From Clostridiales bacterium (GTDB lineage Bacteria > Bacillota > Clostridia > Lachnospirales > JAQSXR01): DNA of 37,901 bases. Made by a program: the position numbers and the translations under genes. The notes below the pieces were generated by a model. The model ran no database searches. It saw only the letters and a program-made list of their open reading frames with translations, and was not told the DNA's origin. The stretch is from NCBI GenBank assembly GCA_029256575.1, contig JAQSXR010000042.1, positions 1 through 37,901 on the forward strand, in the 5' to 3' direction. Shown piece by piece: positions 1-37,901 of the stretch; within the stretch, counting starts at the first letter, position 1; each line of letters begins with the position of its first letter.

Positions 1-1
1 G

Positions 2-109
2 GTATTTTCGGAGATCACTGAAAACTCTTTTCATTGGCGAAAAATAAGAACGCAAGATGGAACCACATGGAAAGTGCATGGAGAGTTATTTGCATCAAGG
101 AGAAGATAG
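2..109 (+). CDS. C-terminal end of a DUF1579-like protein (partial)
   Basis: An open frame enters from the left edge and stops with TAG at 107-109, giving 35 residues that include SFHWRK, DGTTWKV and a basic FASRRR end. A TEN-SFHWRK...DGTTWKV...ASRRR pattern resembles the last strands of the small lipocalin-like DUF1579/SnoaL-neighbour proteins, which commonly end in an aromatic strand followed by basic residues. Only the tail is visible, so this is a family guess from memory. The next gene starts 42 nt downstream on the same strand, so the two may be co-transcribed. Confidence 0.5.
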   Translation, partial: VFSEITENSFHWRKIRTQDGTTWKVHGELFASRRR

Positions 110-151
110 AGTATGGCAATATAATTTTTTATAGAGAAATGGGAGAGAATA

Positions 152-1342
152 ATGGGAACATTTAGAATAATTCCGGATGAAGCGTTTGGAGCAAAGCCAA
201 TAATTCGCATTAGAGATATTGATGCAGTAGTTCATAATTATAAATTGTTTAAGCAAAAGGCTGATTTAACGAGTACTATTTGTGGAGTGGTGTTAAAGGC
301 GGATGTTCATGGTCTTCAAATGAAAGATGTTGCGCCAGCTTTATATAATGTGGGGGTCAAATATTATTTCATCGAAGAACTGTGTGAAGGAATAGAATTG
401 CGTAAGATATTACCATATGAAGATGCTAAAATTTTTGCTATGGCAGGCTTGCTTCATGGAGAAGAACAATATTTCAAAAGTTTCAACATAATTCCCTGTA
501 TTAATAGTATTGAGCAACTTAAAAGATGGAATAAATTTTGTGATGAAAATGGTAAAGCCTCGGTTGTTATACATCTCGATACACATATGAATAGATTAGG
601 ATTATTGGAAGATCAAGTAGAAATTCTAAGTAAAAATTTTATGGAATTAACTTCAAAAGTTAATGTAGAATTCTATATGAGCCATTTTTATGACATTAAA
701 GGAACGGATCATACACAATGTTTTAAGCAATATGATGTTTTAAATCAGTATTTAAATGTGCTTCCATCTTTTCCTGTTTCTTTTGCATGTACAGATAGTG
801 TTATATTATTAGATAATGAGACTTTTAACTTTGGTATTATTAGACCCGGGATTGGACTAGTTGGTGGAGCACCTGATGCCAAAAGCCCGATTTCTGTTGA
901 TGCGAAACATACATTTGAAATTTATGCTAAGATATCGCAAATAAAAAATGTTAAGAAGGGTGAAACGATTGGTTACGGTGGGGCCTATACTGTAAAAAGA
1001 GATTCAAAATTAGCTCTGGTACATATTGGATATAAAGATGGATACCTTAGATTACTAAGTGAAACTGATGAAAACCCCAAAGGGGCCTATATGTATATGG
1101 ATGGATATAAATTGCCACTAATGGGAAAGGTTTCTTTAGGAATAACTACAGTTGATGTAACAGATGTACCTGAAAGCACTTTTCAAAAAAATAAATATGT
1201 AGAAGTAGTAGGCCCGAATGTTGATATTAAATTTTTAGCAGATATAGGAGGGTGTTATGAAATCTTAGCAGCCCTCGGAAGACCAAATGTAAAAGTAACA
1301 GATTACACTTTGAGAGAATATTTTAACTTGTATGGAAATTAG
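152..1342 (+). CDS. Alanine racemase family protein with altered active site
   Basis: Fold-type III PLP enzyme, 396 aa, the usual Alr length. The family converts L- and D-alanine for peptidoglycan. The PLP lysine is K49 in VVLKADVHGL, the Arg that contacts the PLP phenolate side is R148 in HMNRLGL, the phosphate-side IIRPGIGLVGG lies at 229-239, and the catalytic Tyr of the C-terminal barrel is Y294 in HIGYKDGY. Several normally fixed residues differ: the Tyr that follows the PLP lysine (KANAYGHG) is His53, and the GR-C/V-MDQ segment reads GKVSLG (325-330), replacing the Met-Asp pair with Leu-Gly. This points to a paralogue with altered substrate preference or reduced racemase activity rather than the housekeeping Alr. 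Start chosen for the GGGAGAGA ribosome site at about 139-146. Confidence 0.82.
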   Translation: MGTFRIIPDEAFGAKPIIRIRDIDAVVHNYKLFKQKADLTSTICGVVLKADVHGLQMKDVAPALYNVGVKYYFIEELCEGIELRKILPYEDAKIFAMAGLLHGEEQYFKSFNIIPCINSIEQLKRWNKFCDENGKASVVIHLDTHMNRLGLLEDQVEILSKNFMELTSKVNVEFYMSHFYDIKGTDHTQCFKQYDVLNQYLNVLPSFPVSFACTDSVILLDNETFNFGIIRPGIGLVGGAPDAKSPISVDAKHTFEIYAKISQIKNVKKGETIGYGGAYTVKRDSKLALVHIGYKDGYLRLLSETDENPKGAYMYMDGYKLPLMGKVSLGITTVDVTDVPESTFQKNKYVEVVGPNVDIKFLADIGGCYEILAALGRPNVKVTDYTLREYFNLYGN

Positions 1343-1394
1343 TTACTTATAGTATATGAGACCATATTAAAATTCTACTAAAGGAGCAAACAAT

Positions 1395-1766
1395 ATGGAA
1401 GTTTTTACAGAATATTTAGCACGTATCGATAACCCACAACATCAAGCCCAAGTGGAAGAAGTTTTGGATTGGATAACAAAGAAGTTTCCAAAATTAGTAC
1501 CCAAAATTGCATGGAATCAACCAATGTTTACCGATCACGAAACATTTATTATTGGATTTAGCGTATCCAAACAACATATGGCGGTTGCTCCTGAAAGAGT
1601 ATGTATTAATCAATTTTCAGATGAAATTGAGCAAGCTGGATATGACCATACCAAGGAGTTGATACGTATCCGGTGGGACAGTCCGCTTATTTTGTCTTTA
1701 CTTGAGAAAATAATCGAGTTTAATATTTTGAATAAGGCAGAATGTTCAACTTTTTGGAGAAAATAA
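1395..1766 (+). CDS. YdhG/DUF1801 frataxin-like iron chaperone
   Basis: 123 aa protein that closely matches the Bacillus subtilis YdhG (Fra) pattern as I recall it: an N-terminal FTEYLARIDNPQHQAQVEEVLDW helix, then KIAWNQPMF, FIIGFSVSKQHMAVAPE, the GYDHTKELIRI strand and the conserved C-terminal end FNILNKAECSTFWRK. The B. subtilis homologue is a frataxin-like protein that delivers iron to Fe-S cluster and heme synthesis. A ribosome site AAGGAGC at 1380-1386 precedes the ATG. It stands alone on the plus strand, 52 nt after the racemase-like gene. The full-length match to the family is strong. The iron-donor role is transferred by homology. Confidence 0.85.
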   Translation: MEVFTEYLARIDNPQHQAQVEEVLDWITKKFPKLVPKIAWNQPMFTDHETFIIGFSVSKQHMAVAPERVCINQFSDEIEQAGYDHTKELIRIRWDSPLILSLLEKIIEFNILNKAECSTFWRK

Positions 1767-1859
1767 TAAATAAGGGCCTAACGACATAGATATATTGTCT
1801 ACTCAAGTCAGGCAAAGACGATGAAGAAATTAAAAATTTAAAAACTGAGGTGTATTTTA

Positions 1860-2138
1860 GTGAATGATAAAGTCTATGAGTTTGAAGCAGAAATAAAAAA
1901 AGTTCCAGATATTGATGGTGCTTATATAGAGATTCCTTTTGACGTAAAGGAAGAGTTTGGAAAAGGAAGAGTGCCTGTAAGAGCAACATTTGATGAAGAG
2001 TTGTACTTAGGCAGTCTTGTGAAGATGAAAACACCATGTCATATTATAGGAATTCGGAAGGAAATAAGAGCGAAAATCGGAAAGCAACCAGGAGATGTAA
2101 TTAAAGTAACAATTCAAGAAAGAAGTACCGATAAATAA
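1860..2138 (+). CDS. DUF1905 domain protein
   Basis: 92 aa, starts at a GTG preceded by GAGGTG at about 1848. The sequence follows the DUF1905 beta-barrel pattern: [24 protein letters not shown], then [50 protein letters not shown]1905 is often fused to or beside a YdeI/OmdA (bacteriocin-protection-like) domain. Here it follows a DUF1801 gene, whose fold is often found in the same small stress-gene neighbourhoods. Function is not established. A short region between 1767 and 1859 shows no gene. Confidence 0.8.
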
Positions 2139-2203
2139 CCTCCCAATAATTCTGGAAAATTGCAAATAACTTTTCAATCAAAACAATAAAAAGTATTTAA
2201 ATA

Positions 2204-2219
2204 TGACATATAGTTGTCA
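2204..2219. promoter_or_regulatory. Inverted repeat, candidate WYL-regulator operator
   Basis: TGACATATAGTTGTCA lies 74 nt upstream of the GyrI-like gene. It is nearly the same as TGACATACAATTGTCG at 13448-13463, in front of the WYL regulator gene (13 of 16 positions identical). The shared site suggests that the WYL protein controls both genes. That is an inference from sequence identity. Confidence 0.45.
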
Positions 2220-2292
2220 AATTAAGAGTGATAAACTGAATACATTTCAAACGAATTATACAAATGACATCAACCGATGACGGAGGAAAATA

Positions 2293-2916
2293 ATGGACAA
2301 ACTGGATTACAAAAAAGATTTTAAGAATTTATACCTACCAAAGAATAGTCCTTGTATGATAGAAGTACCATCTATGAGTTTTGTTGCAATTGATGGGGAG
2401 GGTGACCCCAATGGTGAAGAGTTTGCAACGGTAATGGCCGCACTCTATAGCTTCAGTTATGCAGTAAAGATGTCTTACAAAAGCAAGGTAATTCCGGAAG
2501 GATTTTATGATTACACAGTATTCCCCCTCGAGGGAGTGTGGGATTTGGTTGACAAGAGTAAGGGAACTACTGATAAAAGTAATTTTGCATACTCCGTTAT
2601 GATTCGTCAACCGGATTTCTTAACCGTTCAATTATTTGAAAGGTTTATCGATGAAACAAAAAAGAAAAAACCTAGTATTTATCTTGATAAAATTAAATAC
2701 AATACTATAACCGAGGGGCTGTGTTGTCAGATGCTTCATTTAGGAGGATATGATGATGAACCTGCAAGCTTTGAAAGAATGAAACAATTCTGTATCGATA
2801 ACGGGTATGAGAGAAGTTCCCATAAACATCGAGAAATATACCTTTCAGATCCTCGTAAGACGGAAGTTGACAAGCTTAAGACGGTCCTAAGATTTAAATG
2901 TAAGGCAAAAATTTGA
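2293..2916 (+). CDS. GyrI-like small-molecule-binding protein
   Basis: 207 aa with the GyrI-like (PF06445/COG4832) pattern: an N-terminal MIEVPSMSFVAIDGEGDPNG strand, ALYSFSYAVKM helix, the DYTVFPLEGVWD motif, and a second half with MLHLGGYDDEPASFERM followed by HREIYLSDPRKT. Members bind planar or cationic drugs, and some hydrolyse cyclopropanoid genotoxins. It is cytoplasmic, with no signal peptide. GGAGGAAAA ends just before the ATG. Relatives are often partnered with WYL or AraC regulators, and a near-copy of the WYL-gene palindrome lies upstream (2204-2219), so drug-responsive control is plausible. Confidence 0.83.
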   Translation: MDKLDYKKDFKNLYLPKNSPCMIEVPSMSFVAIDGEGDPNGEEFATVMAALYSFSYAVKMSYKSKVIPEGFYDYTVFPLEGVWDLVDKSKGTTDKSNFAYSVMIRQPDFLTVQLFERFIDETKKKKPSIYLDKIKYNTITEGLCCQMLHLGGYDDEPASFERMKQFCIDNGYERSSHKHREIYLSDPRKTEVDKLKTVLRFKCKAKI

Positions 2917-2973
2917 GGGATACCAACTGATTAAATTTTTGAATATAAAACTAATCTATGATAGATTTTTTAG

Positions 2974-3010
2974 TACCACCAATCATAAAAATGGTTCGGT
3001 GGTATTTTTA
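2974..3010 (+). terminator. Intrinsic terminator after the GyrI-like gene
   Basis: TACCACC (2974-2980) pairs with GGTGGTA (2998-3004), with further pairing of the inner ATCAT/ATGG segment, followed immediately by five T. Confidence 0.75.
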
Positions 3011-3102
3011 TGTTTAGACAAAATTAAAAATTATTTTTTTCTTATTAATTAAAAATATGTTTTTGTACATCATATTAAATAACGAACGGAAAGGGTGATG
3101 TA

Positions 3103-3996
3103 ATGAAACTATTTATGCCTCATCGGGTAATTTTTGAACCTGCAAGTCTAGAATATCCATTAGGGAAAGAGATATTTGAATATTTTAAAGACAAACCAGT
3201 AGAAATAATAAATACCTCAGCTAGAAATACAGCGCGCTATATACCAGGATCGACCAATGCCGAAAAGTATGTTAAAGGAACGAAGCCATATTTAAAAATC
3301 TTTGTAAATCTTGATGATACATTTAACGTTATAAAAGACCATATCAAACAGAATGATGACAAAATTACTACTTTTGAGGCTGCTAGTTTAGGAGATCCGT
3401 TGGCTTTAGAGCACATTACAGGAAGCCTTGCAAAGACCATAGAGTTTTTCGCTAATCTTGAAAAAGGAAGACTTAGAGTAGTGACAAAATATGAAAATGT
3501 GAATTCGCTCTTAGATCTAAATCATAATCAACATACCCACTTTCGCATCAGTATAAATACTAATTATATAATAGATAATTTTGAACACAATACGGGAAGC
3601 CTAGACGAGAGGATTGAGGCAATCATGAAACTAAGCAAGGCTGGTTATCCCATTGGTTTTATAGTTGCACCAATCATGCAATATGAGAATTGGAAAGAAG
3701 AGTATAATTTGCTTTTTGAAAAATTAAACAATAGTTTGGGGCCTGAACTTAGTCGAAAAGAACTAACATTTGAACTGATACAACATCGATTTACAGCAGT
3801 TGCAAAAGAGCTTATTCTTGAAAGATTTCCTAATACGAAGCTGGATATGGATGAAGAAAATAGAAGTTTAAAATGGGGTAGATTTGGAAGATATAAATAC
3901 GTATACCACAAAGAGCAAGCGGAAGAAATCAAGAATTATCTAACATCACTTATATCAGATAGATTTATTAACGCTAATATTAAGTATTTTACTTAG
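3103..3996 (+). CDS. Spore photoproduct lyase-like protein lacking the Fe-S cysteine loop
   Basis: 297 aa, collinear with SplB at both ends: FEPASLEYPLGKEI and IPG at the N-terminus, then TKPYLKIFVN, VTKYENVNSLLDLNHN, FRISINTNYIIDNFE, KAGYPIGFIVAPI, FELIQHRFT, KLDMDEENRSLKWGRFGRYKYVY and NANIKYFT. Normal SplB (about 340 aa) repairs the thymine spore photoproduct with a radical-SAM [4Fe-4S] cluster held by CX3CX2C. Here IPGSTNAEKYVK (residues 47-58) runs straight into GTKPY, so about 45 residues including all three cluster cysteines are missing. The protein has no cysteine anywhere, and EAAS stands where B. subtilis SplB has its H-donor Cys141. Reading frame is intact, and GGAAAGGGTG precedes the ATG. 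It cannot do radical-SAM chemistry. It is either a recent deletion mutant or a lesion-binding paralogue. Confidence 0.85.
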   Translation: MKLFMPHRVIFEPASLEYPLGKEIFEYFKDKPVEIINTSARNTARYIPGSTNAEKYVKGTKPYLKIFVNLDDTFNVIKDHIKQNDDKITTFEAASLGDPLALEHITGSLAKTIEFFANLEKGRLRVVTKYENVNSLLDLNHNQHTHFRISINTNYIIDNFEHNTGSLDERIEAIMKLSKAGYPIGFIVAPIMQYENWKEEYNLLFEKLNNSLGPELSRKELTFELIQHRFTAVAKELILERFPNTKLDMDEENRSLKWGRFGRYKYVYHKEQAEEIKNYLTSLISDRFINANIKYFT

Positions 3997-4017
3997 CAAT
4001 TTTAAATAACATACTAA

Positions 4018-4131
4018 ATAAGATTTCTATATAGCGGTAGCATTGTCCTACTAGAATTAAGTGCAGGTACAAAAGAAATAGAAGTATCGACACTTGATTT
4101 AGGTGGATTAGCAATATATAATTATAAATAA
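4018..4131 (+). pseudogene. C-terminal gene remnant
   Basis: An open frame without a start codon (upstream stop at 4015-4017) reads IRFLYSGSIVLLELSAGTKE and then EVSTLDLGGLAIYNYK before TAA at 4129-4131. The alternating strand pattern and the LDLGG segment look like the end of a beta-sandwich module, such as an accessory domain of a secreted or carbohydrate-active protein. The family is not identified. No ribosome site or start is present, so I take it as a leftover of a gene whose front was deleted. Confidence 0.4.
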
Positions 4132-4167
4132 ATAGTACAAAGATGCGAAAAAAGAGGAGAACAAAGT

Positions 4168-5133
4168 ATGATCAGAGGGATAGAAATAGGTAATATGCAA
4201 GATACAGATATCGGGGAAGCAAAACAAATCTGGGTAAGACAATATGAACTACACTGCAATCAAAAAGATTTTCCAACCTATTGGAAGGAAGACACTTCAT
4301 TATTAGAGGGTTTTCTTAGTGATAAGGTAAAAGATGAAAAAGCAATTGTTGCGAAGCTAGGGGGTAAGGTAGTGGGCTTCTTGGCTTTTGATGAGTTTCC
4401 TTTTAATGGGGAAGATTCTGTATTCTGCCCAGCAATCGGGCATTCTGCTGTTGAAGAATACAAAGAAAGTGTATATTTAGAGTTGTATAAAAGTATTTCA
4501 CAAAAATGGGTTAATAGAAATATTTTCAACCATATGTGGACCATATTTATCAATGACGAAAAACTGAAAAAAATACTATTTGATCTTGGGTATGGATCTT
4601 ATTTAATCGATGCATTTACTAATTGCCATAATAACTATAGTAGAGAATTGAGGAATAATGATATCCGACAAGCTACCATCATAGATAAGGAAGCTTTACA
4701 TTCACTTGTAATTGAATCGAATGAATATTACGCTACTGCTCCTTTATTTCTAAAGAGAGAAGAGGTATCAGGTGAGGAGATAGAAGAACTTATACGAAAG
4801 AAAAATGTGTTAATCGCTATGGATCAAGAAAAACCAATAGGATTTCTTAACATAAGCATATGTAATGAAAATGATTTTATAAATTTAACTACAGAAGGTA
4901 ATGGGTTACTTGATGAAATAGGTATATTTATAAAACCTGAGTATAGAAATAAGGATATTGGATTAGGATTATTAATGAAAGCAATGGATTATTGCAAACA
5001 ACTTGAAACAAAATACATACACGTAGATTTTGAAACAGCAAACTTATATGCTAATAAATTTTGGATAAAGTATTTTAGTCCTATGTTATTGTCTATGAGA
5101 AGAACTATTAATAAAAACATAAATGACAAGTAA
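4168..5133 (+). CDS. Tandem GNAT N-acetyltransferase
   Basis: 321 aa with two GNAT-like halves. The N-terminal half (about 1-160) has IVAKLGGKVVGFLAFDEF and a degenerate core. The C-terminal half (about 165-310) carries VLIAMDQEKPIGFLNISI and a motif A, IGIFIKPEYRNKDIGLGLLMKAM, where RNKDIGLG would bind the acetyl-CoA pyrophosphate. Such proteins acetylate amino groups of small molecules or proteins, and the substrate is unknown. GAGGAGA precedes the ATG at 4168. Only the C-terminal domain appears able to bind acetyl-CoA. Confidence 0.8.
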   Translation: MIRGIEIGNMQDTDIGEAKQIWVRQYELHCNQKDFPTYWKEDTSLLEGFLSDKVKDEKAIVAKLGGKVVGFLAFDEFPFNGEDSVFCPAIGHSAVEEYKESVYLELYKSISQKWVNRNIFNHMWTIFINDEKLKKILFDLGYGSYLIDAFTNCHNNYSRELRNNDIRQATIIDKEALHSLVIESNEYYATAPLFLKREEVSGEEIEELIRKKNVLIAMDQEKPIGFLNISICNENDFINLTTEGNGLLDEIGIFIKPEYRNKDIGLGLLMKAMDYCKQLETKYIHVDFETANLYANKFWIKYFSPMLLSMRRTINKNINDK

Positions 5134-5201
5134 AAGAACAAAACTATTCAAGAAAAGAGTTTGACTCCATTGGTATATGGAATTGGAAGGGGGTTATATA
5201 T

Positions 5202-5681
5202 TTGGATGAATTTTCAAAAAGTAAAGTAATATTAATGTGTGGACCTGCAGGAGCAGGGAAATCAACCTTTGCAAAGAAATTACAAAAGTTAGGGATGACA
5301 ATCCTTTCTTATGATAAAGAATCCTTCAAACGAGGCTTAACGGTACATCCTTTACCGGAGGAGATAGCAAAGGAAATAAAAACTTACCTAGATGGAGAGC
5401 TAATTTCACTAATTGAGCGAAAGGTTGATATTGTTCTTGATTATTCATTTTGGTCAAGAGAAATGAGAAAGGAATATATCTCGTTATTGAAAAACTATAA
5501 CATTGAACCTGCAATCTATTATATTAAGACACCAAAAGAAGTTATTATGGAGAGAATTCGAAAAAGAAGTGGAAATCATCACAATGATATTATGCTGTCT
5601 GATCAAACGGCCTCTCTTTATTATGATAATTTTCAACCACCAACTGCTGATGAAGGTGAAATTATAGTAGTTGAGGAATAG
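5202..5681 (+). CDS. P-loop ATP-binding kinase-like protein (AAA_33/zeta-type fold)
   Basis: 159 aa single-domain P-loop protein. Walker A is GPAGAGKSTFAKKL near residues 14-27, followed by SYDKESFKRGL and the YSFWSREMRKEYISLL helix, with IYYIKTPKEVIMERIRKR as the LID arginine region and a conserved end QPPTADEGEIIVV. This set resembles small AAA_33 kinases annotated as ATP-binding or putative phosphotransferases of unknown substrate. Start is the TTG at 5202, supported by GGAAGGGGG nine bases upstream, and no in-frame ATG fits. No antitoxin-like partner is adjacent, so a zeta-toxin role is unlikely. Confidence 0.78.
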   Translation: MDEFSKSKVILMCGPAGAGKSTFAKKLQKLGMTILSYDKESFKRGLTVHPLPEEIAKEIKTYLDGELISLIERKVDIVLDYSFWSREMRKEYISLLKNYNIEPAIYYIKTPKEVIMERIRKRSGNHHNDIMLSDQTASLYYDNFQPPTADEGEIIVVEE

Positions 5682-5720
5682 TACTGTTGTAACACACAAA
5701 ATACAATTAATTATATAAAA

Positions 5721-5757
5721 AACATCAGAAAAGGAATCACTTTTCTGATGTTTTTTC
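5721..5757. terminator. Bidirectional intrinsic terminator
   Basis: AACATCAGAAAAG (5721-5733) pairs perfectly with CTTTTCTGATGTT (5740-5752) around a 6-nt loop. A T run follows on the plus strand and an A run precedes it, so it can end both convergent genes. Confidence 0.9.
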
Positions 5758-5768
5758 ATGCTCTGCTT

Positions 5769-6725
5769 TTAATTTGAATTGATATCTACCTTTACCGGAA
5801 TAATGATTTCATTAATTCTTGATCCATCTTTTGCACTGGTTTCGTAAATAATAATGGTTCCCGTATCATTTGTTACTTTGTCAAACTCGATTATTATCTC
5901 GAATTCGCCCCAACCTGGAGCACCTTCAGAAGCCATTACGTAACCGGAAGCCAATACATTGTGCCCATCCTCAAATTCCCAATTTAATGAGGCTTCAAAT
6001 ACTCTAGCTACGCCTTTTACCACAATTCGATTTCCTACAATAGCATCTGGTGCTGGTTCAAAAATACGAAACGCAACGTTTTGTACTACGATATCACTTT
6101 TTTCCATATCTTCTAGCCAAGTATAATCCGAAGGATCATTCGCAGTGATTGGATCTGCAATATATAAGTGACCTAATAAAGATTCTTCTATTTGACCTTC
6201 GATTAATAATTGAGTCTGGTCGAAACCAAATTGCTGCATAATCATTGAGACTTGTTCAATTAACAACAATTCTCCAGTAGAGCCTAAGTTGCTCTCTTTA
6301 ATTTCCTTTGAGAAACTAACATGAGCAATGCCATCTACATCTTCCACATATTCTATAATTACATTGGGTTTCACTAAATTAGTCAATCCTTCATTTTCAG
6401 TACCTCTAACCCAAGCTTCTAGGGCTGCTTTGGGCAAGCTTTCATATGAATCAGCCTCGATTACTTGCTTAACGCGGTAAGTACTTATTAAATCACTATC
6501 AGGGAAATAAAGAACAACTTCTTGAGTTATTTTGTCATTAGTTGGTGAAGGGGATAGGTCCCCTTCATCAACGGTATTTTGATTGTTGTCTTCTGGATTA
6601 GAGTTATTTGTTTCTATAATAACCCCATTTTTATCAATATCTTGAATTGTTGTATCCTTTTTCCCGCAAGCAAATAAGCTCATACTTATTACTGAAATCA
6701 ATATCAATGCTATTATTTTTTTCAT
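5769..6725 (-). CDS. GerMN and Gmad2 domain lipoprotein
   Basis: 318 aa. The N-terminus is a lipoprotein signal, MKKIIALILISVISMSLFAC, with lipobox SLFAC placing the lipidated Cys at 20. An Asn/Asp/Ser-rich linker runs to about residue 65. A GerMN domain follows (VVLYFPDSD...YRVKQVIEADSYESLPKAALEAW...VSFSKEI...QQFGFDQTQLLIEGQ, about 70-195), then an Ig-like Gmad2 domain (VQNVAFRIFEPAPDAIVGNRIVVKG...GEFEIIIEF...ETSAKDGSRINEIIIPV, about 212-318). This arrangement is typical of clostridial surface lipoproteins related to germination protein GerM. It lies downstream of the sensor kinase on the same strand, with its own GGAGG site and a TATAAT-like box at 6852-6857, so it may be a target or partner of the two-component system. 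Confidence 0.88.
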   Translation of the reverse strand: MKKIIALILISVISMSLFACGKKDTTIQDIDKNGVIIETNNSNPEDNNQNTVDEGDLSPSPTNDKITQEVVLYFPDSDLISTYRVKQVIEADSYESLPKAALEAWVRGTENEGLTNLVKPNVIIEYVEDVDGIAHVSFSKEIKESNLGSTGELLLIEQVSMIMQQFGFDQTQLLIEGQIEESLLGHLYIADPITANDPSDYTWLEDMEKSDIVVQNVAFRIFEPAPDAIVGNRIVVKGVARVFEASLNWEFEDGHNVLASGYVMASEGAPGWGEFEIIIEFDKVTNDTGTIIIYETSAKDGSRINEIIIPVKVDINSN

Positions 6726-6901
6726 TACAATTCCTCCACTTTCTATGCCAAATTAATTTACTAATGCCATCTTCTTTCATTCAAATAAATAACGATACTA
6801 ATTGGTACTGAATGACTGGTGTCTTTCAATCTAGTTAATCGGTATATGTTTATTATAGAGAATATTTGTATCACACAAATATAAGAAATGTAACTTTTTT
6901 G

Positions 6902-6943
6902 TTACATTGGCATAACAAGATGTACCTTAGCGCCTTTTTTGAT
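6902..6943 (-). pseudogene. Fossil 3' end of a histidine kinase gene
   Basis: On the minus strand this reads CIKKGAKVHLVMPM then stop. It parallels the true end of the kinase 75 bp away (GTEVRLTIPM then stop), including the TTTTTTG that flanks each on the plus-strand left side. Stops occur in frame just upstream. It is probably the surviving tip of a second kinase gene or a partial duplication. Confidence 0.4.
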
Positions 6944-6976
6944 GCATTATCAACATGTGAATTGGGGTCCTTTTTG

Positions 6977-8344
6977 CTACATTGGAATAGTAAGACGCAC
7001 TTCGGTCCCTATGTTTGGTTCTGACTCAATCATAATTGATCCTTTATGCAATTCAATCATTTTTTTAACAATAAAAAGGCCAAGTCCACTACCTTCTGAA
7101 TTCCAAGCGGTAGCATCATTGGAACGATAAAATGGCTCAAAAACATGTGATAAGTCATTGGATGATATTCCGATTCCTTGATCATGAATACTTATATCAA
7201 TATTATTGTTAAGCTTATTCGACTTTAGTATTATCAAAACGGTTCCATTTTGATTGGAATATCGAATCCCATTGGATACTAAGTTATCGATTCCCTGTAA
7301 AAACAAGGTCCTATCTACTTGGAAACTAATTGAATCCATCTTGAATTCTAAGTTTATATTTTTCTCTTGGAGAAGGTATTGAAAAGACTGAATTAAATGT
7401 TCTTTCAACTCTGAACTGGTAATGGACTCTTTTTCTAATTTTTTGTCCCAAAGGCGGTTAATCTGTAATAGCTGTTCCACCATGGTTTTCATTTTGTCCA
7501 CTTCATAGGATAAATCTTGTACATATTCCTTATAAGTATCCTCATTTTCTCGAACATAAGGTAAATTTTCAAGGATTAGATGCATGGTTGTCAATGGAGT
7601 CTTTAATTCATGGGAAGAAGTGCTGATAAATTGCCTTTGACGAACATCATATAAGTTCAGTTCCTCTACCATATTATGAATGGTATCAATTAATTCCTTG
7701 ATCTCATCACGTCGTTTATAATTTAATGAAAATTGTCTTTTTTGAGGAGTTATCCCCTTAAGCCTAGAAATAATTTGCTTAATAGGCTTTGAAAACCAAG
7801 TCGACACAAAATAAGAGATAAAGAAGAAAAGGAAAAGGGCTAGAATTAATGCACGGATCATCCAATTCTGAAGTGCTTTTAATTCATTGGATAACTGATT
7901 TGCGTCTTCAATTAATAGCAAATAGCCTGTAATTTCTTGTTCTTCAAATGAAATAAGGGTATATTGAACATAACCATATTCATCCGTATGATAAAATAAG
8001 GATCCAGTTTTTATTCCTGTTTTTAAGATGTCCAATTCTAACACGGTGTCTTCTTTAAGTTGGCTAAAACTATCTGCAAATACTCTTTTGTTCTGATCTA
8101 GCATAATAATTCTACCATCAAATTCTTGGTTAGCGATACGAAGATATCCAACACTTCGAATAGGCGAATCTGGATAAGTATCCTTTACTTCTTTTAGGAC
8201 ACGGTTTCCTTGATTGAGGGCGATTGTCTCATAGCCACTCTGCAAATGTTGTTTAAAATTATTAGAAAGCACTATAAATAATGTGAAACTAGTAATAATA
8301 AATACAGCGGATAAAAGTAACCATAATTTATACTGTATTTTCAT
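6977..8344 (-). CDS. Membrane sensor histidine kinase
   Basis: 455 aa HisKA-type kinase. It has TM1 at about 7-27, an extracytoplasmic sensor region of about 130 residues, TM2 at about 160-182 and a HAMP segment (WFSKPIKQIISRLKG onward). The dimerisation helix carries the phospho-acceptor H245 in SSHELKTPL. The HATPase domain has an N box around LVSNGIRYSNQNG, G1 IHDQGIGIS and G2 SEGSGLGLFIVKK. It overlaps the response regulator gene by 4 nt (ATGA), so the two are translationally coupled. The architecture matches PhoR/VanS-like cell-envelope sensors, and the signal is unknown. The GerMN lipoprotein downstream suggests an envelope-related output. Confidence 0.93.
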   Translation of the reverse strand: MKIQYKLWLLLSAVFIITSFTLFIVLSNNFKQHLQSGYETIALNQGNRVLKEVKDTYPDSPIRSVGYLRIANQEFDGRIIMLDQNKRVFADSFSQLKEDTVLELDILKTGIKTGSLFYHTDEYGYVQYTLISFEEQEITGYLLLIEDANQLSNELKALQNWMIRALILALFLFFFISYFVSTWFSKPIKQIISRLKGITPQKRQFSLNYKRRDEIKELIDTIHNMVEELNLYDVRQRQFISTSSHELKTPLTTMHLILENLPYVRENEDTYKEYVQDLSYEVDKMKTMVEQLLQINRLWDKKLEKESITSSELKEHLIQSFQYLLQEKNINLEFKMDSISFQVDRTLFLQGIDNLVSNGIRYSNQNGTVLIILKSNKLNNNIDISIHDQGIGISSNDLSHVFEPFYRSNDATAWNSEGSGLGLFIVKKMIELHKGSIMIESEPNIGTEVRLTIPM

Positions 8345-9036
8345 AAGCGTTCCCCTAAGCTATACCCCATCCCCCGAATAGAATAAAAGTATTTTTTACC
8401 TGTTAAATCCGTTATCTTTTTTCGGAGCCTACTTATAGTTACATCTACTGTTCGTTCATTATACATAAGCATCCCTCCCCATACTGCTTCGTATAGATAT
8501 TCACGGGAGTATACGTTATATGGTTTCTTAATCAATATCTCCATTAATTTATATTCATTGCTTGTAAGTGCTATGGTTTCATTCATATAGATAATAAGTA
8601 ATTTCTCACGATCTAATATAATATCTTCAAAGTGTATGGTTGACTCTGGACTAATCATTCTTCCTTCTAAGTTACTTTCCTGTCGCCTTAGCAATACGTG
8701 AACCCTGGCTAATAATTCCCGTTGGTCAAAAGGTTTTACAATATAATCATCTGCCCCTAATTCAAGGCCAATTACTTTATCATAAATCTCACCTTTTGCT
8801 GTAATCATGATAATCGGGATAGTAGATTCTTTTCTAATCTGCTTACACACCTCAAGTCCATCCTTTTTAGGTAACGTCCAATCAAGTAATATTAAGTCAT
8901 ATTTATTCTCGGCAAAGCGCACTAAAGCTTCTTCCCCGTCATAGGCAATCTCTACAAGATAGCCTTCTCTTTCAAGGAAAAAAGCAATATTCTTCGCCAT
9001 TATCTTTTCATCTTCCACTAGTAAAAAACGCTTCAT
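8341..9036 (-). CDS. OmpR/PhoB-family response regulator
   Basis: 231 aa. The receiver domain (1-120) has acidic residues in VEDE, phospho-acceptor D52 in LILLDWTLPKKDG, the Thr of IMITAKGE and Lys of DYIVKPFD. The C-terminal winged helix (about 135-231) has LTSNEYKLMEIL, SREYLYEAVWG, ERTVDVTISRLRKKI and a YSIRGMGY wing, typical of Trans_reg_C. It is first in a minus-strand operon with the kinase, has a GAGGTGA ribosome site, and is preceded by a good sigma-A promoter at 9070-9098. Confidence 0.95.
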   Translation of the reverse strand: MKRFLLVEDEKIMAKNIAFFLEREGYLVEIAYDGEEALVRFAENKYDLILLDWTLPKKDGLEVCKQIRKESTIPIIMITAKGEIYDKVIGLELGADDYIVKPFDQRELLARVHVLLRRQESNLEGRMISPESTIHFEDIILDREKLLIIYMNETIALTSNEYKLMEILIKKPYNVYSREYLYEAVWGGMLMYNERTVDVTISRLRKKITDLTGKKYFYSIRGMGYSLGERL

Positions 9037-9069
9037 AAAGTAGTCACCTCATTTTTTATGGATATTATT

Positions 9070-9098
9070 ACTATAACTTAATTAATAGATATTATCAA
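9070..9098 (-). promoter_or_regulatory. Sigma-A promoter of the two-component operon
   Basis: On the minus strand: TTGATA, 17-nt spacer, TATAGT, ending 34 nt before the response regulator start. Confidence 0.65.
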
Positions 9099-9159
9099 GG
9101 GTGGGCAGGAGGGGACATAGTAATCAAAAGAGATATAAAAAACTTAATCCCCAATTGCT

Positions 9160-9193
9160 AAAAGAAAACGTTCTACGACAAAGTAGAACGCTT
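9160..9193 (-). terminator. Intrinsic terminator of the DUF6143-like gene
   Basis: CGTTCTAC (9169-9176) pairs with GTAGAACG (9183-9190) around a 6-nt loop. On the minus strand it is followed by TTTTCTTTT. Confidence 0.7.
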
Positions 9194-9231
9194 TCTTATC
9201 ATACTCGATATGATTCTGATTGGCATATAGG

Positions 9232-9885
9232 TTATTCCCACCAACCAAATGCCACTCTGCCGGTAGCTTCTATATCGGGCGCCTCTGGGTTAGATAAAAA
9301 GATGAGAAAAGAGCCTCCGGGTGGAAAGATAAATTTTCCTTGTTCATCATCTACCAATGTAGTTTCAGGCTGACCGCGGCGGACGAAAGCCTTAATGCCT
9401 CCTGATGGATTTCCGTTCACATTTGTTGCATACTGAAGATTTATCTTAGATTGCGGTAAAGGACAAAATGCTAAGTTAGCAGGAGTTACTAGCGTGGAAT
9501 CTTGAGGTATTCCAGGAGGAATAGTGTTAAACCAGATTTGGGCTCGGAAGGGAGATTCGGATATATCCGTGACAGTCCAAACTGTTACATGCAGATTCAC
9601 TCTGGAATTTGTAGGGTTGAATAGTCTTGCCCAGGCACTTGTACCATTCCCAAAGTCCAGATTATCAGCATAGCCCACAAAGTATTTTCCTTCCAAGGAT
9701 TTAGCTAAATTGATTGGTACGGAAACGGTATAGTCCAATGTTGGCTTACTTATCGAAGGTTGAAGATAGTTACAATATTGACTATATCTTTGATTTTGTT
9801 CGTAATAACCTTTTGTATTAGGATATATATAAGCAGCTTGGTTTGGGTGTTGTAAAGAGCAATCTTCATTAGAATAGTTGTACAT
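9232..9885 (-). CDS. DUF6143-like, probable spore-associated protein
   Basis: 217 aa with no signal peptide or membrane segment. The first 50 residues are rich in Tyr, Asn and Gln (MYNYSNEDCSLQHPNQAAY, YYEQNQRYSQYCNYL), a composition common in spore coat proteins. The rest is a predicted beta-rich domain: VSVPINLAKSLEGKYFVGY, SAWARLFNPTNSRVNLHVTV, PFRAQIWFN, LPQSKINLQYA, GGIKAFVRR, GKFIFPPGGSFLIFLSNP and a terminal RVAFGWWE. I recall this set as the DUF6143 family of Firmicutes, function unknown. A sigma-K-like promoter (9916-9942) and AAAGGGG ribosome site precede it, which fits late mother-cell expression. Confidence 0.65.
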   Translation of the reverse strand: MYNYSNEDCSLQHPNQAAYIYPNTKGYYEQNQRYSQYCNYLQPSISKPTLDYTVSVPINLAKSLEGKYFVGYADNLDFGNGTSAWARLFNPTNSRVNLHVTVWTVTDISESPFRAQIWFNTIPPGIPQDSTLVTPANLAFCPLPQSKINLQYATNVNGNPSGGIKAFVRRGQPETTLVDDEQGKFIFPPGGSFLIFLSNPEAPDIEATGRVAFGWWE

Positions 9886-9915
9886 AAGCTTTACCCCTTT
9901 CCTCTATTTCATTTT

Positions 9916-9942
9916 ATTATATGTGTTTTCTTAGAAAGGGTG
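9916..9942 (-). promoter_or_regulatory. Sigma-K-like sporulation promoter candidate
   Basis: On the minus strand: CACC, 15-nt spacer, CATATAAT. The Bacillus sigma-K consensus is roughly mACm with 15-17 nt before CATAnnnTA. It lies about 31 nt before the start of the Tyr/Asn-rich protein. Confidence 0.4.
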
Positions 9943-10060
9943 CGCTTGAATACTTGCTTTTGGGTACCCCGCTAATAAGAAGGACCCATTAAAAAAAAAT
10001 TATTTTTATTTACATATGTATAATTTCAATGTAAAGTATAACCATAACAATATGATTATG

Positions 10061-10252
10061 AAAGGAGGAATGCTATCCGGCAGCACTTGATGTTAACAAA
10101 TCAAATAACATAAGTGAAGCTCGGAGATGAAGGATAAAATCTTAAGTTGAATTTAATAGACGAACAATACTGCTGTTGACTAACAGTTATTTGTTGTGCC
10201 TAATTTCAATTTGGATTTTGATCTTTTATCTCTCGGCATAGTTTATTCCTTT
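10061..10252 (+). ncRNA. Unidentified structured RNA candidate
   Basis: No gene fits in 9943-10350, but almost every base from 10061 to 10252 can pair. An outer helix joins AAAGGAGGAATGCTATCC (10061-10078) with GGCATAGTTTATTCCTTT (10235-10252), with bulges. A hairpin at 10084-10116 joins CACTT/AAGTG and ATGTTA/TAACAT. A long rod joins CGGAGATGAAGGATAAAATC (10122-10141) with GATTTTGATCTTTTATCTCT (10214-10233), continues through AAGTTGAA/TTCAATTT and AACAA/TTGTT, and caps at CTGTTgactAACAG. A separate terminator follows at 10259. The 192-nt size and rod shape recall 6S RNA, but I do not recognise 6S or any riboswitch consensus. It could act alone or control the methyltransferase 60 nt past the terminator. 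Strand is set by the terminator T run. Confidence 0.5.
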
Positions 10253-10258
10253 ATTTAG

Positions 10259-10291
10259 GAGCCGTAGATTAAAGTCTATGGCTCTTTTTTT
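10259..10291 (+). terminator. Intrinsic terminator ending the structured RNA
   Basis: GAGCCGTAGA (10259-10268) pairs with TCTATGGCTC (10275-10284), with one G-T pair and a 6-nt loop, then seven T. It lies before, not after, a coding gene, so it ends either a small RNA or an attenuated leader. Confidence 0.85.
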
Positions 10292-10350
10292 ACTCCAATT
10301 TTATAGAATCATATTGTTATAATATATTATTTTGAAGGAGAAGAAAGAAA

Positions 10351-11184
10351 ATGTTAAATGAATTATTCAAGTATTTAAAGAAACCTGATTTATATGAACA
10401 GAGCACAAGTGAATTTTGGGATGATGAACATATTTCTAAAGGAATGTTAGAAGCTCATTTGAATCCTAATTGGGAAGCTGCCAGTAGATGTCATGATTTT
10501 ATAGACAAATCGGTAGAGTGGATTTGCAAAATAGCACCATCCTCTACAAATAGAATTCTTTTAGACTTAGGTTGTGGTCCCGGTATGTATACCGAAAGAT
10601 TATATAACAAAGGTTATATAATTACTGGTATTGATTACTCGAAGAGATCAATTAACTATGCTAAGGAGAAAGCACAGGAAAGAAATCAAGATATAAACTA
10701 CATCTATAAAAACTATATGGAGATTGATTATAAAAATGAATTCGATTTAGTGATATTAATCTATTGTGATTTTGCAGTTTTATCAGATAGTAATCGAGAG
10801 GTTTTATTAAAGAAAATTTATGACTCTCTAAAGCCAGGAGGTAAGTTTGTATTTGATGTTTTCACATTAAAGGAATTTGAAGACAAAAAAGAAAATAAAA
10901 CATGGTATATAAGTGAAGAAAGTGGTTTTTGGAAACCGGAAAAACATATTTGTTTAGAATCTCGTTTTATTTATGAAGGAGATGTGAGCTTAGAACAGTA
11001 TGTAATAATTGATAAAGATGGGAAAGCTGATGTAATTAGAAATTGGTTTAAAGGATATACGAAGGATACCATAATTAATGAAGTTAAGAGGGCTGGTTTT
11101 CATAAGATTGATATATATTCAGATGTAACCGGTAAAGCATATTTCGATACATCTAATACAATGTGTATTGTAGTAGAAAAATAG
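10351..11184 (+). CDS. Class I SAM-dependent methyltransferase
   Basis: 277 aa. The SAM-binding motif I is ILLDLGCGPGMYTERLYNKG, followed by GIDYSKRSINYAKEKA (motif Post I acidic residue). FDLVILIYCDFAVLSD is motif II, and LKPGGKFVFDVFT is motif III. The 65-residue N-terminal segment, with FWDDEHISKGMLEAHLNPNWEAASR, and the later CLESRFIYEGDVSLEQYVII strand pair are typical of small-molecule methyltransferases annotated only to superfamily level. GAAGGAGAAG precedes the ATG. The substrate cannot be told. The upstream structured RNA may be part of its leader. Confidence 0.85.
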   Translation: MLNELFKYLKKPDLYEQSTSEFWDDEHISKGMLEAHLNPNWEAASRCHDFIDKSVEWICKIAPSSTNRILLDLGCGPGMYTERLYNKGYIITGIDYSKRSINYAKEKAQERNQDINYIYKNYMEIDYKNEFDLVILIYCDFAVLSDSNREVLLKKIYDSLKPGGKFVFDVFTLKEFEDKKENKTWYISEESGFWKPEKHICLESRFIYEGDVSLEQYVIIDKDGKADVIRNWFKGYTKDTIINEVKRAGFHKIDIYSDVTGKAYFDTSNTMCIVVEK

Positions 11185-11213
11185 GGGAGAGTACATTGTA
11201 AGAAAAAACATTA

Positions 11214-11250
11214 AAAATGCCCCTAAGCTAACAACTTAGGGGCATTTTAA
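11214..11250. terminator. Bidirectional intrinsic terminator
   Basis: AAAATGCCCCTAAG (11214-11227) pairs perfectly with CTTAGGGGCATTTT (11235-11248) around a 7-nt loop, between convergent genes. Confidence 0.88.
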
Positions 11251-11314
11251 TGCTTTAAATATCAATTGTACTGAGGATATTAATATGTGTTAGGTGATAA
11301 AAACCAACAGATGC

Positions 11315-11938
11315 TTATTCAAATTTGAGTGTTTGTTGTTCAAACTCTATTCGCTTCTTTAATTGAATGTTGTTTTTATGAAGATATTCTTCTGTCTTTT
11401 TATCATCTAAGATCCATTCTTCTATTTGGTTTCTTTCAATAATTAATGGCATTCTATCGTGAACTTCAATCATGGACTCATTTGCTTCTGTTGTAAGAAT
11501 AACAAAGTTATCATTCCCGTCAAATTTATTATGAAATCCAGCTAAGAATAATATTTTGTCATCAATTGGTAGAAATGTAACTTTTTCTTTTGATTGGGTC
11601 CACTCATAAAACCAAGTAGTAGGAATAACACATCTACGATGAAGAACACTTTCCTTAAATGTTCTTTTCTCTAGAGCGGTTTCGGCTCTTGCATTAATGA
11701 TTACCCCCTTGTTAGAAAAATTAGGGAAACCCCACTGTTGAAAGGAAACATCAAGCCCAGATGATGGACCCTCCATTAAGATAGGGGCGAAATTAGTTGG
11801 ATAAATATCACGGGGACGGGGACTATCGGAATATTCTCGAGGATCCAGTTTTTTATGCTTCATCAATTGATTCAATTCATTTATATATTGTTCTATTTCC
11901 TTATAAACTTTATCATCGATATAAAATCTACCACACAT
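11315..11938 (-). CDS. SRAP-domain abasic-site processing protein (HMCES/YedK family)
   Basis: 207 aa. The protein begins MCGRF, giving the Cys2 whose exposed amino group and thiol form a thiazolidine crosslink to abasic sites in single-stranded DNA. The other active-site residues are in place: Asn in VIINARAETALEKRTF, Glu in TTWFYEWTQ and His in EVHDRMPLII. DIYPTNFAPIL is the typical first strand. The family shields abasic sites at replication forks and can release the crosslink again. It is slightly short for the family but has no obvious gap. It is monocistronic, on the minus strand, with a palindromic terminator downstream shared with the methyltransferase gene. Confidence 0.92.
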   Translation of the reverse strand: MCGRFYIDDKVYKEIEQYINELNQLMKHKKLDPREYSDSPRPRDIYPTNFAPILMEGPSSGLDVSFQQWGFPNFSNKGVIINARAETALEKRTFKESVLHRRCVIPTTWFYEWTQSKEKVTFLPIDDKILFLAGFHNKFDGNDNFVILTTEANESMIEVHDRMPLIIERNQIEEWILDDKKTEEYLHKNNIQLKKRIEFEQQTLKFE

Positions 11939-12091
11939 GTTTTCACCCCTTAAATTTGAATACGATTAGTAGAAATGGCGGATTCATCACTTCAGTTAAC
12001 CTATATCTTGTATATTATTCTGTTATTATTACAAAATTATCATAAGTTTTATTCTACACTTTAACTAATTTCTTGTAAATATATTACGATA

Positions 12092-12103
12092 CTATACGTA
12101 TAG
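12092..12103. repeat. Palindrome in the 11939-12264 intergenic region
   Basis: CTATACGTATAG is a perfect 12-bp palindrome in a 326-nt gap between divergent genes. The rest of the gap is AT-rich, with the 12265 gene's promoter and operator at its right end and no further gene visible. Confidence 0.3.
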
Positions 12104-12198
12104 CATTTTCGAAACTCATTTAGATTGCTTTAAAAGTAATTGCAGGTGAGTTTTTTTATCGATTAATTAGAAAATGAGACAATGAAAGCATGAAAGTG

Positions 12199-12227
12199 TT
12201 GACATATAATATAAACCAATGTAATAT
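12199..12227 (+). promoter_or_regulatory. Sigma-A promoter of the zinc-finger/LuxR/DUF2087 gene
   Basis: TTGACA (12199-12204), 17-nt spacer, TAATAT (12222-12227), 38 nt before the ATG. Confidence 0.7.
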
Positions 12228-12250
12228 ATGTTTATAAAATATATAAACAT
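12228..12250. promoter_or_regulatory. Perfect inverted repeat, probable autoregulatory operator
   Basis: ATGTTTATA and TATAAACAT are exact inverted repeats separated by AAATA, directly after the -10 box and ending just before the AGAGGTG ribosome site. This position would block transcription start. Confidence 0.55.
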
Positions 12251-12264
12251 AGAGGTGTAATGAA

Positions 12265-13011
12265 ATGGAAGTTGATAAACTGACTGTAGAAGAACTGAAA
12301 AATGGTTATAGATTTGATTCTGGAACAGATTCATACATCTGCAATGCATGTAGCAAAGTTTTTGAAACAGGTGAGATTTTCACCTTTGATAATCGTTTTT
12401 TTGAAGCTGCTCGAGCAATCAAGATTCATATCGATATGGAGCATGGAAGCAAATTCGATGAATTACTTTATTTAGATTCTAAGTACAATACGTTCACAGA
12501 TAACCAGAAGAAATTATTATCTTTGATTTACTCAGATTTAACGGACAAAGAAATTGCCAAGGAACTTGAAGTTTCAACGTCTACTGTAAGACATCAGAGA
12601 TTTATGTTTCGTGAAAAAGCAAAACAGGCAAAGATGTATCTAGCTATCTATGAACAAGCATTTGAAAAGAAGACATTAGTGGAAGAAATGATTATACCTG
12701 TTCATAGTAATGCAACCATGGTAGATGATCGCTATGTTACCACAGAAAAAGAAAAAGAGCAGATATTAAAGACTGTATTTGAAAGTCTAGTTCCTTTAAG
12801 GTTAAAAACATTTCCGAAAAAGGAAAAGAAGAAAATTGTAATCTTAGCAAAAATAGTGGAGCAGTTTGAGCGAGAAAAAAGATACACTGAAAAAGAGGTA
12901 AATCATATAATAAATGAAATTTACGAAGATTATGCAGTTATTAGAAGATATTTAGTTGACTATGGATTTATGGAAAGAACCAATGATTGCAGCGAATATT
13001 GGCTTAAATAA
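12265..13011 (+). CDS. Zinc-finger, LuxR-type HTH and DUF2087 transcriptional regulator
   Basis: 248 aa in three parts. Residues 24-60 contain C26, C29, H55 and H60 (CX2C-X25-HX4H), a likely zinc site. A GerE/LuxR helix-turn-helix lies at about 85-130, with FTDNQKKLLSLIYSDLTDKE and IAKELEVSTSTVRHQRFMFR. The C-terminal 75 residues (LKTFPKKEKKKIVILAKIVE then YTEKEVNHIINEIYEDYAVI and RRYLVDYGFMER) are DUF2087. The family is a known but little-studied regulator type in Firmicutes. The start at 12265 fits AGAGGTG seven bases upstream, while an out-of-frame ATG at 12260 is ignored. The GIY-YIG-like gene follows 24 nt later and is likely co-transcribed. Confidence 0.85.
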   Translation: MEVDKLTVEELKNGYRFDSGTDSYICNACSKVFETGEIFTFDNRFFEAARAIKIHIDMEHGSKFDELLYLDSKYNTFTDNQKKLLSLIYSDLTDKEIAKELEVSTSTVRHQRFMFREKAKQAKMYLAIYEQAFEKKTLVEEMIIPVHSNATMVDDRYVTTEKEKEQILKTVFESLVPLRLKTFPKKEKKKIVILAKIVEQFEREKRYTEKEVNHIINEIYEDYAVIRRYLVDYGFMERTNDCSEYWLK

Positions 13012-13035
13012 GAATTATGGAAAGGGGTATTAATT

Positions 13036-13389
13036 ATGGATAAAAGAAAAGAACTAAAAGAACAATATAAGCATATGAAACCAGATATGGGGTTGTTTAT
13101 AATCAAGTCTAATCTTACAAATAAGTGTTATATTGAAGGAACCCAAGATTTGAAGGGGACAATAAATAGCACAAAATTTAAGTTAGGGTTAGGAACCCAT
13201 ATGAACAAAGAGCTTCAAAATGAATGGAAAGCACTTGGAGAAACAAGTTTTATTGTTGAGATACTTGAAAATCTAAAATATCAAGAAGATGAATCTAAAC
13301 CAGATTATAGTGAAGAGTTAATAATATTAAAAATGATTTGGGAAGAAAGATTGGTAAAAGAAGGTATGGAAATGTACAATAACAAATAA
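13036..13389 (+). CDS. GIY-YIG-like protein with degenerate catalytic motif
   Basis: 117 aa. The GIY-YIG core is recognisable as GLFIIKSNLTNKCYIEGT (residues about 19-36), then KFKLGLGTHMNKELQNEWKA and FIVEILENLKYQ. The signature residues are altered: GIY is GLF, YIG is YIE, and the basic residue usually placed as the catalytic Arg is not obvious in KFKLGLGTH. Acidic residues remain (SEELIILKMIWEE). Relatives of this size commonly sit directly after LuxR/DUF2087 regulators, as here. It may bind nucleic acid or the regulator's DNA without cutting. GAAAGGGG precedes the ATG. Confidence 0.7.
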   Translation: MDKRKELKEQYKHMKPDMGLFIIKSNLTNKCYIEGTQDLKGTINSTKFKLGLGTHMNKELQNEWKALGETSFIVEILENLKYQEDESKPDYSEELIILKMIWEERLVKEGMEMYNNK

Positions 13390-13440
13390 AATAGGTATGT
13401 TTAGAAGTTGAATATAAGAATAAGGTATTAGAACCAAAAA

Positions 13441-13470
13441 ATAACTATGACATACAATTGTCGTAGTTAT
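13441..13470. promoter_or_regulatory. Palindromic operator before the WYL regulator gene
   Basis: ATAACTATGACA and its near-complement TGTCGTAGTTAT flank TACAAT, giving a 30-bp palindrome with one mismatched pair (T opposite G) in 12-nt arms. It ends 5 nt before a TATAAT box (13476-13481) and could also fold as a weak terminator for the GIY-YIG gene. Its core matches 2204-2219. Confidence 0.55.
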
Positions 13471-13505
13471 TTTGTTATAATGGTTATGACAGGAGGAGGA
13501 TTAGT

Positions 13506-14373
13506 ATGAAAATTGACTTGTTTATTAGCACAAAAATTTGAAGTTTCAACCAGAACGATTGTGAGAGATATTGATACATTGTGTTTAGCAGGAATTCCTG
13601 TAGTTTCAAACTGTGGAACTAATGGTGGTTATGAGATATTGGACACCTTTGAGATGCAACGGCAGGTTGCAGGAGGGGTAGATTACAGCTATGTGATTTG
13701 CGCATTGCAAGGGCTAGCCTCAGCTTATGCAAATAAGGATGTTGAAGCAACCTTGGAGAAAATGCAAAGTTTGAGTCCTAATATTGAAAATACCATGTTC
13801 ATGGACTTGAGTGTCGTTCATGAAAATAGAGATACCAATCAGATGTTATTTATACTGAATCAATTCATACAGAACAAACACATTATTCAATTTTCGTATA
13901 CAAATAGTAATGATAACCAGAAGGAAGTGGAAGTGGAACCAGTTGCCACCATTTATAAATGGTACAATTGGTATTTGATTGGATACAATTTGAAATATCA
14001 GGATTATCGAATGTATAAAGTGATACGAATGGATAATTTAAAAATATCAAAAAAAGAAAATACAAAAACTCATGACCTTAACGAAGTAAATATTATTCTC
14101 CAAAACAAGGAAGATGAAAGGAAAAAGACTGTAATTCTTCTGCATTGTAAAGAAAAGCTGAAATCAAAATGTCGTGAATATTTAAATGGGAAAATTACAA
14201 ATGAATTTGAGAATGGGGATTTTGAATATGAGATGGTGGTTCCTGAAAATGAACAGTTTTGGTATGGGGTTATACTTTCTTTTGGAAAAAATGTAAAAGT
14301 AATTGACCCACCTGAACTTATTAATCGTATAAAACAAGATTGTGCAGATATTATACAGATTTATAATGATTGA
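13506..14373 (+). pseudogene. WYL-domain (YafY/YobV-type) regulator with damaged 5' end
   Basis: The expected start is the ATG at 13506 behind a perfect AGGAGGAGGA site. It reads MKIDLFISTKI then stops. The true family frame runs in another phase from TTG 13513 (286 aa) and opens at LLAQKFEVSTRTIVRDIDTL, AGIPVVSNCGTNGGY. Normal members have about 20 residues between MKID and this point, so helix 1 of the HTH_11 domain was deleted with a frame change. The rest is complete: the WYL domain begins near NKHIIQFSYTNSNDNQKEVE, includes YKWYNWYLIGYNLKYQDYRM and ends IKQDCADIIQIYND. WYL domains sense nucleic acids or small ligands. Translation from the TTG is possible but poorly spaced from the ribosome site, so function is doubtful. 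Confidence 0.65.
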
Positions 14374-14448
14374 GATATTAAAGATAATGGAATTGTTGTC
14401 TAGCGTTGAATAAATTTGGTGTTAAACAAAAGGTAAATGGAGGTCACT

Positions 14449-14706
14449 ATGGAGAAATTATCAAATTTACTGAATATTGGTCAAGAAGTAGAAAGGCAAC
14501 TAAACGAAGTAGGAATAACAACTTATATGCAACTAAAATTGCTGGGTGCAGAAGCAGCTTGGCTTAAGATTCAGGAAAGAGATGAGTCGGCTTGTATTCA
14601 TAGACTTTATGCATTAGAAGGGGCTATATGGGGCATCAAGAAAACCTTGCTGCCAGAGAAGAGAAAAGCAGAGCTTAAGGAGTTCTACAACTTCCATAAG
14701 AAATAG
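14449..14706 (+). CDS. TfoX C-terminal domain protein
   Basis: 85 aa: LSNLLNIGQEVERQLNEVGI, TTYMQLKLLGAEAAWLKIQE, HRLYALEGAIWGIKKTLLPE then KAELKEFYNF. This is the TfoX_C helix-hairpin-helix-like domain, usually a stand-alone protein in Firmicutes. The ATG at 14437 overlaps the ribosome site, so I place the start at ATG 14449, five bases after GGAGG. The full-length TfoX of proteobacteria controls competence, but the isolated domain has no known role. It lies between two damaged regulator genes. Confidence 0.85.
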   Translation: MEKLSNLLNIGQEVERQLNEVGITTYMQLKLLGAEAAWLKIQERDESACIHRLYALEGAIWGIKKTLLPEKRKAELKEFYNFHKK

Positions 14707-14717
14707 AAGAATAAATA

Positions 14718-14787
14718 AAAATAGCCGAGGACTGAACTGCCTCCTGTATACTTGACAGGGGGTAGTTCACTCCTCGGCTATTATCTT
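14718..14787. terminator. Very long hairpin, probable bidirectional terminator
   Basis: AATAGCCGAGGA (14720-14731) pairs with TCCTCGGCTATT (14771-14782). The stem continues through GAACT/AGTTC and CCTGT/ACAGG with one 2x2 internal loop and G-T pairs, giving about 26 pairs and a 7-nt loop. The T run after it is weak on the plus strand and better on the minus strand. Confidence 0.6.
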
Positions 14788-14911
14788 ATACAACAGATAC
14801 AGTTAGAACTTTTCTCACAGATTTATAAATAAGAAAGTTGATTTTCAGTAGGTGGAAAGAGAACTAAACTAAACTAAATTACATCTCGGAGGATGTTGCA
14901 ATTTATATCTA

Positions 14912-14930
14912 ATCTTTACAATGTAAAGAT
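14912..14930. promoter_or_regulatory. TetR operator candidate 1
   Basis: ATCTTTACA-A-TGTAAAGAT is a perfect 9-bp inverted repeat with one central base. It covers the -35 box of the promoter at 14915-14943. A degenerate second copy (AATCTT...AAGATT) lies at 14941-14961. Confidence 0.6.
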
Positions 14931-14943
14931 GGAGTGATATAAT
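14915..14943 (+). promoter_or_regulatory. Sigma-A promoter of the TetR-hydrolase operon
   Basis: TTTACA (14915-14920), 17-nt spacer, TATAAT (14938-14943), overlapped by both inverted repeats. Confidence 0.65.
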
Positions 14944-14972
14944 CTTTACATGGTTAAGATTGGGAGAAAATT

Positions 14973-15498
14973 ATGATTGAAAAACAATACCATCATGTTT
15001 TCTTTGCGTAGAGTTGCAACCATGTGCGGGGTAAGCAATGCAGCTCCATATAGCCATTTTAAGAATAAGGAAGATCTACTGGAAGCAATGAAGAACTATG
15101 TAACCGAGCAATTTACTGAGGAATTAACCAACTCTATTAAAGATGAAGATTTAGACAATCCATATACCTTGGTTAAGATGGGAAAAAGCTATGTTATGTT
15201 TTTTGTAAAAAATAAACAATACTTTGAATTTCTATTTTCGCAGTCATGTATAAGAATAAATTTGGATATAGATAATGACAATGAGAGTAACTTTCCTCCG
15301 TTTGAACTCTTAAAAGAGCTGCATTTTAGAATTTTGCGCCAACAAGGATTGACCGACGAAAAGATAAAGGATGCAATTATTTCTGCATGGGCAACCGTTC
15401 ACGGATTAGCCGCTATTGCTACGATGAAAGGAATTATTTATGACAAAACCTGGGAAAGTAAAATTGAAGACATCATTTGGAATAAAGAGAAAAATTAA
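14973..15498 (+). pseudogene. TetR-family regulator missing DNA-binding helix 1
   Basis: The conserved start is the ATG at 14973 after GGGAGAAAA, reading MIEKQYHHVFFA then stop. Family members begin with a similar K-YHHG followed by about 25 residues of helix 1 before SLRRVA. Here YHH runs out of frame directly into FSLRRVATMCGVSNAAPYSHFKNKEDLLEAM. The readable frame (from TTG 14977 or ATG 14995, about 170 aa) keeps HTH helices 2-3 and the complete ligand-binding half to the end. A deletion of roughly 75 nt with frameshift explains this. The operator palindromes in front are intact, so repression of the downstream hydrolase may have been lost. Confidence 0.62.
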
Positions 15499-16576
15499 AA
15501 CATTGATTTTTATTCTACTTGGTTCAATTATAGCAATTACTACTGTCTGCGTAGGAGTTTTACTGATAATGAGTCCTGGTAAGATAAAACAATTTACAGA
15601 CCAAAATGGAAGGAAAATAAAAAATAGCATGGCAGAAAAGTGTTTTGTAGAAATCAACGGCGTTAAAATGGGGATGATGATCAAGAGTAAGGATATATCA
15701 AATCCTGTTTTGCTATTTGTTCATGGTGGCCCAGGAATGCCGGAATATTTTCTTACAGAAGATTATCCCACAGGTTTGGAAGATTATTTCACGGTGGTCT
15801 ATTGGGACCAGAGAGGTGCTGGATTATCCTATAACAAAAAAATTGAGAAAAGCACAATATCAGTAGAGCAATATATCGATGATACAATTGCTGTAACAAA
15901 CTATTTACAAGAACGTTTTGGACAGGAAAAGATCTATCTTATGGCGCATTCATGGGGAACTTATTTTGGTATTCAAGCTGTGCAAAAAGCACCCCAGCTC
16001 TATAATGCTTACATAGCAATAGCACAGGTTACCGATCAAAATGAGTCTGAGAAACTGGCCTATCAATATATGTTGGACTATTACTCAAAAAGTGGTGATG
16101 TGAAGACCTTAGAAAAGTTACAAAAAACTAATTATTCATCAGATGAATATGGTAAAATAAGGGATGACGTTATGCATCGCGCTGGAATAGGAACGACTCA
16201 TGAAATGAAGTCGGTTATGACAGGGATATTCTTCTCTTCATTGAAAAATAGAGAATATACTCTTACCGAAAAAATTAATCTATGGCGTGGTAAAGTGTTA
16301 CTTAATAAAAATACACAGCTCAAAATGGAAATCGATTTAAGGGAAACCGTCACAAAATTAGATGTTCCTATATACTTTTTTTCCGGTGCATTTGATTATA
16401 CAGTAAATTATGAAATGGCAGAGGAATATTTGAAGCAGATAGAAGCCCCTATTAAAGGATTTTATCTTTTTGAAAATTCAGCACATAGCCCTATATTTGA
16501 GGAGCCAACTAAAATTACTCAAATCATTAAAAGCGATATATTAAATGGTACTAATAATCTAGCTAATACGAAATAG
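15440..16576 (+). CDS. Membrane-anchored alpha/beta hydrolase (S33 prolyl aminopeptidase-like)
   Basis: 378 aa. A basic N-terminus and one membrane segment (about 21-47, LIFILLGSIIAITTVCVGVL) are followed by an alpha/beta hydrolase of the proline iminopeptidase group. The oxyanion motif is HGGPG at 95-99, then YWDQRGAGLS, nucleophile S171 in AHSWG, acid D319 in GAFDYT and H349 in SAHSP. The start at 15440 overlaps the TetR gene by 59 nt but has AAAGGA eight bases upstream and supplies the basic N-terminal anchor, so translational coupling is likely. Substrate is unknown. The family includes peptidases and esterases that can inactivate drugs. Confidence 0.85.
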   Translation: MTKPGKVKLKTSFGIKRKIKTLIFILLGSIIAITTVCVGVLLIMSPGKIKQFTDQNGRKIKNSMAEKCFVEINGVKMGMMIKSKDISNPVLLFVHGGPGMPEYFLTEDYPTGLEDYFTVVYWDQRGAGLSYNKKIEKSTISVEQYIDDTIAVTNYLQERFGQEKIYLMAHSWGTYFGIQAVQKAPQLYNAYIAIAQVTDQNESEKLAYQYMLDYYSKSGDVKTLEKLQKTNYSSDEYGKIRDDVMHRAGIGTTHEMKSVMTGIFFSSLKNREYTLTEKINLWRGKVLLNKNTQLKMEIDLRETVTKLDVPIYFFSGAFDYTVNYEMAEEYLKQIEAPIKGFYLFENSAHSPIFEEPTKITQIIKSDILNGTNNLANTK

Positions 16577-16668
16577 TAAGCAGAAAGCGTATTTTGCCAA
16601 GTTAATAGAAATCAGAGCTATGAATATAATGTAAAGAAAATAATAGTATAAGAAAGAGGGATAAAACT

Positions 16669-17892
16669 ATGGAATATGAAATTATACATTTAAGTAAAGA
16701 GGAATGGAAGGGAACAGTTATTCCTATAAAGTATACAACAGATAAGTATTATGATGTTGTAGTAAATAACACAGATAAAGGATTTACAGTTGAAATAGAA
16801 AAAAAAGACTTTATAGAGCCAGTAACCCATACACCAGAAGAAAATAATTTTCCAGATAAGTTATATGAAGATCACTATGAGAATGCTTATGCTTGGGGAG
16901 TGGTAGTTAATAATGAACTGGTTGCTGCAATTGAAACGAATCAAGAATTATGGTCTAATCGTCTTAGAATTACTGAACTTTGGGTGTCAGAGAAATATCA
17001 AAAGCAAGGAATAGGTCATGCACTAATTGAGATAGTAAAGGAACAGGCAAGAAGAGAACGTCGTCGTGCTATTATATTAGAAACACAATCTTGTAATGTA
17101 AATGCAGTAGATTTTTATCAACATGAAGGTTTTAGTTTGATTGGTATGGATACTTGCTGCTACAAGAATAATGATTTACAAAGAAAAGAAGTAAGGTTAG
17201 AATTTGGATGGTTTCTAGAAAAAAAGAAAAGATTAAGTGATGAAGAAATAGAGATTAGAATGGAAACAACGGAGGATTGGCATAACGTTGAATTAATGAC
17301 ACAGCATGCATTTTGGAATAAGCATAATCCTGGATGTGACGAACACTATCTTGTGCATAAATTACGTCTGGATAAAGACTATTTGCCTGAGATAAGCAGG
17401 GTGGCAGTAAAAGATGGAGAAATAATAGGTTGCATTATGTATTCCAAGGCACGAGTTGTTGATGGGGCTGAAACACATGAAATTATAACCTTTGGACCAC
17501 TTTGTATCGAGCCTAAATGGCAGGGATGTGGAGTTGGGGAGCTACTGTTAAGAGAAACAATGATTTTAGCAGCAAATAAAGGCTATAAAGGGATTGTGAT
17601 TTTTGGAGAACCTGATTATTATCCTAGAATAGGATTTAAAACCTGTGACAATTTTAATATTACAACTGCTGATGGTAAAAATTTCGATGCATTTATGGGA
17701 TTTGAATTAACAAAAGATAGCATGAAAAGATTTCTGTTACTAATAGTTTGCATTTTTGCAAGTTGCACTTGGTGGATTAAATATCGGTTGGATATTATAA
17801 TAGCAATTGAGGTGATGCCTTATGAAGTTAGAAGAAAAGTTGCAATTATTGCGAAAGAAAAATGGCCTTTCGCAGGAGCAGCTAGCAGATAA
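16669..17892 (+). CDS. Tandem GNAT acetyltransferase with replaced C-terminus
   Basis: 407 aa. GNAT domain 1 (about 60-185) has ITELWVSEKYQKQGIGHALI then AIILETQSCNVNAVDFYQHE, with Q/R-x-x-G-x-G as QKQGIGHA. GNAT domain 2 (about 200-345) has FGPLCIEPKWQGCGVGELLL and IVIFGEPDYYPRIGFKTCDN. The expected ending, a GIKGKF-type tail after AFMGFEL..DSMK, is absent. From about residue 355 the frame runs into FLLLIVCIFASCTWWIKYRL and then through the first 71 nt of the next gene in a different phase. The last 50 or so codons are therefore probably non-native, the product of a deletion that joined the gene to the promoter region of the regulator downstream. Both acetyl-CoA sites are kept, so activity may persist. 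AGAGGGAT precedes the ATG. Confidence 0.8.
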   Translation: MEYEIIHLSKEEWKGTVIPIKYTTDKYYDVVVNNTDKGFTVEIEKKDFIEPVTHTPEENNFPDKLYEDHYENAYAWGVVVNNELVAAIETNQELWSNRLRITELWVSEKYQKQGIGHALIEIVKEQARRERRRAIILETQSCNVNAVDFYQHEGFSLIGMDTCCYKNNDLQRKEVRLEFGWFLEKKKRLSDEEIEIRMETTEDWHNVELMTQHAFWNKHNPGCDEHYLVHKLRLDKDYLPEISRVAVKDGEIIGCIMYSKARVVDGAETHEIITFGPLCIEPKWQGCGVGELLLRETMILAANKGYKGIVIFGEPDYYPRIGFKTCDNFNITTADGKNFDAFMGFELTKDSMKRFLLLIVCIFASCTWWIKYRLDIIIAIEVMPYEVRRKVAIIAKEKWPFAGAASR

Positions 17893-18496
17893 GTTGGGAG
17901 TATCCAGACAAACTATAGGTAAATGGGAAAATGGACAGGCAATCCCGGAACTCCCAAATATACTCCAAATAAGCGATTTATATGGGGTAACAATTGATCG
18001 AATTGTAAAAGAAGATGATGAATGTAATATTAGATTTACTAGTAAAGAGGGAGTAGATATTAAGAGAACAATAGCTTTTTTGATAAAAGCTAAACTTAGA
18101 ACTTATGCAGGGCATGGTCCAGAAATAGTATCTTCTAGAGTAGCTTCTCATGATTTAGAATATAAAGAAGAAGATTTATTTTACTATGATACATATCTCG
18201 GAGGAGAATGTTTTTCTGGTGAAGAAGCAATTTGGCATCACGGAATTCCGGTTTGGTGCATGAATTACTCGGGAAGAGTAGTTGGGGAGAATTTTAATGG
18301 AGACTTTCTAAAAGAAGTGCTATCACATGTACCAAAAGAAATGCCATATAGAGGTCCAGCTATTTATAAAAAAGGAGATTACAGTTATCATTGTAAAGTA
18401 GATGGCGAGTTTATTTGGTATCAAGGATATGAAGAAATATTCTATTGTGATGAGAAAATATATGAGTGTTATTTTCATGGAGGGATTGTGAAGTAG
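17822..18496 (+). CDS. XRE-family regulator with DUF5680 domain
   Basis: 224 aa. The N-terminal Cro/C1 HTH (1-62) reads KLQLLRKKNGLSQEQLADKL, GVSRQTIGKWENGQAIPELP. The C-terminal domain (about 85-224) matches DUF5680: FLIKAKLRTYAGHGPE, SHDLEYKEEDLFYYDTYLGG, FSGEEAIW, WCMNYSGRVVGENFNGDFLK, PYRGPAIYKKGDYSYHCKVD, GYEEIFYCDEKIYECYFHGG. The domain often also occurs alone and probably binds a ligand. GAGGTGATGCCTT precedes the ATG. It is overlapped by the run-on end of the GNAT frame, which is likely an accident of deletion rather than an operon overlap. Confidence 0.88.
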   Translation: MKLEEKLQLLRKKNGLSQEQLADKLGVSRQTIGKWENGQAIPELPNILQISDLYGVTIDRIVKEDDECNIRFTSKEGVDIKRTIAFLIKAKLRTYAGHGPEIVSSRVASHDLEYKEEDLFYYDTYLGGECFSGEEAIWHHGIPVWCMNYSGRVVGENFNGDFLKEVLSHVPKEMPYRGPAIYKKGDYSYHCKVDGEFIWYQGYEEIFYCDEKIYECYFHGGIVK

Positions 18497-18619
18497 CTGA
18501 ATATTATTATATAAGATAATACTGTCTCAAAATGTGTAGCACGACCTGATACATAATGAAATATGCAGGTATTACAATTTTGATCGGTTACCACATTACT
18601 ACATATTAAGGAGATTAAG

Positions 18620-19048
18620 ATGGAAAACATAGTTACAGAAAGATTAATTATTAGAAAATTTGAACAGAATGATTGGCAGGATTTATATGAATACTTATCA
18701 GATGAAGAAGTTGTTAGATTTGAACCATATGATATTTATTCGGAAAATCAGGCGAAAGAGGAAGCGATTAATAGGTCGAAAAATGAATCATTCTATGCAG
18801 TTTGTTTAAAAGAAAATGGGAAGTTAATAGGAAACTTGTATCTTGGTAAAGGAGAATTCGATACATGGGAATTAGGATATGTGTTTAATAGGAAGTATCA
18901 AGGACAAGGTTATGCAGCAGAAGGTGCGAAAGCATTACTTGACTATACATTTACACATTTGGATGCAAGACGTATTATAGCTATGTGTAGTCCTATATGG
19001 CTTGATACTTACGAATATGCTATATTGAAAGCAGAATGGTGTAAGTAG
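18620..19048 (+). CDS. RimJ/RimL-type GNAT with internal deletion
   Basis: 142 aa against about 175 normally. It has TERLIIRKFEQNDWQDLYEY, ENGKLIGNLYLGKGEFDTWE and the acetyl-CoA motif LGYVFNRKYQGQGYAAEGAK. Then DARRIIAMCSP jumps directly to IWLDTYEYAILKAEW. Family members have roughly 30 residues between these points (an N-x-x-S-xx-LLE-LG-F/M-RREG helix and strand before the NPIW/DTYEY end). The missing part packs against acetyl-CoA and forms the last strands, so the product is probably inactive although the frame is open. The repeated SP/NP codons at both edges suggest a short-homology deletion. GGAGATTA precedes the ATG. Confidence 0.75.
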   Translation: MENIVTERLIIRKFEQNDWQDLYEYLSDEEVVRFEPYDIYSENQAKEEAINRSKNESFYAVCLKENGKLIGNLYLGKGEFDTWELGYVFNRKYQGQGYAAEGAKALLDYTFTHLDARRIIAMCSPIWLDTYEYAILKAEWCK

Positions 19049-19178
19049 TAAGTTGAAAATAGTAAAATAGTCACAATAAATTAATTGAGGAGATTGTATC
19101 AAGAATTCAGCAAAAGGTACATCGCAAAGGGGTATTTATGTAACTAATCCACCTCAAATGCACCTTATCCAATATCGA

Positions 19179-19206
19179 TTGCTTCCATAATAAATTGCTT
19201 TATAAT
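19179..19206 (+). promoter_or_regulatory. Sigma-A promoter of the hydrolase-LytTR-DUF3021 operon
   Basis: TTGCTT (19179-19184), 16-nt spacer, TATAAT (19201-19206), 32 nt before the ATG at 19238. Confidence 0.55.
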
Positions 19207-19237
19207 TAAGATATAAATCAATTTGGAGGACATAATT

Positions 19238-20524
19238 ATGGGAATACTTACACTAGTTTTATTACTTACATTGGAGACGATTTTTCTTGTAACAAAGAAT
19301 AATCACAGAGAAGAAAAAGGAATTATTAGTATATCGTTGTTGGCACTTTTCGTATTTTTACTTATCACTGGAGTTTATGAATGGAGCTTCCGTTATGTGG
19401 CACTTTCGCTCGTACTAGTTGTACAGGCTATTATAGGTGCGCTTATACTTAATAGAAAAAAGGAAAAAGTATATAAGTTAGGAAAAACGATTAATCGTTT
19501 CGTAAGAAACTGTTTTATATTTACGTTTGCTCTATTCCTTGCTATTCTTTGTCCGCAATATCAACAACCAAAAATAACTGGGGATAATAAAGTAGCAACG
19601 ACAAAATACACCTGGATTGATAACAACAGGGTAGATCAATACTCAAAATCCGACAAAGATAGAGCCTTAACGGTTGAATTCTGGTATCCAGAAAATGCAG
19701 ATAATACATATCCACTTGTTGTATTTTCTCACGGTGCATTTGGCTTCAGCGGAAGCAATTACTCCACTTTTGCAGAGCTTGCCTCGAACGGATATGTGGT
19801 AGCAAGTATCGGTCATACATACCAAGCATTTTACACGATGGATACAAAGGGAAATCTTACTATTGTAAATAATGATTTTATTAATAAAGCAATTGAAATC
19901 AGTGACGATAGTGTAATAAAAGACGAAGAAGAAATTTACAACACTACAAAAGAATGGATGAAGCTTCGTACAGAGGATGAGAATTTTGTACTAAATACAA
20001 TACTTGCTGAATGTAACAATGATAACGCAGATAAACTCTTTTCTATGATTAATACAGAAAAGATAGGGTTGATGGGGCATTCTCTTGGAGGCGCCACATC
20101 TGCACAAATAGGCAGAGATCGTGACGATATTGATGCTGTTATCGTCCTAGATGGAACAATGTTAGGAGAAGAAGTGGCATTTGAAAACAATGCAGTTGTC
20201 CTTAATGATACGCCATATCCGATTCCGCTCTTAAATGTTTACGCAGAAGATCATTACACAAAATCTAAGGAACTAGATGGAGACACTTATAATAATTTTT
20301 ACGTGACACAAAACGCTGTTAAAGCATATGAAACTGTGTTTCTAAAATCGGGACATTTAAATTTTACAGATTTACCTTTGTTTTCACCGATACTCGCAAA
20401 GATGCTTGGTGTGGGAACGATAGATGAGAAGTATTGCATTGAAACAATGAACGAAGTTGTACTAGAATTTTTTAACTCTTATTTAAAGGACGCAGGAGAG
20501 CCATTAATCGAAAAGGAATATTAA
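19238..20524 (+). CDS. Membrane-anchored alpha/beta hydrolase (PAF-acetylhydrolase/dienelactone hydrolase-like)
   Basis: 428 aa from ATG 19238, which follows TTGGAGGACATAATT. The earlier in-frame TTG overlaps the ribosome site. Four hydrophobic segments occupy about residues 1-110, putting the catalytic domain outside or at the membrane. The domain has VEFWYPENADNTYPLVVFSH, GAFGFSGSNYSTFAELASNG, nucleophile S282 in MGHSLGGA, acid D305 in VIVLDGTM and H373 in SGHLNFTD, a full catalytic triad. Homologues cleave short esters of phospholipids or xenobiotics. It is the first gene of a three-gene operon, with only 2 nt before the LytTR gene. Confidence 0.83.
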   Translation: MGILTLVLLLTLETIFLVTKNNHREEKGIISISLLALFVFLLITGVYEWSFRYVALSLVLVVQAIIGALILNRKKEKVYKLGKTINRFVRNCFIFTFALFLAILCPQYQQPKITGDNKVATTKYTWIDNNRVDQYSKSDKDRALTVEFWYPENADNTYPLVVFSHGAFGFSGSNYSTFAELASNGYVVASIGHTYQAFYTMDTKGNLTIVNNDFINKAIEISDDSVIKDEEEIYNTTKEWMKLRTEDENFVLNTILAECNNDNADKLFSMINTEKIGLMGHSLGGATSAQIGRDRDDIDAVIVLDGTMLGEEVAFENNAVVLNDTPYPIPLLNVYAEDHYTKSKELDGDTYNNFYVTQNAVKAYETVFLKSGHLNFTDLPLFSPILAKMLGVGTIDEKYCIETMNEVVLEFFNSYLKDAGEPLIEKEY

Positions 20525-20526
20525 TT

Positions 20527-20970
20527 ATGAAAGTTTACATTAAGCAAATCAGTGATATAGCAAACGAGTGTCTCATTATAGAATGCGTTGAGGTTACACC
20601 CGATGTTGAGAGCATACGATCGTATGCCCTCACGAAGGGGACAACATTGACGGGAAGCATGGATGAACAAATTTATCAGTTCAATCTGTCTGATGTTTTC
20701 TATTTTGAGGCGATAGACGAGCGAGTATTCGCTTACACAAAGAACAAATCATATGAACTCAAGATACGTTTATATGAACTTGAAACAGCATATTCGGATA
20801 AGCATTTTATCCGATGCTCCAAATCCTTTGTTATCAATCTGATGAAACTTGATAGTATAAGTCCGGCTCTAAATGGCCGGTTTACGGCTCACATGAAGAA
20901 CGGTGAGAAAATAATTATTTCAAGGCATTATGTACCTGAGATGAAACGCGCTGTTTTGGGAGGAAAATAA
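20527..20970 (+). CDS. LytTR-domain transcriptional regulator
   Basis: 147 aa. A short N-terminal region (1-45) has no receiver domain. A LytTR DNA-binding domain (about 50-145) follows: IYQFNLSDVFYFEAIDERVF, SYELKIRLYELE, HFIRCSKSFVINLMKLDSIS, RFTAHMKNGEKIIISRHYVP. Single-domain LytTR regulators are usually encoded just before a DUF3021 membrane protein that holds them inactive, exactly as here with 1 nt between genes. Regulation is therefore likely by sequestration at the membrane rather than phosphorylation. It probably controls its own operon. Confidence 0.9.
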   Translation: MKVYIKQISDIANECLIIECVEVTPDVESIRSYALTKGTTLTGSMDEQIYQFNLSDVFYFEAIDERVFAYTKNKSYELKIRLYELETAYSDKHFIRCSKSFVINLMKLDSISPALNGRFTAHMKNGEKIIISRHYVPEMKRAVLGGK

Positions 20971-20971
20971 G

Positions 20972-21415
20972 ATGGACTTTAAAACATTTTTTATTAAAAA
21001 GGTTATGATGAGCTTTTTTGTATCGATAACCTGCATTTCCGCAGCTATGGCTGTAATTGGAATGATATTTGAACCCAATACCCGTTTTGGTTATGAAGTG
21101 TTCTTATCACCTTTTTTCTTTGGTGCACTAGCATCTCTTCCTTTATTAGTAAAGTACTCAAAAAAGGAACTATCCTTTAAGCAGACAGTAATAAGAAACG
21201 TGATTCATTTTGTTTTGCTTGAAGTAGGAATAATGTCTTTTCTCTATTTTGGAGAAATGCTTACGAGCATATCTAAGGCAATATCCCTTGGTGTTTCTAT
21301 ATTTATAATCGATTTAACTGTCTATCTTGTGCTGTGGATGAACGATGAAAGAACTGCAAAAGAATTCAATAATGCACTGAAGAGATTGCAAAATGATTAC
21401 GGTGCCGACGAGTAG
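20972..21415 (+). CDS. DUF3021 membrane protein, LytTR partner
   Basis: 147 aa with four membrane segments at about 10-32, 45-60, 74-94 and 100-122, and a charged C-terminal helix (DERTAKEFNNALKRLQNDYG) facing the cytoplasm. Size, topology and position directly after a LytTR gene fit DUF3021. In characterised Streptococcus and related pairs the membrane protein inhibits its LytTR regulator. AGGAAAATAAG overlaps the end of the previous gene as ribosome site. Confidence 0.88.
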   Translation: MDFKTFFIKKVMMSFFVSITCISAAMAVIGMIFEPNTRFGYEVFLSPFFFGALASLPLLVKYSKKELSFKQTVIRNVIHFVLLEVGIMSFLYFGEMLTSISKAISLGVSIFIIDLTVYLVLWMNDERTAKEFNNALKRLQNDYGADE

Positions 21416-21462
21416 AGATAGAAGTAGTAACTTTCAATTTATTTGCCTCCTATCTGATACTT

Positions 21463-22878
21463 TTAGTATGAATAAGGTGTAATTTCGAAAATAGTACCTT
21501 GACTAAAATCAGTAACCTTTACGGACCCATAAACTCCTAGGTATAGTTTGGTTTGATCTAAATTTGTGCCCAAACTAACATAGTAAGATGATCGAGGCCC
21601 AAAATTATAATCGGTTTCAATAACACTAAAATCATTTGGATTACAATCTATTCCAACTCTGGTATAAGCTAAAGCCCCTCTAACTATAGATTTAGATTCT
21701 TCATCTTGAGCTAGATCAGTAAACACAACGCTTCCTGTTAAATCAGGGATTTCAGTCCCCATATATGCTTGCACACCTGTAAGTGCAGTTGCTCCAAACT
21801 TATCGGGACGGGGATCTTTGTGAAAATAACTAATTAGAGGTGGAAGACGCTGTGCTGAAGTTTTTAATGCTTCATCATAATAAGCAATTATTTTCTCATC
21901 CAAAGTCGTATTTGCAGAGCAGCCACTTATTATCGAGGTAGGTAAAGCGCCTTCCCACCCTCGCCAACCCAAATTAATAAAATTATCATTGTCTAATGCA
22001 GATAAATCTTGAATAAGCTGTGTGACCGGGATAGGTTTATATTGAATAAATGAAAAAATCGACTCTACCAGACGTTGACCGACATTTCCCACGTATTTTA
22101 TATATTGATTATAAAACTTATGGAATGAAATACCGGGTATATTACGGACTCCTTTGACAATTACCGTAAGTGTTTCCTGAATAGGGGAGGGAAGTTCATT
22201 AAAACGCGTAACTACGGGTGGATTATCGATAAAAGTATTCATGGCAATATCAATTTCAATTATTTTACCGGCGATTTCCATATTATCTTGGCTTAAATTA
22301 AATGGATCAAAGCCTGAGCCACCATCTCCGGTTGTTAAAATTAGATTTCCTGTTTCAGGTGAAAAGTTTAAGCTGTTGACACCATTATGATTTGAAAATG
22401 GTCTTCTTAAATTAAGTAAAGCCCGCCGTCTTTGAGGTTGGTTATTCGATTGTAGAATCCATTCTTCAACGGTATCAATATGATCATATTGAATTTCTCT
22501 ATTATTCCACTTTAGGTTTAATGTTCTAGGGTCACAAGGGTTAGGCTTAAAAGATCCGGAGAGAGCACCTGGACCCTGTGTTCCAGCTAATGAATAATGT
22601 AGATAAAACAGGCCGTTATAATTAAAATCGGGATGAAACGCTAGTCCTAGCAATCCCCGTTCATCATATCCACCACTGGAAACACCGAGTTTTATAATTC
22701 GTTGGCGAATATCTAAGAAAGTCTCTATAACTCCGTTTCCTATGTAAAAGATCTCACCTATCTGGGTTGCAATAAATAATCTTTCAGTTGAGTCACCCGG
22801 AAGTATAGTTGTTTTTAAAACAGTAGGTAAATTTATATTATCAACAATGGGGAGCAAACTAACTTTTACTTTTATCAC
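21463..22878 (-). CDS. Glucose/sorbosone dehydrogenase-like beta-propeller protein
   Basis: 471 aa, GSDH family (PF07995) six-bladed propeller: LPGDSTERLFIATQIGEIFY, DERGLLGLAFHPDFNYNGLF, the active-site His164 in PFSNHNGVNSLNFSPETG, LTTGDGGSGFDPF, KYVGNVGQ, NLGWRGWEG and IPDLTGSVVFTDL. Classical members are periplasmic PQQ-dependent sugar dehydrogenases. This one has no signal peptide, and the host group does not normally make PQQ, so a non-enzymatic or different role is likely. The start is GTG 22878 with a weak ribosome site. It ends convergently 48 nt from the DUF3021 gene. Confidence 0.82.
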   Translation of the reverse strand: MIKVKVSLLPIVDNINLPTVLKTTILPGDSTERLFIATQIGEIFYIGNGVIETFLDIRQRIIKLGVSSGGYDERGLLGLAFHPDFNYNGLFYLHYSLAGTQGPGALSGSFKPNPCDPRTLNLKWNNREIQYDHIDTVEEWILQSNNQPQRRRALLNLRRPFSNHNGVNSLNFSPETGNLILTTGDGGSGFDPFNLSQDNMEIAGKIIEIDIAMNTFIDNPPVVTRFNELPSPIQETLTVIVKGVRNIPGISFHKFYNQYIKYVGNVGQRLVESIFSFIQYKPIPVTQLIQDLSALDNDNFINLGWRGWEGALPTSIISGCSANTTLDEKIIAYYDEALKTSAQRLPPLISYFHKDPRPDKFGATALTGVQAYMGTEIPDLTGSVVFTDLAQDEESKSIVRGALAYTRVGIDCNPNDFSVIETDYNFGPRSSYYVSLGTNLDQTKLYLGVYGSVKVTDFSQGTIFEITPYSY

Positions 22879-22903
22879 CTAACGCCATAAATTGACAATG
22901 TAT

Positions 22904-22932
22904 TTGAATTATCAGAAATTTTGTTATATACT
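22904..22932 (+). promoter_or_regulatory. Sigma-A promoter of the transglutaminase-fold gene
   Basis: TTGAAT (22904-22909), 17-nt spacer, TATACT (22927-22932), 47 nt before the ATG. Confidence 0.6.
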
Positions 22933-22978
22933 TATTGAACAGAATTTATATAAAACTATAAAAGAAAGCTAGGGAAAT

Positions 22979-25312
22979 ATGAAAAAATTACTCGTAGTAT
23001 TAATTGTTTTAGTATCATTACTCAACTGCTCGACTACTTATGCAGCAGCATATTTCACGAATAATAGCGCACTGGATGCAACATTTGTACAACTTGAAAA
23101 AACATTTTTAAAAAGTAAACAGGTTTACATGCCTTTAGAGGGCGAATTTGATGTGATAACAGGGCCAGTAGTAAATAAAGTTTTACCTAGGATGACGACT
23201 GCGGTAATGAAAGCTGCAGTCAACAAAAGACTTAATGATATTAGAGTTTCAATCGAAATAATGGAAGAAAGATTAGGCGGATTCTCAAAAGAGGAATATA
23301 AAAAGATTTCAGAGGAGCTTCTTCAGGAAAGTATCGTTAAAAGCGGAGAATTTTACTGGGAATCAGGAAACAAAACGGTATGGTTGACGTTTGGCTTATT
23401 CGATAGTGAATTTGAAGAATTTGATACTCTTATTCTTGGTAACTTTAAGAGTATGGGAAAAGAAAAAGATCTGGTAGATCAAGCTGTTTTACAACAAGTT
23501 GAAGAAAGAATTTATAAGTACTTCAACCAGTCCATACAAGCTGGGAACAAGGTAAGTCCTGAAATAATGAAGAATCTTCCGAGTAAATTGGAAAGTTTAT
23601 TTATAGAACAAGGTTTATCAAAAATTATTACAGCACAGATTATGTCGATAATACATGAAGAAATTTATAAATCAGAAGTTGACATGTTCGATGGTTCAGA
23701 ATCCATTGAATCAATTATAGAAACTTATCAAATCATGATTGAGATGCTTCAAGAAGATCGGGATTTTGAAAGGGAAATTGAAGATTACATATTTCCGGCT
23801 GACTTACCATCACCTGAAGTTAAGGAAGATTTTATAAAAAAGATTCTAGAAGGTGAATTATCGGATTCCTTTACTTCTGGATTTAGCAATGCTATAACCC
23901 TTGGAGAACTGGCAAAACTTTTATTTGAGTCGGTTGAACTTGACGAGAGGTTACAGTTTGAAGCAAATACAATTGATCCCAATGCGCCTGATTACATTAA
24001 ATTGGCTTATATTTACGGGTTGATAGATGGGAAAGACAACCTAGAGAAATCACTGACTAGACTCGAGGCTTCGAGGAAGTTGGTAAAGGGAATTATATAC
24101 CAGCGCTCAGATCCAGATAATATTTTAAGGATTTATGACTGTGCAAAGATACCTGCTGGCGATATGATGGCGGTTGCTAATTCCGCTATGAAGGAAAGAG
24201 GAATAAATTTTGAGCCACAAGGTATGTATACCAAACAAGAAGCAATTGTCGATAAGAATGCATACGAATTTGTAAATTTAAGAGGGGTTAGTATTCCTCT
24301 ATATTTAGATGAATTATCAAGCGTAATAGTTGGGGAAAGCACAGTACATCTTTTGTTTGAAAGTAATATACAGCTTGAGGAGTATCTAAAGGAAAATTTT
24401 GAAGATACCACAATAGGTAACGTTAAAAGAAATGGAAGTTATATGAGGATTGATACGGGTTGTGCTCTGGTAGAATTATTTACACCTGAAAAAGGTATTA
24501 AGTTTACCTTTAAGAAGGGGATAAAATTTGCTGATTTTAAGAGTGATGTTTATGGACCGGAATTATCCTATAAAGTAGAAGCCAAGATATTAAAAGCAAA
24601 CGAAAAAGTTGATATGAATATGCAGGTTGATTCCTTTTATAAAAAACTTAACCCAAAGTTAGATGCCATTTTAGCTAAGATAATAAAACCTAAAATGACA
24701 ACGGAGCAAAAAATAAAGGTTATCCACGATTATGTGGTCAATCATATGACATATGATAATAATTTTGAAAAAGGTATTCTTAGTCCTGAAATGACTTTAG
24801 TGGCAATTGATAAAGGTAAGGGAATAAGCGCGCATTATGCATACTTATTTCAGTACTTATGCAACAGAGCGTTAATTCCATGTGTATTTGATTCTGGTAC
24901 CGATATCAGAAATCAAGTTTATTCTAATAATTGGTGGAATGCTGTCTACCTGAATGGTGAATGGAAGTTTGTAGATACCAGATGGGATGACTTTAATGAC
25001 AAGAAAATATCCTATCAGTATTATTTGAAAGATAAATTTACTTTTATGAAGGATCATAATCCTAAAATGGGTATTCCACCTGAGTATTTATACCCTGTGA
25101 TTGATGGAATGAATATAAAATCTCAGGATGAGCTAAGAGTTTATCTTCTTAGAGAATTTTATTGGAAGGACGGATTTAAAGTAACATTCAAAGTGGCGAA
25201 TAAAAGCTTTAAGCCAGATATTGGATATGTATGGCCGGATCCTGATATAAAAGCAGTCTTAACTTACGATGCAAAAAAAGACTTGTATACAGTAACAGCA
25301 AAGAAAAGATAG
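22979..25312 (+). CDS. Secreted transglutaminase-fold protein lacking catalytic Cys and His
   Basis: 777 aa. A signal peptide (1-23, cut after TTYA) is followed by about 280 residues of charged helical sequence with many Glu. Next is a pair of SLH-like segments (about 305-370: LGELAKLLFESVELDERLQF, and PDYIKLAYIYGLIDGKDNLE with LTRLEASRKLVKGI). A mixed region precedes a transglutaminase core at about 575-695: KVIHDYVVNHMTYD, GKGISAHYAYLFQYLCN, NNWWNAVYLNGEWKFVDTRW. The usual G-C-GYA cysteine is Ser617 and the H-AWN histidine is Asn651, while the Asp (D666 in VDTRWDD) remains. It should therefore be non-catalytic and may serve as a binding module at the cell wall. AGGGAAAT precedes the ATG. 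Confidence 0.8.
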   Translation: MKKLLVVLIVLVSLLNCSTTYAAAYFTNNSALDATFVQLEKTFLKSKQVYMPLEGEFDVITGPVVNKVLPRMTTAVMKAAVNKRLNDIRVSIEIMEERLGGFSKEEYKKISEELLQESIVKSGEFYWESGNKTVWLTFGLFDSEFEEFDTLILGNFKSMGKEKDLVDQAVLQQVEERIYKYFNQSIQAGNKVSPEIMKNLPSKLESLFIEQGLSKIITAQIMSIIHEEIYKSEVDMFDGSESIESIIETYQIMIEMLQEDRDFEREIEDYIFPADLPSPEVKEDFIKKILEGELSDSFTSGFSNAITLGELAKLLFESVELDERLQFEANTIDPNAPDYIKLAYIYGLIDGKDNLEKSLTRLEASRKLVKGIIYQRSDPDNILRIYDCAKIPAGDMMAVANSAMKERGINFEPQGMYTKQEAIVDKNAYEFVNLRGVSIPLYLDELSSVIVGESTVHLLFESNIQLEEYLKENFEDTTIGNVKRNGSYMRIDTGCALVELFTPEKGIKFTFKKGIKFADFKSDVYGPELSYKVEAKILKANEKVDMNMQVDSFYKKLNPKLDAILAKIIKPKMTTEQKIKVIHDYVVNHMTYDNNFEKGILSPEMTLVAIDKGKGISAHYAYLFQYLCNRALIPCVFDSGTDIRNQVYSNNWWNAVYLNGEWKFVDTRWDDFNDKKISYQYYLKDKFTFMKDHNPKMGIPPEYLYPVIDGMNIKSQDELRVYLLREFYWKDGFKVTFKVANKSFKPDIGYVWPDPDIKAVLTYDAKKDLYTVTAKKR

Positions 25313-25385
25313 TGATTTATTATTCTTACTAAGAATACTTAAATATGCGACATAAGCTTGCTTATAAAAATAATTATTTTAATCC

Positions 25386-25480
25386 TTAGGGAAGTCATTT
25401 TGATAGGATCCCTCTAAAGTAGACAAGGTAAATAACCAAAGCTACTTTGGAGGGAAATATCATTTTATGACTTCCCTTAA
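25386..25480. repeat. Long imperfect inverted repeat (hairpin element)
   Basis: Arms TTAGGGAAGTCATTTT (25386-25401) through CCCTCTAAAGTAG (25410-25422) and CTACTTTGGAGGG (25442-25454) through ATGACTTCCCTTAA (25467-25480) pair over about 36 positions, with a small asymmetric loop and a 19-nt apical loop. No T run follows, so it is not a standard terminator. It lies between the transglutaminase-fold gene and the MarR promoter. Confidence 0.6.
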
Positions 25481-25488
25481 TTATTTAA

Positions 25489-25517
25489 TTGACAAGTAGG
25501 CAAAGTAGATGTACGAT
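25489..25517 (+). promoter_or_regulatory. Sigma-A promoter of the MarR-NmrA operon
   Basis: TTGACA (25489-25494), 17-nt spacer, TACGAT (25512-25517). Confidence 0.65.
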
Positions 25518-25518
25518 A

Positions 25519-25537
25519 TAGTTAGATAGACTAACTA
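25519..25537. promoter_or_regulatory. Inverted repeat, probable MarR operator
   Basis: TAGTTAG and CTAACTA are perfect inverted repeats separated by ATAGA, just after the -10 box and 3 nt before the ribosome site. Confidence 0.5.
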
Positions 25538-25550
25538 CATGGAGGATAAA

Positions 25551-25973
25551 ATGTACATTGACCTTATAAATAGTGCAGACGCAGTAGGCATGTTTTGTCG
25601 ATTGCATATGAAGACCAAAAGAGATATACCTATTCGACCAAGTGAGATGGGAGTACTTATTTACACGCAAAAGCAAAGCGCTCCAGTAACACCGTTGATG
25701 ATCAGTCAATTTTTTAAGATTGCTAAACCGTCGGTGACTTCAATGGTAAATACTCTAGTGAAGCTAGAATATTTGACGAAAGAACCGTCTGCAGCGGATG
25801 GAAGAAGCTATACTCTAAAAAGTACACAAAAGGGCAATAATCTTGTTGAAGTTACTTTTGTAGAATACTTTAAAACAATGGAATTACTGAAAGAAAAGAT
25901 GGGTGAACATAAATTTAAACAATTTATAGAATTAATACAAATAGCAAATGGAATATTAGAAGAGGTGAAATAA
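25551..25973 (+). CDS. MarR-family transcriptional regulator
   Basis: 140 aa from ATG 25551. The ATG at 25539 contains the GGAGG ribosome site and is unlikely to be used. The winged helix has PSEMGVLIYTQKQ, VTPLMISQFFKIAKPSVTSM, VNTLVKLEYLTKEPSAADGR and SYTLKSTQKG, with the usual D-x-R wing as ADGRSY. Flanking helices form the dimer interface. It is followed immediately (TAA then ATG) by the NmrA-like gene, so they form one operon, with an inverted repeat over the start site suggesting autorepression. Confidence 0.9.
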   Translation: MYIDLINSADAVGMFCRLHMKTKRDIPIRPSEMGVLIYTQKQSAPVTPLMISQFFKIAKPSVTSMVNTLVKLEYLTKEPSAADGRSYTLKSTQKGNNLVEVTFVEYFKTMELLKEKMGEHKFKQFIELIQIANGILEEVK

Positions 25974-26831
25974 ATGAAAATATTAATTACTGGAGCATCA
26001 GGGAATGTTGGCAGTTATGTGGTGAATGAATTAATAAAAATGGGCGAAGATGTAGTGGTTGCTGGGACAAATATAAAAAAATTACAAAAAATGTTTGGTG
26101 ACAAAATCGACTCTGTCGAGTTCGATTTTACTAAGCCAGAAACGTTTGAAGTAGCGCTTAATGAGGTAGATAGAATATTTTTAATGAGGCCACCACATTT
26201 AGGTAAGCCTGAAGATTTGTATCCTTTTATAGAGGCTTCGAAAAAACATTCAATTAAACTTTTATCTTTTTTATCCTTAATGGGAATTGAGAAGAATACA
26301 ATACCACCCCACTATAAAATAGAAAAGTTTATTGAAGGGTTGGGTATTCCATATGCTCACATACGACCTGGGTTTTTCATGCAAAATGTGTCAGGCATAC
26401 ATTCGGTAGAGATTAAAGAAAAGGATACAATATTTATACCTGCTGGAAAAAGTAAAACTAGTTTTATAGACGCTGCTGATATTGGGCTTGCGGTGGCAAC
26501 TGTGTTACATGAACCAATGAAATATACAAATACAGCATTCACGATTACTGGGTCAGAAGCATTAGACTACTATCAAGTAGCTAACATACTAAGTAATATA
26601 ACAGGAAGAAAAATAACTTATGGTAAGCCTGGCTTTCTAAAATATAGAAAGTATTATATTAAAAAACGCGGGTTTGATAAAGGGTATGTGAATGTCACAG
26701 TAGCACTCTATTTTATGACAAGAATGGGTACAGCGAAAGCGATAACAAATGAATTTTATAATCTTACTGGAAAGCAACCTAAAACTTTCGAGGCTTTTGC
26801 AAAAGACAACATTAAAGCTTTTATGAATTAA
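25974..26831 (+). CDS. NmrA-like NAD(P)-binding protein (atypical SDR)
   Basis: 285 aa. The Rossmann N-terminus is KILITGASGNVGSYVVNELI (GxxGxxG), followed by VVVAGTNIKKLQKMF, VEFDFTKPETFEVAL, DRIFLMRPPHLGKPE, SFLSLMGIEKNTIPPHYKIE, the conserved YAHIRPGFFMQN and FIDAADIGLAVATVLHE segments, and a helical C-terminus. No YxxxK catalytic pair is seen, as in NmrA and quinone-oxidoreductase-like sensors. It is encoded directly after a MarR regulator, a frequent arrangement for redox or quinone stress response. GAGGTG in the end of the regulator gene is the ribosome site. Confidence 0.87.
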   Translation: MKILITGASGNVGSYVVNELIKMGEDVVVAGTNIKKLQKMFGDKIDSVEFDFTKPETFEVALNEVDRIFLMRPPHLGKPEDLYPFIEASKKHSIKLLSFLSLMGIEKNTIPPHYKIEKFIEGLGIPYAHIRPGFFMQNVSGIHSVEIKEKDTIFIPAGKSKTSFIDAADIGLAVATVLHEPMKYTNTAFTITGSEALDYYQVANILSNITGRKITYGKPGFLKYRKYYIKKRGFDKGYVNVTVALYFMTRMGTAKAITNEFYNLTGKQPKTFEAFAKDNIKAFMN

Positions 26832-26951
26832 ACGAAGAAAAAAACGGTAGAATAATATGTAAAAATATATCATTTTATGAAAATTATGTATACAAGTTAC
26901 TCGAAATTTGGTACAATAATTCAGAAATATATTAAAGGGGGTAAAAAAAAG

Positions 26952-27182
26952 ATGGAGAAATTATCGAATGTTGGTGCAGGCTTATTGTTTATAGGTGCTA
27001 TTTCTTTTCTATTATCTTTAGTAAATTTACAATTTAAAGCCTTTAATTTTTTAGGAGAAAAAAAGGTTTACGTGGAGATTGGTTGTATTGTAATAGGATT
27101 GTTAATTTTGTTAGTTGTAAGATTTATGAATAAAGATAAAGATGTTAATGAAACTAAAAGTGAAGAACAAAAAATAAATTAG
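26952..27182 (+). CDS. Small two-segment membrane protein
   Basis: 76 aa from ATG 26952, which follows AAAGGGGGTAAAAAAAAG. The earlier in-frame ATG at 26877 has no ribosome site. Two membrane segments (about 6-26 and 41-62) are joined by FKAFNFLGEKKVYVE, and the tail is charged (NKDKDVNETKSEEQ). The family is not recognised. It resembles unnamed small inner-membrane proteins of Firmicutes. Its own terminator follows. Confidence 0.7.
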   Translation: MEKLSNVGAGLLFIGAISFLLSLVNLQFKAFNFLGEKKVYVEIGCIVIGLLILLVVRFMNKDKDVNETKSEEQKIN

Positions 27183-27188
27183 TAAATG

Positions 27189-27238
27189 AAGTCTTTACAA
27201 AACAGCAATATAAGCTGAATTGTGAAGGCTTTTTTTAT
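27189..27238 (+). terminator. Intrinsic terminator after the small membrane protein
   Basis: AAGTCTTTACAA (27189-27200) pairs with TTGTGAAGGCTT (27220-27231) using G-T pairs, with inner AGC/GCT, then seven T. Confidence 0.75.
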
Positions 27239-27382
27239 TTGAATGAAAAGTATAATATATGAGAAAATATGATTAAGATATAATATGAATAAGAAATAAT
27301 AAAAACTTGAGAAAGTATTCAAAATGCTAGTGAGAAGTAGAACAAACAGTAGGTTCAATAAAAATATAATGTAATTTAATAA

Positions 27383-27407
27383 TTATATATTGTAAAACGA
27401 TATATAA
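27383..27407. promoter_or_regulatory. Palindrome over the DUF2975 promoter
   Basis: TTATATAT and ATATATAA are exact inverted repeats flanking TGTAAAACG, whose inner bases also pair. It covers the -35 box and is likely the binding site of the HTH protein encoded by the second gene. Confidence 0.5.
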
Positions 27408-27418
27408 TGTGATACAAT
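27390..27418 (+). promoter_or_regulatory. Sigma-A promoter of the DUF2975-HTH operon
   Basis: TTGTAA (27390-27395), 17-nt spacer, TACAAT (27413-27418), 32 nt before the start. Confidence 0.65.
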
Positions 27419-27450
27419 CAATTTAACAAATATTAAGTGAGGTGATTTTT

Positions 27451-27930
27451 ATGAAACAAGAAACAATCTTTTTAAAAGTGGTAGTTTTTCTAATGGGAAT
27501 TCCAATACTTGCTCCATATATATTTTTGTTTCCTTGGATGGTAAGTAGAGCGGTAGAACTTAATCCGGAGTTGGCTTATTTGCAATATCTTTTTATTATT
27601 TGTTTATATGCAACAGCGATACCATTTTACTTTGCTCTATATCAGACCATTAAAATATTAGGATATATTGATAAGAACAAAGCCTTCTCAAATTTATCGG
27701 TAAAAGCTTTGAAATATATAAAATATTGTGCAATTACTATCAGTATTTTATGTTCAACAGGGATGCCACTCCTATTTATCGTTGCTGATGATGATGATGC
27801 CCCAGGTATTATATTACTCGGGCTGATTGTAATTTTTGCATCAATCGTAATTGCAGTATTTGCTGCTGTCCTTCAAAAGCTATTAAAAAATGCCATAGAA
27901 ATAAAATCAGAAAATGAATTAACGATTTGA
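27451..27930 (+). CDS. DUF2975 four-segment membrane protein
   Basis: 159 aa from ATG 27451, behind GAGGTGATTTTT. Four membrane segments lie at about 8-30, 44-64, 90-112 and 118-145, with YIDKNKAFSNLSVKALKYIK between segments 2 and 3, the segment typical of DUF2975. The gene is followed 10 nt later by a small Cro/C1 HTH gene, the standard pairing. By analogy with other membrane-protein/HTH pairs it may hold or sense for that regulator. Function is not established. Confidence 0.88.
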   Translation: MKQETIFLKVVVFLMGIPILAPYIFLFPWMVSRAVELNPELAYLQYLFIICLYATAIPFYFALYQTIKILGYIDKNKAFSNLSVKALKYIKYCAITISILCSTGMPLLFIVADDDDAPGIILLGLIVIFASIVIAVFAAVLQKLLKNAIEIKSENELTI

Positions 27931-27940
27931 GGTGAATAAC

Positions 27941-28162
27941 ATGGCAATTATAATTAATATTGACGTGATGCTGGCAAAAAGAAAAATGAGTGTAACAGAA
28001 CTTACAGAGAGAGTTGGAATAACAATGGCTAACCTTTCTATATTAAAAAATGGTAAGGCAAAAGCTGTTCGTTTATCGACATTAGAGGCGATTTGTAAGG
28101 CTTTAGAATGCCAGCCTGGAGATGTTTTAGAATACAAAAGAGATGAAGAGATTCAAGAATAA
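27941..28162 (+). CDS. Small Cro/C1 HTH regulator (YozG-like), DUF2975 partner
   Basis: 73 aa from ATG 27941, behind GAGGTGAATAAC. The GTG at 27932 is within the ribosome-site region. The whole protein is one HTH: IIINIDVMLAKRKMSVTELT, ERVGITMANLSILKNGKAKA, VRLSTLEAICKALECQPGDV, LEY. The pattern is very conserved in Firmicutes and almost always follows DUF2975. It probably binds the palindrome at 27383-27407. Confidence 0.9.
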   Translation: MAIIINIDVMLAKRKMSVTELTERVGITMANLSILKNGKAKAVRLSTLEAICKALECQPGDVLEYKRDEEIQE

Positions 28163-28169
28163 TAAATAT

Positions 28170-28204
28170 AAATGGACTTCCTTAGATGGAAGTCCATTTT
28201 GTTT
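28170..28204. terminator. Bidirectional intrinsic terminator
   Basis: AAATGGACTTCC (28170-28181) pairs perfectly with GGAAGTCCATTT (28188-28199) around a 6-nt loop, followed by TGTTTT, between convergent genes. Confidence 0.88.
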
Positions 28205-28392
28205 TATATAGAAGTAACTTCCACTAATTGAGTTAAAGAAACTTCTTGACTGTTATGTGGTTGGTCAAGATAATGGATGCTTGCAGAATCTTTGGTAGGG
28301 TTAACATCTTCAATATATATAGGACTTCCATTATAAGTTACAGCCATCATTTCAGGTGAAGACGCAATTTCTTTTGCACGTTTTCTATTCAT
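28204..28392 (-). CDS. sspH: H-type small acid-soluble spore protein
   Basis: 62 aa: MNRKRAKEIASSPEMMAVTY, NGSPIYIEDVNPTKDSASIH, YLDQPHNSQEVSLTQLVEV. This is the SspH family (PF08141), whose members begin with M-x-x-KRAQEI and contain VTYNG-P-YI. B. subtilis SspH is a minor protein of the spore core made under sigma-G in the forespore. Its presence shows that the host sporulates. AAAGGAG stands seven to eight bases before the ATG. The SspH-type ending overlaps the shared terminator region with the upstream convergent operon. Confidence 0.92.
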   Translation of the reverse strand: MNRKRAKEIASSPEMMAVTYNGSPIYIEDVNPTKDSASIHYLDQPHNSQEVSLTQLVEVTSI

Positions 28393-28641
28393 ATTGTTAA
28401 TCTCCTTTAATTTAATTTATATAATAATTGATAGTCTTTGCTTTCAGCTATAAAAATATACTTGTATTGAAAAATAGGAAATAATAAAGCCTTCTTATAA
28501 TTTTTAAAAAGACATATATGCTAGAAAAGTATTATCAAGATAATAGTGCAAAAAGAGAAATGTTATGATATTGTAAATAAGGGAGAGTAAACATAGCCCA
28601 TTCATACATACATTTGTTAAACATTTGAGGAGAAAAACTTA

Positions 28642-29931
28642 ATGAACAAAAAAGAAATTTTTGAGATAAAAAACCGATTTAAAAAAGCGGATTGCACCTT
28701 TACTAAAGTGTGTGGGTGCTACGTTAATGCGCATAAAGAAATCTTGGTAAACTTTAGTGAGACATTTCTAAATCTAGAAGATGATGAATTTTACAAATAT
28801 TTAGAGATTGCAAAGAAAACGCTATCCGGAACTATAGGGAATAATCTGATTGAACTAAATTTTCCACTCGATCAAGAAAAAACAGATGGCAAGCAACAAT
28901 TTTTTATGGGACTAAGAGAGAGTAAATTAAAAAGCGAGGGACTTCTTGATGCCTTCTATCAGCTTATTATTGATAGTTACGATTATGTAGGAAATTATTT
29001 GATCTTAATCTTTCATGACGCTTATGATGTAATGACAAAAACAACAGATAATTCTAAGTTAGATGAATCGGAAGAAGTCTATGAATATTTATTATGTGCT
29101 ATTTGCCCGGTAGCGTTAACAAAACCAGGACTTGGATATTTAGAAAACGAAAACAGAATTGGACCACGTAACCGAGACTGGGCCGTTGGTGCACCAGACA
29201 CCGGTTTTATCTTTCCTGCTTTTACAGATCGTAGCACCGATATAGATTCTGTTTTATTTTATACAAAAAATGCGATAGAACCTCACAAAGAATTGATGGA
29301 ATTAGCATTGGGTTGCCCTGCCAAGACAACTGCTACGGAACAGAAAAACACCTTCCAGAAAATTATTACGGATGCAGTCAATGATTCTGAACAAAGTAGT
29401 AAAGTCTTTAGCGATATTCAAGAAAGCCTTAGACAACTTGCAGAAGATGAAACTATTTTTTCTGACTCATCGAAGGAAGTAGTACTAAGTAAAAAATCTG
29501 TTAAAGAGATCTTGATGGATAGTGGCTTGTCGGAAGATATTACTTCCAAAATTGAAACCTCTTATGAAGAGAATTTCGGTGATGAACCACCTGTAATCGA
29601 TTACTTGATTGATAAGAAGTTATTGGCTGAAAACGAAAAAAGAAAAGTTGAAAAGGCACTTTCTGAAGAAGTACAAAAATTACAAGAGATACTCAATGAA
29701 ACAACGAAAGCAGTCAGCTCTGCGCAATCCAATGACGAGAAAGAAAATCAGACGGAAGATGTATTTGAGTATGATGAAAACACAAACGCAAGTTATGACG
29801 TAGTTCTTCATGTAAAACCTGAGAAAATGAGTCAAATAGAATCACAAATTATTAATGGTAGGAAATGCATTATCATTCCAATGGATGAGAATGAACATGC
29901 AAATGTAAATGGAGTAACGGATTTTATGTAG
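28642..29931 (+). CDS. DUF4317 family protein
   Basis: 429 aa, no signal peptide or membrane segment. It begins MNKKEIFEIKNRFKKADCTF and continues with TKVCGCYVNAHKEILVNFSE, YEYLLCAICPVALTKPGLGY, RNRDWAVGAPDTGFIFPAFT, and a long helical, Glu/Lys-rich second half ending in YDVVLHVKPEKM and INGRKCIIIPMDE. I recall this as DUF4317, a cytoplasmic protein common in Lachnospiraceae and relatives with no known function. It is monocistronic, with a TTGAGGAGAAA ribosome site and a strong terminator. Confidence 0.85.
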   Translation: MNKKEIFEIKNRFKKADCTFTKVCGCYVNAHKEILVNFSETFLNLEDDEFYKYLEIAKKTLSGTIGNNLIELNFPLDQEKTDGKQQFFMGLRESKLKSEGLLDAFYQLIIDSYDYVGNYLILIFHDAYDVMTKTTDNSKLDESEEVYEYLLCAICPVALTKPGLGYLENENRIGPRNRDWAVGAPDTGFIFPAFTDRSTDIDSVLFYTKNAIEPHKELMELALGCPAKTTATEQKNTFQKIITDAVNDSEQSSKVFSDIQESLRQLAEDETIFSDSSKEVVLSKKSVKEILMDSGLSEDITSKIETSYEENFGDEPPVIDYLIDKKLLAENEKRKVEKALSEEVQKLQEILNETTKAVSSAQSNDEKENQTEDVFEYDENTNASYDVVLHVKPEKMSQIESQIINGRKCIIIPMDENEHANVNGVTDFM

Positions 29932-29961
29932 TCAAAAATCACGTAATCTTATAATAAAATA

Positions 29962-29999
29962 AAATCCTCTACTCTTTTTATAAAAGAGATAGAGGATTT
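29962..29999. terminator. Bidirectional intrinsic terminator
   Basis: AAATCCTCT (29962-29970) pairs with AGAGGATTT (29991-29999), with an inner CTCTTTT/AAAAGAG stem, between convergent genes. Confidence 0.85.
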
Positions 30000-30051
30000 C
30001 AGTCATTTAAACGAAAACATGAATATTTAAGTGATTTTGAATGAGTAATAA

Positions 30052-31101
30052 TTAGGCTTTTATCGCCCATCTTAATTTAGCTGAACGGGCACGACCGTTG
30101 GTGTTACACTCATCTGATGATGGTTTAATGGCTTCGGGAGAAATTTCACGATAAACACCATCTCTTAGAAGACGTTGAAACGATTTTTTTACAAGTCGAT
30201 CTTCTCCTGAATGAAATGAAAGGATTGCCACACGGCCACCCTCGGCAAGAGTAGCAGGAAGCTTTTCCAAGAATTCATATAGTACTTCATATTCATTATT
30301 GACATCAATTCTGAGTGCTTGAAAGCATCGTTGACATGATTTTTTGATTTCTTCATTCCTAACGTTATCAGGAATAAATTGTAGAGCTTCTTTGATAATT
30401 AGTTTGAGTTGTGTTGTAGTTGATATATCTTTACCCTTTTTAATTGCGGAAATAATAGCACGAGCGATAGCAGCGGCATTAGGCTCATCTGAGTTATCGA
30501 ATAACATACCTTGTAATTCATCCTGCGAAATTGTTTTTAATCGAGTCGCAGCAGAAACACCTTTGCTTGGATTTAAACGTAAGTCCAGAGGACCTTCACT
30601 CTTAAATGAAAAACCTCTTTCCGGATTATCTATTTGCATAGATGAAACACCCAAATCTGCTAATACAAAATTTAAAGCACCAGATTCGGATATAATTTGA
30701 TCGATATTCGAAAAGTTCATTTGCTTGATCGTTAATATATCAGAACCATAACCTAAGTTCTCTAAACGTTCCCTAGTTCGTGGCAATTCGATTGGATCAA
30801 CATCAGTAGCATATAAGTGCCCCTTTGAATCCAAACATTTGAGCATCTCAAGTGTGTGACCGCCATAACCTAATGTAGCATCTAATCCGGTTTGACCAGG
30901 AGTAATTTGTAAGAATTCTAATATTTCATTAACTAAAATTGAACGATGCATACCAGCAGGAGTACTTCCTTTTTGAATCACCTTTTCCACGGCATCTGTA
31001 TATTTTTCTGGTTGTAGTTCCTTATATTTTTCATTAAAAGCTTTTGGATGAGTTCCTTTATATCGAACACGTCGTTGATGGTTTTGTTCTTGATTAGTCA
31101 T
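30052..31101 (-). CDS. RsmH-like 16S rRNA methyltransferase paralogue
   Basis: 349 aa. RsmH (MraW) makes N4-methylcytidine at 16S rRNA position 1402. Conserved parts: MHRSILVNEILEFL, GLDATLGYGGHTLEMLK, LYATDVDP, LADLGVSSMQIDNPERGFSF, GPLDLRLNPSKG, RCFQALRIDVNNEYEVLYEF, VAILSFHSGEDRLVKKSF and NGRARSAKLRWAIK. A 50-residue N-terminal extension (RRVRYKGTHPKAFNEKYKEL and onward) is not in the housekeeping enzyme, and the gene is far from any division cluster. Both features fit the second, stand-alone copy found in many clostridia. Its ATG has no ribosome site of its own and overlaps the leader ORF at 31094-31162. Confidence 0.88.
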   Translation of the reverse strand: MTNQEQNHQRRVRYKGTHPKAFNEKYKELQPEKYTDAVEKVIQKGSTPAGMHRSILVNEILEFLQITPGQTGLDATLGYGGHTLEMLKCLDSKGHLYATDVDPIELPRTRERLENLGYGSDILTIKQMNFSNIDQIISESGALNFVLADLGVSSMQIDNPERGFSFKSEGPLDLRLNPSKGVSAATRLKTISQDELQGMLFDNSDEPNAAAIARAIISAIKKGKDISTTTQLKLIIKEALQFIPDNVRNEEIKKSCQRCFQALRIDVNNEYEVLYEFLEKLPATLAEGGRVAILSFHSGEDRLVKKSFQRLLRDGVYREISPEAIKPSSDECNTNGRARSAKLRWAIKA

Positions 31102-31162
31102 TGTGTAACCATATTAAGTTTGCATTTTTAGAAATAGATTTTTTATAAAATGTTCGGCGCAT
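31094..31162 (-). CDS. Leader peptide overlapping the RsmH-like gene
   Basis: 22 codons, reading MRRTFYKKSISKNANLIWLH then ND and stop, with a strong GGTGGAGG site 4-5 bases before its ATG. Its stop overlaps the first 8 nt of the downstream gene (ATG at 31101), which lacks a ribosome site. This arrangement implies translational coupling. It could alternatively be the frameshifted original N-terminus of the RsmH paralogue. Confidence 0.5.
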   Translation of the reverse strand: MRRTFYKKSISKNANLIWLHND

Positions 31163-31283
31163 ACTTTCCTCCACCTGTATATTATCTTTCTGTAATATTG
31201 TAACAATTCACATGATACCAAATACAAATCATAAAAGCAAACGAATTAAGAAGCAAATCTAACAAATGGAGAGTAGCATTTTA

Positions 31284-32819
31284 TTATAAAATCCCAACCA
31301 ATTTCATTAATTTCTGCCAAAATGTCAACTCTACTGGCTTTGCTTCAACAATTTTTTGTGCTTCTGGTAGCTTGATTGAGTCAGTTTTTAATACAAATTG
31401 CACAGCAGAAACATTTGTGTTTTTATCCGATACAAAAGAAACTACTTTATCCCCTTTGCCGGAAATACTATCTAGCATTTCATCAACCTTATTACTTATA
31501 TCAGATCCCATGCCCGAAGTTGCATTCTTTAATGTCTTTGTGCCGTCCTTATATATAGATAAACCATCTCTAAGTTTTTTTACTGCAGAGTTTAACTCGA
31601 CACCAGCATTAAAAATCTCATTTGCCGACGCTGCAATTACATTGGAAGAAGATTTGAATTCGGATGTACCGATAGCTAGTTCAGAAGCTCCTTTCTCAAT
31701 CTGCTTCACACCATCCATATATCCTTTCAATCCTTGCGTGAATTTTACGACACCATCAAGCTGAATCTTAACAGAAGCAAGATCAGGAATAGCTGTTAAT
31801 ATCGTACTATAATTCTCAGGAGTGAGAACAGGTATACCTAATTTCATTTCGCCAAGCTGAACATTAACAGAATCAAAGGTGCCTTGTTGTATAGTTAAAG
31901 CTCCACTTATTAGAGCATCATTTTGCTTTGTTAGTTCTGATAAACCATATTTTAATCCACTCGCTCCGATATTCAACTTATCTGCACCGTCAGAAAACTG
32001 TTGAAGGCCGTCATTAAAACTTTTCATACCAGCACTATACTTTTCCATACCAATTGATAACTGATTAAGACCATCTAATAATTCACCAGCACCATCATCA
32101 AGACCTTTTATGGCATCGGTAAGTTCTGATATTTGTCCTGTAAATTCATTACTATCAACAGATATACCAAGAGTTAAATTAATACCATTTATTGATATTG
32201 CGTCCATTTCAAAATCATGAACATCCGCAGTCACATTAAAATCAATCCCGGTACCTGGTAAAACAGTGTAAGTAAGCTGTTTATTGCTACCGGCTTCTGC
32301 AACAGTCGCATTATCCGCTTTTATATTGGAGCATAACTTATTGTTGAGAGAGAGAGCAATTTGCAGAGCATAGTTATTGAAAAAAGTTTCGTTTATACCA
32401 GTGTTTTGTTTTACAGACACACTAATCTTTAGTTTACCACTTGCTCCACCAAGCTCATTCGCTGATATCTCTTTAGCATCCAAGTAATAATCAATAGCAA
32501 TATCCCAAGGCAATTCCTTGCTTTCAAGAACCCCTTGATAATAAAACTTATCCGCAAGGGTATTAATATTAATTTGAGTCCCATTCTGATTGAATTTTTC
32601 AGAAGTAGTCATATTTCTTATTTCAGAGTAATTCCCATAATCAATTATTGCACCACCATTAAATATATTCACTACATAAAGATCGTTCACACTTCCATCT
32701 AGATTAAGTAAACCGTAAACAACTTCCTCTTTTGGAGAAGGAGCTTCTTCGGCTGATACTGGAATAACCGAAATAAATAACATTGTAAATGCCAAAACGC
32801 AAGATAATATCTTCTTCAT
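31284..32819 (-). CDS. Secreted YhgE/Pip-like coiled-coil protein, partner of the MMPL exporter
   Basis: 511 aa. The signal peptide (1-23) has cleavage after PVSA. A beta-rich domain follows to about 225 (YVVNIFNGGAIIDYGNYSEI, LPWDIAIDYYLDAKEISANE). Then a long region of repeated G-x3-L-x2-G units (LDDGAGELLDGLNQLSIGME, YSAGMKSFNDGLQQFSDGAD, KLNIGASGLKYGLSEL) forms predicted coiled coils like those of YhgE/Pip-type proteins. The C-terminal 40 residues are VQFVLKTDSIKLPEAQK, then FWQKLMKLVGIL. Such proteins are commonly encoded with RND/MMPL exporters. Here it follows the exporter by 98 nt on the same strand and is likely exported or surface-bound. Confidence 0.8.
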   Translation of the reverse strand: MKKILSCVLAFTMLFISVIPVSAEEAPSPKEEVVYGLLNLDGSVNDLYVVNIFNGGAIIDYGNYSEIRNMTTSEKFNQNGTQININTLADKFYYQGVLESKELPWDIAIDYYLDAKEISANELGGASGKLKISVSVKQNTGINETFFNNYALQIALSLNNKLCSNIKADNATVAEAGSNKQLTYTVLPGTGIDFNVTADVHDFEMDAISINGINLTLGISVDSNEFTGQISELTDAIKGLDDGAGELLDGLNQLSIGMEKYSAGMKSFNDGLQQFSDGADKLNIGASGLKYGLSELTKQNDALISGALTIQQGTFDSVNVQLGEMKLGIPVLTPENYSTILTAIPDLASVKIQLDGVVKFTQGLKGYMDGVKQIEKGASELAIGTSEFKSSSNVIAASANEIFNAGVELNSAVKKLRDGLSIYKDGTKTLKNATSGMGSDISNKVDEMLDSISGKGDKVVSFVSDKNTNVSAVQFVLKTDSIKLPEAQKIVEAKPVELTFWQKLMKLVGIL

Positions 32820-32917
32820 TTAATAATCTCCTTTTTATTTTAAATTACTATTATTTTATTATTTTTATTTGTTGTTGTTCTTGCTAATGTTGTAGTTTTA
32901 GTTTTATTATTTTGTAC

Positions 32918-34975
32918 TTATTTATGAAAATCATGTTTTATAGTACTTTTTTGAATGAATTTATCAAAAAATACAATCAAAGCAGGTAACACACAGGTAA
33001 CCATTACAAACGACAACAGCGTTCCTCTGCCTAGTAATGTACCAAGTTCTCCAATAATTGGGTTGCTAGATGTTAATGCCAATGTAAATCCTGCTGTAGC
33101 AAGAATGAGAGCAGAGATTAGAATTGCCACTAAATTATCCCCAATGGTTACGCGCATAGCTTCTTTTTTTGGAAGTGTTTTTCTGTTATCCAAATAAGCA
33201 TTGGTTAATAATATAGCATAGTCTACGGTTGCCCCAAGCTGTACAGTACTGATTATTAAGTAACCAATAAAACTCAATGGCTGTCCAGTGAAATACGGAA
33301 ATGAAAGATTAATCCAAATTGCCGTTTCAATAGCAAACAATAAAAAGAGTGGCATGCTCAAGGACCGAAAAGTTACAAGTAATACAAAGAATATCCCGAT
33401 AACAGCAATGAGATTAATACGTTGTGTGTCAGCTGAAACTACGTTTTTCATATCGAGAAGTGTTGCACTTTGTCCAGTGAGATAATAAGTATCATAATGC
33501 AATGCAGTAGTGTCTAGTACAGTTTGAACAGTATCAAAAGCAACATCGCCCTCATCAATGGTATCTGTATTTATTATTATTCGTGTATAATGTTCTGAAT
33601 AGAACTGGTCTATTGCTTCTTTTGGAACAAATTCGGGTGGGATTTCCGCTCCTACAGCGGTAGCGTATGAAATAATACTTGTAACGTGAGGAATTTCAGA
33701 AAGAGCATTACAAAGTTCAACCTCTTTGCCCACATTTTCCTTTGAAACAAGTAATGCTAGAACATTTTGACGTCCAAAGTTTTCTTCAATACTTGCAGTG
33801 TCTTTACCCACTCGTGTTGCGTTCGTAATACTACCCATACCATACGTAAACGGAGTATTTGATTGAGCTAGGAAGCTAGGGATAACAACAATAAGTGCAA
33901 CTATTAAAAATGGCAACCTTACCTTCATTAATAAATTACCAGATTTCTTAAAGTCAGGTATTAGTTTACGGTGTTTCGTTTTATCAATATACTTATAAAA
34001 CATAAGAGTAATAACTGGTAAAAAAACCATAACTGAGATAAAGCTGAATATGATTCCTTTTAATAAATTAAGCCCTAAATCTGCACCTATTCCAAAACGC
34101 ATGAAAATTAAAGCTGCAAAACCAATTACCGTAGTAGCAGCACTTGCTGCAACTGTTGGTAGGGCCTTTTTCATTGCAAGCACCATCGCTTCGTGAGGTT
34201 CGTGTGAAGAGCGATAGTCATTAAAGCTGTGCAACAAGAAAATGGCATAATCTAAAGACACTGCAAGTTGTAAAATAGGACTTACAGTTTGTGTGATAAA
34301 AGATATTTTACCAAAAATAATATTTGTTCCCATATTAATAATGATAGCAACACCTATGGTTAGCATAAATAACAATGGCTCAACCCATGATATTGTTGAA
34401 ATTATAAGAATCAAGATAATAATAGGTACTAAAATAATCATAGCATTCATTACTTCTGAAACTGACATTTCTTGAGATTCTGCAGTATTTATCGATTCTC
34501 CAGTAGCAGCATTTTGATCACCAATGATTTCATAAATAGCATTTACAGTATCTTTTTCTTTTCCACTCTCAATAGAAATGCTCATTAAGGCGCTATTGTC
34601 TTTGTAATATCCTTCAATTATAGTTGTGTCTAAAAATTCAATAGGAGTTGTTTTGAGTGTATCTAAACCTATAATATCATCGAGCCAGCTAATGGAAGTA
34701 ACCCCACTGATTGCTGCGATTTCACTCTTGTAATCCAATGCTTCCTGTATTGTAACATTGTTAATCATAATTCTTGCATTCGGCATTTCACCGATAAATT
34801 CTTTCTCCATTATTTTTATTGCTATTGTTGATTGTGCATCTTTTGGTAGATAATCCACCAAATTATAGTTAATTAAAACCTGTGTTGACAAGACTGCGCT
34901 TAACACTACAATTATTAAAAATGCTATTAAAACGCTTTTTTTGTGTTTGATGACTGCTTGTGAAAACTTATCCAC
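32918..34975 (-). CDS. MMPL/RND-family membrane exporter
   Basis: 685 aa, 12 membrane segments in two repeats. TM1 is at about 9-30, an extracellular domain of about 140 residues follows, then TM2-6 with FITQTVSPILQLAVSLDYAI, FLLHSFNDYR and PTVAASAATTVIGFAALIFM. A second external domain is followed by the matching set LIISTVQLGATVDYAILLTN and AILISALILATAGFTLAL. These S-DYAI/VDYAI motifs mark the proton-relay and gate region of MMPL proteins, which export lipids, peptides or toxic compounds using proton motive force. I use GTG 34975 (after AGGAGGTAACTTA), not the ATG 27 nt upstream, which is ahead of the ribosome site. It is divergent from a TetR gene that likely represses it. Confidence 0.9.
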   Translation of the reverse strand: MDKFSQAVIKHKKSVLIAFLIIVVLSAVLSTQVLINYNLVDYLPKDAQSTIAIKIMEKEFIGEMPNARIMINNVTIQEALDYKSEIAAISGVTSISWLDDIIGLDTLKTTPIEFLDTTIIEGYYKDNSALMSISIESGKEKDTVNAIYEIIGDQNAATGESINTAESQEMSVSEVMNAMIILVPIIILILIISTISWVEPLLFMLTIGVAIIINMGTNIIFGKISFITQTVSPILQLAVSLDYAIFLLHSFNDYRSSHEPHEAMVLAMKKALPTVAASAATTVIGFAALIFMRFGIGADLGLNLLKGIIFSFISVMVFLPVITLMFYKYIDKTKHRKLIPDFKKSGNLLMKVRLPFLIVALIVVIPSFLAQSNTPFTYGMGSITNATRVGKDTASIEENFGRQNVLALLVSKENVGKEVELCNALSEIPHVTSIISYATAVGAEIPPEFVPKEAIDQFYSEHYTRIIINTDTIDEGDVAFDTVQTVLDTTALHYDTYYLTGQSATLLDMKNVVSADTQRINLIAVIGIFFVLLVTFRSLSMPLFLLFAIETAIWINLSFPYFTGQPLSFIGYLIISTVQLGATVDYAILLTNAYLDNRKTLPKKEAMRVTIGDNLVAILISALILATAGFTLALTSSNPIIGELGTLLGRGTLLSFVMVTCVLPALIVFFDKFIQKSTIKHDFHK

Positions 34976-35006
34976 TAAGTTACCTCCTTGTTTACTGTAC
35001 AATGTG

Positions 35007-35035
35007 TTGACAAATAATTATATGTATAGTTTAAT
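35007..35035 (+). promoter_or_regulatory. Additional sigma-A promoter in the exporter-TetR gap
   Basis: TTGACA (35007-35012), 17-nt spacer, TTTAAT (35030-35035), directed at the TetR gene. It starts within the exporter leader, so expression from it would oppose exporter transcription. Confidence 0.4.
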
Positions 35036-35073
35036 GACACTATGGTAATAAATCAACAAACAGAAACTTAGTA

Positions 35074-35093
35074 AATGTTAATTGTTAAACATT
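35074..35093. promoter_or_regulatory. Inverted repeat, probable TetR operator
   Basis: AATGTT and AACATT flank AATTGTTA in the divergent gap. It lies directly upstream of the TetR -35 box. Confidence 0.45.
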
Positions 35094-35096
35094 AAT

Positions 35097-35125
35097 TGAA
35101 AAAGTGTTTAATAACTTACATATTT
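35097..35125 (+). promoter_or_regulatory. Sigma-A promoter of the TetR gene
   Basis: TTGAAA (35097-35102), 17-nt spacer, CATATT (35120-35125), 21 nt before the ATG. Confidence 0.55.
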
Positions 35126-35146
35126 TATTAAAATGGAGGTTTAGAT

Positions 35147-35722
35147 ATGAGAAGTAACAATGATGATAGACGAATCAAATATACCAAGATGGTTTTAAAA
35201 GAGAGTTTAATAAATCTACTAGAAAAAAAAGATATCTCGCAAATATCCATTAAGGAAATTTGTGAAGTTGCAGACATCAATCGTTCGACTTTTTATTCGC
35301 ATTATAGTGACCAATACGACTTGTTGAAAAGAATAGAAAATGAACTACTTGATAATATCGATGCACATCTTAAAGAGCTTGATGTAAAAAGCGATAATAT
35401 GAGTGCTGTTATATTGGCCGAAAATATTTTTGAGTATATAAAAGAAAACGCAAAGCTCTGTAAGTTATTAATGAGTGAACGCGGGAACTTTGGTTTTCAA
35501 AAACGAGTAATGATGTTAGTATATGATAGAATCGTAACTAATATTACAGAGAATAATAAAATATCGAAGGAAGATGCAGAATATATATATTCATTTACGA
35601 TAACAGGTTGCGTTGGAATAGTTCAAAAGTGGCTTGATGAAGATTTGAAGAAATCTCCTCGTTTTATGGCGGATATGGTTATAAATCTTTCGTTCGGATC
35701 GTTGGGTTTTCTGAAAAATTAG
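35147..35722 (+). CDS. TetR/AcrR-family regulator of the MMPL exporter
   Basis: 191 aa. The complete DNA-binding domain (about 10-60) reads YTKMVLKESLINLLEKKDIS, QISIKEICEVADINRSTFYS, HYSDQYDLLKRIENELLD. Unlike the gene at 14973, helix 1 is intact. The C-terminal half (about 75-190) resembles the TetR_C_7 or DhaS-type ligand domain (YIKENAKLCKLLMSERGNFG, YIYSFTITGCVGIVQKWLDE, PRFMADMVINL). It is divergent from the exporter with an inverted repeat between them. GGAGGTTTAGAT precedes the ATG. Confidence 0.9.
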   Translation: MRSNNDDRRIKYTKMVLKESLINLLEKKDISQISIKEICEVADINRSTFYSHYSDQYDLLKRIENELLDNIDAHLKELDVKSDNMSAVILAENIFEYIKENAKLCKLLMSERGNFGFQKRVMMLVYDRIVTNITENNKISKEDAEYIYSFTITGCVGIVQKWLDEDLKKSPRFMADMVINLSFGSLGFLKN

Positions 35723-35740
35723 TGAAGAGAAGGTGAAATA

Positions 35741-35911
35741 ATGGAGAAATGCGAATACGTAGTAGACAAAATAGACGGAGATTACGTACATCTTAGAAGA
35801 AATGATGTAATAGAAAATGATTTTAAATTAGTTGCACGCGCTATATTACCATCGGAGATAGCAGAGGGAACTAGGTTGAATTATGAATTCTTTGAATATA
35901 CTATAGTATAA
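35741..35911 (+). CDS. Small DUF3006-like protein
   Basis: 56 aa: MEKCEYVVDKIDGDYVHLRR, NDVIENDFKLVARAILPSEI, AEGTRLNYEFFEYTIV. The order VVDKIDGDYV...LP-EI-EGT-L-YE resembles DUF3006, a small beta-barrel protein (about 60-80 aa) with a conserved V-D-R/K-I/F-G sequence. Function is unknown. AGAAGGTGAAATA precedes the ATG and it starts 18 nt after the TetR gene, so they may be co-transcribed. Confidence 0.6.
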   Translation: MEKCEYVVDKIDGDYVHLRRNDVIENDFKLVARAILPSEIAEGTRLNYEFFEYTIV

Positions 35912-35965
35912 TAAATTTCCTATAAATATATGATGATATTTATATTAGAAAGGACTAAAAGAATA

Positions 35966-36493
35966 ATGAAAAGAATAAAGTGTTTTTCACTTATAGTAGT
36001 AACAATTCTTCTTCTTACTGCATGTTATAGTAAAGGAAAAGAGGAAATAGAGGATACCTTACAAGAAACGACTATCGATAATGGTCAGCAAAAAGAGGGA
36101 AGTAATCCGGAAGACAATGCAAGCAACGATATTGCACAAAAAACGAAAGATTACATTTTGAATGGGCAAACTGATAAATCGGAAGCTGAAAAAATCAAAT
36201 GGAGTAAAACATTCTTAGACCAAGTTAATATAGAGGACATATATCAAGAGTATTTATTGACGGGTGGTGCAGAAGATGATATTCAAAGTTTTGCTCTGTA
36301 TTTATCTTTAAATGCACCAATCCCTGATAATTGGGAGGAATTAGTGGCAATTGATTTGCTAAATTCTTATGATGTGGAAATTAGCAAACTTGAGTATTTG
36401 GAAGACGATTTATATCAGGTATACGTTAAAATAGAAGGTTCTGAAGTACCTTATGTAGTAGTTAATTCGAGAACAGGTTATTTTCATGGGTAG
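35966..36493 (+). CDS. Small lipoprotein
   Basis: 175 aa from ATG 35966. The in-frame ATG at 35930 has no ribosome site and would give a poor signal sequence. The lipoprotein signal RIKCFSLIVVTILLLTACYS has lipobox LLTAC. After a low-complexity, charged linker (about 23-70), a small domain reads AEKIKWSKTFLDQVNIEDIY, LLTGGAEDDIQSFALYLSLN, APIPDNWEELVAIDLLNSY, VYVKIEGSEVPYVVVNSRTG, YFHG. The TGY-HG end suggests a PepSY/YcdA-like beta fold, but I do not recognise the family. Confidence 0.75.
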   Translation: MKRIKCFSLIVVTILLLTACYSKGKEEIEDTLQETTIDNGQQKEGSNPEDNASNDIAQKTKDYILNGQTDKSEAEKIKWSKTFLDQVNIEDIYQEYLLTGGAEDDIQSFALYLSLNAPIPDNWEELVAIDLLNSYDVEISKLEYLEDDLYQVYVKIEGSEVPYVVVNSRTGYFHG

Positions 36494-36570
36494 TTATGGT
36501 GTTTATATTGACTTGAGATAGTAAATGAAATAAAAAGTAACTAAATAAAAATAAAATTAAAAAATGAAAA

Positions 36571-36591
36571 GTAAAAAGTAAAAAGTAAAAA
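36571..36591 (+). repeat. Three GTAAAAA tandem units in A-rich tract
   Basis: GTAAAAA occurs three times in a row within 36530-36640, a tract almost free of C and G. The 318-nt gap 36494-36811 contains this tract, a terminator and the MarR promoter, and no gene. Confidence 0.6.
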
Positions 36592-36638
36592 ATAAAAATT
36601 AAATAACAAAATAACAATAATTATATATAAATAAATAA

Positions 36639-36681
36639 AATCTTTTATTTCGCCCAACTAGGCAGGATAGGAGATTTTTTC
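36639..36681 (+). terminator. Intrinsic terminator of the lipoprotein gene
   Basis: AATCTTTTATTTCGCC (36639-36654) pairs along 15 of 16 positions (several G-T pairs, one C-A mismatch) with GGCAGGATAGGAGATT (36661-36676) around a 6-nt loop, followed by a T run. Confidence 0.75.
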
Positions 36682-36776
36682 GCATTTATCTAACTACAAC
36701 GAATTTTTGAATGATGGGGTAAAATTATATTGGAAAAGTAGTATGATACATATAAAAAATAAATAAAATTATAATC

Positions 36777-36805
36777 TTGACGATATCACTAATTAGTGAT
36801 ATATT
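36777..36805 (+). promoter_or_regulatory. Sigma-A promoter of the MarR-nitroreductase operon
   Basis: TTGACG (36777-36782), 17-nt spacer, TATATT (36800-36805), 7 nt before the MarR start, so the leader is nearly absent. Confidence 0.75.
36783..36802. promoter_or_regulatory. Perfect 20-bp palindrome, MarR operator
   Basis: ATATCACTAATTAGTGATAT is an uninterrupted perfect palindrome filling the promoter spacer and entering the -10 box. The position is typical of MarR autorepression. Confidence 0.8.
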
Positions 36806-36811
36806 GTAAAC

Positions 36812-37261
36812 ATGAAGAATGAAAATTATAAATACAACGAAAATGATACAACGAATTTAAAGTTAGTAATCGGTTTATACAGAAGTTGTGCAAATCTAAA
36901 TAAACAGACACAAAAAATCTTAAATGAAAATAAGTTGACGATAGCCCAGTTCGGTGTATTGGAGGCACTGTACCATTTGGGGGATTTAAAAATCAACGAT
37001 ATCATTGAGAAGACATTATCGACGAGTGGTAATATTACAGTAGTAATTAAGAATCTTGAAAGAGATCAAATGATAGAACGCTACCGTGCACCCAATGATT
37101 CAAGAGTGTGTATGATACGACTAACCAATATAGGAGAAAATTTAATTAATAATATTTTTCCAAAGCATTTGCTTCAACTAGATAATACATTAAATAATCT
37201 TGATTTTGACGAAAAGAAGGAACTATTTAAACTATTAAAGAAACTAAATGGCATAGGCTGA
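36812..37261 (+). CDS. MarR-family regulator of the nitroreductase gene
   Basis: 149 aa. Winged helix: LTIAQFGVLEALYHLGDLKI, NDIIEKTLSTSGNITVVIKN, LERDQMIERYRAPNDSRVCM, IRLTNIGENLI, with wing D-S-R as NDSRV. The pattern is like MhqR/YusO-type MarR regulators that sense quinones or electrophiles and control a nitroreductase. No cysteine lies in the HTH, but C26 in RSCANLNKQ is near the N-terminus and could be redox-reactive. The ATG begins almost at the transcription start, so translation may use a very short leader. Confidence 0.9.
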   Translation: MKNENYKYNENDTTNLKLVIGLYRSCANLNKQTQKILNENKLTIAQFGVLEALYHLGDLKINDIIEKTLSTSGNITVVIKNLERDQMIERYRAPNDSRVCMIRLTNIGENLINNIFPKHLLQLDNTLNNLDFDEKKELFKLLKKLNGIG

Positions 37262-37281
37262 CAAAAGAAAGGGAAATATAA

Positions 37282-37901
37282 ATGAGCGAATTATTAAACG
37301 TAGTTAGAGAAAGAAGATCAGCTAACAAATTCATAGAAAATATAGAAATTCCAAAAAAAACCTTTGAGGATATCTTTAGTGAACTAACCTCAGCACCTTC
37401 CGCTTTCAATCTACAACATGCTAATTATTATGTTGTACAGAAGAATGATGTAAAAGAAGAAATATATAAAGCAGCTTTCAATCAATATAAAGTCAAAACC
37501 TCATCAGCAACCATCATTGTTACTGGAGATAAAAAAGCTTATCAAAATGCAACTAATATCTATGAAGGATCATTAATGATTGGGATATTAGATGAGTTAG
37601 AATTTAATAATACGATTAAGATGATAAATGATCTCTATGAGGGCTGGGGGGAAACCTTCCAGTATGACGAAGCAGTTCGGAATGCATCGCTATCAGCCAT
37701 GTTATTTATGCTGTTAGCTAAGGATAATGGATGGGATACCTGCCCGATGATTTATTTTGATAAAGAAAAGGTAAGTGAAATATTGAATATACCGGATAAC
37801 GAAACACCAGTGTTGATGATTACGATGGGTAAAATTGATCCTACTAGTTATAAAGTAAGAGGAGCTAGAAAAGATCCAGGAGAATTTGTTAAATATTTTT
37901 A
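37282..37901 (+). CDS. Nitroreductase family protein (stop codon cut by window end)
   Basis: 206 residues visible from ATG 37282. The last two bases TA begin the expected stop. The flavin-binding start is LLNVVRERRSANKFIENIEI, followed by TSAPSAFNLQHANYYVVQKN, SSATIIVTGDKKAYQNA, SLSAMLFMLLAKDNGWDTCP and VLMITMGKIDPTSYKVRGAR. This is the FMN-dependent nitroreductase fold, which reduces quinones and nitro compounds with NAD(P)H. RR-S near the start contacts FMN phosphate, and PSAFNLQ (PSS-N-Q in most) is the flavin-edge loop. It follows the MarR gene by 20 nt with an AAAGGGAAA ribosome site, so they form one operon. Confidence 0.9.
   Translation, partial: MSELLNVVRERRSANKFIENIEIPKKTFEDIFSELTSAPSAFNLQHANYYVVQKNDVKEEIYKAAFNQYKVKTSSATIIVTGDKKAYQNATNIYEGSLMIGILDELEFNNTIKMINDLYEGWGETFQYDEAVRNASLSAMLFMLLAKDNGWDTCPMIYFDKEKVSEILNIPDNETPVLMITMGKIDPTSYKVRGARKDPGEFVKYF

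Follow-up and report, generated by a model that had tools for sequence, protein, structure and literature searches.

The spore photoproduct lyase (SPL) gene of a Clostridiales bacterium lacks 135 bp in frame, and most probably a recent deletion has killed a once functional Clostridium-type SPL, leaving an early pseudogene in a spore former. The gene lies in a stretch of 37,901 nucleotides (contig JAQSXR010000042.1), here called the window, in which it comprises the following features:

3103..3996, + strand: SPL gene, internally deleted (PF20903 356.9 bits; TIGR04070 377.2 bits, cut-off 400)
3112..3273, + strand: N-terminal SPL part, profile positions 1-54 (42.6 bits)
3274..3279, + strand: deletion junction, KYVK codons joined to GTKPY codons, with 135 bp missing relative to residues 59-103 of the intact homologue L023
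3277..3993, + strand: C-terminal SPL part, profile positions 101-338, conserved blocks all retained

The reading frame begins with ATG and stays open across 297 codons, and the encoded protein contains no cysteine. PF20903 (338 positions) covers the protein in two collinear stretches within one frame, 1-54 and 101-338, while positions 55-100 are missing. The score lies far above the family cut-off of 27 bits and identifies the product as an SPL homologue. In contrast, the TIGR04070 score falls below the cut-off of this equivalog model, which stands for the functional enzyme, the radical SAM family PF04055 reaches only 15.4 bits (cut-off 29.5), and the CX3CX2C motif that binds the [4Fe-4S] cluster is absent. 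We then aligned the protein with SplB homologues, as the initial annotation had proposed. Compared with L023 (from a Tissierellia MAG), G435 (= L073) and G1160 (= L121), exactly 45 residues between KYVK and GTKPY are missing, corresponding to the difference between the 342 aa of intact relatives and the 297 aa of the window protein. That annotation had described a cysteine-free SPL homologue, collinear on both flanks, from which about 45 residues before GTKPY including CX3CX2C had been cut out, with the later blocks kept and the frame open; all of this was borne out. Against SPL crystal-structure chains the protein aligns only at residues 29-89 and 130-368. The missing part thus corresponds to chain residues 90-129 of the Geobacillus enzyme, or approximately 63-102 in native numbering (via an offset of 27, derived from the position of C140S in the printed alignment).

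In L023, the two borders of the DNA equivalent to the deleted segment read AACTCTAAAAGAACC and ACACAGGGAGCTAAA, and the window junction reads AAAGGAACGAAG, in which no long repeat is visible. The short GGA repeat at which the initial annotation had placed the deletion is a putative origin that only the ancestral DNA would reveal. The gap could be an assembly error or a minority variant, the true chromosome having a full SPL gene. The assembly is indeed a 3.1 Mb draft in 64 contigs, 95.3% complete and with 1.4% contamination, and the genus is represented by a single assembly in the genome set. However, no repeat at the junction is long enough to collapse an assembly, an error would need to be exactly in frame, and the missing segment was not found elsewhere in the assembly. 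We regard this explanation as unlikely. Highly improbable is a cluster segment supplied in trans or rejoined at the DNA or RNA level, as with a split gene or programmed excision: the in-frame junction is all that accords with it, but the 45-aa segment had no match anywhere in the genome at E<=10 (a weak test with so short a query), and no mobile element or recombinase was seen adjoining the SPL gene. Upstream of the gene there is no full-consensus sigma-G promoter site (best 10/12), and intact L023 is no better, which makes this comparison uninformative.

The lost segment can be compared with two biochemically described enzymes. The B. subtilis enzyme binds its cluster through C91, C95 and C98, relays the radical via the tyrosines Y97 and Y99, and uses C141 as H donor (PMC3742179). 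SPL of C. acetobutylicum has a conserved cysteine, C74, on the opposite side of the pocket (PMC5368176). PDB entry 4rh0 is titled as a C140A/S76C mutant of the Geobacillus enzyme, and we read S76C as placing a cysteine at the site matching C74. The intact relatives of the window SPL are of the C74 type, with Cys at residue 76 of L023 (VCKPSAD), and at the C141 position they have Ser (FEVASLGD in L023, FEAASSGD in L024, FEAASLGD in G435). The Ser that had initially been noted at this position in the window protein is therefore present but is not damage, since the intact relatives are C74 type with the same Ser; a C141-to-Ser lesion was ruled out. The first of the initially offered alternatives, loss of the catalytic centre through an in-frame deletion, finds support with one correction: the lost H donor is the C74-type cysteine and not C141. 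Because the protein belongs to the C74-type subgroup, every residue of the radical chemistry named in the two studies falls within the deleted 45 residues: CX3CX2C, both relay tyrosines (in the deleted CEYCY segment) and the C74-type H-donor cysteine. Judged from the radical-SAM fold, the segment should also hold the first barrel strand and the cluster loop. Having lost the [4Fe-4S] cysteines, the tyrosines and the H donor, the product would be unable to cleave SAM or to repair spore photoproduct.

A second intact splB, which the initial annotation had suggested looking for, was not found: across the 3.1-Mb assembly PF20903 matches the window locus only. The catalytic residues are thus gone from a genome without another SPL copy, as expected of a pseudogene. 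The same genome encodes Spo0A and has two strong and one weaker match to alpha/beta SASPs, and the window itself adds to the spore-former context:

5769..6725, - strand: Germane/Gmad2 spore-germination-type protein

It is very probable that the source organism sporulates and that spore photoproduct would form in it; as SASPs and Spo0A are encoded, the SPL substrate should still arise. In C. difficile, delta-spl spores show an approximately 10-fold lower UV survival (PMC8452069), and SPL is therefore useful but not essential. This also weighs against an early pseudogene, because SPL benefits SASP-bearing spores and its loss is not obviously free.

If the gapped protein belonged to a lesion-binding, non-catalytic SPL subfamily, as had been offered as an alternative, other members should share the gap. 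With PF20903 we searched about 1,700 genomes from three ranks of the window's lineage (order, class and phylum), from the family and order to which G435 belongs, and from the class that includes a Bacillus-type genome. Among the hundreds of high-scoring SPL matches listed from these genomes, none lacked profile positions 55-100 or had a span too short by 135 bp; for the phylum and Bacilli samples these were the best matches, which do not include all low-scoring copies. A scan of genome contigs likewise revealed no SPL with the same gap. Plasmid and phage collections yielded distant or ordinary SPL relatives only and no close relative, and viral contigs gave no match. CX3CX2C was kept in 104 of the 105 full-length SPL frames from retrieved loci, a few of which repeat one gene. 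The window was the sole exception, and with the motif present in all 104 other frames (104/104) its loss here is far from chance. A non-catalytic subfamily is thus without support, and the literature searched, mainly titles and abstracts, contained nothing matching on SPL pseudogenes or radical-SAM pseudoenzymes. In the window's order and class, most of the genomes sampled had no high-scoring SPL.

Apart from the deletion, the gene carries no sign of decay. Among 55 positions invariant in 14 homologues, none is changed in the window SPL. Its branch in the tree is not lengthened (0.124 versus 0.211 for the neighbour L023), and a branch codon model gave an omega of 0.055 on this branch versus 0.061 elsewhere (2dlnL 0.05). 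The dN/dS analysis proposed at the outset therefore returned a low value, but one that is not assignable to the time after the deletion. With synonymous sites saturated along these branches, the test has power only against a long neutral phase. The fit worsened by 1.16 lnL units when such a phase of 0.033 per site was added to the window branch and by 2.6 when it was 0.05, and a phase above about 0.04 per site (about 4% drift since the deletion) was rejected at 2 lnL units. Relaxed selection left no signal on the window branch, where drift would have to exceed about 0.04 per site to be detectable. Of neutral point changes in the gene, 5.3% would create a stop; after 0.03 changes per site the frame would still be free of stops with a probability of 0.24, or 0.02 assuming one indel per ten substitutions. 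The gene would thus be either recently inactivated or still selected, and these data fit both; an open 297-codon frame without later damage would be equally expected under selection.

Selection could act on a retained non-catalytic pseudoenzyme that would attach to spore photoproduct or to DNA coated with SASPs through its C-terminal part and flag the lesion for excision repair. The open frame, the unchanged invariant sites, the low omega and the complete C-terminal part are consistent with such a protein, and the best structure matches of its AlphaFold model are SPL crystal structures. However, it is a single case among the SPLs listed from about 1,700 genomes, and the low omega also covers the long branch before the deletion. 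Mean pLDDT was 71.6 for the AlphaFold2 model of the deleted protein and 68.9 for that of intact L023, both built on shallow alignments. In the window model it drops below 50 around the junction (positions 40-67), with intact L023 no better in the corresponding junction and active-site region. With such middling confidence, the models do not tell whether the deleted protein folds stably. We consider a pseudoenzyme of this kind improbable, and likewise its more specific form, in which a cluster-free SPL is kept as a lesion-binding factor that steers another repair route to spore photoproduct during germination. Recent inactivation is favoured instead, because the gap is unique and SPL decay is recurrent.

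This recurrence was seen in related Clostridia. In G435, genes for an EAL-domain response regulator and for a DtxR-like regulator flank the intact SPL gene, and two FeoA-like genes lie further out (names from reading translations, not from a family search). At the same locus, two genomes of its genus, G733 and G462, have a 75-aa ORF matching residues 274-342 only, the N-terminal ~270 codons being lost:

2687-2914: G733 SPL stub (L111), 75 aa, C-terminal part
2103-2330: G462 SPL stub (L112), 75 aa, C-terminal part

The stubs of these two congeneric species are almost identical, and a stub common to two species is not a sequencing error. Elsewhere, frameshifts split the SPL gene (G573, G628, G426 and G520, the last also reaching a contig end) or stops interrupt it (G605 and G455); C-terminal pieces at contig ends in G545 and G1150 were left out of this count. 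Some of these lesions could be sequencing errors of draft genomes. SPL loss is thus recurrent in Clostridia and differs in form.

Two further loci were observed. On the - strand of G707 C3 (L119), a C-terminal SPL fragment (residues 255-342) and an intact SPL lie about 2 kb apart (1172-1435 and 3491-4510), and the fragment is probably a remnant of a second copy. The SPL at G1161 C168:5961-7055 (L142/L143) has an intact CX3CX2C but also, ahead of the RITTFEVASLGD block, an in-frame insertion of about 30 residues in the region of NSQNSIANESNILTDTEGNINTNSLQTQ.

The relationships of the window SPL cross taxonomic orders. Its nearest intact homologues, L023 and G435, are 66% identical to it, and G1160 groups with G435 in the tree. 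It is nearer to these SPLs of another order (L023, L073, L121; 66%) than to the compared SPLs of its own order (approximately 36-54%), and gene neighbours differ. Either horizontal transfer or differential loss may account for this grouping.

For recent inactivation, the following course of events is proposed. A functional C74-type SPL would have lost 135 bp in frame, and with them all three cysteines that bind the [4Fe-4S] cluster, both relay tyrosines and the H-donor cysteine. The resulting protein would neither cleave SAM nor repair spore photoproduct. The allele would be recent, with further damage not yet gathered, and the spore former, perhaps under a relaxed need for SPL, would then depend on other repair for spore photoproduct. 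If the loss is true, the strain represents a clean natural SPL knock-out in a spore former still encoding SASPs, and one of several cases of repeated clostridial SPL loss. If the protein were functional without its cluster, it would be a first case of a radical-SAM pseudoenzyme taking part in the repair of spore DNA, none having been found in the literature searched.

Compared with known systems, the window protein finds its best sequence and fold matches in the Geobacillus thermodenitrificans SPL structures (4fhc-4fhg, 4rh0), which possess the cluster-binding segment that it lacks. Another close counterpart is the Clostridium-type SPL (TIGR04070/PF20903, C. acetobutylicum C74). With this type, including L023 and G435, it is collinear on both flanks and shares the Ser at the C141 position, but it differs in lacking the 45 residues with CX3CX2C, the relay tyrosines and the C74-type cysteine that intact relatives have, and in scoring 377 bits against the equivalog cut-off of 400. 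The clostridial SPL pseudogenes and stubs (G733, G462, G605, G573, G628, G426, G455, G520) are likewise inactivated, each by its own lesion. Whereas these have stops, frameshifts or the loss of ~270 N-terminal codons, the window lesion is internal and in frame, with nothing else damaged. The window gene thus looks like one of many independent SPL losses rather than a new protein family.
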